NCBI GenBank assembly: GCA_017503235.1 | Contig: JAFVTL010000114.1 | Coordinates: forward strand, 1-48,364 | DNA from: Bacteroidaceae bacterium | Lineage (GTDB): Bacteria; Bacteroidota; Bacteroidia; Bacteroidales; Bacteroidaceae | Direction: 5' to 3' | Length of the DNA: 48,364 nucleotides | Shown here: piece by piece, positions 1 to 48,364 of the stretch | Layout of the letters: each line of letters starts with the position of its first letter | Position numbering within the stretch: position 1 is the first letter of the stretch | Program-made: the position numbers and the translations under genes | Notes under the pieces: model-generated | Databases searched by the model: none | What the model was told of the DNA's origin: nothing | The model's input: the letters and a program-made list of their open reading frames with translations, nothing else

Positions 1-167
1 CACAAGGATACTCCCAAGAAGAAGCCTGCAAATTAGGAGTATACATACACGGAACAGCCGGTGACATCGCCGCAGAACGGTTCTCCGATATCGGGATGAC
101 CTCCGGCGACATCATCGCATCCTTGCCCGAAGCCTGGAAGAGGCTCCAGCAAGGCCGTTCTATTTGA
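1..167 (+). CDS. nnrD: NAD(P)H-hydrate dehydratase (NnrD), C-terminal end
   Basis: Only the last 54 or so codons are in the window (frame of base 3, TGA stop at 165-167). The protein end reads IHGTAGDIAAERFSDIGMTS and then SDI-like DIIASLPEAW, which is the closing glycine/ADP-binding segment of the ribokinase-like ADP-dependent (S)-NAD(P)H-hydrate dehydratase family. These enzymes repair hydrated NADH and NADPH. In Bacteroidetes the domain is usually fused behind an NnrE epimerase domain, but that part would lie left of the window and cannot be checked. The next gene starts 39 bp downstream on the same strand, so cotranscription is possible. Confidence 0.85.
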   Translation, partial: QGYSQEEACKLGVYIHGTAGDIAAERFSDIGMTSGDIIASLPEAWKRLQQGRSI

Positions 168-206
168 ACCGGATAATTATTACTATATATAATAAAGGAA
201 GAGAAA

Positions 207-1256
207 ATGACAAGAAAGACACTCATAGCCGCAACCCTGTTCTGCACGCTTACCGCAAATGCACAGGACATTACTCCGTACGTTCCCGGTGTAACCGCAG
301 AAGGAATCGTATATTACCTGCCCAAGACGGAATTGGAAGTTACGGTCACCGCTACATTGAAGAGTTTCCAGCCGGGCGAGCTCTGCCAATATGCAGAACG
401 TTACCTGAGACTCCAGGACGCTTCCTCCATGCCCGAACAGACTTGGGAAATCAATACGATAGAAGTAACTCCCGTCGGGGTTCCCAATCCGGAGCTTGCA
501 TTCGCCATCAAGTTGAAGGACAAATCGGCTGCATCGCAAGTCGAACTGACCGACGACGGTATCATCAAAGCCATCAACACCACTTCGCCACAGGAAAAGA
601 AAACTGAAAAAGCCCCATTCGTTCCTGTTCAGCGCAAAGACCCACGCAGCTATATGACGGAAGAGATGCTGATGACCGGCTCATCCGCCAATTTAGCGGA
701 ATTGGTTGCAAAAGAAATTTACAGCATCCGGGAAAGCAGGAACAGCCTGACTCGAGGACAGGCGGACTATATGCCTGAAGACGGGAATGCACTCAAACTG
801 ATGCTCACCCAACTGGAAGAACAAGAAAAAGCACTGACGGAACTGTTTACAGGATATACGGAAATCAGCGAACAGACATTTACCTACCGAGTGGCTCCAT
901 CCGAAGACCTCGACAAAGAAGTCCTGTTCCGTTTCTCTACCAAATTAGGCATCATGAACAAAAAGAACCTGGCCGGCGACCCGGTATACATTTCCATTAC
1001 TCAAGAAAAGAGCTTGCCAACGGCGGAAGAGGAAGAAAAAGGAAAGAAAAAGCCTAACGGAGTTACCTACAACATCCCCGTCAACGCACAGGTTATCATT
1101 CAGATGGGAACAAAGAAATACTACGAAGGCAAGATTCCGTTCGCACAATTCGGCACTACCGAAATCCTGACTTACGAACTGTTCAACAAGAAGAACAATA
1201 CCCGAGTCATCTTTGAACCGACTACCGGAGGAATTGTCAAGATTGACAAGGACTAA
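207..1256 (+). CDS. DUF4831 family secreted protein
   Basis: A 349-residue protein with a short cleavable signal peptide (MTRKTLIAATLFCTLTANAQ, likely cut after NAQ). The body matches the pattern I recall for DUF4831: an N-terminal GVTAEGIVYYLPKTELEV strand region and a C-terminal GVTYNIPVNAQVIIQ segment. Function is unknown; the family is restricted to Bacteroidetes and expected in the periplasm or at the outer membrane. ATG 207 is preceded by the purine-rich AAAGGAAGAG. It sits 39 bp behind nnrD and ends at a strong hairpin terminator shared with the convergent MFS gene. No catalytic motif is visible. Confidence 0.75.
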   Translation: MTRKTLIAATLFCTLTANAQDITPYVPGVTAEGIVYYLPKTELEVTVTATLKSFQPGELCQYAERYLRLQDASSMPEQTWEINTIEVTPVGVPNPELAFAIKLKDKSAASQVELTDDGIIKAINTTSPQEKKTEKAPFVPVQRKDPRSYMTEEMLMTGSSANLAELVAKEIYSIRESRNSLTRGQADYMPEDGNALKLMLTQLEEQEKALTELFTGYTEISEQTFTYRVAPSEDLDKEVLFRFSTKLGIMNKKNLAGDPVYISITQEKSLPTAEEEEKGKKKPNGVTYNIPVNAQVIIQMGTKKYYEGKIPFAQFGTTEILTYELFNKKNNTRVIFEPTTGGIVKIDKD

Positions 1257-1260
1257 GCAA

Positions 1261-1300
1261 AAAGGAAGGGGGCGTTTTGAAACGCCCCCTTCCTTTTTTT
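1261..1300. terminator. Bidirectional hairpin terminator
   Basis: A perfect inverted repeat with arms AAAGGAAGGGGGCGTTT and its complement, loop of a few bases, ending in a T-run on the plus strand and an A-run on the left. It lies between the convergent DUF4831 and MFS genes and can terminate both. Confidence 0.9.
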
Positions 1301-1301
1301 A

Positions 1302-2693
1302 TCACTTCTTGATATTAGGTTCTTCCAACCCATATCCTTTCTTCTTGTCCTCGGCCTTCAGCCAGATACCTAACAAGAAAGCGAATACGCCCAAACTTGC
1401 AAATATCAGCATCGGTACCTTGTAATCGTAATCGCCACCGGCTTCCACACCCGGATTGGCCCACACCAACGCTTTACCGATAATGATGGGGAATGCCCAC
1501 AGACCAATGTTCTGAATCCAGAATATCACGGAATAAGCCGAACCCAAATAACGGTTTTCTACCAACTTAGGAACAGAAGGCCACAAAGCTGCCGGCACCA
1601 AAGAGAAGGAAATTCCCAACACAATGATAGCAGCGTATGCCACCACATAGCTGGAAGCATCTCCGCTCAACGGATAAATCGCAAAGATAAGGTGGCAGGC
1701 ACTCATGAGCAAAGCGCCCAAAATCAGCATAGTAGCACCCTTACCCTTATTATCCAAGAACCAACCCAAAATAGGAGTCAGAATCATGGCGCCCACCGGG
1801 AACCAGGAGAACAAGGCCGAAGCATCTTCTGTCGCCATATCCAAACGGTTTTCCAACATACTGGTCGCAAACTTCTGGAAGGGGAAGATGGCCGAATAAT
1901 AAAGCACACACAAGCCTGCTACAATCAAAAAAGTCTTGCTGGTGAACAATTTACCCAAATCGCTGACCTTGAACGGGTCTTCGGGTTCACCTGCAGCGGC
2001 GGCACCCAACTGAGCATCCAATTTCTTGTCCATAAAGGAGTAAACGATGAAAGAAATCAGGCCGACACAAAGCAAAGCACCGACAACCGCTACCGGACGA
2101 ACAACATCCGGAGTGCCCAAATTGGCCACGAACGGAGACAAGCGGAACACGGCAAACACGCCCAAACGAGCGATAGCCATTTCAAGCCCCATAGCCAAAG
2201 CCATTTCCTTGCCAGTAAACCATTTTACGATGGCCTTGGAAACTGTAATACCAGCCATTTCCACTCCACAACCGAAGATAGCGAAACCGGCTGAAGCTAA
2301 TTTAGCATTGGCAGGGAAGGATGTCCAGAAAGAGTTCAGGAAATCATAAAGCGCATTGCCTTCCACAAAATACGGGCTGATGGCATACAACTTGATAGCA
2401 CCACCTATTACCATAACCGAGCCGGACAGGATAGCGGTAAAGCGCACACCCATCTTGTCGAGGATGATACCTGCGAATATCAAGAAAAACGCAAATACAT
2501 TCAAGAAATATTCCGAGCTGGCAAATGTCCCATAAGTATCCGCACTCCAGCCCACCTGCGTTTCGAGCATAGTTTGCAACGGAGACAACACATCCACAAA
2601 CATATAAGCAAAGAACATAGCCGAAGCCACCAGCACCAACGCCGTCCATCTCATGAACGGAGAATCATTCAGTTTCTTTTGAAGTTCATTCAT
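1302..2693 (-). CDS. Major facilitator superfamily transporter
   Basis: A 463-residue integral membrane protein with about twelve hydrophobic segments, a central cytoplasmic loop around residues 225-245 (KKLDAQLG...EDPFKVSDLGKL) and the MFS-style FAGIILDKMGVR loop between helices 2 and 3. It resembles the NarK/oxalate-formate antiporter type of Bacteroidetes MFS proteins, but the substrate cannot be read from sequence. ATG at 2693 lies 34 bp downstream of a TAnnTTTG -7 box on the minus strand. It is divergent from an AraC-type regulator, a common arrangement when the regulator controls the transporter. Nitrate transport is not supported: no nitrate-signature motif is seen. Confidence 0.85.
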   Translation of the reverse strand: MNELQKKLNDSPFMRWTALVLVASAMFFAYMFVDVLSPLQTMLETQVGWSADTYGTFASSEYFLNVFAFFLIFAGIILDKMGVRFTAILSGSVMVIGGAIKLYAISPYFVEGNALYDFLNSFWTSFPANAKLASAGFAIFGCGVEMAGITVSKAIVKWFTGKEMALAMGLEMAIARLGVFAVFRLSPFVANLGTPDVVRPVAVVGALLCVGLISFIVYSFMDKKLDAQLGAAAAGEPEDPFKVSDLGKLFTSKTFLIVAGLCVLYYSAIFPFQKFATSMLENRLDMATEDASALFSWFPVGAMILTPILGWFLDNKGKGATMLILGALLMSACHLIFAIYPLSGDASSYVVAYAAIIVLGISFSLVPAALWPSVPKLVENRYLGSAYSVIFWIQNIGLWAFPIIIGKALVWANPGVEAGGDYDYKVPMLIFASLGVFAFLLGIWLKAEDKKKGYGLEEPNIKK

Positions 2694-2727
2694 AGTATAT
2701 CAAAGATTAAATGTAAATAAGAATATG

Positions 2728-2735
2728 CAAATATA
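2728..2735 (-). promoter_or_regulatory. -7 promoter box for the MFS gene
   Basis: Minus-strand TATATTTG matches the Bacteroides -7 consensus TAnnTTTG. No TTTG -33 box is found at the ideal spacing. Confidence 0.6.
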
Positions 2736-2912
2736 AGAAACTGTTTTGAAATGATAAAATCCGCAAACAAGATATAACCGATACGGAAGAATATCCAAAG
2801 CATTAAGACTATCCTATTCTTCTTTAAATTATTTAACGGAGATATTTTTACAGAAAGAAAAAAGGAACACCACATACGGGGTATGGATAACTGCCACATT
2901 CTTCTTTTTCCC

Positions 2913-2920
2913 CAACTTTG
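2913..2920 (+). promoter_or_regulatory. -7 promoter box for the AraC-type regulator
   Basis: CAACTTTG is one base off TAnnTTTG and is followed by GCAG. It would place the transcript start near 2927, downstream of the upstream in-frame ATG at 2883, which supports the start at 2946. Confidence 0.5.
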
Positions 2921-2945
2921 CAGCAGTAAAATAGAACACAGATTC

Positions 2946-3860
2946 ATGGAAGAAACAGACATCAAAACCATCAGTATTGAAGATTTCAAGGCAAACAAAC
3001 ACTTGTTGGATTATTGCGAACACGATGTGATTGTCGTCAAGAACGAAAACTTTAGCGGAAAAATCACGGAGGACATCCGACTTTCAGATTGTTTCCTCAT
3101 CGTATATTGCTTTGAAGGCGAAGCAGTACTGAACATCAACAACAAGGATTACCGGCTGAACAAAGATTGCACGGCCGTATTGCTGCCAGGAAGCATCATC
3201 CGTAAACCATCGCAAAAAAGACAGAAGGATGCCAATATCCGCATCATCGGCTTCTCCACCGATTTCATGAAAAAAGTTGCTCCGCGAATGAAAAAGGAGA
3301 CTTGGAACATCATCTACCAGTTGCATCAGAATCCGATTCTTCCCAGCGGGCCGAAGGAATCCTACAAGTTCTACCTATACAAGGAATTGGCCTACACACT
3401 GATGAACGAGCTGCAGCATCCTTTCCGCGATGAGATACTGAAGCACTATTTTGCCGCCATCTTCTGCGAAATGATGGGCGAAATGAGCAAAGTTCTGCCT
3501 CAGGAGAATGTATCCATCCCTTATCAGAACAACCGTTCGAACTGGATATTCCGAAAATTCGCCGAATTGGTCATGAAGGATGACGGTACCCACCGGTCAG
3601 TGTCCTACTATGCCGACTTGTTGTGCTATTCGCCCAAACACTTGTCCACCGTAGTGAAGCAAGTATCCGGCCGTTCGCCATTGCGCATCATCAACGAGCA
3701 TGCCATTGACGCCATCAAATATCAGCTTGAGCACTCGGACATGAGCATGAAGGAATTGACGGAATACTTCAAATTCGCCAATCCGTCCTTCTTCGGGAAG
3801 TTCGTGAAACAACATACGGGGATGTCACCCCAACAATACCGCAACCAGCATACGGAGTAA
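2946..3860 (+). CDS. AraC family transcriptional regulator
   Basis: A 304-residue regulator. The N-terminal half (about 1-190) is a cupin-like sensing domain (SDCFLIVYCFEGEAVLNI, then LNKDCTAVLLPGS). The C-terminal ~95 residues form the double helix-turn-helix of AraC/XylS proteins: SVSYYADLLCYSPKHLSTVV, and later FKFANPSFFGKFVKQHTGMS followed by PQQYR. An in-frame ATG at 2883 exists, but it would fall before the likely transcript start, and the residues it adds look like noncoding sequence, so 2946 is preferred. It is transcribed away from the MFS gene and probably controls it and itself. The inducer is unknown. Confidence 0.88.
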   Translation: MEETDIKTISIEDFKANKHLLDYCEHDVIVVKNENFSGKITEDIRLSDCFLIVYCFEGEAVLNINNKDYRLNKDCTAVLLPGSIIRKPSQKRQKDANIRIIGFSTDFMKKVAPRMKKETWNIIYQLHQNPILPSGPKESYKFYLYKELAYTLMNELQHPFRDEILKHYFAAIFCEMMGEMSKVLPQENVSIPYQNNRSNWIFRKFAELVMKDDGTHRSVSYYADLLCYSPKHLSTVVKQVSGRSPLRIINEHAIDAIKYQLEHSDMSMKELTEYFKFANPSFFGKFVKQHTGMSPQQYRNQHTE

Positions 3861-3881
3861 AAGGAATTGCTTCATAAAAGA

Positions 3882-3912
3882 AAAATAGGGTACGCAAAGC
3901 GCACCCTATTTT
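3882..3912. terminator. Hairpin between convergent araC-type and fba genes
   Basis: Arms AAAATAGGGTACGC and GCGCACCCTATTTT pair with one mismatch around a short loop, flanked by A- and T-rich DNA on both sides. Likely a shared terminator. Confidence 0.75.
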
Positions 3913-3931
3913 CTTTATATATGGTTTTGGA

Positions 3932-4936
3932 TTACTTAGCCAACTTACCATCTGAGCCAAGCACGTTGATGATTTTGTGCTTGTACATCTTTTCCATGTT
4001 GTCGCGAGCCGGGCCGAGGTACTTGCGCGGGTCGAATTCAGCAGGCTTTTCAGCCAATACCTTACGAACAGCAGCAGTCATAGCCAAACGAGAGTCAGAG
4101 TCGATGTTGATCTTGCAAACAGCGCTCTTGGCAGCTTCACGCAACCATTCTTCAGGAATACCGATAGCAGCCTTCAAGCCACCACCATATTGGTTGATAG
4201 TTTCAACTTCTTCCTGAGGGACTGAAGAAGATCCGTGCAATACGATAGGGAATCCAGGAAGCTTAGCTTCAACTGCCTTCAATACATCGAATGCCAATGG
4301 AGGAGGAACCATACGACCAGTTGCTGGGTCGATAGTACATTGTTCAGGAGTGAACTTGTAAGCACCGTGAGAAGTACCGATTGAGATAGCGAGTGAGTCG
4401 CAACCTGTACGTGTAGCGAAGTCGATAACTTCTTCAGGGTCAGTGTAAGTGTGGTGATCAGAAGAAACTTCGTCTTCAACGCCAGCCAATACACCGAGTT
4501 CACCTTCTACAGTTACATCGAACTGGTGAGCATATTCAACTACCTTCTTAGTCAAAGCGATGTTTTCTTCGTAAGGGAGGTGAGAACCGTCAATCATTAC
4601 TGAAGAGAAACCAGCGTCGATACAGCTCTTGCAAGTTTCGAATGAATCACCGTGGTCGAGGTGGAGAACGATTTCAGGATGTTCACAACCCAAATCCTTG
4701 GCATATTCTACAGCACCCTGTGCCATGTAGCGCAACAATACACCGTTTGCATAGTTACGGGCACCCTTAGATACCTGAAGGATAACCGGTGACTTGGTTT
4801 CAACAGCAGCCTTAACGATAGCCTGCAGCTGTTCCATATTGTTGAAGTTGAATGCAGGAATTGCATAACCGCCTTCAACTGCTCTGGCAAACATTTCCTT
4901 AGTGTTCACCAAACCCAATTCTTTGTAATTTACCAT
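3932..4936 (-). CDS. fba: Class II fructose-bisphosphate aldolase
   Basis: A 334-residue glycolytic/gluconeogenic enzyme that splits fructose 1,6-bisphosphate into DHAP and glyceraldehyde 3-phosphate. The class II zinc-binding and catalytic motifs are visible: HLDHGDSFETCKSCIDAGF (about residues 102-120), VEGELGVLAGVEDE near 143-156, and ISIGTSHGAYKF near 190-200 followed by the phosphate-binding VLHGSSSVP region. A GatY/KbaY tagatose-bisphosphate aldolase is the main alternative, but length and motifs fit fructose aldolase. Codon choice is strongly biased, as expected for a highly expressed gene. A -7 box lies 43 bp upstream. Single-gene transcript, convergent with the AraC gene. Confidence 0.92.
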   Translation of the reverse strand: MVNYKELGLVNTKEMFARAVEGGYAIPAFNFNNMEQLQAIVKAAVETKSPVILQVSKGARNYANGVLLRYMAQGAVEYAKDLGCEHPEIVLHLDHGDSFETCKSCIDAGFSSVMIDGSHLPYEENIALTKKVVEYAHQFDVTVEGELGVLAGVEDEVSSDHHTYTDPEEVIDFATRTGCDSLAISIGTSHGAYKFTPEQCTIDPATGRMVPPPLAFDVLKAVEAKLPGFPIVLHGSSSVPQEEVETINQYGGGLKAAIGIPEEWLREAAKSAVCKINIDSDSRLAMTAAVRKVLAEKPAEFDPRKYLGPARDNMEKMYKHKIINVLGSDGKLAK

Positions 4937-4978
4937 AGGTTTAATTTTTTATAATTGTGAGTAATTTATTTCCAGCTG

Positions 4979-4986
4979 CAAAATTA
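4979..4986 (-). promoter_or_regulatory. -7 promoter box for fba
   Basis: Minus-strand TAATTTTG, a full match to TAnnTTTG, followed by CAG. No clear -33 TTTG at the usual distance. Confidence 0.6.
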
Positions 4987-5102
4987 AGCATTTAAAGTCA
5001 GAATATGGATAAAATACCTCTAAAATTATCAAACAAAATAAGATAATGAGGAGAAAAGACGAAAAAAACATTCAATTCTTTTCCCATTTCAAAGAATTGA
5101 CC

Positions 5103-5110
5103 TATCTTTG
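5103..5110 (+). promoter_or_regulatory. -7 promoter box for rpmE2
   Basis: TATCTTTG is a full match to TAnnTTTG, followed by CAG. The predicted transcript start near 5117 gives a leader of about 65 nt before ATG 5183 and rules out the longer reading frame that opens at 5108. Confidence 0.7.
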
Positions 5111-5182
5111 CAGTCCGAATGTACGACCATTACACATTGTTGTTACCAAACAAGCAATAATAACAATAAAAAATATACAAAA

Positions 5183-5437
5183 ATGAAAAAAGGTATTCAT
5201 CCCGAAAATTACCGTCCGGTAGTATTCAAGGACATGTCTAACGGTGATATGTTCCTGTCTCGTTCTACTTGCAACACTAAGGACACTATCGAATTCGAAG
5301 GCGAAACTTATCCGCTGGTAAAGCTGGAAATCTCCAACACTTCTCACCCGTTCTACACTGGTAAGTCTAAGTTGGTTGACACCGCTGGTCGTGTTGATAA
5401 GTTCATGAGCCGCTACGGTAACCGTTTGAAGAAGTAA
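5183..5437 (+). CDS. rpmE2: 50S ribosomal protein L31 type B
   Basis: An 84-residue L31. [20 protein letters not shown] and the closing [14 protein letters not shown] are typical of the type B, zinc-independent paralogue: it lacks the CxxC pairs of zinc-binding L31 and has only one Cys (residue 30). Such C- forms can replace the zinc form on the large subunit when zinc is scarce, although in Bacteroides this may be the main copy. The start at 5183 is chosen because the promoter -7 box at 5103-5110 excludes the upstream extension. A strong terminator follows 24 bp after the stop. Confidence 0.95.
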
Positions 5438-5460
5438 TTTGAAACCTTTCAGGTTCTCAC

Positions 5461-5493
5461 AATAAGGGGTTGCACAATGTGCAACCCCTTATT
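5461..5493. terminator. Perfect hairpin terminator
   Basis: A 16-bp perfect inverted repeat, AATAAGGGGTTGCACA against its complement, with a 1-nt centre, followed by GTTTATATT. It serves rpmE2 and the convergent DUF3256 gene. Confidence 0.9.
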
Positions 5494-5506
5494 GTTTATA
5501 TTCGTA

Positions 5507-6136
5507 TCACTCAAAGCGACCGTTCTTCCATTCTAAGACCAAAGGTTCCTTTCGGAGATACTTCAGCAACTCTTTCCGGTCTTCTTCATTCAGATAGCCG
5601 GGAGTGGTATACTCGGCTTCAAGTATGGGACGTTCGACCGAAAGGGAATATTTCACCAGATACATATCAGCCATCTTGCGCACCTTATCCTGTACCTTGC
5701 CTATCGAATCGGCCGGCAAGTAAAAGGCATCCTCTGGTGGTAGGCAGAAATAATCATCCGTCGGAAGTTCCTTCCACATCGTATCATAGAAACGCACATC
5801 ACTATCCGGCACATCGGTTTGAACGGTACGCACCACGCATATCACCTTCACGGAGTCGTTCATCGGCAACAGCTTCATCTCCATCGTACTGCTTGCGGTC
5901 ATCTGCATTAGCAAGTAGTCTTTCGTCAGGGTCTTGAGTTCCGACTCTTTATCAAATCGGTTTCTCACCACGGCCTTCATGTTGCTATCCAGAAAGTCCA
6001 CGCAATCCTCGCGGTTCACCTTCGTCAGAAGAGGAGCCACACTATCGGGCATCGATATGAATACGCTCCGCATGTCCTGCGCCATTACTGAGGCTACACA
6101 ACACAAAGCGATACCAAAAAACAATATTCGTCTCAT
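5507..6136 (-). CDS. DUF3256 family secreted protein
   Basis: A 209-residue protein with signal peptide (MRRILFFGIALCCVASVMAQ) and the DUF3256 features DMRSVFISMPDSVAPLLTK, RxDCVDFLDSNMKA-like and a closing acidic/basic region. Function is unknown; the family is found in Bacteroidetes and is expected in the periplasm. The frame also opens with ATG at 6148, but the -7 box at 6155-6162 puts the transcript start about there, so the second ATG at 6136 is favoured. Monocistronic, convergent with rpmE2. Confidence 0.78.
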   Translation of the reverse strand: MRRILFFGIALCCVASVMAQDMRSVFISMPDSVAPLLTKVNREDCVDFLDSNMKAVVRNRFDKESELKTLTKDYLLMQMTASSTMEMKLLPMNDSVKVICVVRTVQTDVPDSDVRFYDTMWKELPTDDYFCLPPEDAFYLPADSIGKVQDKVRKMADMYLVKYSLSVERPILEAEYTTPGYLNEEDRKELLKYLRKEPLVLEWKNGRFE

Positions 6137-6154
6137 CCTTATTTTCATTTGCTA

Positions 6155-6162
6155 CAAAGATA
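6155..6162 (-). promoter_or_regulatory. -7 promoter box for the DUF3256 gene
   Basis: Minus-strand TATCTTTG, a full match to TAnnTTTG. It lies so close to the ATG at 6148 that this codon would be at or before +1, which decides the start at 6136. Confidence 0.65.
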
Positions 6163-6376
6163 GTGAAAGGTGAGTGGAGAAAAAACAAGTTTACTTGATT
6201 TTTTATCCCGGGCCGCATCCTATCTTATCTATATCTATATTCTACTTCATTTTCACCGAAGCAACAAGGAGAAACATGCACAAAAAAAGAGTGGACGCAG
6301 ATTCACATCTACCCCCACCCCTCATGTAACTTAGTTAAACTATAATAAGATTAGGATTTTATTTTGCTTTTTTATT

Positions 6377-7669
6377 TTAATACCATTTTACGTTTTGGTT
6401 GCTCACGTAGTTGACGAATTCAGGGTATTTGTCCTTGATATTCTGACGTTCAGCTGGCCATTCGAAGTAAGGAGCCACACAAATCTTTTTCGGTGCTTCT
6501 CCTGTATTTGTATCAAGCACATATTCCTTGCTACCATCACGTACTGTAATCTGAATTTCATCCGGCGAATCACAATTATCCAGTCTGAAAGTTACCGGAT
6601 TCTTTGTTTCTCCCATACCGGTATTTACCATGACATCTGTTGCCACACCGAACGCTTCATGAACTTCTTTATTTCCAATATACAATGGCAATGTACCACC
6701 AGCGGCAAGCAATGTAATGTTTGCATAGCACTGCTGAACACCATTGTTATCCCAAACATTCGTTTTCACGATTTCCATATCGAACACCACATCGTTGAAG
6801 TCAAAGTCTCCGATTTCACCCAAGTCTTCAGCGATGACGCGATACACGTTTGAGGGGTAACCCGGAGTGATTTTCACAATCCAATCATTGAATACCCAGT
6901 CACGTTCTATCTGCTTATCAGCAGAATCACCGTTTGCATAGAAGTCAAAACCGATATAATAAGAGCCATCGATTTCGAGAATGATATATTCAGTGTGAAT
7001 AGCTCCATCCAAAGTATTTTTATAGCCGAATTGCTTAGTTGCATCCGCACAAGCAGCTATGTTGGACATGAGAGTTGAGCCTATATAAGTAGCATACGTT
7101 GTACCTGCATTTTCATATTTACTAACATTTTTATTATTACCGTTATTGAAATTATTAACATGCTCATAATCGGTTTTGTTTCCATAATTATCAGTAACAT
7201 TACCTTCATTACCGGCGTTATAAACCACTAAAAGTTCCATCTTATTTGATGATACCCCACCATTTTGTTCTGCTCCATTCTGATCAACCCATGAATAAGT
7301 ATCGGTACCTTTATAAACTTGTTGAATCCAAAAGTTGCTTTCTTCAATCAAAATAGTATTAACAGCATCTTTACGTTCTTTACTAAATTCAGCAACAACA
7401 GCATCTCGTTCAGTTTCTGTCACGTTATCAATAGGATACCAATTATTATACAAAGCGGTTGCATCCATAATCGATGCACGGCTTCCTAAATTATTGAACC
7501 CCCAAGTATGATATGGGTCAATATTTCCAAATTGAGAAAGGAAAGCGCGATTGTACTGTGCATTCTTAAGAGCAGCGGTCATATCGGGATTGTACAAATC
7601 ATCCACCTTGTTACTACAAGATGAGAAAACTCCCATCACCGCCAAAAGCATAAAAAAAATCTTTTTCAT
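6377..7669 (-). CDS. DUF4842 (LruC-type) lipoprotein, short paralogue
   Basis: A 430-residue predicted lipoprotein: MKKIFFMLLAVMGVFSSC with the lipobox Cys at residue 18. After a conserved N-terminal segment (AFLSQFGNIDPYHTWGFNN) the C-terminal half carries the DUF4842 core EDLGEIGDFDFNDVVFDMEI (about 285-305) and the closing KICVAPYFEWPAERQNI. The D-rich GDFDFNDVVF motif is shared with LruC-domain surface proteins and may bind Ca2+, but this is inference. A longer reading frame uses TTG at 7675; ATG 7669 is preferred. It is followed on the same strand, upstream in the map sense, by a larger paralogue (8382-10988) that shares N- and C-terminal motifs. Its own promoter has both -33 and -7 boxes. 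Confidence 0.8.
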   Translation of the reverse strand: MKKIFFMLLAVMGVFSSCSNKVDDLYNPDMTAALKNAQYNRAFLSQFGNIDPYHTWGFNNLGSRASIMDATALYNNWYPIDNVTETERDAVVAEFSKERKDAVNTILIEESNFWIQQVYKGTDTYSWVDQNGAEQNGGVSSNKMELLVVYNAGNEGNVTDNYGNKTDYEHVNNFNNGNNKNVSKYENAGTTYATYIGSTLMSNIAACADATKQFGYKNTLDGAIHTEYIILEIDGSYYIGFDFYANGDSADKQIERDWVFNDWIVKITPGYPSNVYRVIAEDLGEIGDFDFNDVVFDMEIVKTNVWDNNGVQQCYANITLLAAGGTLPLYIGNKEVHEAFGVATDVMVNTGMGETKNPVTFRLDNCDSPDEIQITVRDGSKEYVLDTNTGEAPKKICVAPYFEWPAERQNIKDKYPEFVNYVSNQNVKWY

Positions 7670-7725
7670 TTTCAATATCTGTTTTTATTATTTCCGAAAT
7701 AAACAATGTCGCATTTCTGACGATG

Positions 7726-7757
7726 CAAATGTAAAGCGCGATTCTTTAATCCGCAAA
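7726..7757 (-). promoter_or_regulatory. Promoter of the short DUF4842 gene
   Basis: Minus strand: -33 box TTTG (7754-7757), 20-bp spacer, -7 box TACATTTG (7726-7733). Both boxes match the Bacteroides sigma-ABfr consensus. The leader is about 50 nt. Confidence 0.75.
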
Positions 7758-7881
7758 CATTTTGAAAGTGATTTTCTCTCGTGTATTAAAATAGATAAAT
7801 ACACCTCTCTTTTTGATGAAAACACCTACAACGAACAAAAAGCCGATGTAACATAAATAAAGAAAAATGTAACACGTATTT

Positions 7882-8263
7882 TAATGAGAGCTCGATAGAT
7901 TTTTCAAGTTGCAAAAACATCCTTCAAAAGAATCAGAAGCATACAATACGTTGATTACCAAATTCAATTCCTGACTTTTTCCTCTGATTTTTATCTTCCA
8001 GAAAAATCAGGACAATGGTTAGAAAGCAACGCTTTATACAACGGAAAGCTATGCTTTATTGGATGCAAAGTATAGAGATATCCATCAAAACTCGTCCCCT
8101 ATCCATTCACTTGCCGTTTCCTGACTTTTTCAAAACCAATTATTCAGCCAAAAAAGTCAGGAAACGGCATTGTAAGTCAGGAAGTTACAGACTACTGATT
8201 CTTTTGAAAGATGATTTTTAATAGTTGTTTTATTATGATTAAACTTATACCGAATTCACGTTA
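7882..8263 (+). repeat. MITE-like element, copy A
   Basis: About 382 bp, matching copy B (36759-37136) in inverted orientation over nearly its whole length. The right end reads, as complement, TAACGTGAATTCGGTATAAG; the left end (TAATGAGAGCTCGATAGAT) is a decayed version of the same terminal repeat. Inside lie a second inverted pair (AAAACATCCTTCAAAAGAAT near 7915-7935 against CTGATTCTTTTGAAAGATG near 8196-8214) and three hairpins: CTGATTTTT/AAAAATCAG (about 7984-8010), CTATGCTTT/AAAGTATAG (about 8049-8075) and CCTGACTTTTT/AAAAAGTCAGG (about 8120-8162). No transposase is encoded, so mobility would have to be in trans. Coordinates of the left end are approximate. Confidence 0.75.
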
Positions 8264-8330
8264 TTTTACCATAATTCAGCAATGGCAGGACACTCTTCAC
8301 CCGTAGATTCCTCAGATGGTGCAACTTCAT

Positions 8331-8362
8331 AAGAGAAGGTCGGCATAAGCCGACCTTCTCTT
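8331..8362. terminator. Hairpin terminator of the long DUF4842 gene
   Basis: Arms AAGAGAAGGTCGGC and GCCGACCTTCTCTT (14 bp, perfect) around ATAA, 19 bp after the stop of the gene at 8382. Confidence 0.8.
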
Positions 8363-8381
8363 ACATTTGAACTGAACTTTA

Positions 8382-10988
8382 TCATTCAACGCTAAAAACA
8401 CTTTCTGTTGCAAAATCCGTTGAGTACCAATCAACGCCAGTATTGTAACCAGCTCCCCACAGACCAAACTTTGGATAGGCAGCACCAATACTGGTATACT
8501 CTACCGGCCATTTCCATGGTGCAGGTACACATATCATTTGAGGTGCACTACCTTGAGTTGGAGCAATAGCAGTCTTCACATTGCCATCACCATTTATAAT
8601 ATCGATTCTGATTTTACCCATATCAGAACTGGAAATAGAGAAGTCAGTTGGAACTTTAATCTTTTTCACCATACCTTCAAAAACGCTTCCGCTTTCCATA
8701 TCTTCCTCTAAGGTATTAATCATCTTACTAGTATCATCAAAACCAAAAAGACCATGAATTTCACCAATCAATTCATTGTTAACATATACATTAGCTGGGA
8801 TAGTACCACCCGCCGCCAGTGCATGAACAATAGCTGTGTCCTTGCCTGACACATAAGTAATGCTAAACACAATATCATTAAAGTCATAATCACCAATAGA
8901 GCCTAAGTCTTCACTAGCAATTATCCATTGAATTCCTTCCGCTGGAGTTTCTGGAACATAATCATCAGGAATATTACCATGGCCTGTACAATCAGATTTT
9001 TCCAAATCATCCCCCTTATATGCTGGGAAAATAGCGAAATCTGATTCACCGACGCCTGACAATCCATACATCAAGTGCGGCGACATATTATCAACCACCC
9101 ATTTTGTCTGATTACCAACCAATTGGTCTGTCTCCAAATAAATTTTTCCTTCAACTTTGGCTTCACCTGCCGTAGTATATAATGCTTCAGCGGATATCAA
9201 AGCCGTAGACTCACTATTTCCCACATACTTAATAACAGGAGTATAACCCATATCATAATAATCCGCTCGAACAATAGAATTCTCACGTAAAGTCACATAA
9301 TTGGTATGAATTGTACAACATTCTAACGCCGTATTAGCATTTTGGTTTAAATAAAGGACTTCTACACGTTCAGTTGCACGGAACAAGCAACCATTATTCA
9401 ATGTACCTTGCATATTATTAGGATTACCAAAACGAACGACTTCCATCTTACCCCAATTGGTCAAGAGATCTTCATCATTACCAAAATAAATTTGAGTACC
9501 TGTATATATACCTGTTTCTGCATTATAGAATGTACCATAACTTGCAAATTTCATATACTCTATATTCTTCATGGTACCAGCATTATATATCAAAGCACCA
9601 CTACCTACAGGATACAAACTAAATTGCGCATTTCCACTACCAGTAGTAGTTGTAATAGTTTCATCCCTCGTTTCAAATTTTGAATCAGTAATAGCTCCAC
9701 GATCTATCTTTGTTTTGAAACTGGTTTTATTGTTAAGATCGCTGCAATCACCATTTATCACCGTTTCCTGACCATTAATTTTGAGACTAATATCATCAAA
9801 ATAATATTTATTAGCTGCATCAAAAACATTCAGATTAAAGGCTAATGAATATCCATTGGCTTCATTATCTCTAAAATTACCAGAAATTTCAACTTTCTTC
9901 CAATCTGTTTCAAAATTAATTTTACCTACATTAGAAATATATTCACTCGGTGCTTTATGAATTTGCACGTCTGATTGTGCTGCTTTTTCTGCTTTTACAT
10001 TCATGGAAAGAGTCCACGATTGTCCTGCTTGAAAAGTATTATTTGAAACTACCCAGAACTGAGTATCCCAATCCTGCTCAACCTGATCTTTCGATTCAAC
10101 GACAATATAAGAATGAGTAATAGTCGTGGTAACAGTAGTTGATTCACCATTCGACTTATCTTCCACCAAGCCGCCTGGCATCACTATAAGTCTAGAAGGA
10201 GCATTAAAAGTATGCTCACCTGACACCAAATTCAGCGTACCACCATCTGCCACAATAATATCCAATTGACCGATAGAGCCTGATGAATTCAAATTCAACA
10301 CGCCACCATTAGCTATAACCAACTTAGTATGATTATTACACCAAATAGGAAAGCGGTTTTGAGATTCTTCAACCCCTGTGATAACAAAAACACCACCATT
10401 AGCAAAATCATTTACATAATTTGGATAAGAACTAAACTTCTTTCCCGTGGCTATCATATTGTTCACTTCTTCCACAGTATACGGACAAGCCATTTTAGTA
10501 GATTCCAAATCACCATCTACCATAGCTCTTGCACCTTGCGGATTTACATCACCAAAAGTTGCATTGAGGACGCCACCAGCGGCTTGTATAGCTTTCACTG
10601 CACGGCGACCACTTTCTTCCACACGCATCACATAAAAATACTTCAAGCCATTGGGTGCATCGAACTTGATGCTGGTTTCAGCATAGCCTTCTGCATCGGT
10701 AGTGACACCAGTGGTTGCCATCAACTTGGCATCCTTGTCATAAAGCGGATTGCTGGTGTAGATGTTAAACGTATAGTCAGCCAACGCATCTTCCTTAATA
10801 GAGAGATTGGCTTGAACTCCTAGAGCGACATTCCAAGTCTGGTTCGGGTCGATTTCCCCAAACTGCTTCTTCCACTGAGATTCGTAATACTCACGAACAA
10901 ATTCCGGGTCGTACATGTCCCCGTGGTCACGGGTACAAGAAAAAATGATGGCAGAGAACGCCATCAGGCACAATAAAATCCTCTTCAT
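8382..10988 (-). CDS. DUF4842 lipoprotein, long paralogue with CBM-like insert
   Basis: An 868-residue predicted surface lipoprotein (lipobox Cys18 in MAFSAIIFSC). The N-terminal FGEIDPNQTWN segment (about 43-53) mirrors FGNIDPYHTWG of the neighbouring paralogue. Residues about 200-275 are repetitive, beta-helix-like (NGGVLNLNSSGSIGQLDIIV, DGGTLNLVSG). Residues about 305-412 look like a CBM4/9-type carbohydrate-binding module (FWVVSNNTFQAGQSWTLSMN, then YYFDDISLKINGQ). The C-terminal DUF4842 core SEDLGSIGDYDFNDIVFS lies near 690-708 and the protein closes with ICVPAPWKWPVEYTS. No catalytic motif is seen; a carbohydrate- or matrix-binding surface role is inferred. AT-rich relative to its neighbours in the middle part, which may reflect domain acquisition. 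Confidence 0.78.
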   Translation of the reverse strand: MKRILLCLMAFSAIIFSCTRDHGDMYDPEFVREYYESQWKKQFGEIDPNQTWNVALGVQANLSIKEDALADYTFNIYTSNPLYDKDAKLMATTGVTTDAEGYAETSIKFDAPNGLKYFYVMRVEESGRRAVKAIQAAGGVLNATFGDVNPQGARAMVDGDLESTKMACPYTVEEVNNMIATGKKFSSYPNYVNDFANGGVFVITGVEESQNRFPIWCNNHTKLVIANGGVLNLNSSGSIGQLDIIVADGGTLNLVSGEHTFNAPSRLIVMPGGLVEDKSNGESTTVTTTITHSYIVVESKDQVEQDWDTQFWVVSNNTFQAGQSWTLSMNVKAEKAAQSDVQIHKAPSEYISNVGKINFETDWKKVEISGNFRDNEANGYSLAFNLNVFDAANKYYFDDISLKINGQETVINGDCSDLNNKTSFKTKIDRGAITDSKFETRDETITTTTGSGNAQFSLYPVGSGALIYNAGTMKNIEYMKFASYGTFYNAETGIYTGTQIYFGNDEDLLTNWGKMEVVRFGNPNNMQGTLNNGCLFRATERVEVLYLNQNANTALECCTIHTNYVTLRENSIVRADYYDMGYTPVIKYVGNSESTALISAEALYTTAGEAKVEGKIYLETDQLVGNQTKWVVDNMSPHLMYGLSGVGESDFAIFPAYKGDDLEKSDCTGHGNIPDDYVPETPAEGIQWIIASEDLGSIGDYDFNDIVFSITYVSGKDTAIVHALAAGGTIPANVYVNNELIGEIHGLFGFDDTSKMINTLEEDMESGSVFEGMVKKIKVPTDFSISSSDMGKIRIDIINGDGNVKTAIAPTQGSAPQMICVPAPWKWPVEYTSIGAAYPKFGLWGAGYNTGVDWYSTDFATESVFSVE

Positions 10989-11036
10989 ATAGTTTAATTT
11001 AAATAATTATCCTAAGTTTAACTAATATTATGAGGA

Positions 11037-11044
11037 CAAATATA
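11037..11044 (-). promoter_or_regulatory. -7 promoter box for the long DUF4842 gene
   Basis: Minus-strand TATATTTG, full match to TAnnTTTG, about 48 bp before the ATG. The surrounding DNA is very AT-rich. Confidence 0.6.
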
Positions 11045-11119
11045 AAGAATAAAAATATACGTTGTACTTTTTTTGCTCTTTTTTTTATTTATAAGGTATT
11101 ATTTTTTAAGCGATTATAA

Positions 11120-11929
11120 TTATTTTTCGCGCGCCGAACGGCTCTTCACGATGAGGTAAAGCCCCAACAAAACAAGGGGCAGACTAAGCCACTGGCCAAT
11201 ATTGAACGTCATGGAAGCCTCTTGTGCCACCTGCGGATTCTTCATAAATTCCAATGCGATACGCGTACCGAAAAAGATGAGAAGTGACACACCGGTTATC
11301 AAACCGACGTATTTCTGCAAATGAAACTTATGATACATCAGCAATGACACCACTCCAGCTACCAGGCAATAGAGCATTTCATAGATTTGAGTAGGATGGC
11401 AAGCTTGTCCGGCATAGAGCTGTTGCCATTCGCGGGAACGGACAAACTCGAAACCCCAAGGCAAATCGGTCGGAAAACCAAAGATTTCAGAGTTCATCAG
11501 ATTACCGAAGCGGATGCAGAAACAGAGTACGGCTACAGAAGGGATAATGCGGTCGAACAACCACCATACGCTCTGCTTGGTCACTTTACGGGAATAAATC
11601 CAAGCAGCCAGAATAACACCAAATGTACCTCCATGGCTGGCCAATCCGCCTTCCCATATCTTCAAGATTTCTACCGGATTGGAAGTATAGTAATCCCACT
11701 GATAGAACAAGCAATGCCCCAAACGAGCTCCTACAATCACACTGATAATGCTATATACAAACAATTTGTCCACCCATTCTTCAGGATACTTTTCCTTCTT
11801 GAACAACCATTCGGCATACTTGTAGGCCAGGATAAACCCTATCCCCCACATCAAACCATACCAGCGGATTTGACGCCCTGCTATCTCAAAAATTGTAGGA
11901 TCAACGTCCCATACTATACTTGCTATCAT
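11120..11929 (-). CDS. lgt: Phosphatidylglycerol-prolipoprotein diacylglyceryl transferase
   Basis: A 269-residue inner-membrane enzyme that transfers diacylglycerol from phosphatidylglycerol to the lipobox Cys of prolipoproteins, the first step of lipoprotein maturation. Seven or so hydrophobic segments are seen. Family motifs: IRWYGLMWGIGF near the N terminus, GLASHGGTFGV with the conserved His, and IRFGNLMNSEIFG, the Lgt signature (R-x-GN-x-x-N). The frame can start with GTG at 11932; ATG 11929 is preferred. It would act on the several lipoproteins encoded in this window. The region between it and ddh holds a nested inverted repeat. Confidence 0.95.
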   Translation of the reverse strand: MIASIVWDVDPTIFEIAGRQIRWYGLMWGIGFILAYKYAEWLFKKEKYPEEWVDKLFVYSIISVIVGARLGHCLFYQWDYYTSNPVEILKIWEGGLASHGGTFGVILAAWIYSRKVTKQSVWWLFDRIIPSVAVLCFCIRFGNLMNSEIFGFPTDLPWGFEFVRSREWQQLYAGQACHPTQIYEMLYCLVAGVVSLLMYHKFHLQKYVGLITGVSLLIFFGTRIALEFMKNPQVAQEASMTFNIGQWLSLPLVLLGLYLIVKSRSAREK

Positions 11930-11948
11930 CACTAATCTATTATCATGT

Positions 11949-12095
11949 AGTTAAAGGAGATAAAAGAGTTATCGCTTCGCTCGTCCTTCGGACCAGGAGT
12001 TAAAGCCAATAGCCCGATAGATATTCACGCGACCAATAATCGAAGCTATCGGCTCTAACTCCTTAAGCTCGAAGAGCCGATAACTCCCTTTAACT
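11949..12095. repeat. Nested intergenic inverted repeat
   Basis: Outer arms AGTTAAAGGAG...AGTTATCG (11949-11974) and CGATAACTCCCTTTAACT (12078-12095) pair imperfectly. An inner pair, AGGAGTTAAAGCC...CCGATAG (11995-12020) and CTATCGGCTCTAACTCCTT (12046-12064), forms a second hairpin. It occupies almost the whole gap between ddh and lgt and contains no gene. It may be an RNA structure in the ddh-lgt transcript or a decayed repeat. Confidence 0.6.
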
Positions 12096-12116
12096 CCATT
12101 AATTCCTTATATACAC

Positions 12117-13016
12117 TTATACCAAGTGTGCAATCAACTCTTCCCGTTCACCGTGCAACAAATCAATGACCGGCACTTCAATCATGGTGTAGCATCCTGG
12201 TTGCTGGCGCATCGTTGCGCGAGCACAGCACACCATCACTTGAGCCGTTAAAGCCGGGTTATTTATTTTCATATTGAACTCGAACAACTGGTTGTGAGTG
12301 GTTCCCGATACGCCCTTGCGTACCAAGTTAACCCCATGTCCCACATCGTTCAAATCATCCACACAAGGCACTTGCTTCACGTGGGTTTCATCATTCACGA
12401 AATAAGGGTCAGCTTTAACAGCAGCCTCAACAGTCTTGAAGTCAGCACCTTCCTCCAGTTCTACATACACCATACGACGATGGATTCCTGTACCTGTAGG
12501 GATGGTCATTGACAAGGCATCCTTCACACCCTCAATGGCACGAACGGCTACCGAATGTCCCATACTACGGCCAGGGCCAAAGTTGGTATAAGTAATACCC
12601 TTAGGGGCAATGGCTTCCAGCAAAGTACGCACTACCGAATCACTTCCCGGGTCCCATCCTGCTGAGATGATGGCTACCGAACCATGTTCCTTGGCTGTTT
12701 CGCCCAACGAGCGGCGGAGGGCTGTAATCTGTGTATGTATATCGAAGCTATCCACGGTATTGATGCCCAATGCAAGAATCTTGTTGGCTTGTACTTCCAC
12801 CTGACGAGTGGGACTCGCCACGATAGCCACGTCCACATCCTTCAATTCGGTAATATCCTTTACCACTTCATAGGCAGCGAGTTCTGCTGGTTTATTTTCA
12901 GCGCCGTTACGACGGATAACGCCTGCAATTTCAAAATCAGGAGCAGCTTGAAGTGCTTCCACAACCGACTTTCCAATGTTACCGTAACCCACTACGGCAG
13001 CTCTAATCTTCTTCAT
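12117..13016 (-). CDS. ddh: meso-Diaminopimelate D-dehydrogenase
   Basis: A 299-residue NADPH-dependent oxidoreductase that makes meso-2,6-diaminopimelate directly from tetrahydrodipicolinate and ammonia, supplying peptidoglycan and lysine. The N terminus has the Rossmann motif VVGYGNIGKSVVEAL. Later IISAGWDPGSDSVVRTL (about 115-131) and FGPGRSMGHSVAVRAI (about 145-160) match the substrate-binding segments of the Corynebacterium Ddh family, and length fits well. This one-step route replaces the succinylase or acetylase branch. A -7 box lies 40 bp upstream, divergent from ruvA. Confidence 0.93.
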   Translation of the reverse strand: MKKIRAAVVGYGNIGKSVVEALQAAPDFEIAGVIRRNGAENKPAELAAYEVVKDITELKDVDVAIVASPTRQVEVQANKILALGINTVDSFDIHTQITALRRSLGETAKEHGSVAIISAGWDPGSDSVVRTLLEAIAPKGITYTNFGPGRSMGHSVAVRAIEGVKDALSMTIPTGTGIHRRMVYVELEEGADFKTVEAAVKADPYFVNDETHVKQVPCVDDLNDVGHGVNLVRKGVSGTTHNQLFEFNMKINNPALTAQVMVCCARATMRQQPGCYTMIEVPVIDLLHGEREELIAHLV

Positions 13017-13055
13017 TATCGTTCGTTTTTATATCCTATTTCTTTAATTATGACG

Positions 13056-13063
13056 CAAAAATA
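13056..13063 (-). promoter_or_regulatory. -7 promoter box for ddh
   Basis: Minus-strand TATTTTTG, full match to TAnnTTTG, followed by CGTC. Confidence 0.6.
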
Positions 13064-13106
13064 GACATTTTGTTTTACACCTATATAAATATATAGCAAA
13101 TATTTT

Positions 13107-13114
13107 TAAATTTG
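13107..13114 (+). promoter_or_regulatory. -7 promoter box for ruvA
   Basis: TAAATTTG, full match to TAnnTTTG, followed by CGG. The start codon at 13137 leaves a leader of only about 15 nt. Confidence 0.6.
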
Positions 13115-13136
13115 CGGATAAATAACAAACAACCAT

Positions 13137-13733
13137 ATGATAGAATACATTAGAGGCGAACTAGTAGAAACGACTCCGGCTCTTGCCGTCGTTGATTGCA
13201 ATGGCATGGGCTACGCCATCAACATTTCATTGAACACCTACTCGGCTATCCAGGGTAAACCGAGCGTCAAGCTCTACATCCACGAAGCAATCCGTGAAGA
13301 CGCGCACGTGCTCTTCGGCTTCTCTACCAAACAAGAAAGGGAGTTATTCCTGTTGTTGATAACCGTATCGGGCATTGGTGGCAACACGGCACGCATGATA
13401 CTCTCCGCCCTCAGTCCTGCCGAACTTTGCAATGTCATCAGCTCGGGCAATGACAAGCTACTGAAAAGTGTTAAGGGCATTGGGCTGAAAACCGCCCAAC
13501 GAATCATTGTGGACTTGAAAGACAAGATTTCAGCTACAGGTATGGAAACGGTAGCGGGAAGCGCCACAACCCTTTCGCCCGCCCATTCGGAAGTACACGA
13601 CGAAGCGATTGCTGCCCTTACCATGTTGGGATTTGCACAAGCCCCTTCACAAAAGGTGGTAACGGCCATCCTGAAAGAAGAACCAGAACTGCCGGTAGAA
13701 AAGGTTATCAAATTAGCGTTGAAACGGTTATAA
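13137..13733 (+). CDS. ruvA: Holliday junction DNA helicase subunit RuvA
   Basis: A 198-residue protein that binds four-way junctions and loads RuvB for branch migration. Domain I (about 1-62) is the OB fold beginning [20 protein letters not shown]; domain II (about 63-140) has two helix-hairpin-helix motifs, [17 protein letters not shown] and [19 protein letters not shown]; domain III (about 150-198) is the RuvB-binding three-helix bundle ending [12 protein letters not shown]. The length is normal and all parts are intact. RuvB is not in the window. A 22-bp-period array follows the stop. Confidence 0.96.
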
Positions 13734-13765
13734 ATAGTCGAGCAGCATCGTACTATTCAACTTGG

Positions 13766-13857
13766 TGCCACGGCCTTGGCAGCGTCTTGCCACGGCTTTG
13801 GCAACAATCTGCCAAGGCCGTGGCAAAGTTCTGCCAAGAACTGGGAAAAGGTTGGCA
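13766..13857. repeat. 22-bp-period palindromic array, locus 1
   Basis: Four units start exactly 22 bp apart at 13766, 13788, 13810 and 13832. Units 1-3 are a 16-bp near-palindrome (TGCCACGGCCTTGGCA, TGCCACGGCTTTGGCA, then the exact complement of unit 1, TGCCAAGGCCGTGGCA), each followed by a 6-bp spacer (GCGTCT, ACAATC, AAGTTC). The fourth, TGCCAAG...GGTTGGCA, is longer and decayed. Units 1 and 3 can form a perfect 16-bp stem. It lies between the convergent 3' ends of ruvA and a lipoprotein gene. Confidence 0.85.
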
Positions 13858-13909
13858 CTCCACAGATACTTGTAGAGAGGTTTAAAAGCAATAATAAAGG
13901 GAATTGTTC

Positions 13910-14746
13910 CTACTCCTTCACCTCAGCTGTCTTCGCTTCCTCCATCTTTCTCGTTACGAACTGAATCTTCAAGTTCGCTTCCTTCTGTTGCTTGCGGATT
14001 TCTTCCATGCCGGAGAGGATACGAGACAATTCCATCAACTCAACGATGGCCTTACGGTCGTTTTTCTGCAGAGTGGTGCGATAGGTCTTATCGCCAACAA
14101 ATTGGAGTTGGATATTTTTATCTTGATTGGTCACAATAAAGCCTGCAACGCCACCATCCTCACCGACTTTATAATCAGCCTTTTCAACGGTGCGTCCCAA
14201 ATCGGTGGTTACGTAACTGTCTTTCGCCATCGGTGTTTCAGCAAAAGTATCACCCACGCTCACCTTCACTGAGGTGTGGTTCAACTTACCTCCAGCGCAA
14301 TAGATGGATGTCAACGACATTTCGCCCAACTCATTCACTTGGGCACGAAGGAACGAACGGCCGATATTCTTTTCAACAACCTGAGTCGGATAGAACCAAT
14401 TGCCCACTTCCTGATAGGCGGTATCCTTCTCCAATACAAAATTTCCTTTGATAGAATCAAACTGAAGTTGTTTTACCTGCATCATGCTATCCAGATAGAC
14501 AAGTGTCTTCTGTTGTTCCTTCAAGTCGACCTGTTGCATGAGCCGTATGCCCTGCTTACGGGCTTCGAAAGCTTTCGGATAAAGCACCTTAATACTGTCA
14601 ATCTGCAGCTTAGCTTCACTGAAATTATCTTGTTGCAATGCAATTTCTGCCTTCTGCAAACGTTTCTGGGCTTCTTTTTCGCCACCGTCACCACATCCTG
14701 ACAATACTGTCAAGGCCAATAATACCGACAAACCATACCTTTTCAT
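13910..14746 (-). CDS. Predicted lipoprotein with N-terminal helical region
   Basis: A 278-residue protein with lipobox MKRYGLSVLLALTVLSGC (Cys18). Residues about 22-95 are charged and helical, with a tetratricopeptide-like stretch (LQKAEIALQQDNFSEAKLQI, then YPKAFEARKQGIRL). The middle is beta-rich and the C terminus (about 225-278) again helical and Lys/Glu-rich. I do not recognise a named family with certainty; homologues are common in Bacteroides. In-frame ATGs at 14755 and a longer frame at 14773 exist; 14746 gives the cleanest signal peptide. The promoter overlaps that of the divergent cca gene. Confidence 0.75.
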   Translation of the reverse strand: MKRYGLSVLLALTVLSGCGDGGEKEAQKRLQKAEIALQQDNFSEAKLQIDSIKVLYPKAFEARKQGIRLMQQVDLKEQQKTLVYLDSMMQVKQLQFDSIKGNFVLEKDTAYQEVGNWFYPTQVVEKNIGRSFLRAQVNELGEMSLTSIYCAGGKLNHTSVKVSVGDTFAETPMAKDSYVTTDLGRTVEKADYKVGEDGGVAGFIVTNQDKNIQLQFVGDKTYRTTLQKNDRKAIVELMELSRILSGMEEIRKQQKEANLKIQFVTRKMEEAKTAEVKE

Positions 14747-14756
14747 ATCTTTCATC

Positions 14757-14787
14757 TTTGATTGTGACGACAAAAATAGTAATTTTG
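14757..14787 (+). promoter_or_regulatory. cca promoter
   Basis: -33 box TTTG (14757-14760), 19-bp spacer, -7 box TAATTTTG (14780-14787) followed by CAG. Start codon at 14806. The -7 box of the opposite promoter lies inside this spacer. Confidence 0.78.
14771..14778 (-). promoter_or_regulatory. -7 promoter box for the 13910-14746 lipoprotein gene
   Basis: Minus-strand TATTTTTG, a full match, with a TTTG (14801-14804, minus) 22 bp upstream, slightly long. It sits within the cca promoter spacer. Confidence 0.55.
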
Positions 14788-14805
14788 CAGTTCATTACAG
14801 CAAAA

Positions 14806-16221
14806 ATGGAACTGAAAGAACATTTTAAAGGCAAGATTTTCCAATTGATATCCGAAACTGCTGATGAGCTGGGATTAGAATGCTATGTGGTAGGAGGATA
14901 TGTACGCGATATATTCCTGAACCGTACTTCCAAGGACATTGACGTCGTCGTAGTGGGCAGCGGTATAGAAATTGCTCAAGCTTTCGGCAAGAAACTGGGT
15001 AAAGGAGCGCATGTCTCCGTTTTCCGAAACTTTGGCACGGCACAGGTGAAATATCGTGACACGGAAGTGGAGTTTGTTGGGGCGCGCAAAGAATCGTACA
15101 GCCACGACAGCCGGAAACCGGTGGTTGAAAACGGCACTCTGGAGGACGACCAGAACCGGCGCGACTTTACCATCAACGCCATGGCTGTATGCCTCAACCG
15201 AGCACGTTACGGAGAACTTGTTGATCCTTTTGGCGGATTGAACGACTTGAAGGAACGAACCATCCGAACCCCACTTGACCCAGACATTACATTCAGCGAC
15301 GATCCTTTACGCATGATGCGGTGCATCCGATTCGCCACCCAATTGAATTTCTACATAGAAGACGAGACGTTCTATGCTTTGGAGCGCAACAAAGAACGCA
15401 TAAAAATCATCAGCCGTGAACGGATTGCCGATGAATTGAACAAGATACTCCTTTCGCCTGTCCCCTCAAAAGGATTTGTCGAACTGGACCGTTGCGGTTT
15501 GTTACCGCTCATCTTTCCCGAACTTGACGCTTTGCAAGGTGTTAATGTCAAGAACGGACGGGCACACAAAGACAATTTCTACCACACCCTGGAGGTAGTT
15601 GACAACATAGCCAAGCATACCGACAATCTATGGTTGCGATGGGCTACATTACTGCATGACATCGGTAAACCACGCACCAAGCGCTGGGAGCCGAAGGCGG
15701 GATGGACATTCCACAACCACAACTATATCGGTGAGAAAATGATTCCGGACATCTTCCGCAAGATGAAACTGCCGATGAACGAGAAGATGAAGTATGTACA
15801 GAAGCTCGTTGGGCTACATATGCGGCCTATCGTCATTGCGGATGAGGAGGTTACCGACTCGGCCGTCCGCCGTTTACTCTTTGAAGCGGGTGACGACATT
15901 GACGACCTGATGCTGTTATGCGAAGCGGACATCACCTCGAAGAACGAAGTAAAAAAACAGCGTTTCCTTGACAACTTCAAGCTTGTACGATTCAAACTGA
16001 AGGACCTCGTAGAGCGCGACTACAAGCGATTGTTCCAACCGCCCATCGATGGAGAAGAGATTATGCGTATATTCGGATTAGGTCCTTGTCGCGAAGTCGG
16101 TATTCTGAAAGACACCATCAAGAATGCGATTCTGGACGGCAAAATATCAAACGAATACGATGAAGCCTACCAATTCATGATGGAAAAGGCAGAAAAAATG
16201 GGATTGGTACCTAAGGCATAA
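14806..16221 (+). CDS. cca: CCA tRNA nucleotidyltransferase with HD domain
   Basis: A 471-residue enzyme that adds or repairs the 3' CCA of tRNAs. The class II nucleotidyltransferase head has GGYVRD (about 30-35) and the metal-binding DID (44-46) in SKDIDVVVVG, then RRDFTINAMA and the SDDPLRMMRCIRFATQL region. A C-terminal HD domain is visible from LLHDIGKPRTKRW (about residue 275), as in the Bacteroidetes tRNA nucleotidyltransferase/poly(A) polymerase family. The frame opens 56 codons earlier but the promoter at 14757-14787 sets the start at 14806. It converges on rseP. Confidence 0.93.
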   Translation: MELKEHFKGKIFQLISETADELGLECYVVGGYVRDIFLNRTSKDIDVVVVGSGIEIAQAFGKKLGKGAHVSVFRNFGTAQVKYRDTEVEFVGARKESYSHDSRKPVVENGTLEDDQNRRDFTINAMAVCLNRARYGELVDPFGGLNDLKERTIRTPLDPDITFSDDPLRMMRCIRFATQLNFYIEDETFYALERNKERIKIISRERIADELNKILLSPVPSKGFVELDRCGLLPLIFPELDALQGVNVKNGRAHKDNFYHTLEVVDNIAKHTDNLWLRWATLLHDIGKPRTKRWEPKAGWTFHNHNYIGEKMIPDIFRKMKLPMNEKMKYVQKLVGLHMRPIVIADEEVTDSAVRRLLFEAGDDIDDLMLLCEADITSKNEVKKQRFLDNFKLVRFKLKDLVERDYKRLFQPPIDGEEIMRIFGLGPCREVGILKDTIKNAILDGKISNEYDEAYQFMMEKAEKMGLVPKA

Positions 16222-16258
16222 AAAAGTGTCCGTACCAAAACGAACTCCTGTCATTATA

Positions 16259-16342
16259 AAGGCACGGATTACACGGATCGCACGGATAAATTATGTGTTT
16301 ACATACACTAAAAACCGTGTTAATCCGTGTAATCCGTGCCTT
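16259..16342. repeat. Long perfect inverted repeat between cca and rseP
   Basis: A 20-bp arm, AAGGCACGGATTACACGGAT (16259-16278), is matched exactly by its complement at 16323-16342. Inside, the word ACGGAT recurs (CGCACGGAT, then ACCGTGTTAATCC), extending the pairing. It sits between two convergent genes and may terminate both, but the loop is long (44 nt) and no T-run follows, so a repeat family is as likely. Confidence 0.8.
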
Positions 16343-16378
16343 AAATAAAGAGGATACGCTTTACCCCTTATCCTATTA

Positions 16379-17719
16379 TCAGAACAGGAATCGCAACAAA
16401 TCGTTGAAGTTCGCCCAAATCAACAAGGCAAACAGCAAGAACATACCTACCACCTGGGCACGTTCCATAAACTTGTCACTCGGTTTGCGACGAGTTATGA
16501 TTTCATACAAAAGGAACAGCACGTGGCCACCATCCAAAGCCGGAATGGGTAAGATGTTCATGAATGCCAAAATGATACTCAGCAAAGCGGTCATTTCCCA
16601 AAAACGATGCCAGTCCCATACTTTGGGGAAGATACTTCCTATAGTACCGAAACCACCCACGCTCTTGGCGCCTTCCTTGGTAAAGACATATTTCATATCG
16701 TTCACATAGCCCTTCAATGTATTCACACCCATAGCAATACCCGCAGGGAACGATTCGAAGAAGCCATACGACAAACGGGTTTGCTTGTAGCTCAATGCAT
16801 TTTTCAACACTCCTACCTTATATAAAGAGTCTGTCTGCAAGGAAACTGTATCGCGCAATCCGTTTCGAGAATACACAATATCCAATGCAGCATTTCCCTT
16901 ACCTTCAGCCTCCGCATCAGCCTGCAATGCCGCCATCTCGTACAAGAATGTATTCCACGAACCAACAGTCTTGCCATTCACAGCCAGCAAGCTGTCTCCT
17001 TTTTGAAGACCTGCCTTTTCGAAAGGCATTCCTACAATTACAGAATCGACCACATTCGGCATCAACGGTTCTACAAAAGGAGGATTATCCTTTGCTATAT
17101 CCAACAGACTAACCTCCGGCATAAAGATTTCGGTTTCCAAACCGCCACGGTTTACCTTTATTACGTGAGCTTCGGCAACGGCCCGAAGCATATCCACATC
17201 AAAACGGGTTAACGGCGTATCATCAGCACTCAGCAGAATATCTCCATCCCGGAAACCGATTTCCTCAGCCCGTTCATTGAATTCCATACCATAAGTCATA
17301 TCCTGTAGTGCTACATATTCATCTCCCCACTTGAAAAGAATCATGGAATAGATGAACAGCGCCAACAAGAAATTCATCAACACGCCCCCTATCATAATGA
17401 AAAGACGTTGCCATGCCGGTTTCGCACGGAACTCCCATTCTTCCATCGGGTGGTTCAAGTCTTCAGAACTTTGTGTTTCATCTACCATACCAGCAATTTG
17501 CACATAGCCGCCTAACGGTAACCAACCCACACCATATTCCGTTTCGCTATTCTTAGGTTTGAACTTGAAGAGCGAGAACCAGGGGTCGAAGAACAAATAG
17601 AATTTAGTCACACGGACTTTAAATAATCTCGCAAAAAAGAAATGCCCCCCTTCGTGAATAATCACCAACAACGAAAGGCTCATCATCAGTTGAAGGGCAC
17701 GAATCAAAAATGTTTCCAT
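16379..17719 (-). CDS. rseP: RIP metalloprotease RseP (M50)
   Basis: A 446-residue site-2-type membrane protease. The zinc motif HEGGH is at residues 22-26 in the first membrane helix, the third zinc ligand in ILPIPALDGGHVLFLL near the C terminus, and a PDZ region lies in the middle (about 200-260, MPFEKAGLQKGDSLLAVNGK); a second, degenerate PDZ-like segment precedes it (FRDGDILLSADDTPL). It cleaves membrane-anchored anti-sigma factors or signal peptides. Last gene of the minus-strand operon running from tsaB; 18 bp separate it from dxr. All catalytic residues are present. Confidence 0.94.
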   Translation of the reverse strand: METFLIRALQLMMSLSLLVIIHEGGHFFFARLFKVRVTKFYLFFDPWFSLFKFKPKNSETEYGVGWLPLGGYVQIAGMVDETQSSEDLNHPMEEWEFRAKPAWQRLFIMIGGVLMNFLLALFIYSMILFKWGDEYVALQDMTYGMEFNERAEEIGFRDGDILLSADDTPLTRFDVDMLRAVAEAHVIKVNRGGLETEIFMPEVSLLDIAKDNPPFVEPLMPNVVDSVIVGMPFEKAGLQKGDSLLAVNGKTVGSWNTFLYEMAALQADAEAEGKGNAALDIVYSRNGLRDTVSLQTDSLYKVGVLKNALSYKQTRLSYGFFESFPAGIAMGVNTLKGYVNDMKYVFTKEGAKSVGGFGTIGSIFPKVWDWHRFWEMTALLSIILAFMNILPIPALDGGHVLFLLYEIITRRKPSDKFMERAQVVGMFLLFALLIWANFNDLLRFLF

Positions 17720-17737
17720 TTATATTAGTGTTTTAAA

Positions 17738-18889
17738 TTATCCTCCGATCAAGCATGATGCCACACGACGCGCTTCAGAATCAGTAGCCACATAATCCTC
17801 ATAAGTCGGGGTCTGAATGAATGCTACCTTCGCCATCGTCTCCTCTATTATCTCGCTCATGCGCAAGAACGGAATTCGATCCTTCAAGAAGGCCGCCACC
17901 ACAGCCTCATTCGCAGCATTCAAGATACATGCCATATTACCACCCCGATTCAATGCTTCGTAGGCCAATCCCAAGCAGCGGAAACGTTTGATGTCCGGTT
18001 GTTCAAAAGTCAATTCCGTCATCTTCATGAAATCTAAACGGTCGAATGAAGCCTTGATACGTTGTGGATAAGAAAACGCATATTGAATTGGCAAACGCAT
18101 ATCCGGCACACCAAGTTGCGCTTTCACTGCTCCATCTTCAAATTGTACCATCGAATGAATAACTGACTGCGGATGTACTACCACTTCGATTTGATCAGGG
18201 CGCACCCCAAAGAGCCATTTGGCTTCAATGACTTCAAAGCCTTTGTTCATCATCGTGGCAGAATCAATCGTTATCTTTGCGCCCATATCCCAGTTGGGAT
18301 GCTTCAATGCCTGTTCTTTGGTCACATGCTGCAGCTCTTCGATAGTAAACTTACGGAAAGGACCTCCCGAAGCAGTCAGAATTACCTTTTCCAAAGCATT
18401 GCCCGGCTCAAGACATTGAAAAATAGCTGAATGTTCCGAGTCCACCGGTAGAATCGGCGTTTTATATTGTTGCGCCAGAGCATTTATCAGTTCGCCCGCT
18501 ACTACAAGAGTTTCTTTATTGGCCAAGGCAATTGTTTTACCGGCTCGAATAGCATTCATAGTAGGACGCAATCCCGCATATCCCACCATTGAGGCTAATA
18601 CTACATCTATGGATTTGGCTTCTACAATCTCGCATAAAGCATCGGCTCCTGCATAAACTTGAATCGGCAAGTCAGCCAACATTTCTTTCAATTGCAGATA
18701 TTTAGCTTCATTGGCAATCACTACAGCCGCAGGCATGAACTTACGCGCCTGTTCAGCCAATAATTCCACCTGATTATTTGCAGTCAAAGCATATGCTTCG
18801 TATAAATCGGGATGTTCCTCAATCACCTTCAAAGCCTGCGTACCGATAGATCCGGTAGAGCCCAATATGACTATTTGTTTCTTTTTCAT
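17738..18889 (-). CDS. dxr: 1-Deoxy-D-xylulose 5-phosphate reductoisomerase
   Basis: A 383-residue enzyme of the MEP isoprenoid pathway that converts DXP to 2-C-methyl-erythritol 4-phosphate with NADPH. The Rossmann motif ILGSTGSIGTQALKVI lies at the N terminus; ALANKETLVVAGELI and LPVDSEHSAIFQCLEPG are the metal- and substrate-binding segments, and ASGGPFR is the flexible-loop region. A longer frame starts at 18946, but it overlaps the preceding gene by 56 bp; ATG 18889 leaves a 1-bp gap to the M23 gene stop. ispF of the same pathway is at 31.3 kb. Confidence 0.95.
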   Translation of the reverse strand: MKKKQIVILGSTGSIGTQALKVIEEHPDLYEAYALTANNQVELLAEQARKFMPAAVVIANEAKYLQLKEMLADLPIQVYAGADALCEIVEAKSIDVVLASMVGYAGLRPTMNAIRAGKTIALANKETLVVAGELINALAQQYKTPILPVDSEHSAIFQCLEPGNALEKVILTASGGPFRKFTIEELQHVTKEQALKHPNWDMGAKITIDSATMMNKGFEVIEAKWLFGVRPDQIEVVVHPQSVIHSMVQFEDGAVKAQLGVPDMRLPIQYAFSYPQRIKASFDRLDFMKMTELTFEQPDIKRFRCLGLAYEALNRGGNMACILNAANEAVVAAFLKDRIPFLRMSEIIEETMAKVAFIQTPTYEDYVATDSEARRVASCLIGG

Positions 18890-18890
18890 C

Positions 18891-19742
18891 CTAAAATACA
18901 ATATATTTCGAAGGGTCCAATGCATGTCCCCTATTCCATAATTCAAAATGTAAATGGGTACCTGAAGTCTTTTCGCCGGACTTACCCACCAAAGCTATGG
19001 CTTCTCCTGCTTTTACGGTATCGCCTTGCTTTTTAAGCAAGACACCGCAATGTTTGTATACCGAAACCATATCCTGACCATGAAGTACGGCTATGATATA
19101 ACCGGAATCAGCTGTATAGGTTGCCATTAAGACGGTTCCATCAAGCACCGCCAAAACGCTTTCATTGGGATTAGACACTATGTCTAACCCATAGTGTCCC
19201 TTTTCGGCATCGAAACCAGCAGAAATCATACCGCGAGTGGGGCGATGAAAAATCAAGTCTGAAGTTCCACTTCCGTTCACAGAAGTAAGGTTGTAACGTT
19301 CACGCTCTTCATACTGTTTACGGAACTCTTCTTCTTCCCGAGTACGTTCCATCAGCTCTTCCGAACGCACAATCGTCAGAGAGTCAATAGACTGTACGGT
19401 ATCTACCCTCACATTTCCGCTCAATATATCCTGAATATTCATGATATACATATTCTGACGAGTCAAAGCTTCTTGTAACGAATCAGCTCGCAAAGCATTG
19501 CTCACAATCTGCTCACGAACTTCACTATTCATATATCCAGGCAGGTAATTCCTTAAAGGCGTAAATGCAATGATAACCGCTGCAATCAAGAAAATGATGG
19601 TTACAGCAGAAAGCAAGACAGACATCCCGTTCAATTTAGATACATGAATGCCTATGACCTCCTCCAATGTATTCTCATTGATGATGGTCAACTTGTATTT
19701 GAACTTTATATTATTCCAAAATGCTTTCCGTCCTTTTTTCAT
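18891..19742 (-). CDS. M23 family metallopeptidase, membrane-anchored
   Basis: A 283-residue protein: a cytoplasmic N-terminal tail, a membrane helix at about 45-68 (VLLSAVTIIFLIAAVIIAF), a helical linker (about 75-150, rich in Arg/Glu) and a C-terminal LytM domain. Catalytic zinc ligands are intact: HYGLD (H-x3-D) and GTHLHFELW (HxH), with YKHC between. It probably cuts peptidoglycan cross-links in the periplasm or is an EnvC-like activator, though the intact ligands favour an active enzyme. A TTG start at 19748 is possible; ATG 19742 is preferred. Inside the tsaB-rseP operon, 9 bp after rimM. Confidence 0.9.
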   Translation of the reverse strand: MKKGRKAFWNNIKFKYKLTIINENTLEEVIGIHVSKLNGMSVLLSAVTIIFLIAAVIIAFTPLRNYLPGYMNSEVREQIVSNALRADSLQEALTRQNMYIMNIQDILSGNVRVDTVQSIDSLTIVRSEELMERTREEEEFRKQYEERERYNLTSVNGSGTSDLIFHRPTRGMISAGFDAEKGHYGLDIVSNPNESVLAVLDGTVLMATYTADSGYIIAVLHGQDMVSVYKHCGVLLKKQGDTVKAGEAIALVGKSGEKTSGTHLHFELWNRGHALDPSKYIVF

Positions 19743-19751
19743 AGGCAATTT

Positions 19752-20270
19752 CTATAAAAGACCTTCAGGCAACTCGACCGTCAGTATTCTTTTCTTCTTT
19801 TCAATTTTCACCATAAACTCTTCATGAGCCGGCAGAAGGATTTCTTCTCCATTATCCCGTTCGATGGCAAAGAGTACATTCATAGTACTATCATCCACCG
19901 CTACAATCTCACCCAAGAAGCCGGCATGTATATCATTGACTTGAAATCCGACGAAATAATTCCAAGTTGGTATAACTTCCGACTCATCTTCATCCACCAA
20001 TGATTTCGGGAAATAGACCTCCACATTGGTAAACTTACGTGCTTGTTCGGCATTATCCACCCTCTCCAACTTCACTAAAGCAGTCGTTTCCGAACGAAAG
20101 CGATATTCCTCCAAAAAGAACGGAACAAAGATGCCATCGAGCAAACAAATGAAATAGTCACAATTTACTCTATCGAATATATCATCCGTAAAAGTAAAGG
20201 ATAATTCACCTTTCACTCCATGAGGCTTGTTGAAAGTCCCGATTCTAACTACATCTTCCTTCCTTATCAT
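19752..20270 (-). CDS. rimM: 16S rRNA processing protein RimM
   Basis: A 172-residue ribosome maturation factor that binds S19 and helps form the 30S head. The N-terminal RimM domain starts [19 protein letters not shown], and the PRC-barrel C-terminal domain follows (about 95-172: [20 protein letters not shown], closing [11 protein letters not shown]). Length and motifs are normal. Only 3 bp separate it from murA upstream. Its presence between murA and the M23 gene is a common Bacteroidetes arrangement. Confidence 0.93.
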
Positions 20271-20273
20271 CGC

Positions 20274-21578
20274 TTAAATTCTTGTAATTCTTGCTCCCAA
20301 CGCATTCAAACGATGCTCAATATTCTGATACCCGCGGTCAATCTGCTCGATATTATGGATGCGGCTGCTTCCTTCCGCACTCATTGCCGCAATCAGCAAA
20401 GCTATACCGGCTCGGATATCCGGTGAAGTCATATTTCCACCTCGCAGATGGAATTGATGGTCGTGGCCGATTACGACCGCTCTATGCGGATCACACAAAA
20501 TAATTTGTGCACCCATATCTATCAGCTTGTCCACAAAGAACAAACGGCTTTCAAACATCTTTTGATGAATCAGCACACTTCCCTTGGCTTGAGTAGCCAC
20601 AACCAGAAGTACACTCAACAAGTCGGGGGTAAGTCCTGGCCAAGGAGCATCGGCTATCGTCATGATAGAACCATCCATAAAGGATTCAATTTCATAATGC
20701 TCCTGTTCAGGTATATAAAGGTCATCGTCACGTTGCTCCATCTTGATACCCAATCGACGGAAACTTTCAGGAATGATTCCCAAATTTTGGAAAGATACAT
20801 TCTTGATGGTTATTTCACTTTGAGTCATGGCGGCCATTCCAATGAAACTACCGACTTCAATCATATCCGGCAAAGCAGTATGGACACATCCTCCCAAGCG
20901 CTCAACCCCTTCAATCACAAGAAGATTGGAGGCAACGCCCGATATCCGAGCACCCATCGCATTCAACATCTTGCACAATTGTTGCAAATAAGGCTCACAC
21001 GCCGCATTATAAATGGTCGTTTTCCCCTTTGCCAGCACTGCTGCCATAACAATATTGGCCGTACCTGTTACCGAAGCCTCATCAAGCAGCATATAGGTAC
21101 CAGTCAGTTCTTTGGCTTCTATTTGATAAACACTACGTAAAGCATCGTATTTGAAGCTGGCTCCCAATTTCTGTATTCCGACAAAATGGGTATCCAAACG
21201 ACGGCGACCTATCTTGTCACCACCCGGCTTTGAGATGAGAGCTTTACCAAAACGTGCCACCAATGGGCCCACCAACATAACTGAGCCACGGAGACTGGAG
21301 CATTTTTTCAAGAAGTCATCACTTTCCAGATAATTCAAATCTACAGCATCCGCCTGAAATGAATAGGAATGCATCCCTTTTTTGGCCACTTTAACCCCCA
21401 TTTCCCGTAACAATTGTATCAAATTGTTCACATCCAAGATGTCAGGAATGTTATTCACAATCACCTCTTCGGAAGTCAAGAGTGTAGCGCAAAGAATCTG
21501 AAGCACTTCATTCTTTGCACCTTGCGGGGTAATTTCCCCATGTAACTTATGTCCGCCCTCAATTACAAATGAAGCCAT
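20274..21578 (-). CDS. murA: UDP-N-acetylglucosamine 1-carboxyvinyltransferase, Asp-type
   Basis: A 434-residue enzyme that transfers enolpyruvate from PEP to UDP-GlcNAc, the first committed step of peptidoglycan synthesis. The conserved Lys22-Asn23 pair lies in GAKNEVLQ. The catalytic-loop motif reads PGGDKIGRRRLDTH, so residue 121 is Asp where most MurA proteins have the Cys that fosfomycin alkylates (Cys115 in E. coli). Asp enzymes are active but fosfomycin-insensitive in other bacteria. Otherwise full length. The gene is 17 bp after DUF4290 and 3 bp before rimM in the operon. Confidence 0.94.
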   Translation of the reverse strand: MASFVIEGGHKLHGEITPQGAKNEVLQILCATLLTSEEVIVNNIPDILDVNNLIQLLREMGVKVAKKGMHSYSFQADAVDLNYLESDDFLKKCSSLRGSVMLVGPLVARFGKALISKPGGDKIGRRRLDTHFVGIQKLGASFKYDALRSVYQIEAKELTGTYMLLDEASVTGTANIVMAAVLAKGKTTIYNAACEPYLQQLCKMLNAMGARISGVASNLLVIEGVERLGGCVHTALPDMIEVGSFIGMAAMTQSEITIKNVSFQNLGIIPESFRRLGIKMEQRDDDLYIPEQEHYEIESFMDGSIMTIADAPWPGLTPDLLSVLLVVATQAKGSVLIHQKMFESRLFFVDKLIDMGAQIILCDPHRAVVIGHDHQFHLRGGNMTSPDIRAGIALLIAAMSAEGSSRIHNIEQIDRGYQNIEHRLNALGARITRI

Positions 21579-21595
21579 AGTATCACGATTTAGGA

Positions 21596-22231
21596 TTAAT
21601 GTTTTTTCCGTTGGTTATTGTATTGTTTACGCTGACCATTCGACTGACGACGATGTCCTCCCGTATTACGGAATTGTGAGCCAGTTGCCAATGAAGGGCC
21701 CATATTCAGGTCTTCCAATTTCAAATCTATTTTCCCTTTGGAATACTCCTTCAAGTCATCTAAGATCTTCTGGTCTTCAACTCCATCCTTATTCCATCCA
21801 ATGAAACTCTTCTTCATCCGAACGGCAATCAAATCCACCAATTGCTTCCTTTCTTCTTCATCTTCCAACTCCACGGCCTTCTCTATCATTTCGCCAAGTA
21901 TCCGTCCATAGTGACGGTAACGGATATTGGAGCTGGCATACGGAATAACTTCCGGCTTTACTTCCAATTCTTCAGGTTTGACCACTTCATAAGGATAGTC
22001 AATATCCAACTTAAAATCGGCCATGACCGCCAAATGATCCCAAAGCTTACGCTTGAAATCGGGCATATCCCGCAGAGACGGAAACATTCCTTCCATAATA
22101 TTAACTATTGTTTCCGCACAACGCTGGCGTTCGTCCCTATCCTCTATTGTCAAGGCATAATCTACCATATTCTGTACACTTCTGCCATATTCCGGCAATG
22201 GTAGTCTTCTTCGCTGGGTATTATATTCCAT
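21596..22231 (-). CDS. DUF4290 family protein
   Basis: A 211-residue soluble, mostly helical protein with YNTQRRRLPLPEYGRSVQNM at the N terminus, typical of DUF4290. The last ~30 residues are low-complexity and basic (RNTGGHRRQSNGQRKQYNNQ), suggesting RNA or ribosome contact, but function is unknown. It is almost always next to murA in Bacteroidetes. Here it starts 25 bp after tsaB and ends 17 bp before murA, so it is surely cotranscribed. Confidence 0.85.
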   Translation of the reverse strand: MEYNTQRRRLPLPEYGRSVQNMVDYALTIEDRDERQRCAETIVNIMEGMFPSLRDMPDFKRKLWDHLAVMADFKLDIDYPYEVVKPEELEVKPEVIPYASSNIRYRHYGRILGEMIEKAVELEDEEERKQLVDLIAVRMKKSFIGWNKDGVEDQKILDDLKEYSKGKIDLKLEDLNMGPSLATGSQFRNTGGHRRQSNGQRKQYNNQRKKH

Positions 22232-22256
22232 TATTCAAACTTGTTTCATTCAACAT

Positions 22257-22946
22257 TTAAAGGAGCTTCTTAGGAGTCGAAGCTATAAATTCTTTCAAAT
22301 AGAAAGGCTCGAAATATGCCACATCCTTGAAGTCCTTACTTGCTAAGGCCCTCTCTGCCAACGGGAACATCCATCGGGCCAAAGGACGAACGCCTTCTAT
22401 AAAATGAGCGTTAGGATGGGTAATCTTCTCGCGACACTTAGCGGCTCCGTTACCAAAAAAATAAACCGGCTGAGTTTCCAGATATTCCAAATATGAGTTC
22501 TCGTCCACGATATCAGCCGCTATGGGACGTTTCATATTCAAGGCACGGTCATAGATTGCTGCGTATACCTCCATGCGACGGGCATCAATCATGGGGCACA
22601 ACAATGCGTCATCCGGCAAATCCTGTTGCAACAACACGGGAACACTCATCACCTCAAGGGTTGGGATAGCTATCAGAGGGAGATTGCGCCCATAACAAAT
22701 CCCCTTAGCCATTGACACGCCTATACGAAGGCCTGTATACGAACCTGGGCCACAACTCACGGCCACTGCATCCAACGGCATGCCATGATTATCCACAAAA
22801 GACAAGGCCTCATCCACGAATACGCCCAATTGCACCGCATGGGAAGGTCCCTGCAAATCTTCCAATTTGAACTCCGCCAAACCATCTTCGCTGACAGCTA
22901 CCGAACAAGCTTCCGTTGAGGTCTCAATATGCAAAATACACGCCAT
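22257..22946 (-). CDS. tsaB: tRNA threonylcarbamoyladenosine biosynthesis protein TsaB
   Basis: A 229-residue ASKHA-fold protein. The N terminus ILHIETSTEACSVAVSEDG and the later VSCGPGSYTGLRIGVSMAKG are the signature of TsaB, the scaffold partner of TsaD in making t6A37 of ANN-decoding tRNAs. It lacks the metal-binding His pair of TsaD, as expected. First gene of the seven-gene operon to rseP; a -7 box lies 28 bp upstream. Confidence 0.93.
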   Translation of the reverse strand: MACILHIETSTEACSVAVSEDGLAEFKLEDLQGPSHAVQLGVFVDEALSFVDNHGMPLDAVAVSCGPGSYTGLRIGVSMAKGICYGRNLPLIAIPTLEVMSVPVLLQQDLPDDALLCPMIDARRMEVYAAIYDRALNMKRPIAADIVDENSYLEYLETQPVYFFGNGAAKCREKITHPNAHFIEGVRPLARWMFPLAERALASKDFKDVAYFEPFYLKEFIASTPKKLL

Positions 22947-22973
22947 AATGCAATATTCCTATAATATAACGTG

Positions 22974-22981
22974 CAAATATA
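22974..22981 (-). promoter_or_regulatory. -7 promoter box for the tsaB operon
   Basis: Minus-strand TATATTTG, full match, followed by CACG. It would drive tsaB through rseP. Confidence 0.6.
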
Positions 22982-22999
22982 CACTTTTATTTATAAAGT

Positions 23000-23040
23000 C
23001 AGTCCCCCAAACACTACTTTTCATAGCATTTGGGGGACTG
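23000..23040. terminator. Hairpin after the M64 peptidase gene
   Basis: Perfect 12-bp arms CAGTCCCCCAAA and TTTGGGGGACTG with a 17-nt loop, 24 bp after the M64 stop and 20 bp before the tsaB -7 box. No strong T-run follows, so efficiency is uncertain. Confidence 0.7.
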
Positions 23041-23063
23041 CATCCTCAATATTTAGGAATTAT

Positions 23064-24401
23064 TTACTTTGTGTACAAATCAATGGTATTCTGTATTTCA
23101 CGAACACATACCGGACAATAGACATCAATACGATGGAACCAGTTCATCATACAGTTCGGCCATGGGCGATAAACGCCTTCCGACAGATAGCCTCCACCTT
23201 CATATACGCCAAGCTTCCATGGCTTTTTCGGGTCAAAGTCTGCAGATTTCGGATTTTGCGGATTCAATTCCCAATTGCTTTCCTTTACTGGAGTCGGCAC
23301 GGGAGCGTCGCCTAGCAGTTCCTTCCAATCCTTCGATTCCAAATCGGTCAATGTGGTGATATTGGGTTCCCATGGCTCTACATTGGGGAAATAGAGGTCG
23401 CTCATTTCCGAACCGCCCACGTATTCATCGGCCAGACCTACAAACAAGTGGCCGAACTCATGGCTGTATGTCTTGCGGGTAGAAGCACCCGGGATATCAG
23501 CAGCACTGATGCCATAGAAATTATAGATACCACCGCCACCATACTTCTGTGAATTGGTAAGGATGTAAATGATTTCATAAGGAACATTGGCCGCTACGTC
23601 CAGGATTGCCTGATAATCTTCAATCATCTGATAACGTTCAGAGTCAAAGGTGTAATAGTGAGTCTTCAAACCAGTGTCGCGCCACAGATATTCACCAGGA
23701 ATAGAAATGCCCGATTCCTTGCTGGGGTTCCATACCGCACGGATATTGAACTTGTCCTTGTTTTCTGAATAAGGAGAATAGCTGAAGAAATCATCAGCAA
23801 AACCCTTACAAGCAGCTACAAACTTATCCTTTTCGGCTTCTGTATAGCCTTCTGAAATCAGGACAATATCCACTCGCTTGGCGGGGTTACCTGTATAATG
23901 AACATCCATTGTAGAAAGTCCCGGATTGGAACGACGGATGAAATAGCTGTCCACATCGATTTCATAAGCGAATTTCTTGTGGAACTTTCCGGTGGCATTT
24001 TCACGAGAATAGAATTCTACCACCACATCGTTCTTAGGATAAGGGAACACAACGCCTTCAGGCATGGCCTTGCTTGTCACCTTGGCTTCGGGTGTAGCTT
24101 GCCATTCGCTGAACAACGTACTATAACCGCGTGAGTAAATGACCTTTCCGCTGGCTTTGTCCAAAACCTTGAACATTTGGTTACCCATTCCACGGTCATC
24201 TACCAGATAGTTCTTGTTGCCCGCCCAAAATGGTTCTTCAATCACTTCGTCCACGTAGAAATATTCGGATTTGGCATCACCTGCATGATAGAAATCCAAA
24301 CGCATGGTCTTGGTCAAGAAATAATCTTCGAATTTAACTTGGGCGTTCAACGAAAACACGCCCACCATAGCCAAAAGGCCAATCAGATAAAATCTTTTCA
24401 T
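23064..24401 (-). CDS. M64 family metallopeptidase (IgA peptidase M64-like)
   Basis: A 445-residue secreted protein with signal peptide (MKRFYLIGLLAMVGVFSLNA). An N-terminal beta-rich domain (about 20-160) precedes the catalytic domain, where YSHEFGHLFVGLADEY carries HExxH with the third ligand in the family's GLADEY extension. The family is named after a Clostridium IgA protease, but the substrate of Bacteroides members is not established. A frame extension to 24458 is excluded by the -33/-7 promoter at 24446-24477. Monocistronic. Confidence 0.9.
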   Translation of the reverse strand: MKRFYLIGLLAMVGVFSLNAQVKFEDYFLTKTMRLDFYHAGDAKSEYFYVDEVIEEPFWAGNKNYLVDDRGMGNQMFKVLDKASGKVIYSRGYSTLFSEWQATPEAKVTSKAMPEGVVFPYPKNDVVVEFYSRENATGKFHKKFAYEIDVDSYFIRRSNPGLSTMDVHYTGNPAKRVDIVLISEGYTEAEKDKFVAACKGFADDFFSYSPYSENKDKFNIRAVWNPSKESGISIPGEYLWRDTGLKTHYYTFDSERYQMIEDYQAILDVAANVPYEIIYILTNSQKYGGGGIYNFYGISAADIPGASTRKTYSHEFGHLFVGLADEYVGGSEMSDLYFPNVEPWEPNITTLTDLESKDWKELLGDAPVPTPVKESNWELNPQNPKSADFDPKKPWKLGVYEGGGYLSEGVYRPWPNCMMNWFHRIDVYCPVCVREIQNTIDLYTK

Positions 24402-24445
24402 TGTAATAGTTATTAAGGTTTTACAGAAATTCTTCTTCACTGGTG

Positions 24446-24477
24446 CAAATATACACAAAATTCCTTCACGTCACAAA
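24446..24477 (-). promoter_or_regulatory. Promoter of the M64 peptidase gene
   Basis: Minus strand: -33 TTTG (24474-24477), 20-bp spacer, -7 TATATTTG (24446-24453), then CACC. It predicts a transcript start near 24439 and decides the start codon at 24401. Confidence 0.8.
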
Positions 24478-24572
24478 CAATGGAACTTCCCTATTTTACA
24501 CTTTTCGCCCTCGCAAAGTCTCAAAAACGGAAAATATATGCACTTTTCATCCTTCAACAACGGAAAAAACAT

Positions 24573-24580
24573 TACTTTTG
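24573..24580 (+). promoter_or_regulatory. -7 promoter box for yicC-gmk
   Basis: TACTTTTG, full match to TAnnTTTG, followed by CAA. The transcript would begin near 24587, so ATG 24600 is the start. Confidence 0.65.
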
Positions 24581-24599
24581 CAAAAAACACATTTGGAAT

Positions 24600-25475
24600 A
24601 TGATACAATCAATGACTGGATACGGTAAGGCTACCGTCAATTTTGAAGGAAAGAAAATCCACATCGAGATAAAATCGCTGAACAGCAAAGCTTTGGATTT
24701 GTCGATACGCATCGCGCCGCTATACCGGGAAAAGGAAATGGAGATCCGCAACCTGATTTCACAATCGTTGGAGCGTGGCAAGGTAGACTTCAGCCTTTGG
24801 GTGGAAAAAGAAGTGAGCGAAGCTGCTACCCCCATCAATGCTGCTCTGATGAACAATTACTACGAGCAGTTCAAGGCCATAGCCGAGAGCACAGAAATAC
24901 CGATGCCTACCGATTTGTTTGCTACCTTGTTGCGAATGCCAGACGTGCTGACTAAGGTCGACGTACAGGAATTGTCGGATGAAGAATGGAACGTGGTTCG
25001 TACAGCCGTAAGTGAAGCCATCGGCCAACTGGTGGAATTCCGCAAGCAGGAAGGAATCGCCTTGGCCAAGAAGTTCAATGAAAAGATTGACAACATTGAG
25101 GCACTGATGAAGGCCATCGAGCCCTACGAAAACGAACGCGTGACCAAGATACGCGAACGAATCACCGATGCACTCGAAAAGACACTCAATGTAGATTATG
25201 ACAAGAACCGCCTTGAACAGGAACTGATTTACTATATCGAGAAGTTGGACATCAACGAAGAAAAGCAACGTCTGTCCAACCACTTGAACTACTTCCGCGA
25301 AACCATGAACGATGGTCACGGGCAAGGCAAAAAGCTCGGTTTCATCGCTCAGGAGATGGGACGTGAAATCAACACTACGGGCAGCAAATCCAATCATGCC
25401 GAAATGCAGAACATCGTCGTTCGCATGAAGGACGAACTGGAGCAAATCAAAGAACAAGTACTCAATGTAATGTAA
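24600..25475 (+). CDS. yicC: YicC family endoribonuclease-like protein
   Basis: A 291-residue protein starting MIQSMTGYGKATVNFEGKKI, the classic YicC N terminus, and ending with the DUF1732 region GHGQGKKLGFIAQEMGREIN followed by TTGSKS and the helix ending LEQIKEQVLNV. E. coli YicC and its relatives cleave RNA. The family is usually next to guanylate kinase, as here (gmk starts 7 bp on). The extended frame from 24480 is not used, judged by the promoter. Confidence 0.92.
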   Translation: MIQSMTGYGKATVNFEGKKIHIEIKSLNSKALDLSIRIAPLYREKEMEIRNLISQSLERGKVDFSLWVEKEVSEAATPINAALMNNYYEQFKAIAESTEIPMPTDLFATLLRMPDVLTKVDVQELSDEEWNVVRTAVSEAIGQLVEFRKQEGIALAKKFNEKIDNIEALMKAIEPYENERVTKIRERITDALEKTLNVDYDKNRLEQELIYYIEKLDINEEKQRLSNHLNYFRETMNDGHGQGKKLGFIAQEMGREINTTGSKSNHAEMQNIVVRMKDELEQIKEQVLNVM

Positions 25476-25482
25476 TAAAGCC

Positions 25483-26049
25483 ATGCAAGGGAAACTGATT
25501 ATTTTTTCCGCACCCTCAGGATCGGGCAAATCAACCATCATCAACTATCTGATGACTCAAAACTTGAACCTCGCTTTTTCCATTTCTGCTACGAGCCGCC
25601 CTCCACGAGGCACTGAGCAGCATGGAGTGGAATACTATTTCCTCTCGGCAGAAGAATTCAAGCAACGCATTGCCAACAATGAATTCCTGGAGTACGAAGA
25701 AGTTTACGAAGACCGCTTCTACGGCACCTTGAAGGCACCGATTGAGAAACAATTGGAAGAAGGATACAATGTGGTGTTCGATGTGGACGTAGTAGGCGGT
25801 TGCAACATCAAGAAATACTACGGCGAACGTGCCTTGTCGGTCTTCATCCAGCCACCCAGCATTGAAGAGCTCCGCAAGCGCTTGATTGGACGCGGCACAG
25901 ACTCCATGGAGGTCATTGAAGACCGTATAGCGAAAGCTGAATTCGAATTGGGCTTTGCCGAAAAGTTCGACGTAGTGCTCATCAACGACGATTTGGACAA
26001 GGCCAAAGCGGATGCATTGGCAATACTCCAGGATTTTCTCAACTCATAG
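25483..26049 (+). CDS. gmk: Guanylate kinase
   Basis: A 188-residue enzyme that phosphorylates GMP to GDP with ATP. P-loop APSGSGKST (residues 10-18), GMP-binding SATSRPPRGTEQHGVEYYF (about 33-51) and EYEEVYEDRFYGT (about 70-82) are intact. It follows yicC by 7 bp in the plus-strand operon yicC-gmk-small membrane protein-nadD. Confidence 0.96.
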   Translation: MQGKLIIFSAPSGSGKSTIINYLMTQNLNLAFSISATSRPPRGTEQHGVEYYFLSAEEFKQRIANNEFLEYEEVYEDRFYGTLKAPIEKQLEEGYNVVFDVDVVGGCNIKKYYGERALSVFIQPPSIEELRKRLIGRGTDSMEVIEDRIAKAEFELGFAEKFDVVLINDDLDKAKADALAILQDFLNS

Positions 26050-26056
26050 CGCCATC

Positions 26057-26242
26057 ATGAGCATTACAAAGGAACAGAAGAGAGCCCGATTTATGATGCA
26101 CGTCTGTGTCATCATCGGTTTTTTGGCCGCTATTTTAGCGATTTGGTCGCTTTTCGACAAGGTATACTATATCGCCGTTTTTAGCGCTTTCATCATAGCT
26201 CTCCAATATTACAATTATAAGCAATGGCAGAAGAAAGCATAA
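26057..26242 (+). CDS. 61-residue two-helix membrane protein
   Basis: Starts [20 protein letters not shown], 7 bp after gmk. Two hydrophobic segments fill most of the protein (about 14-30 and 35-50), with a short polar turn FDKVYY between and a basic tail YKQWQKKA. The last 19 bp overlap the start of nadD in another frame, suggesting translational coupling. No family recognised; its position between two housekeeping genes and the tight spacing support it being real. Confidence 0.7.
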
Positions 26243-26814
26243 AAAAAGTAGGCATCTTCGGAGGGTCGTTCAACCCCATCCACATCGGCCACCTGGCACT
26301 CGCCAATTACCTCTGCGAGTTCAGCCACCTGGACGAAGTGTGGTTCATGGTCTCCCCTCAAAACCCATTGAAACGCAACGACAAGCTTTGGGACGACGAA
26401 TTGCGGCTGGAGCTTGCCCGCCTTGCTACGGAGGATTATCCCAAGTTCAAGGTTTGCGACATCGAGTTCCAATTGCCACGCCCCTCCTACACCATCCACA
26501 CACTCAATGCCCTGAAGGAGGCTTACCCCGGCCATGAATTCACCTTGCTCATCGGTGCAGACAACTGGAAGCTTTTCCCCAATTGGAAAGCCTCCGACGA
26601 AATAATCGCCCATCACAAGGTATTGGTTTATCCACGCCCGGGATATGAAATAGACGAAAACGAGCTCCCTCCATCAGTCAGCCTCGTCCACACTCCGCTG
26701 CTGGAAGTGAGCTCCACTTTCATCCGCGAAAGCATTGAAGCCCAAAAAGACGTGCGCTACTTCCTCCACCCCAAAGTGTGGGAAAGAATCGCCACCGATT
26801 TGCATATTATTTAA
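26224..26814 (+). CDS. nadD: Nicotinate-nucleotide adenylyltransferase
   Basis: A 196-residue enzyme that adenylates nicotinate mononucleotide in NAD synthesis. [20 protein letters not shown] carries the (H/T)xGH motif as HIGH (20-23), and [10 protein letters not shown] near the C terminus is the ISSTxIR motif. Last gene of the yicC operon, overlapping the small membrane protein by 19 bp. Full length. Confidence 0.95.
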
Positions 26815-26864
26815 ATTATTCCTACATTAGCGCAAATTATTAACCACATATAACATTGAATATC

Positions 26865-27272
26865 ATGGGATACAAAATTGAACAGATTGAAGGTATCGGT
26901 GCTGTATATGCTGAAAAGCTCCAGGCAGCCGGTGTAAAGACTACAGAAGACTTGTTGGAAAAGTGTGCAACCAAGAAAGGCCGTGTAGCAATGGCCGAAG
27001 CAACTGGCATCAGCGAAAAGCTGATTTTGAAATGGACCAACCATGCAGACTTGTTCCGCATCAACGGCATTGCCGGCCAATTCGCTGAATTGCTCGAAGC
27101 ATCCGGTGTTGACACCGTAAAGGAATTTCGCCATCGCGTACCAGCCAATCTCCATGCAAAGGTAACCGAAGTGAACGCAGAAAAGAACCTCTGCAACCGC
27201 GTACCTTCATTGTCTGAATTGGAAAAGATGATTGCTCAGGCAAAGGAATTGGAACCGCTGATTAGTTACTAA
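26865..27272 (+). CDS. DUF4332 domain-containing protein
   Basis: A 135-residue soluble protein made of helix-hairpin-helix-like repeats: IEQIEGIGAVYAEKLQAAGV (about 5-24) and FRINGIAGQFAELLEASGVD (about 64-83), the DUF4332 pattern. Such modules bind DNA or proteins without sequence preference; the role is unknown. Translation could begin at TTG 26856, but ATG 26865 gives the usual MGYKIEQIEG start. A terminator follows. Confidence 0.83.
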   Translation: MGYKIEQIEGIGAVYAEKLQAAGVKTTEDLLEKCATKKGRVAMAEATGISEKLILKWTNHADLFRINGIAGQFAELLEASGVDTVKEFRHRVPANLHAKVTEVNAEKNLCNRVPSLSELEKMIAQAKELEPLISY

Positions 27273-27299
27273 TCCGAAGGTCAAAATCCAAAGATTTAT

Positions 27300-27326
27300 A
27301 AAGGGTCTACATGGCGTAGGCCCTTT
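27300..27326 (+). terminator. Terminator of the DUF4332 gene
   Basis: Arms AAAGGGTCTAC and GTAGGCCCTTT pair with one T-G wobble around ATGGC, followed by ATTTCGTT. Confidence 0.8.
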
Positions 27327-27452
27327 ATTTCGTTCATGAGGACGATTATCACGAAAACGGAAAATGACTACACCTTAAAGATTTCTAAAGAACCACCGTG
27401 TGAAAAACAAGCTATCGATGCCAACGTTTATCCTTATAAAACAGGAAACGAT

Positions 27453-27935
27453 ATGCTAAAATTCAAAATCATTCTCATTGGAAGCATGTGGCTGATATGC
27501 GCTACCGCATCGGCCGGATGGGCACCTCAGGCAGTACAGGATTCGCTTAAGCAACTATATCCCAACATCGGCACAACAGCTTGGAAAAGCGACCACGGAT
27601 ACTATGTAGTCGGATTCAAGTATAAGGACTTCAACACCCAAGTATGGTTCAACACGAAGGGAGAATGGGTCATGAAACAAACCGATTGGCAGACTCTGGA
27701 CGAAGTGCCCATGCCGGTTTATCATGCGTTCACAATGGATTCCTATGCCTCGTACGAGGTCTTGGATGTGACCTATGTGGAATTCCCGCAAAAGTCTCCC
27801 TTGGTCGTACTACTCGTCCAGCAACCCGACATCGAGACAGAGTACCAGCTCTTCTTCACCCCCGATGGCGAACTTGTGAACATGCGGAATGCCACTTACC
27901 TCAACAATCCATTAGGAGCGGGCACTTTTCTGTAG
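27453..27935 (+). CDS. PepSY-like secreted protein
   Basis: A 160-residue exported protein: signal peptide MLKFKIILIGSMWLICATASA, then two PepSY-like (DUF2874) repeats. Each has the strand-helix pattern seen in VQDSLKQLYPNIGTTAWKS...YYVVGFKYKDFNTQVWFNTK (about 28-70) and a second, weaker one. These Bacteroides proteins resemble BLIP-fold inhibitors and are often periplasmic; function is unknown. A frame extension to 27336 covers the previous gene's terminator region and lacks signal-peptide sense, so 27453 is chosen. Confidence 0.8.
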   Translation: MLKFKIILIGSMWLICATASAGWAPQAVQDSLKQLYPNIGTTAWKSDHGYYVVGFKYKDFNTQVWFNTKGEWVMKQTDWQTLDEVPMPVYHAFTMDSYASYEVLDVTYVEFPQKSPLVVLLVQQPDIETEYQLFFTPDGELVNMRNATYLNNPLGAGTFL

Positions 27936-27999
27936 TGAAAGTAAAGATGCGAATCCCATCAAATTCCCTGTTCTCTACAAATGGGAAACGAGGGATGAA

Positions 28000-28152
28000 T
28001 CAATATTCAAGCAATATCTTTTTGACGGCTTCTTGCATTCGAGGCAATTCTTCTTTAATAACATCAAAAACTATCGCCTCGTCAATATTGGCATATTCAT
28101 GAGAAATAAAGTTTCGCATATCATATGCCGCAACCCCGTACTTATCAGAAAA
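28000..28152 (-). pseudogene. HepT-like (DUF86, HEPN) toxin, C-terminal remnant
   Basis: Minus-strand reading from just after a TAG (28153-28155) to TGA (28000-28002) gives about 50 codons: FSDKYGVAAYDMRNFISHEY and then ANIDEAIVFDVIKEELPRMQ plus a helical tail. RNFISHEY is the RNase motif R-x4-H-x-Y of HEPN toxins of the HepT/MntA type, and the following helix matches the family's end. Intact HepT proteins are about 110-145 residues, so the N-terminal half is missing, and no MntA-like antitoxin gene is beside it. The remnant starts only 50 bp from the 22-bp array. Called from motif and helix pattern, not by search. Confidence 0.72.
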
Positions 28153-28201
28153 CTATACTTGAGCCCTCTAATCATCAAACGATTTTTACAAAACAGAAGT
28201 C

Positions 28202-28318
28202 CCCTGACCAGTATGTTAATATCCTCCGACCAGCATATTAACATGCTCCGACCAAGAGAGTACTTTCCTCCGAGCAGGAGAGTACTGCGCTGGTCACCAA
28301 GTGCGGCCGCTCCTGGTC
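28202..28318. repeat. 22-bp-period modular array, locus 2
   Basis: Units begin at 28202, 28224, 28246, 28268, 28290 and about 28312, an exact 22-bp step. Each has a 10-bp box (CCCTGACCAG, CTCCGACCAG, CTCCGACCAA, CTCCGAGCAG, then the reversed CTGGTCA twice) and a 12-bp word. Words come in pairs: ATGTTAATAT and its complement ATATTAACAT in units 1-2; GAGAGTACT twice directly in units 3-4. The fifth interval contains the palindrome GCGGCCGC. No protein is encoded. The box is shared with locus 3 (43607). Confidence 0.85.
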
Positions 28319-28399
28319 ATCAAAAACGAGCTTACACCGAAAGGGGAAATACAACAACGAAATCAAGGCTTGCACCCATCTGCATAATGACCATTCGCA

Positions 28400-28431
28400 T
28401 TTGTACGCTAAAGAAAGAAGCACTATCTTTG
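28400..28431 (+). promoter_or_regulatory. menA promoter
   Basis: -33 TTTG (28400-28403), 20-bp spacer, -7 TATCTTTG (28424-28431) followed by CAG. It decides menA's start at 28452 against the longer frame from 28401. Confidence 0.8.
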
Positions 28432-28451
28432 CAGACAAAGAAAGACGAATC

Positions 28452-29342
28452 ATGGAAACCGTTCATACCAATTCACCGAAAGCATGGATTTTGGCAGCCC
28501 GTCCCAAGACTTTGGCCGCGGCCGCTACCCCTGTACTGATAGGATGCGCACTTGCTACGGCAGAAGGCTGGTTTCAGCCTGTCCCTGCCCTTCTCTGCTT
28601 TCTATTTGCTTTCACCATGCAGATAGACGCCAACTTCATCAATGACTTCTTTGACTATCTGAAAGGGAGCGACCGTGAAGACCGCTTGGGACCTGAAAGG
28701 GCTTGTGCCCAAGGATGGATAACCCTGAATGCCATGAAGCACGGCATAGCCTGCACCACCATTCTATCCGCTTTCTGGGGCTTTCTGATTCTCTTCTTTA
28801 GCGGGCTTGAAATGATTCCTGTAGGGTTGCTCTGCATCCTCTTCGCGTTTCTGTACACCGCCGGCCCTTATCCTTTGGCTTACCACGGATGGGGAGACTT
28901 GTTGGTACTCGTCTTTTTCGGAATTGTCCCGGTAGGTTGCACCTATTACACTCTCTGTCATGATTGGAATTGGAATGTGACGATTGCCAGCATAGCCTGT
29001 GGACTGGTTTCTGACCTCCTCCTGATGCTGAACAACTATCGCGACCGCGAGCAAGACCTTATCAGCGGCAAAAGGACCCTCGTGGTAAGATTCGGTGCCA
29101 AAGCCGGCCGATGGATGTACCTGATGTTGGGCATCACCGCATCCTTATTATGTCTGTTGTTTCTATTCAACGGCAATCCATGGGCAGCCATCCTCCCACA
29201 ACTCTTCCTTTTGCCACATTTCAACACATGGCATCACATGGTAAGAATCAACAAAGGGAGAGAGCTGAACAAAGTTCTTGGCGAAACGGCACGAAACATT
29301 GCACTATTCGGGCTTTTACTCAGCATAGGGCTCGTTCTATAA
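28452..29342 (+). CDS. menA: 1,4-Dihydroxy-2-naphthoate polyprenyltransferase
   Basis: A 296-residue membrane enzyme of the UbiA family that prenylates dihydroxynaphthoate in menaquinone synthesis. About eight hydrophobic segments; N terminus SPKAWILAARPKTLAAAATP is typical of MenA. The two Mg-prenyl-diphosphate motifs are visible: INDFFDYLKGSDRED (about 63-77) and NNYRDREQDLISGKRTL (about 195-211). Bacteroides depend on menaquinone for fumarate respiration. Monocistronic with its own promoter; converges on the beta-glucuronidase gene. Confidence 0.94.
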   Translation: METVHTNSPKAWILAARPKTLAAAATPVLIGCALATAEGWFQPVPALLCFLFAFTMQIDANFINDFFDYLKGSDREDRLGPERACAQGWITLNAMKHGIACTTILSAFWGFLILFFSGLEMIPVGLLCILFAFLYTAGPYPLAYHGWGDLLVLVFFGIVPVGCTYYTLCHDWNWNVTIASIACGLVSDLLLMLNNYRDREQDLISGKRTLVVRFGAKAGRWMYLMLGITASLLCLLFLFNGNPWAAILPQLFLLPHFNTWHHMVRINKGRELNKVLGETARNIALFGLLLSIGLVL

Positions 29343-29370
29343 GGCAACGACAAGAGTGCCCCTGCACTCG

Positions 29371-31182
29371 TCATTTGCCCTCATACCATTTCTTCATCAC
29401 GAAGAAAGCCTTTTTCTTTTCGCCCTTATCGCTGAAGAGTCCCTTTCTGTTATAGTAATCCTGAACTCCCGGCAACACACGGCGAGGCGAACGGAAGTCC
29501 TTCAAAATCCATGGAGTAGTGCCTGCCAGTCCTTCTATCTTGTCAAGCATTTCTACATTCTGGATATACAGATTCTCTTGGAATTCTTCTGTCCATCGCT
29601 GGTTCTTCGGGCCATGCAATCCGAATTTTGCGCCACCGCCAAATTCACTTACAATGACCGGTTTGTCATAAGGAATCTCCCAAGTCATTTTAGGTGCATC
29701 ATTCACATCGCGATACCAACCTATGTACTGGTTAAAGCTAACCACATCCACATATTGATGCATATTGTCCTGCAAACGGTTCTTGTAATTCGAAGCGCCG
29801 GTCACCTCCATAGCCATACTTATCAATCGGGTAGAATCCTGCGTACGGGCATATTGCGCCAATTTGCCAAGGAAGGCGTCACGCTCTGCCGAATGGGGAG
29901 TTTCGTTGGCAATACTCCAGATAATCACGTTGGCACGATTCTTGTCACGTGCAATCATGTCTGTCAATTGTCGTTCAGCATTCTTGTAAGTATCCGGATT
30001 TTTCCATGCTATCGTCCAATAAACCGGAATTTCCGACCACACCATAATGCCCATGCGTTCAGCTTCGCGCACCATGTATTCATTGTGTGGATAATGGGCA
30101 AGGCGTACAAAATTACACCCCAATTCCTTTGCCCACGAAAGCAACGTACGTGCATCCTCAGCACTATTGGCACGTCCGCCGCCATTGGGCTTCTCCTCAT
30201 GCATACTGATACCTTTCAGGAAAATGGGCTGTCCATTCAACAATATTTGCTTGCCCTTTGCCTCAATCGTGCGGAAACCTATTTCGTCGACAAGAGTATC
30301 ACCTGCCATACTGATTTCCACTTTATATAATTTCGGATTTTCAGGAGACCACAATTGAAGGGCCCTCTTCTTGCTGCTCGAAGTGGTTATCTGCACACAG
30401 GCCTTTCCTTCCTTGTCCGTGATGACACTTTGCTTCAAATTCAGTTCGGGTATGGCGAATGACACTTCTTTTCCCGCTTCTGGCTTATTCAGCTTTACAG
30501 AAAATTCGATTTGTCTTTTCTTGCCCTTTTGTTCAGGGAGGAGGTTACACATGTAATTCTCTACATAGGTGGACTCCAGCTCAATGAGCATTACATCGCG
30601 AGTGATGCCTCCATAATTCCACCAATCGAATATCTGTGTGGGTACCGCCTCTGCATGGCGATTATTGTTCACCATCACAATAACGGTATTTTCACCGTCT
30701 TTTATCTGTTCGGTAACATCAAAGTTAAAGGGAGTAAATCCTCCGATGTGATGCCCCACCTCCTTCGTATTGACATACACCCGGGCTTCATAATTCACGG
30801 CTCCGAAATACAGCAGCACACGCTTTCCTTCTTTTTTTGTATAGTTAAAGCTGCGCTTCATCCAAAGGGTTCCTTCATAGAAGAACAGGCGTTCGTCCTG
30901 CGTATTCCAATCGCCAGGTACCTGCATGGTGGGTGACTTGTCAAAATCATACTCAACCAAGTCTTCCGGCTTTTGTTGCTTGGCATTCATAAAGAACCCC
31001 CAACGGGTTGGATTCATTCGATAATCATAATACCCTTGTTCCTGCAAGTCCATGATATAATTCCATTCCCCATTCAAGGAGAGGGTCTTTCTTGCCATTA
31101 CGTTTGCAACTTGCGGAACTTCTTTTGCTTGTCCATGCAGCACAACCATCAGCATGGAAAGAATAATAAATAATTTTTTCAT
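29371..31182 (-). CDS. Glycoside hydrolase family 2, beta-glucuronidase-like
   Basis: A 603-residue exported enzyme: signal peptide MKKLFIILSMLMVVLHGQA, sugar-binding and immunoglobulin-like domains (about 25-290), then a TIM barrel. The acid/base Glu is in IIWSIANETP and the nucleophile Glu in PVIVSEFGGGAK. Near the C terminus NRKGLFS supplies the N-x-K motif that recognises the glucuronate carboxylate in beta-glucuronidases, favouring that activity over beta-galactosidase or mannosidase. It would release glucuronic acid from glycans or drug conjugates. A longer frame opens at 31227; the signal peptide start 31182 is preferred. It follows ispF by 69 bp with no clear promoter, so it may belong to the rex operon. 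Confidence 0.88.
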   Translation of the reverse strand: MKKLFIILSMLMVVLHGQAKEVPQVANVMARKTLSLNGEWNYIMDLQEQGYYDYRMNPTRWGFFMNAKQQKPEDLVEYDFDKSPTMQVPGDWNTQDERLFFYEGTLWMKRSFNYTKKEGKRVLLYFGAVNYEARVYVNTKEVGHHIGGFTPFNFDVTEQIKDGENTVIVMVNNNRHAEAVPTQIFDWWNYGGITRDVMLIELESTYVENYMCNLLPEQKGKKRQIEFSVKLNKPEAGKEVSFAIPELNLKQSVITDKEGKACVQITTSSSKKRALQLWSPENPKLYKVEISMAGDTLVDEIGFRTIEAKGKQILLNGQPIFLKGISMHEEKPNGGGRANSAEDARTLLSWAKELGCNFVRLAHYPHNEYMVREAERMGIMVWSEIPVYWTIAWKNPDTYKNAERQLTDMIARDKNRANVIIWSIANETPHSAERDAFLGKLAQYARTQDSTRLISMAMEVTGASNYKNRLQDNMHQYVDVVSFNQYIGWYRDVNDAPKMTWEIPYDKPVIVSEFGGGAKFGLHGPKNQRWTEEFQENLYIQNVEMLDKIEGLAGTTPWILKDFRSPRRVLPGVQDYYNRKGLFSDKGEKKKAFFVMKKWYEGK

Positions 31183-31251
31183 AAGTACAGTATTATGTTT
31201 ATCAATGAATAGATTTAAAGACATCAATGAGAGGAGAAGTTGTCACACTTC

Positions 31252-31734
31252 TTAAGCCACCTTCTCTATCAAAACCGTAGCATAGGCAGAAATACCTTCC
31301 TCGCGCCCCGTAAAGCCTAATTTTTCAGTAGTTGTGGCCTTAATGGACACATCATCCACATCCACTTGCATCAATCGTGCAAGCACTTCCTGCATTTCGG
31401 GTATGCGAGCCTTCAGTTTGGGACGCTCGGCGCATACCGTAGCATCAATATTACCTACCCGATAGCCTTTTGTAGCTATCAAACCAACAGTCTTTTTCAA
31501 TAGAATCTTACTATCAATATTTTTGAATTCACCGGCCGTATCGGGGAAATGATAACCGATATCGCGCATATTTGCCGCTCCTAACAACGCATCGCAAATG
31601 GCATGAATCAACACATCGGCATCAGAATGTCCCAACAATCCCAATTCATGTTCGAACTTAATACCTCCCAACCACAAATCACGTCCGGGTACCAACTGAT
31701 GTACATCAAATCCAAAACCTACTCTTATTTTCAT
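31252..31734 (-). CDS. ispF: 2-C-methyl-D-erythritol 2,4-cyclodiphosphate synthase
   Basis: A 160-residue MEP-pathway enzyme that cyclises CDP-methylerythritol 2-phosphate. Zinc ligands lie in GFGFDVHQL (Asp10, His12) and HSDADVLIHAICDALLGA (second His), and ATTTEKLGFTGREEGISA is the C-terminal signature. Its ATG overlaps the stop of the FAH-family gene by 4 bp, so the two are coupled. Works downstream of dxr. Confidence 0.95.
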   Translation of the reverse strand: MKIRVGFGFDVHQLVPGRDLWLGGIKFEHELGLLGHSDADVLIHAICDALLGAANMRDIGYHFPDTAGEFKNIDSKILLKKTVGLIATKGYRVGNIDATVCAERPKLKARIPEMQEVLARLMQVDVDDVSIKATTTEKLGFTGREEGISAYATVLIEKVA

Positions 31735-32348
31735 CGTACATAAAAATCCAAAAGTTTTTCACCTTCCAAATACCCCTCCAGATGCTGGCCGATACGAACA
31801 GGGCCAACGCCCACCGGAGTACCTGTATATAACAAATCGCCTATTTTCAATGTATAGAACCGGCTGACGTAAGCAATGATTTCATCTATCTTGAAAATCA
31901 TATTGCAAGTATTGCCCTGCTGAACCTTATTTCCATCAATATCCAAATGGAAATCCAGATTCTGCACATCCTTGAAACGGTTTACAGGGACAAAATCACC
32001 TATCACCGCCGAATTGTCAAACCCCTTACTGAGTTCCCAAGGTTTGCCTTCTGCACGGAACTTGCGTTGCAAATCACGAGCCGTAAAATCAATGCCCACA
32101 GTAACCGCATCATAGTATCGATGCGCAAAACGAGGAGCAATGTTCTTCCCCAATCGAGAAATACGAACCACCAACTCCGTTTCATAATCCACTTGCTTGG
32201 AGAAATCGGGGATAAAAAACGGTTTGCCATCCTTCAACAATGCCGAGTCTGGTTTCAAAAAAATAACCGGTTCTTCCGGCAATTTTTCATCAGCATGCAA
32301 CTCGTGGCAATGCTCCACATAATTCATACCTATGGCTATTATCTTCAT
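31731..32348 (-). CDS. Fumarylacetoacetate hydrolase family protein
   Basis: A 205-residue single-domain FAH protein: KIIAIGMNYVEHCHELH, FLKPDSALLKDGKPF and the metal-binding VDYETELVVRIS (Glu-x-Glu), closing LLYTGTPVGVGPVRIGQHLE. Small members act on acylpyruvates or as oxaloacetate decarboxylases/tautomerases; the substrate here is not known. It lies 1 bp after rex and overlaps ispF by 4 bp. Confidence 0.9.
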   Translation of the reverse strand: MKIIAIGMNYVEHCHELHADEKLPEEPVIFLKPDSALLKDGKPFFIPDFSKQVDYETELVVRISRLGKNIAPRFAHRYYDAVTVGIDFTARDLQRKFRAEGKPWELSKGFDNSAVIGDFVPVNRFKDVQNLDFHLDIDGNKVQQGNTCNMIFKIDEIIAYVSRFYTLKIGDLLYTGTPVGVGPVRIGQHLEGYLEGEKLLDFYVR

Positions 32349-32349
32349 A

Positions 32350-32994
32350 TTATTCTTGATTAAAGTTCAAACGATTAAACATCACGGCCAGATGAGCATA
32401 CAACGATGTATTCTGCACTACAATTTCTTCGGGCACGCGTATCCTGAACGGAGTAAAATTCCAAACGGCACGAATGCCACCAGCCACCATCTTGTCTGTA
32501 ATATCCTGTGCGATGTTGATTGGCACCGTCAATATGCCAATATTCACAGGCATTTCCTTCATTCTTTCCTCAAATTCATCCGAATGGAAAATCGGGATGC
32601 CATTGATTTCTGTACCAACCAAATCAGGATTCACATCGAATGCGGCCACTATCTCCAAACCAAAATGGTGCAAACCTGAGTCACGCAACAAAGCCCCCCC
32701 CAAACTACCTACACCAAACAACATCGCCTTATGCATATCGGTAAATCCCAAGAAGTCTTCCAGCACACTAATAAGCGCATTAACCTCATAACCGACACGA
32801 GTACGACCTGCTATCTTTACGTACGACAAGTCCTTAGCTACCTGTGCTGCATCAATATTTATCTGCTTGGATATTTGAGTGGACGATACATATGTCTCCC
32901 CTTTGTCACGCATCAATTTAGCATTCGATAGATACCAAGGAAGTCTGCGTAACGTTGGTTCAGGCACTTTATCTGATTGTTTGTTCATATGCAT
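32350..32994 (-). CDS. rex: Redox-sensing transcriptional repressor Rex
   Basis: A 214-residue repressor that leaves DNA when NADH rises. The winged-helix head (about 10-75: PEPTLRRLPWYLSNAKLMRD, YVSSTQISKQINIDAAQVAK) is followed by the Rossmann domain with AMLFGVGSLGGALLRDSG (about 88-105) and the C-terminal swapped helix. First gene of a probable rex-FAH-ispF(-GUS) operon. A near-palindrome matching Rex half-sites overlaps its own -7 box, suggesting autoregulation. An alternative ATG is two codons in (32988). Confidence 0.94.
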   Translation of the reverse strand: MHMNKQSDKVPEPTLRRLPWYLSNAKLMRDKGETYVSSTQISKQINIDAAQVAKDLSYVKIAGRTRVGYEVNALISVLEDFLGFTDMHKAMLFGVGSLGGALLRDSGLHHFGLEIVAAFDVNPDLVGTEINGIPIFHSDEFEERMKEMPVNIGILTVPINIAQDITDKMVAGGIRAVWNFTPFRIRVPEEIVVQNTSLYAHLAVMFNRLNFNQE

Positions 32995-33022
32995 CCCTTC
33001 TGTTTGAATGATTGGTCACTTA

Positions 33023-33038
33023 TTTGTACGTGCACAAA
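33023..33038. promoter_or_regulatory. Candidate Rex operator
   Basis: TTTGTACGTGCACAAA is a near-palindrome with TTGT/ACAA ends like Rex sites (TTGT-N8-ACAA style). It overlaps the minus-strand -7 box of rex (33035-33042) and lies 50 bp from the SUI1 -7 box. Confidence 0.55.
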
Positions 33039-33042
33039 AATA
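33035..33042 (-). promoter_or_regulatory. -7 promoter box for rex
   Basis: Minus-strand TATTTTTG, full match to TAnnTTTG, followed by TGCA. Start codon 40 bp downstream. Confidence 0.6.
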
Positions 33043-33086
33043 CACTTTTATTTGCTACAAACATAAATAGGGAATAAAAAATGTCG

Positions 33087-33094
33087 TATATTTG
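33087..33094 (+). promoter_or_regulatory. -7 promoter box for the SUI1-family gene
   Basis: TATATTTG, full match. It precedes ATG 33119 by 24 bp and excludes the longer frame from 33092. Confidence 0.6.
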
Positions 33095-33118
33095 ATTACT
33101 CATTTAAACATAATTCAC

Positions 33119-33457
33119 ATGAAAGGTAATGATTGGAAAGATCGGCTGAACATCGTTTACTCTACAAACCGCGATTTCGAATATGAAAGTTACAACGAAG
33201 AGGAGGAAGAAACACTCCCAAAGGACCAACAGAAACTTCGAGTAAGCATTGAAAAGAAAGGAAGAGGAGGGAAAACAGTAACCCTTATCAAAGGATTCGT
33301 CGGCACGGAAGACGATTTAAAGGAATTGGCCAAAAGCTTGAAGAGTCAATGCGGTGTAGGAGGAACAGCCAAAGAAGGAGAAATAATCATTCAAGGTGAA
33401 TTCAAGCAGCGTATTATTGACATATTGAAAGCGAAAGGGTACACTCAAACCAAATGA
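33119..33457 (+). CDS. SUI1/YciH-family translation initiation factor
   Basis: A 112-residue protein with a charged N terminus (about 1-45, Glu-rich EEEEETLPKDQQ) and the SUI1 fold: KLRVSIEKKGRGGKTVTLIK, GFVGTEDDLKELAKSLKSQC, GVGGTAKEGEIIIQGEFKQR. It resembles bacterial YciH, an eIF1 relative whose role is modest initiation proofreading. Divergent from rex. Terminator follows. Confidence 0.9.
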   Translation: MKGNDWKDRLNIVYSTNRDFEYESYNEEEEETLPKDQQKLRVSIEKKGRGGKTVTLIKGFVGTEDDLKELAKSLKSQCGVGGTAKEGEIIIQGEFKQRIIDILKAKGYTQTK

Positions 33458-33465
33458 TACAACAA

Positions 33466-33490
33466 AAAAGCCGGGCAATACCCGGCTTTT
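33466..33490. terminator. Hairpin terminator between SUI1 gene and tsf
   Basis: Arms AAAAGCCGGG and CCCGGCTTTT with loop CAATA, A-run on one side and T-rich on the other; serves both convergent genes. Confidence 0.9.
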
Positions 33491-33509
33491 CCTTTATCTC
33501 ACACAACGA

Positions 33510-34502
33510 TTATTCAGCGCGCAAAGTGAAACGCTTGAAGTCAACGATCTTCAATTCAGCATCAGCTTCCTTCAACACTTCTCTTACTGTCTTCTTGCCA
33601 TCCAAGATGTCTTCTTGGTTCAACAGACATACTTCCTTCAAGAACTTAGCCAAACGACCCTTAGCGATGTTCTGAATCATTGGTTCAGGCAAGTTAGCAG
33701 CCTTCTGAGCAGATACGGTTGCAATGATTTCCTTAGCCTTCACAACATCTTCTTCAGTAATCCAGCCCTTAGCCTTGTTACTTTCCATGTGGTCTTCGCT
33801 ATCTACGTGAGCCGGGTTGATACCAGCCTTAGTCAAAGCAGCGTCAACAGCCTTCTGAACCAATTCAGCCTTAGTCTTTTCGATAGCAACGTTAATTTCT
33901 GTTTGCTTGATTTCTTCAGAAACGCCATCTTCGTCAACTGCAATCGGATTCATAGCAGCAATTTGCATAGCTACATTCTTAGCCAACTGAGCGTCTACTT
34001 CCTTGTTGAAAGCAGCGATTGTACAAAGGCCATTCTTGTTCTGGTGGTTATAAACAGAAGTAGCAGTACCTTCTACAAAGCAGTAGCCGTCCAATTCCAT
34101 TTTTTCACCAGTAATACCGCTACGGTCAGTTACAGCATCCTGTACAGTACCGTTACCCATAGGCAAAGCCTTTACTTCTTCCAAGTTCTGGCACTTGTTA
34201 GCAACAGCAGCATCCAAGATATCTTGAGTCAATTTCACGAAGTCAGCATTATTAGCCACGAAGTCAGTTTCACACTTCAAAGCAATGATAGCAGCGAATG
34301 TACCTGTAGTCTTTGCCAATACGCAACCTTCAGAAGCATCACGATCTGAGCGCTTAGCAGCAACTGCCTGACCCTTCTTGCGGATAATTTCCATTGCCTT
34401 GTCAATATCACCGTTTGCTTCATTCAAAGCATTCTTACAGTCCATCATACCAGCTCCAGTCATCTTACGAAGCTTGGTAATTTCAGCCATAGTTACAGCC
34501 AT
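33510..34502 (-). CDS. tsf: Elongation factor Ts
   Basis: A 330-residue nucleotide-exchange factor for EF-Tu. The N-terminal UBA-like domain reads ITKLRKMTGAGMMDCKNALN, and CETDFVANNADF is the TDFVA motif that inserts into EF-Tu. It is longer than E. coli EF-Ts (283) because of insertions in the core, as is usual in Bacteroidetes. Last gene of the rplM-rpsI-rpsB-tsf cluster, 129 bp after rpsB. An alternative ATG is four codons in. Confidence 0.96.
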   Translation of the reverse strand: MAVTMAEITKLRKMTGAGMMDCKNALNEANGDIDKAMEIIRKKGQAVAAKRSDRDASEGCVLAKTTGTFAAIIALKCETDFVANNADFVKLTQDILDAAVANKCQNLEEVKALPMGNGTVQDAVTDRSGITGEKMELDGYCFVEGTATSVYNHQNKNGLCTIAAFNKEVDAQLAKNVAMQIAAMNPIAVDEDGVSEEIKQTEINVAIEKTKAELVQKAVDAALTKAGINPAHVDSEDHMESNKAKGWITEEDVVKAKEIIATVSAQKAANLPEPMIQNIAKGRLAKFLKEVCLLNQEDILDGKKTVREVLKEADAELKIVDFKRFTLRAE

Positions 34503-34631
34503 AGTAATTCTTTATTTTAATGAGTTAATAATATACATGAAAACAAAATTGAGAATTGAGAACCGAAAACCAAGAATCAAGCATAAATGCCTTATCCTCA
34601 ATTTTCAATTTTCAATTCCCAATTGATTATA

Positions 34632-35465
34632 TTAAGCTTCTTCGTTGATGAATGCAGCAGCCTTAGATGCATTGATAGCATCTTCTTCTGCCTTTTCCAT
34701 GCGAGCCTTTGTTGTTCTCTTCTTGCCAGCAGCCTTTGGAGCATTTTCACCGGCAGCTTCCATGTCAACCTTTTCAGCCTTACGTTCTTCCAAGCCTTCA
34801 GCCATAGCACCACAACAAGCATCGAGAATTACTTCGATTGACTTAGTTGCATCGTCATTAGCTGGGATTACGAAATCAACGTTTGAAGGATCTGAGTTAG
34901 TATCAACGATAGCGAATACAGGGATACCCAAACGATTAGCTTCGCGGATAGCAATGTTTTCCTTCAATACGTCAACCACGAACAAAGCAGAAGGAAGACG
35001 AGTCAAGTCGGCGATTGAACCAAGGTTCTTTTCCAACTTAGCACGTTGACGTGAAATTTGAAGAATTTCTCTCTTAGAAAGATTTGAATAAGTACCATCG
35101 CTTGTCAACTTGTCGATAGTAGCCATCTTCTTTACAGCCTTACGGATAGTTGGGAAGTTGGTCAACATACCACCCGGCCAACGTTCGATAACATAAGGCA
35201 TATTTACAGATGCAGCTTTCTCAGCAACAACCTGCTTTGCTTGTTTCTTAGTAGCGACAAACAGGATCTTCTTTCCTGATTTTGCAATTTGCTTCAAAGC
35301 TTCAGCAGCTTCGTCAACTTTTGCAACTGTCTTGTGGAGGTCAATGATATGAATACCATTGCGTTCCATGAAAATGTAAGGAGCCATTGCAGGGTTCCAC
35401 TTTCTCTTAAGGTGTCCGAAGTGGCAACCGGCTTCCAATAAAGTATCAAAATTTGTTCTTGACAT
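34632..35465 (-). CDS. rpsB: 30S ribosomal protein S2
   Basis: A 277-residue S2: TNFDTLLEAGCHFGHLKRKW at the start, then FVATKKQAKQVVAEKA and RWPGGMLTNFPTIRKAVKKM. The last ~45 residues are a Lys/Ala/Glu-rich extension beyond the S2 fold (KRTTKARMEKAEEDAINASK), seen in other Bacteroides. It follows rpsI after a 134-bp gap holding a small hairpin. Confidence 0.97.
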   Translation of the reverse strand: MSRTNFDTLLEAGCHFGHLKRKWNPAMAPYIFMERNGIHIIDLHKTVAKVDEAAEALKQIAKSGKKILFVATKKQAKQVVAEKAASVNMPYVIERWPGGMLTNFPTIRKAVKKMATIDKLTSDGTYSNLSKREILQISRQRAKLEKNLGSIADLTRLPSALFVVDVLKENIAIREANRLGIPVFAIVDTNSDPSNVDFVIPANDDATKSIEVILDACCGAMAEGLEERKAEKVDMEAAGENAPKAAGKKRTTKARMEKAEEDAINASKAAAFINEEA

Positions 35466-35552
35466 TTCTTTTAATGTTTTAATCGTTTACTTTCTTTTTT
35501 GTTTTTTCTCAACCAACCATCGGGTAGTCTTTCATCAGAAAAAATCCCGGTA

Positions 35553-35567
35553 GTTTAGATACTAAAC
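35553..35567 (-). ncRNA. Small hairpin in the rpsI-rpsB gap
   Basis: GTTTAG-ATA-CTAAAC, a perfect 6-bp stem with a 3-nt loop, followed on the minus strand by TACCGGGATTTTTTC. It could be part of an S2-binding leader or an attenuator; no known leader model could be matched by eye. Confidence 0.35.
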
Positions 35568-35599
35568 GCTTCTTAACCAGTTCGACGTAAAACCGGATA

Positions 35600-35986
35600 T
35601 TAACGTTTACTGAACTGGAATCTACGACGTGCTTTCGGTTGACCTGGTTTCTTACGTTCAACAGAACGAGGATCACGAGTCATGAAGCCTTCTGCACGAA
35701 GAGCCTTCTTGTCATCAGCGTTGATCTTTACCAATGCGCGGGCAATAGCCAAACGCAAGGCTTGTGATTGGCCAGTAAAGCCACCACCACAAAGATTAAC
35801 CTTGATATCATATTTTTCAGCCACTTCCAATTTGTTCAGAGGCTGCTTCACTACATACTGAAGAATAGTTGATGGAAAGTACTCTGCAAGGTCTCTCTTG
35901 TTAATAGTAATCTTTCCTGTACCTTCGCTTACGAACACGCGAGCAATTGCGCGTTTACGTCTGCCTAATGCATTTACTACTTCCAT
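35600..35986 (-). CDS. rpsI: 30S ribosomal protein S9
   Basis: A 128-residue S9. ALGRRKRAIARVFVSEGTGK at the N terminus, GGGFTGQSQALRLAIARALV in the core and the C-terminal tail ARRRFQFSKR, whose final Arg reaches the P-site tRNA. Starts 6 bp after rplM. Confidence 0.97.
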   Translation of the reverse strand: MEVVNALGRRKRAIARVFVSEGTGKITINKRDLAEYFPSTILQYVVKQPLNKLEVAEKYDIKVNLCGGGFTGQSQALRLAIARALVKINADDKKALRAEGFMTRDPRSVERKKPGQPKARRRFQFSKR

Positions 35987-35992
35987 TACTAA

Positions 35993-36454
35993 TTATTTAA
36001 GTGTATTAATATCAATTGTTTTCGGACATTGTGCTTCGTGCTTGTGTTCGCTACCAGCGTATACATACAAATTCTTCAGAAGCTGAGCACCCAGACGATT
36101 CTTGGGGAGCATGCCCTTCACTACTTTCTTCAACAGTTTTTCTTCACCGTTTACTTTCTTCATCATTTCAGCCGGAGTTGTAGCTCTCTGACCACCAGGA
36201 TAACCTGTATAGTGCAGGTACACCTTGTCATTCCACTTGTTACCGGTAAAAACGATTTTGTCTGCGTTGATAACAATTACATTGTCACCGCAGTCTACAT
36301 GAGGAGTAAAACTTGGTTTATACTTACCTCTCAACAGTTTCGCAACTTTTGAACCGAATCGGCCTGCGACCTGATCAGTTGCATCAACGACAACCCATTC
36401 TTTCTGGGCAGTCACCTTGTTTGCAGAAATGGTCTTGTAACTTAAAGTATCCAC
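35993..36454 (-). CDS. rplM: 50S ribosomal protein L13
   Basis: A 153-residue L13 with WVVVDATDQVAGRFGSKVAK, FTPHVDCGDNVIVINADKI and MLPKNRLGAQLLKNLYVYAG. First gene of the cluster, with a complete -33/-7 promoter and a leader of about 120 nt, long enough for autoregulation. Confidence 0.97.
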   Translation of the reverse strand: MDTLSYKTISANKVTAQKEWVVVDATDQVAGRFGSKVAKLLRGKYKPSFTPHVDCGDNVIVINADKIVFTGNKWNDKVYLHYTGYPGGQRATTPAEMMKKVNGEEKLLKKVVKGMLPKNRLGAQLLKNLYVYAGSEHKHEAQCPKTIDINTLK

Positions 36455-36582
36455 TCTTAATTCTTTTTTTAATGTTACTACTAAAAAACAATTCTTCTTT
36501 CATACGCCAAGCATCCCCGGACAAAGGACATTTAACGTACTCAGAATTAAACTTTTATAAACTTTTGACAATAATCGGCTTG

Positions 36583-36613
36583 CAAAGGTACTGCTTTTCC
36601 TCAAACTGGCAAA
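36583..36613 (-). promoter_or_regulatory. rplM promoter
   Basis: Minus strand: -33 TTTG (36610-36613), 19-bp spacer, -7 TACCTTTG (36583-36590), then CAAG. Transcript start near 36576. Confidence 0.8.
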
Positions 36614-36685
36614 CATTTTCCTCGTTTTTTTCAAGTCCAAAAGGCCGTTTGAAGAAAAACTGCAATAATCACCAGACAAAAATCA

Positions 36686-36744
36686 CCTCTCTTGACTATC
36701 ATCTGTATACAAGCCTTTTACATACAGAATCAGGTCAAGGGAGG
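36686..36744 (-). terminator. Hairpin, probable terminator of the DUF4488 gene
   Basis: Arms CCTCTCTTGAC (36686-36696) and GTCAAGGGAGG (36734-36744) pair with one wobble; on the minus strand it is followed by TGATTTTTG. An inner pair TGTAT/ATACA closes the loop. The MITE-like element sits between it and the gene it would end. Confidence 0.6.
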
Positions 36745-36758
36745 CGAAACTATGTATT

Positions 36759-37136
36759 TAACGTGAATTCGATATAAGTTCAATCACAAAAAAAACTATT
36801 CAAAAACATCCTTCAAAAGTATCAGACGGCTATAACTTTCTGATTCACAATGCCAATTCCTGACTTTTTTGGCTGAATAATTGGTTTTGAAAAAATCAGG
36901 AAACGGCAAGTGGAAGGATAGGGAAGAGTTTTGATGGATATCTCTATGCTTTGCATCCAATAAAGCATAGCTTTCCGTTGTATAAAACATTGCTTTCTGA
37001 CTACCAACCTGATTTTTTTGAAAGATAAAAATCAGGGGAAAAAGTCAGGAATTAGATTTGATAATCAACGGATTGCATGCTCCTGATTTATTTGAAGGAT
37101 GTTTTTATAACTTGAGATTATATCGAACTCACGTTA
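36759..37136 (-). repeat. MITE-like element, copy B
   Basis: 378 bp with terminal inverted repeats: left TAACGTGAATTCGATATAAG, right (complement) TAACGTGAGTTCGATATAAT. The repeat continues inward past an AT-rich gap to AAAACATCCTTCAAAAGTAT against AAAACATCCTTCAAATAAAT, giving roughly 65 bp of paired ends. The same three internal hairpins as in copy A are present (CTGATTTTT/AAAAATCAG, CTATGCTTT/AAAGCATAG, CCTGA-T6/A6-GTCAGG). It ends 6 bp after the DUF4488 stop codon. No coding capacity for a transposase. Confidence 0.82.
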
Positions 37137-37142
37137 GTTATC

Positions 37143-37634
37143 TTATCTGACCAAATCCTTCGGATAAACCGCCGGCATCTTTACTTTCTTCCAAGTTTCG
37201 TAATACCAGGAATTGATTTCATGTCCTTCCTCATCGTTCTTTACGAAGAATTTCACAAGCATGACCTCACCGCCTTTCAATTCGTAAATCATCTCATTGG
37301 ATCCACCCGAGAGCTGCGGAAGATGCAAATTCCGTTCCGCATATTCCGTAAAGGCATTGGACGCCGTTTGCTTATAGGTGCCGGTACCAATGATAATGGC
37401 ACCACGGTTGGGCACTACCGTCATGTTCGTAAAACGCCCGTCGTTTGAAAGAATTTTAAAGGAGTTGCTCGGTTTCAATTCCCCTGGAATTTCCGGAGAA
37501 TTGGACACATAGAAACACATCTGCCAGATTCCGCACAAATCAGACGAGTTACCATTCGCAGTTTGAGCCATAGCTCTTCCTGTGCCTATCCACATCAGTA
37601 TAGACACCAGGATCAATAAATTACTCCGTTTCAT
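37143..37634 (-). CDS. DUF4488 family secreted protein
   Basis: A 163-residue exported protein: signal peptide MKRSNLLILVSILMWIGTGR through AMA, then a lipocalin-like beta-barrel pattern (LCGIWQMCFYVSNS, FKILSNDGRFTNMTVV, closing WYYETWKKVKMP) typical of DUF4488. Function unknown. The frame extends to 37724, but the -7 box at 37679-37686 excludes this. Its terminator appears displaced by the adjacent repeat. Confidence 0.78.
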   Translation of the reverse strand: MKRSNLLILVSILMWIGTGRAMAQTANGNSSDLCGIWQMCFYVSNSPEIPGELKPSNSFKILSNDGRFTNMTVVPNRGAIIIGTGTYKQTASNAFTEYAERNLHLPQLSGGSNEMIYELKGGEVMLVKFFVKNDEEGHEINSWYYETWKKVKMPAVYPKDLVR

Positions 37635-37678
37635 AGCTTGAAATATATTAAAATAACGAACTGTCGGATGTGGATACA

Positions 37679-37686
37679 CAAAGATA
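37679..37686 (-). promoter_or_regulatory. -7 promoter box for the DUF4488 gene
   Basis: Minus-strand TATCTTTG, full match, followed by TGTA. Leader about 40 nt. Confidence 0.62.
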
Positions 37687-37759
37687 GGAAAAGTTTTGGA
37701 ATTTTCACAATTCCCCACCATCAAATTTTGTCCATCAAACTAAAACGGAGGATAAAAAA

Positions 37760-37784
37760 GGAGAGGCTCCGTAAGAACCTCTCC
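37760..37784 (-). terminator. Hairpin after asnS
   Basis: GGAGAGG and CCTCTCC arms with an 11-nt loop, followed on the minus strand by an A/T-rich stretch with TTTTTTATCC; end of the purB-rluB-asnS transcript. Confidence 0.65.
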
Positions 37785-37793
37785 CCTTTATCT

Positions 37794-39197
37794 TTAGAAT
37801 TCTGCATTTCGTGGAGTACGCGGGAATGGAATCACATCTCGTATGTTCGCCATGCCAGTTACGAACAAAAGCAATCTTTCAAATCCCAAACCGAATCCGG
37901 CGTGAGGGCATGAACCGTACTTACGTGTATCCAAATACCACCACATATCCTTCATCGGGATATTCAATTCATTGATGCGGTTCATCAACTTGTCATAGTT
38001 TTCTTCACGAACACTACCACCAATGATTTCACCAATCTGAGGGAACAGCACATCAGTACCTTGTACAGTCTTGCCGTCAGCATTTTGCTTCATATAGAAC
38101 GCCTTGATCTCTGCTGGATAGTCGGTCATGATAACCGGCTTTTGGAAATGTTCTTCAACCAAATAGCGTTCATGTTCACTTGCCAAGTCACATCCCCAAT
38201 ATACCGGGAATTCAAACTTCTTACCCTTTGCAACAGCATCTTCCAGAATCTTGATACCTTCCGTATATGGCAGGCGAACGAATTCAGTGCTTACCACCTT
38301 TTGCAAACGTTCGATCAAGCCCTTATCAATCATCTTGTTCAAGAATTCAAGGTCGTCCTTGCAATTGTCAAGAGCCCATTGAACACAGAACTTAATGAAT
38401 TCTTCTTCCAAATCCATCAATTCAGTCAAATCAGCAAAAGCCACTTCCGGTTCCACCATCCAGAATTCAGCCAAGTGGCGTGGAGTATTGGAGTTTTCAG
38501 CACGGAAAGTAGGCCCAAATGTATAGATAGCACCCAAAGCTGTAGCTGCCAATTCACCTTCCAACTGACCGGATACCGTCAAACTGGCCTGTTTGCCGAA
38601 GAAGTCATCGTCGTATATGATAGAACCATTCTCACCCTTCTTCAAGTCATAGAGGTTCTTGGTCGTAACCTGGAACATCTGTCCGGCACCTTCGCAGTCA
38701 GAAGCTGTAATGATAGGAGTATGGAAATAGAAAAATCCCTTCTGATGGAAGAATTCATGAATGGCAATTGCCATGTTATGACGAATACGGAATACGGCGC
38801 CAAAGGTATTGGTACGCGGACGCAAGTGAGCGATTTCACGCAAGAATTCCATTGAACAGCCCTTCTTCTGAAGCGGATAGGTATTATCGCAAGCACCCAA
38901 CACTTCTATCTCGCGTGCCTGTATTTCAGCAGCCTGTCCCGAACCAATTGATTCAACCAATTCTCCGTTTACGCTAATACAAGCACCCGTAGTAACCTGC
39001 TTCAGCATCTCTTCATCAAAATTGGCCAAGTCAACCACAATTTGAACGTTATTGATGGTTGAGCCATCATTCAAGGCTATAAAACTCACCTGTTTGCTTC
39101 CACGACGAGTACGCACCCAACCTTTCACATTGACCATTGAGCCGAAATCGCGGCATTTCAATACGTCAACTATTTTTGTTCTACGAATCTTTTCCAT
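37794..39197 (-). CDS. asnS: Asparaginyl-tRNA synthetase
   Basis: A 467-residue class IIb synthetase. An N-terminal OB-fold anticodon-binding domain ([20 protein letters not shown]) is followed by the catalytic core: motif 2 [20 protein letters not shown], ending MVEPE, and motif 3 [15 protein letters not shown]. The AENS/HLAEF combination and length fit AsnRS over AspRS. Last gene of a purB-pseudouridine synthase-asnS group, 25 bp after its neighbour. Confidence 0.96.
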
Positions 39198-39222
39198 ATA
39201 TTTTTTCTTCGTTATTCATTTA

Positions 39223-40560
39223 TTATTCAAAAGAACCCATACGAAGCATATTCACTTCCTGTTCTGTCAAGAAACGCCAGTCACCACGCTTCAATCCCTT
39301 TTTGGTCAGACCTGCAAAATATACACGGTCGAGCTTGATTACCTTATAGCCCAACGATTCGAATATGCGGCGTACAATTCGATTCTTACCAGAGTGAATT
39401 TCAATACCAACCTGCTTTTTGTCAGTTTCTGAAGCGTAACTGACAGCATCTGCACGAATTTCACCGTCTTCCAATGTTATACCGGCAGCAATCTGATCCA
39501 AATCGGCCTTAGTCACATTCTTGTCACAATATACATGATAGATTTTCTTCTTGAGGAACTTCGGGTGAGTCAATTTCGAAGCCAAGTCACCGTCGTTGGT
39601 CAGCAGAAGCACCCCTGTTGTGTTTCTGTCCAGGCGACCGACCGGATAGATGCGTTCCTTACAAGCGTCTTTCACACAATCCATTACAGTCTTACGCGCC
39701 TGTGGGTCGTCCGACGTTGTCACACAATCCTTGGGCTTGTTAAGCAACACATAGGTCTTGCGTTCAATGCTTACCGGCTGATCATGAAATTTCACCTCGT
39801 CTGTACGCTGAATCTTTGTACCCAATTCAGTTACAACAACTCCATTTACCGAAATGACGCCTGCTGTAATGAATTCATCAGCTTCACGACGTGAGCAGAT
39901 ACCGGCATTAGCCAGGAATTTGTTCAAACGAATCGGCTCGTTCGGATCGGTCAGGATGTCCTTGTATTCAATCTGCTTCTTCATGCTATACTTCGCATTC
40001 GGATTGTAGTCGTTTGTACGAGGACGGAAAGGACGATTTCCCTGACGAGGACGTTGAGGACGGTCGCCATAGCTATTTTGGTTGTAGTTGTTACGAGGGC
40101 GATAAGAACGCTGCTCGCCGTCTTCGTTATTGTTGTAGCGAGGACGATAAGGACGTTCACCGTAGCTGTTGCCTTGGTTGTAATTGGTACGGGGACGATA
40201 AGAACGTTGTTCACCGTCTTCGTTATTGTTGTAACGAGGACGATAAGGACGTTCACCATAGCTATTGCTTTGGTTGTAGTTGTTACGAGGACGATAAGAA
40301 CGTTGCTCGCCGTCTTCGTTATTGTTGTAGCGAGGACGATAAGGGCGGTCGCCGTAGCTATTGCCTTGGTTGTAATTGGTACGGGGACGATAAGAACGCT
40401 GCTCGCCATTTTCGCTGTTGAAACGAGGGCGGAATGAACGACGTTCGCCGTCATTGTTATATCGGTTGTAATTTACATTTTCTCTGTTGTAGCTTCTGTA
40501 ACCGTCGCGGTTTTCATTTACAGAGCCCAAGTTGTTTTCATTTTCTGTGCTCATATTCAT
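39223..40560 (-). CDS. RluB-family pseudouridine synthase with repeat-rich tail
   Basis: A 445-residue protein. Residues about 1-195 are low-complexity Arg/Asn/Tyr/Gly sequence with a 32-residue tandem repeat (GEQRSYRPRTNYNQ-NSYGER, then PYRPRYNNNED). The rest is a standard RsuA/RluB enzyme: S4 domain IRLNKFLANAGICSRREADE (about 210-229) and catalytic YPVGRLDRNTTGVLLLTNDG with the Asp of GRLD. It makes pseudouridine in 23S rRNA (inferred RluB type). The basic, disordered tail probably binds RNA. The alternative ATG two codons in also fits. Confidence 0.92.
   Translation of the reverse strand: MNMSTENENNLGSVNENRDGYRSYNRENVNYNRYNNDGERRSFRPRFNSENGEQRSYRPRTNYNQGNSYGDRPYRPRYNNNEDGEQRSYRPRNNYNQSNSYGERPYRPRYNNNEDGEQRSYRPRTNYNQGNSYGERPYRPRYNNNEDGEQRSYRPRNNYNQNSYGDRPQRPRQGNRPFRPRTNDYNPNAKYSMKKQIEYKDILTDPNEPIRLNKFLANAGICSRREADEFITAGVISVNGVVVTELGTKIQRTDEVKFHDQPVSIERKTYVLLNKPKDCVTTSDDPQARKTVMDCVKDACKERIYPVGRLDRNTTGVLLLTNDGDLASKLTHPKFLKKKIYHVYCDKNVTKADLDQIAAGITLEDGEIRADAVSYASETDKKQVGIEIHSGKNRIVRRIFESLGYKVIKLDRVYFAGLTKKGLKRGDWRFLTEQEVNMLRMGSFE
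40070..40440 (-). repeat. 96-bp tandem repeat within the pseudouridine synthase gene
   Basis: Three full and one partial copies of a 96-bp unit coding for 32 residues. Copies differ at a few codons (NQGNSYGDR, NQSNSYGER, NQGNSYGER, NQ-NSYGDR), with T/N alternation in PRTNYN/PRNNYN, so unit duplication of pairs is possible. Copy number may vary between strains. Confidence 0.85.
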
Positions 40561-40611
40561 TTGCTTTGTTTATTATTAATAACACCCCTCTCGGGTTTCT
40601 TGTTTATTCAA

Positions 40612-41958
40612 TTATACACCTGTATAGTTGTGCGGAGTAATGACACGCAATTCTTTTTTGATTTCTTCGCTCACTTCGAGGGTCTCAATGAAGTCCTTGA
40701 TGGAAGATTCAGTAATCGCATGGTTGGTACGAGTCAAAGCCTTCAAGGCTTCGTACGGATGCGGATAGGCTTCACGACGCAAGATGGTTTGGATAGCTTC
40801 TGCCACCACACTCCAGCAGCCGTCCAAATCTTCATAAATGGCCTTTTCGTTCAAAAGGAGCTTACGCAAGCCCTTCAACGAGCTTTGGATGGCGATGACA
40901 ACGTGACCGAATGGAGCTCCCACATTGCGCAGAACGGTTGAATCGGTCAAGTCACGTTGCAAACGAGACACCGGCAACTTGCTTGAAAGGTGTTCAAGAA
41001 TGGCATTGGCCACACCCAAGTTTCCTTCCGCATTTTCAAAGTCAATGGGGTTCACCTTGTGAGGCATCGCACTTGAGCCCACTTCACCGGCTTTGATTTT
41101 CTGCTTGAAGTATTCCATCGAAATGTATTGCCAGAAGTCGCGGTTCATGTCAATCATGATGGTATTGATGCGCTTCATTGCATCAAACACAGCGCCCAGA
41201 TTGTCATAATTTGAAATTTGGGTGGTATACTCTTCACGTTCCATTCCCAATTTCTCAGCAACGAACTTATCGCCGAAAGCCTTCCAGTCATATTCTGGAT
41301 AAGCCACATGATGAGCATTATAGTTACCCGTTGCACCACCGAACTTGGCAGTAATGGGACAAGCCTTCAACATGGACAACTGGCGGTTGAGACGGTAGAC
41401 AAACACCATGATTTCCTTACCCAAACGAGTCGGAGAAGCAGGCTGTCCGTGAGTCTTGGCCAGCATAGGGATGTTCATCCATTCATCTGCATAGTCCTTG
41501 AGTTGGGCAATCAGTTCTTCCATCAACGGATAGTACACCTGTTCCAGAGCTTCCTTCACAGAAAGGGGAATGGAGGTGTTGTTAATATCCTGAGAGGTCA
41601 GACCAAAGTGAATGAATTCCTTGTATTCTTCCAATCCTCCCAATTTGTCGAACTCTTCCTTAATGAAGTATTCAACAGCCTTTACATCATGATTGGTCAC
41701 ACTTTCAATGTCCTTGACACGTTGTGCATCGGCTTCGGTAAAGTTACGGTAAATGTCGCGCAACGAATCAAAGCGAGCTGAATCCAACGATGCCAATTGC
41801 GGCAAAGGCAATTCACACAAAGTGATGAAGTATTCTATTTCTACTTGCACGCGATACTTGATAAGTGCAAATTCTGAAAAATAAGAGGCCAAAGCTCCCG
41901 CTTTCCCTCTGTAACGGCCGTCAATCGGGGATATGGCCGTAAGCAAATCGAGCTCCAT
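40612..41958 (-). CDS. purB: Adenylosuccinate lyase
   Basis: A 448-residue fumarase-superfamily enzyme acting twice in purine synthesis (SAICAR and adenylosuccinate cleavage). N terminus DLLTAISPIDGRYRGK; the His segment TSQDINNTSI; and the signature SSAMPHKVNPIDFENAEGN. Its length and SPIDGRY start match the E. coli-type PurB. First gene of the purB-rluB-asnS group with a -7 box 36 bp upstream. Confidence 0.96.
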   Translation of the reverse strand: MELDLLTAISPIDGRYRGKAGALASYFSEFALIKYRVQVEIEYFITLCELPLPQLASLDSARFDSLRDIYRNFTEADAQRVKDIESVTNHDVKAVEYFIKEEFDKLGGLEEYKEFIHFGLTSQDINNTSIPLSVKEALEQVYYPLMEELIAQLKDYADEWMNIPMLAKTHGQPASPTRLGKEIMVFVYRLNRQLSMLKACPITAKFGGATGNYNAHHVAYPEYDWKAFGDKFVAEKLGMEREEYTTQISNYDNLGAVFDAMKRINTIMIDMNRDFWQYISMEYFKQKIKAGEVGSSAMPHKVNPIDFENAEGNLGVANAILEHLSSKLPVSRLQRDLTDSTVLRNVGAPFGHVVIAIQSSLKGLRKLLLNEKAIYEDLDGCWSVVAEAIQTILRREAYPHPYEALKALTRTNHAITESSIKDFIETLEVSEEIKKELRVITPHNYTGV

Positions 41959-41993
41959 AAACGTTTATTTCTATATAGATAATTATCGGAGCG

Positions 41994-42001
41994 CAAAAAT
42001 A
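41994..42001 (-). promoter_or_regulatory. -7 promoter box for purB
   Basis: Minus-strand TATTTTTG, full match to TAnnTTTG, followed by CGC. Confidence 0.6.
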
Positions 42002-42061
42002 ACTCTTTTTTCTTGATTACGACGAAGGAATAAAGTATAAAGTTTCCTAACGGAACGATTT

Positions 42062-43411
42062 TCAACGGACAAAGCCCTTCTTGGCCCACTTCATGCTGTT
42101 CCAACGGCGGACAAAAATCACTCCGCGGATGTTTTCATCGAGCATGAAGGCAAACCACATGCCTACCAATCCCCAGCCCCAGTGCAGACCGAACAGATAT
42201 CCGCAACCCACAGCCACGCCCCATTGTACGATGACACCGACATAGAACGGATAAATCACATCACCCGTAGCACGAAGGGCATTGGTAGCGTAGATATTGA
42301 TGGACTTGCCTATTTCAAGTAAAATGTCCACATACAGCACCATGACTCCCAGACGGATAACTTCCGGATTGTCGGTCAGCCATCCAAACATGGTCTTGCC
42401 CATCAAAGCCCATACGCACGACAAGGAGACCGCCACCAGCACCGAAAGCCGCATGACGTACTTGCCAAGAAGGTAGGCACCTCTTATCCGCTTGTCACCC
42501 ACCAAGTGGCCAATACAGATGGCACCTCCCTGAGCCATGGCTATGGTGAACAAATAGACAAACATCACCGTATTCACGACATAAGTACGGGCGGTAAGCG
42601 CCTCGTTTCCGAGCATATTGATGAAATAGGTCAGGACCACCTGCGAAAAGTTGTACGACATGTGTTCGCCTGCCGACGGAAGGCCAATCTTGAGCAGAAC
42701 CTTCAGTTCGCCCCAGGGGAAAGGACGGAATATCTTCATTGGGAAGCTGGGGATATGCTTCCGGAAGAGGATGACAAACAGAATCACCATGGACACACCG
42801 CGGGCAAACGAAGTGGAAATGGCCGCACCTTCTACGCCCATAGCCGGCAAACCGAATTTCCCGAAGATAAGGGCATAGTTGCCAATGATGTTCAGTACAT
42901 TCACTACCACCACTACCAGCATCGGATAAATGGCCTTGTCGGCACTCTTCAGCGAAGCCGAAATGGTCAACGAAATGGCCTGAAAGAAAGCAAAGGCACC
43001 GACAATCTCCATGTAACTCACCCCATAAGCCATCAGATTGTCGCGAAGGCCCATCAAATGAAGCAGAAATGGCGCACCCAAGTAGAGTGCGGCACTCACT
43101 GCCAGACCAATCAAAACATTCAGCAACAATGAAACTCCTACTACCTGTACCACCTTATCGTGCAGGCGGGCACCCAAATACTGAGAGCAGAGCACGGAAG
43201 TTCCCAGATTGATGACCTCGAATATGAGGAAAGCGAACATGACAAGCTGGTTGACCACCCCAACGGCTGCTACCGCATCGTCCGAGTATTGGCTCAACAT
43301 GACCGTATCGACCGCCCCCAACATCATTATCAGCAACGTTTCAATGAAGATGGGCACCACTAACTTTCGGAGGCGCTGGCGAATGGTTTCTTGCTTACTA
43401 ACTGCTTTCAT
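42062..43411 (-). CDS. MATE family efflux transporter
   Basis: A 449-residue membrane protein with about twelve helices in two similar halves. It begins RLRKLVVPIFIETLLIMMLG and shows GAVDTVMLSQYSDDAVAAVG, the MATE N-lobe pattern, and LKIGLPSAGEHMSYNFSQVV at the start of the second half. It exports drugs or metabolites using Na+ or H+; the substrate is not known. Own -7 box 27 bp upstream. Confidence 0.92.
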   Translation of the reverse strand: MKAVSKQETIRQRLRKLVVPIFIETLLIMMLGAVDTVMLSQYSDDAVAAVGVVNQLVMFAFLIFEVINLGTSVLCSQYLGARLHDKVVQVVGVSLLLNVLIGLAVSAALYLGAPFLLHLMGLRDNLMAYGVSYMEIVGAFAFFQAISLTISASLKSADKAIYPMLVVVVVNVLNIIGNYALIFGKFGLPAMGVEGAAISTSFARGVSMVILFVILFRKHIPSFPMKIFRPFPWGELKVLLKIGLPSAGEHMSYNFSQVVLTYFINMLGNEALTARTYVVNTVMFVYLFTIAMAQGGAICIGHLVGDKRIRGAYLLGKYVMRLSVLVAVSLSCVWALMGKTMFGWLTDNPEVIRLGVMVLYVDILLEIGKSINIYATNALRATGDVIYPFYVGVIVQWGVAVGCGYLFGLHWGWGLVGMWFAFMLDENIRGVIFVRRWNSMKWAKKGFVR

Positions 43412-43437
43412 TGGTTCTGCTCTTCATTTTGACGGTG

Positions 43438-43445
43438 CAAAATTA
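43438..43445 (-). promoter_or_regulatory. -7 promoter box for the MATE gene
   Basis: Minus-strand TAATTTTG, full match, followed by CACC. Confidence 0.6.
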
Positions 43446-43606
43446 CAACAAAAAATCAACTCGGGACATTGATATATGTCAAGAAAGAAGGTCTTTTCAA
43501 AATATTGACAAATTCACTCCTTTTATATGCATACATATACATTTCCACCAACCTCCCGACTGCATATTCATGCGTAAAACACCCGTTTGAGAGGGGTACC
43601 CTTACC

Positions 43607-43694
43607 CTCCGACCAGCGTCGGCCTATGCTGCTCGGAGGATAGGCCTGTCCTGCTCGGAGCGTAGGCCTACGCTGGTCACACTATTTAAACGGC
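43607..43694. repeat. 22-bp-period modular array, locus 3
   Basis: Units begin at 43607, 43629, 43651 and 43673, exactly 22 bp apart. Boxes: CTCCGACCAG, CTGCTCGGAG, CTGCTCGGAG, CTGGTCAC. The 12-bp words all centre on GGCC: CGTCGGCCTATG, GATAGGCCTGTC, CGTAGGCCTACG, themselves in 22-bp phase. The box CTGCTCGGAG is the complement of CTCCGAGCAG in locus 2, and CTCCGACCAG and CTGGTCAC are identical there. Confidence 0.87.
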
Positions 43695-43725
43695 TTAAAT
43701 TCAGCGCTTTAAACAGGTTAAGTAC

Positions 43726-43761
43726 AAAAAGGGTGATGCATATTCATACATCACCCTTTTT
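43726..43761. terminator. Terminator of the GntR-ABC operon
   Basis: Perfect 13-bp arms AAAAAGGGTGATG and CATCACCCTTTTT with a 10-nt loop, 21 bp after the TlpA-like stop codon. Confidence 0.88.
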
Positions 43762-43782
43762 ATCCCCTCTAACAGTAATGAA

Positions 43783-45192
43783 TTATTCCTTTAGTACCCG
43801 TTCCAATTGTTCCAACAGTTCCTCCACCTTGTCAGGCGAAGCAGCATAAGGAACAGCAATTTCCCCTTTTCTATTCACTATCAGAAACCGAGGTATGGAA
43901 AGTATTCCCTGTTCATTTCCCAACTCACGATAAACCGCTTGTGCCAATTCTTTACCAGCCAAAAGATGGTATCCTTTCAATTGATAATAAGGTACGGACT
44001 TCCGCCAGGTCTTTTCTTCTTGCGGACGGTCAACGGACAGATAGAGGTATGCCACATCCAAATCCTTGGCCTTTTCCTTGAAGGTCGGCACATGGCTGAA
44101 CATTTCCTTGCAAGGCCCGCACCAGGTAGCCCACACATCCACATACACCACCTTTCCCCTTAAAGGTTTCAAGGCTTCAGAGATACTTGTCATCGTAGAA
44201 TCATACGGCAACAGGTGATAAAGGGTTTCATCCCATTCACTTTGATGATAACGGATGGTTTCCTGCATACCTGGCTGAAGGACAGACAAATAAACGCTTT
44301 CGGGGTATATCCGTTTAAATTCGTCGTACAGTTCAATAAACTCCTCCGTATGCCTTTTATTCATGATGTCATCATAGATGAAGGAAGCCCAAATGCGCTC
44401 CAACGCTTTTCCTTCGAACAAGTCCTTGCATCGGTCAAACATAAAACGATAGGGATTCTCGATGTCACGGGGACTTCCACCTTCTAAAACGAGATATTTC
44501 ATGGAAGGCAATTGACGGGACATTCCACCAACCCCACGATAACCACGAATAGCATCATCATTCCAGGGCATTTCCAGCACCCGTTTCAATTCCGCCTTCC
44601 ATTCATCCGTCTTGTCCTCTACTGAATAAGTCGTAATATAAGCCACAATCAATCGAGAGATATAATCAAGGTGTGTCATCTGTTCCTTTACAAAAGCAGT
44701 AGGAAGGCCGGAGTTCTGAATCACCGCAGCAGCCTTTTCATAATGCACGCTGTATTTCTGTTTCAATTCATCGGGGGTCTTGACCGATTCTAACTCATGT
44801 TGAGTATACAGGATTTCGTCACAATACCTCTGGTATTCATCCACCGCACGCAAACATTGGTTGTAAGCTAAGTTGCTACCGGAAAGCATCATCGTGTCTT
44901 TCATTACGGTCAACGTATCACAACTGCCGGGAGTGAGATGAACCGTAAACGGATTGTCAAACGCATTTATCGCCAAGACTTTAGGCTCATTCAATGCCAC
45001 TCGATAAACCATACATCCTTCGGCATTGGTCGTATCCCTCTCGCCCAACTCATAGGCATACAGTTCATCTTTCCCCGCTCCCCAGGAAACAACCTCTACA
45101 CCAGGTTCTGTCTGAACGACTAAAGTCGCAGTTTGCGGAACATTGCATCCAACAAACGCCAGACACGTCATTGCAAAATAGAATCCTTTCAT
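43783..45192 (-). CDS. TlpA-like thioredoxin-fold lipoprotein
   Basis: A 469-residue lipoprotein (lipobox Cys16 in MTCLAFVGC). A long N-terminal region (about 20-330) with beta and then helical parts is of the kind that precedes TlpA domains in Bacteroidetes. The C-terminal thioredoxin fold has VDVWATWCGPCKEMFSHVPT with the redox pair near 359 and 362, and the cis-Pro in LSIPRFLIVNRKGEI. It would reduce or shuffle disulfides in the periplasm. It starts 7 bp after the preceding gene, the last gene of the ABC-GntR operon. Confidence 0.85.
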   Translation of the reverse strand: MKGFYFAMTCLAFVGCNVPQTATLVVQTEPGVEVVSWGAGKDELYAYELGERDTTNAEGCMVYRVALNEPKVLAINAFDNPFTVHLTPGSCDTLTVMKDTMMLSGSNLAYNQCLRAVDEYQRYCDEILYTQHELESVKTPDELKQKYSVHYEKAAAVIQNSGLPTAFVKEQMTHLDYISRLIVAYITTYSVEDKTDEWKAELKRVLEMPWNDDAIRGYRGVGGMSRQLPSMKYLVLEGGSPRDIENPYRFMFDRCKDLFEGKALERIWASFIYDDIMNKRHTEEFIELYDEFKRIYPESVYLSVLQPGMQETIRYHQSEWDETLYHLLPYDSTMTSISEALKPLRGKVVYVDVWATWCGPCKEMFSHVPTFKEKAKDLDVAYLYLSVDRPQEEKTWRKSVPYYQLKGYHLLAGKELAQAVYRELGNEQGILSIPRFLIVNRKGEIAVPYAASPDKVEELLEQLERVLKE

Positions 45193-45199
45193 AACAGCC

Positions 45200-46036
45200 T
45201 TATTCTTTCACAATGATTTCCACCGGACATGAAATCTCAACGTTCATTTTGGCATTCTCACCAGTAGGAGTCCAAATCACCCGACGGCACTCGTTCGAAT
45301 GCAATTGGTTGTTCGTGATGCCGCTTCCTGACAAATACTCCGTATCCACCTGAAATTCAGGATGTACCCACCACGAATTCACTCGGTCGCAATTAACATA
45401 AAGGTTGTCTGCCCTTCCCTTTGTAAAATCTACTTTATGAACATTCTCAACACGCAAGGTATCAAAGCAACAGTCACTGACATTAACATATTCTCCGGGA
45501 AAATCCAACTGAAAACTTTTCCGTTCCATCCGTTCGACTTCAACGCGCTGAACGTCAATTCCCATCTTAATCAAAGCAACATCCTCAGGCAAGGACAGTT
45601 TCATCGGCAAAGAGAAGATGCCCAAGAATTGTTTCCCACGCGATTCTTCCGGCCACATATCTTGTGATATGGAGAATTCCAGGTTCAATGTATCCCCATG
45701 CGTCACCATCTCCATCATCTGTTCCAAGCCGGCATCTATCGTAAGCACCGGACTGGTTTCTGCCGTATCCGTAAGGATAAAAGGCATATCTATAAAAGCA
45801 AAGTCGTTCTTCACTTCACGAAGACCAGGCTTCACCTTTACATATTCTACACCGGTTTTCTTCACGGAGATGTACTTGCACGCCGGCAATTGGAGGGTCT
45901 TCTCTCCTTCCTTCATCACCAAAGTAGGGAAGCTTCCTCGTTCGTGACCCAATGCCGACAAAAGGGCAATGCCGCCGAATATAAGGCACACCGTACCCAC
46001 CAACATTCCTATAATGATATATGTAGTCTTTTTCAT
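45200..46036 (-). CDS. Membrane-anchored protein of unknown function
   Basis: A 278-residue protein with one N-terminal membrane helix (MKKTTYIIIGMLVGTVCLIF, then GGIALLSAL) and a beta-rich extracytoplasmic region. The segment SDCCFDTLRVENVHKVDFTK resembles the beta-helical repeats of DUF2807-type adhesin proteins, but I do not claim that family. Its ATG overlaps the GntR gene stop by 4 bp, so it belongs to the operon. Confidence 0.75.
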   Translation of the reverse strand: MKKTTYIIIGMLVGTVCLIFGGIALLSALGHERGSFPTLVMKEGEKTLQLPACKYISVKKTGVEYVKVKPGLREVKNDFAFIDMPFILTDTAETSPVLTIDAGLEQMMEMVTHGDTLNLEFSISQDMWPEESRGKQFLGIFSLPMKLSLPEDVALIKMGIDVQRVEVERMERKSFQLDFPGEYVNVSDCCFDTLRVENVHKVDFTKGRADNLYVNCDRVNSWWVHPEFQVDTEYLSGSGITNNQLHSNECRRVIWTPTGENAKMNVEISCPVEIIVKE

Positions 46037-46407
46037 AACTCTTCCTTATTTTTAATATATTCACAATACATATTCTTCAATTCCTCGGCCGAGAATCCCA
46101 TCGTATAGACCTGACGAAAAAAATACTCGGCTTCTTCCTTCAAAAAGTATTCCTTTCGCAATGCAAGGATTTTCTCCTTTGCACCCGTAGAAACGAAATA
46201 CCCGATGCCTCGCTTGTTATAAATCACCCCTTGTGACTGCAAGTGTTCAAAAGAGCGCATGACGGTATTGGCGTTCACTTCCACCATCGCTGCATATTCG
46301 CGGACGGATGGAATACGGGCTTCCTCATGATACTTGCCCAGCAGAACCTCGTCACAAATTCGGTCGGCAATCTGAAGATAAATACCTTTACTATCTTTAA
46401 AATTCAT
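46033..46407 (-). CDS. GntR family regulator, YtrA type
   Basis: A 124-residue short GntR: winged helix about 1-75 (IYLQIADRICDEVLLGKYHE, RIPSVREYAAMVEVNANTVM, FEHLQSQGVIYNKRGIGYFV) and a brief helical tail of about 45 residues in place of a large effector domain. This is the YtrA subfamily, which usually controls the ABC transporter operon it sits in. Here it is third in the operon after the ATPase and permease; a candidate operator lies at the operon promoter. Confidence 0.9.
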   Translation of the reverse strand: MNFKDSKGIYLQIADRICDEVLLGKYHEEARIPSVREYAAMVEVNANTVMRSFEHLQSQGVIYNKRGIGYFVSTGAKEKILALRKEYFLKEEAEYFFRQVYTMGFSAEELKNMYCEYIKNKEEL

Positions 46408-46427
46408 ACAACAAACAGTTTTTCGGT

Positions 46428-47258
46428 TTACCAGCGGTTGATGATTTCCATTTCCTTATAACGGAAATAGGCAAGAACCGTATTGAACAAAGCTATCACA
46501 GAGAAGAATACAGCAACGATATCCATTTGGGTTTCTTCGGAAACATGTTCATATTTATCTGGAACATCTATATAGAATCTGCTCGGAATAAAGAGTTCCG
46601 TTGACCAATAGCCTATCAGTAACATTACTATAACGATGCAGAAGATAGCCACCGCAGTCTTCAGGAAAGAATTCTTCTGCCACAAGGTGCTTCCCAAAAC
46701 AAAGAACGATTGTAACGCCCAGCTGGAAGTAAGTATCAAAGGGAAGAAATTCAAATCTTCATCTGTCCAACTACCATGTGCCAAGATATCGTCCAATGGG
46801 AATAAAGCCATTTGATTAATTTCGGGATAAAGGCTCGAATAGACGGTAAAACGAATCCAATCAGCCAGTACAAAAGTAGCAGGTAGTACCACTAGGAAAC
46901 CGACAGTAAATATCAGCCAACGGGTAATAAACTTTTCAAAAGGAGTTGCAGGAAGCATCATCACCGAGAGTTTGCCTGTTTTGTTTATCATCCCCTCAGT
47001 CATATAGGAAGCACTCAGGCATGCCCCGATATATAATGTGAACATGAGCATAAAAAACATTGGAGGCCAAATAGCGTCATAATCATCATATCTATTACCA
47101 TATTTATATTGATCATATCCCATAAACAGGTCCCAAACCAAAAACAACACGAAGAGTACAACAATACGCATCAGGTTCTTCTTCCAGTTCTCCATCCATT
47201 CTTTCTTGAAAAGGCTCAAGAAACGGCGTCCATCAAAAAAGGTCTCATTTACTTTCAT
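46428..47258 (-). CDS. ABC transporter permease subunit
   Basis: A 276-residue protein with about six hydrophobic segments (KNLMRIVVLFVLFLVWDLFM near 25-45, MFFMLMFTLYIGACLSASYM near 70-90, and four later). It resembles ABC-2 type permeases that work with BcrA/YtrB-like ATPases. Its start overlaps the ATPase gene by 14 bp. The substrate is unknown. Confidence 0.82.
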   Translation of the reverse strand: MKVNETFFDGRRFLSLFKKEWMENWKKNLMRIVVLFVLFLVWDLFMGYDQYKYGNRYDDYDAIWPPMFFMLMFTLYIGACLSASYMTEGMINKTGKLSVMMLPATPFEKFITRWLIFTVGFLVVLPATFVLADWIRFTVYSSLYPEINQMALFPLDDILAHGSWTDEDLNFFPLILTSSWALQSFFVLGSTLWQKNSFLKTAVAIFCIVIVMLLIGYWSTELFIPSRFYIDVPDKYEHVSEETQMDIVAVFFSVIALFNTVLAYFRYKEMEIINRW

Positions 47259-48114
47259 CGCACTTAAAATCTTTAGGGTTCAACACTGAAGCAACTTTCT
47301 CTGGGTTAGATGCTACTGCACCAAATAGGAGTTCCAGATTAACGTCACTTTCCATACCGCCTTCATTTCGAAGCATCAACATATTACCTTGAAGAGAAGG
47401 AATGGAATAGAAAGCATTGGATTGCAATTCTGCATCATCACTTTCAACAAATACAAATTCGCGACAAATGTCACAAACCGCTGCATCAAGTAACACTCGC
47501 TCTTCATTCATAATCAGAATATGGTCCAATATCTTGTCAATATCACGAACCTGGTGAGTTGAAATCACAATTGTTCTGTCATCATTCATTCCCGAAGCGA
47601 TAAACTTACGGAACTGACTCTTCCCCGGAATATCCAAACCATTGGTCGGTTCATCCATCAGAAGCAAGGAAGTATTCGTAGCCAAAGCAAAACTCATGAA
47701 AACCTTCTTCTTCTGTCCCATAGACAAGGAACTCAAGGACTTGATATGAAGTTCCATTTCAAACAGATTCAGATACTTCAGCATATCCTCTTTACTGAAA
47801 CGAGGATAAAAAGGAGCATAAAGTTTAATGTAGTCATCTAAAGAAATGGAAGGAAGTTCAAATTCCTCAGGAACAAGAAACATGTCCTTTAATGTAACAG
47901 GCAACCTACGACGAACATTAACGCCATGGTAAGTAACACATCCCTTCTTAGGGGTTAGCAATCCACTCATCAAATAGAGAAGAGTGGATTTACCGGCACC
48001 ATTCTTGCCAAGCAATCCATAAACTCTTCCCGATTCAACTTTCAGATTCAAATCATCCAGAACGTTTCCTTTGTTCCGGTGATACGCAAAAGATAAATTC
48101 TCAACGTTTAACAT
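47245..48114 (-). CDS. ABC transporter ATP-binding protein
   Basis: A 289-residue ATPase: Walker A GLLGKNGAGKSTLL (about 33-46), signature LSMGQKKKVFMSFALA (about 130-145), Walker B LLLMDEPTNGLD (about 150-161) and switch His in VISTHQVRDIDKI. The last ~70 residues lack motifs and are typical of the YtrB/BcrA class. First gene of the GntR-controlled operon; its promoter carries a palindrome between -7 box and start codon. Confidence 0.94.
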   Translation of the reverse strand: MLNVENLSFAYHRNKGNVLDDLNLKVESGRVYGLLGKNGAGKSTLLYLMSGLLTPKKGCVTYHGVNVRRRLPVTLKDMFLVPEEFELPSISLDDYIKLYAPFYPRFSKEDMLKYLNLFEMELHIKSLSSLSMGQKKKVFMSFALATNTSLLLMDEPTNGLDIPGKSQFRKFIASGMNDDRTIVISTHQVRDIDKILDHILIMNEERVLLDAAVCDICREFVFVESDDAELQSNAFYSIPSLQGNMLMLRNEGGMESDVNLELLFGAVASNPEKVASVLNPKDFKCDESK

Positions 48115-48121
48115 TTATATT

Positions 48122-48145
48122 AGTGTATTAGTTTATTAGTACACT
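48122..48145. promoter_or_regulatory. Candidate GntR/YtrA operator
   Basis: AGTGTA and TACACT half-sites separated by 12 bp (TTAGTTTATTAG), a 24-bp imperfect palindrome with 18-20 of 24 matching positions. It lies just downstream of the -7 box (48147-48154), covering the predicted transcript start. B. subtilis YtrA is, as I recall, described as binding an AGTGTA/TACACT inverted repeat with a similar gap. Confidence 0.72.
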
Positions 48146-48146
48146 G

Positions 48147-48177
48147 CAAATATAAGTAGTTTTATAATACCGGCAAA
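48147..48177 (-). promoter_or_regulatory. Promoter of the ABC-GntR operon
   Basis: Minus strand: -33 TTTG (48174-48177), 19-bp spacer, -7 TATATTTG (48147-48154) followed by CAG. The operator palindrome follows immediately. Confidence 0.8.
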
Positions 48178-48207
48178 GAAAAAATGAATTATTTTGTAAA
48201 AAGACAT

Positions 48208-48241
48208 AAAAAAAACCTCCGATACATTGCTGTATCGAAGG
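48208..48241 (-). terminator. rRNA operon terminator
   Basis: Minus-strand hairpin CCTTCGATACA-GCAA-TGTATCGGAGG (one T-G pair) followed by eight T. It ends the rRNA transcript coming from the right. Confidence 0.9.
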
Positions 48242-48251
48242 CTCCAATCAA

Positions 48252-48363
<112 letters not shown>

Positions 48364-48364
48364 C

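Follow-up and report, generated by a model that had tools for sequence, protein, structure and literature searches.

A row of nearly constant boxes separated by 12-bp words lies in a 48,364-nucleotide stretch of DNA from a Bacteroidaceae bacterium (contig JAFVTL010000114.1, hereafter the window), and raises the question of what kind of element is built on so regular a step and what may copy or read it. To our knowledge, the short intergenic repeats of this gut-bacterial order have hardly been described. A search of the open-licence PMC literature for prior reports gave only papers on BrickBuilt and on REP elements. The row belongs to a dispersed family of arrays with an exact step, dyad units, a common order of word classes and no orientation preference.

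Arrays of the window and their common unit

Array 1 (28202..28322, plus strand in the canonical orientation, in which the TTAA words come first) carries the boxes CCCTGACCAG at 28202, CTCCGACCAG at 28224, CTCCGACCAA at 28246, CTCCGAGCAG at 28268, CTGGTCACCA at 28290 and CTGGTCAT at 28313. The preliminary description had placed all six on one 22-bp step; boxes and 22-bp steps are present, but the last box begins at 28313, 23 bp beyond its predecessor. Five units on the plus strand can be delimited: 28207..28228 (word tatgttaatatc, TTAA class), 28229..28250 (catattaacatg, TTAA class, an inverted copy of the first word), 28251..28272 (gagagtactttc, GTAC class), 28273..28294 (gagagtactgcg, GTAC class) and 28296..28317 (gtgcggccgctc, GGCC class), the fifth starting one base beyond the end of the fourth, hence the 23-bp step. 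A sequence-only model of the family (R1, built from 27 arrays) matches at 28207-28317 with E 6.2e-28.

Array 2 (43607..43680; R1 match 43610-43686, E 2.3e-8) consists of three GGCC-class units at 43612-43633, 43634-43655 and 43656-43677. Its boxes, CTCCGACCAG at 43607, CTGCTCGGAG at 43629 and 43651, and CTGGTCAC at 43673, follow the 22-bp step and are shared with array 1, as had been described, and two of them are in flipped orientation. The words of this array had been called unrelated to those of array 1, but they too fall into a common class, being GGCC-centred.

The unit of the family is a 22-bp near-palindrome, ACCAG-N12-CTGGT, and each box is formed where the right flank of a unit meets the left flank of the next. 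As the words themselves are near-palindromic, the natural module is the 22-bp dyad unit; the initial picture of a module made of a box and exchangeable words is not supported, the boxes being junctions between palindromic units. Early boxes measure 10 bp (CTCCGASCAG), and late boxes are 11 bp long and nearly palindromic (CTGGTSACCAR), which accounts for steps of 22 and 23 bp. In 33 arrays with 177 words, the four bases at the word centre are GGCC in 41, GTAC in 38, TTAA in 37, AGCC in 20, GGCT in 13 and others in 28. The words, first held to be locus-specific, thus mostly fall into three classes common to many loci. In most arrays they follow the order TTAA, TTAA, GTAC, GTAC or GGCC, GGCC, so that the rows run from AT-rich to GC-rich centres, and the recurrence of this order at many loci suggests that arrays were copied as wholes. 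Flipped boxes account for 8 of 81, in 5 of 27 arrays.

To the left of array 1 lies a truncated open frame on the minus strand (27990-28140, ending in ..DMRNFISHEYANIDEAIVFDVIKEELPRMQEAVKKILLEY and a stop), which we take to resemble the end of a HepT/DUF86-type protein; it is missing from the shorter orthologous gaps of the related genomes G006, G009 and G010. A third array of the window, unrelated in sequence (13766..13838, between two ORFs), is formed by TGCCA..TGGCA palindromes at a 22-bp step in about 3.3 copies, and was found at this single place in the 360 kb of the same genome that were searched.

Copies in the source genome and in related genomes

The genome from which the window derives (hereafter the source genome) was searched over 2.60 Mb in 145 contigs, corresponding to 83.66% completeness, and R1 finds the family at 36 places (E 7.8e-32 to 1.2e-4). 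CTCCGASCAG occurs in 40 + 35 = 75 copies, compared with 3 + 3 = 6 for the reversed control, and the pattern box-N12-box 21 times, compared with 0 in the control, so that chance is excluded. The view of a built, repeated system is upheld. The preliminary description had named two findings that would speak against such a system, namely boxes at random spacing and two loci derived from one duplication. Neither applies: 157 of 161 unit-to-unit steps measure 22 bp (103) or 23 bp (54), the remaining four (39 or 40 bp) falling where one unit went unrecognised, and the family occupies 36 places. The arrays are about 110-135 bp long, with four to seven near-palindromic units each.

Of the 36 places, eight are found no more than 500 bp from a contig end (5.6% expected); two of the 36, C88 and C104, stop at contig ends with identical letters and may represent one array cut in two. 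As the genome is incomplete and arrays are in excess at contig ends, the true copy number may exceed 36. The arrays therefore seem hard to assemble; they offer a useful set of markers for typing strains and help to explain why assemblies break. A viral carrier was rejected, since box-N12-box gave 0 matches in viral_contigs.

Both neighbours are known for 28 of the 36 arrays, genes being taken as uncurated ORFs of at least 100 aa. All 28 are intergenic once ORFs shorter than 150 aa that overlap the array by more than 40 bp are set aside. Their neighbours are tandem in 17, convergent in 6 and divergent in 5 cases, against a background of 36, 12 and 9 among 57 gaps between genes (200-1500 bp long) of the same genome, and the arrays run with transcription in 7 cases and opposite to it in 7. 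No preference for a strand, gene orientation or 3' end was seen among them. The 47 neighbours carry 100 Pfam families and no common one, none of the 25 families listed occurring in more than two neighbours; a phage integrase is among the families, and SusD adjoins one array, in keeping with the Bacteroidota. By eye, some arrays (L009, L043, L044) come after an apparent intrinsic terminator of the preceding gene.

Across 61 genomes of the genus, searched with stricter filters, the family was found in the source genome only, besides one weak match among the 60 others, in G075 (E 2.4e-4). At the locus of array 1, the gap between the flanking genes, taken between aligned points, is 662, 679 and 561 bp in the source genome versus 191 bp in G006, 224 bp in G009 and 87 bp in G010; at two further loci (L039, L029) the orthologous gap is filled by different, unrelated sequence in the relatives. 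The array is missing in relatives at all three comparable loci, and the arrays thus arrived after the split from them; these relatives are too diverged to show an exact junction. Other inverted repetitive sequences, such as CTTACAATCTTACAAT and CACGGATTACACGGATTGCACGGAT, were observed in orthologous gaps of relatives (L250 in G006; L249 and L262 in G009).

Similarity beyond the array extends over 48 bp between L024 and L026, about 200 bp between L019 and L028 and about 130 bp between L025 and L034, which suggests that some arrays were copied together with adjacent DNA. BLAST of the flanks otherwise gave short stretches at most (one left-end pair shares 48 bp), and matches of greater length were confined to two right-end pairs. 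The aligned flanks show no constant ends beyond GACCAG/CTGGTC, and neither terminal repeats nor target duplications could be cleanly delimited. Rows of other sequences at 22 bp (TAGTATGCCGTACCACGACCCG, TAGCTACTATACACCTGCATAC, ATAGATCTAT type) abut the family array in L179 (207-380) and in the right flanks of L019 and L028.

Symmetry of the units and possible readings

Symmetry was examined in an alignment (A1) of 27 arrays, 26 of them distinct, selected as having the usual register and five units (L021 was shifted by one unit); the other 9 of 36 places have fewer than five units or another register, or were found later. In A1 the covariation score within units is 0.122 as compared with 0.088 +/- 0.007 for shuffled alignments (0 of 500 shuffles reaching it), slid pairings score 0.024-0.079, and unit halves pair in 67.4% as compared with 65.6% (again 0 of 500). 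The strictest measures in A1 are no higher than in shuffles (19 doubly changed pairs vs 19.7; 39 pair types vs 38.7). Word by word, in 25 sequences (one near-duplicate of the 26 distinct rows being left out), half-words covary in words 1, 3 and 4 (z 3.4, 3.0 and 3.5) and show no covariation in words 2 and 5. The unit halves covary modestly, and whole-unit replacement could be another source of this signal.

Pairings across boxes, by half-words as well as whole words, covary at or below chance. Hairpins that place the box in the loop were rejected on these grounds in both forms, though single-strand folding prefers them. Of 130 cells, the innermost word pair is Watson-Crick in 125 and the next in 93; as the best-paired position would be the loop of a hairpin, we read the symmetry as that of double-stranded DNA. 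Mismatches are G.T in 55 and A.C in 49 cases, so that neither strand is favoured as RNA.

The closest published relative found is BrickBuilt of Porphyromonas gingivalis. That paper (PMC4596501) describes a 23-nt minisatellite within a MITE, with 19 copies in one strain, long predicted stem-loops and a variable number of units, and also notes tandem repeats of 22 nt in strain W83, with no locations given. Both families belong to the same bacterial order and form dispersed intergenic arrays of units of about two helical turns. However, BrickBuilt consists of 23-nt direct repeats of other sequence, with a leader and tail that in some copies bear terminal inverted repeats of IS5-like type, whereas the family here has palindromic units, ordered classes, a step of mostly 22 bp and no such ends defined. 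A CRISPR array was rejected because the words are classes common across loci and not unique spacers. The box as query also matched Prevotella sp. RGIG1607 (9 loci), Prevotella Tb.RUG.463 and Porphyromonas pasteri, all with the same 10-bp box at a 22-bp step. These arrays differ from the family in their words, and homology was rejected for want of a BLAST match at 1e-10; 15 of 26 box-query matches are scattered in unrelated bacteria and archaea. As the box itself served as query, a common box may be due to chance.

REP and BIME elements are described (PMC3733652, PMC2817692) as small extragenic palindromes that are dispersed, clustered in both orientations and species-specific. The family resembles them in all these respects, the flipped boxes (8/81) included, and could consist of REP/REPIN-like palindromes that form single-stranded hairpins when the DNA is replicated and owe their copying to a transposase that reads such hairpins. 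We consider this unlikely. Up to seven abutting units stand in a row without spacers at one fixed step of 22-23 bp, unlike the REP/BIME elements of these descriptions, and the centre of the word, unpaired in a hairpin, is here the best-paired position. Y1_Tnp (PF01797, RAYT-type) gave 0 matches in the source genome at its 83.66% completeness, the domain being found in 5 of 14 control genomes. The GTAG or CGTC tag described at one palindrome end of REP families (PMC3733652) was not evident by eye in the array words.

Local minisatellites, functionless products of slippage or recombination on chance palindromes whose dispersal would be secondary, would fit the arrays found at a single place in the sampled sequence (window 13766, L179, L181) and the excess near contig ends. 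Slippage, however, offers no reason for one exact step over unrelated sequences, and the TTAA, GTAC, GGCC order recurs at many loci, a sign of copying as wholes; we hold this origin to be quite unlikely. Improbable to a greater degree still are arrays of RNA hairpins that would lie in untranslated regions and serve to stabilise transcripts or to end them. Three arrays do fold better than shuffles on both strands (z -2.92 to -7.07), but good folding is expected of any row of palindromes, the predicted folds join neighbouring words across a box in pairs that lack covariation, orientation to transcription is even, and G.T is not in excess over A.C. A known structured RNA was rejected, no Rfam family reaching its gathering score at the array (best 18 bits, cut-off 70).

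In its behaviour the family resembles BIMEs and minisatellite MITEs, though it lacks or does not clearly show features that define them. Tentatively, and with somewhat less than even confidence, we lean to dispersed non-autonomous BIME/MITE-like elements whose units, set on one face of the helix, are candidate dyad sites in double-stranded DNA for the binding of a dimeric protein. An enzyme acting in trans would have copied whole arrays, descended from one ancestor, to new places in the genome. Each 22-bp unit would bind one putative protein dimer, the binder being either a nucleoid-type protein or the very enzyme that copies the arrays. Bacterial sequence periodicity is usually read as about 11 bp per turn (compare PMC4132750 and PMC516772), so that a 22-bp step puts all units, and with them the putative dimers, on one face of the helix. 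Such an alignment of dimers may explain why the step is kept while letters change between species, and one dimer per unit, in a row, would be the simplest reader of the 22-bp pattern. Neither a binding protein nor a transposase was found, which counts against these BIME/MITE-like elements.

The 22-bp step in other sequences

Noncoding self-similarity at lags of 21, 22 and 23 bp was found at 6, 14 and 9 places in the source genome (mean of other lags 1.00), 1, 7 and 2 in G075 (0.19), 6, 9 and 3 in G063 (1.03), and 0, 4 and 1 in ten pieces of ten other genomes of the genus (0.26). This shows 22 bp as the top noncoding self-similarity lag in the genus. In 20 further families of the order, sampled over 690 kb, no such peak appears (3, 3 and 0; other lags 2.10); the E. 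coli control, with 4.1 kb of noncoding sequence, is weak. A 219-kb sample of G013 lacks the lag-22 signal, which speaks against generality, although three palindromic 22-bp arrays lie elsewhere in that genome. The sequences on this step include TCAC-N4-GTGA in G063, GTTTATATAAAC and TATCACGATA in G075 and CGACCTAGGTCG in G013. In 23 other noncoding arrays of period 21-22, from which arrays of the family were removed by motif, a dyad is present at P < 0.05 in 7, so that not all arrays of this period are palindromic.

TCAC-N4-GTGA, a pair pattern picked after inspection of G063, occurs twice at a 22-bp step in 19 of 61 genomes of the genus (control 0 in 61), with 8 such pairs in the source genome, 80 in G076 and a maximum of 125 in G025; the last two are the richest genomes seen. 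Over 31 spacings (gaps of 2-32 bases) in 8 of the 19 genomes, 280 of 296 matches lie at exactly 22 bp, which argues that the step is kept far more strictly than the sequence; of the 16 others, all six listed are 44-bp steps with one unit skipped. At 16 loci (12 distinct arrays) the centre of the pattern lacks palindromic symmetry (outer pair 0.54, inner 0.26) and its four bases are free, as would be compatible with either a stem-loop or a dimer site.

A genus-wide conservation of geometry and not of sequence, by which a putative factor builds or reads dyad rows 22 bp apart in species-specific letters, may be conceived, although we regard it as rather doubtful. If a step of exactly two turns persists through the turnover of the sequence, the helix must be measured, either by selection or by a copying machine, and identifying the reader would tell whether the arrays are parasites, nucleoid binding platforms or both. 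At L279, L167 and L210, longer inverted repeats such as TTTGTTGTC..GACAACAAA bound the TCAC-N4-GTGA arrays and might be element ends.
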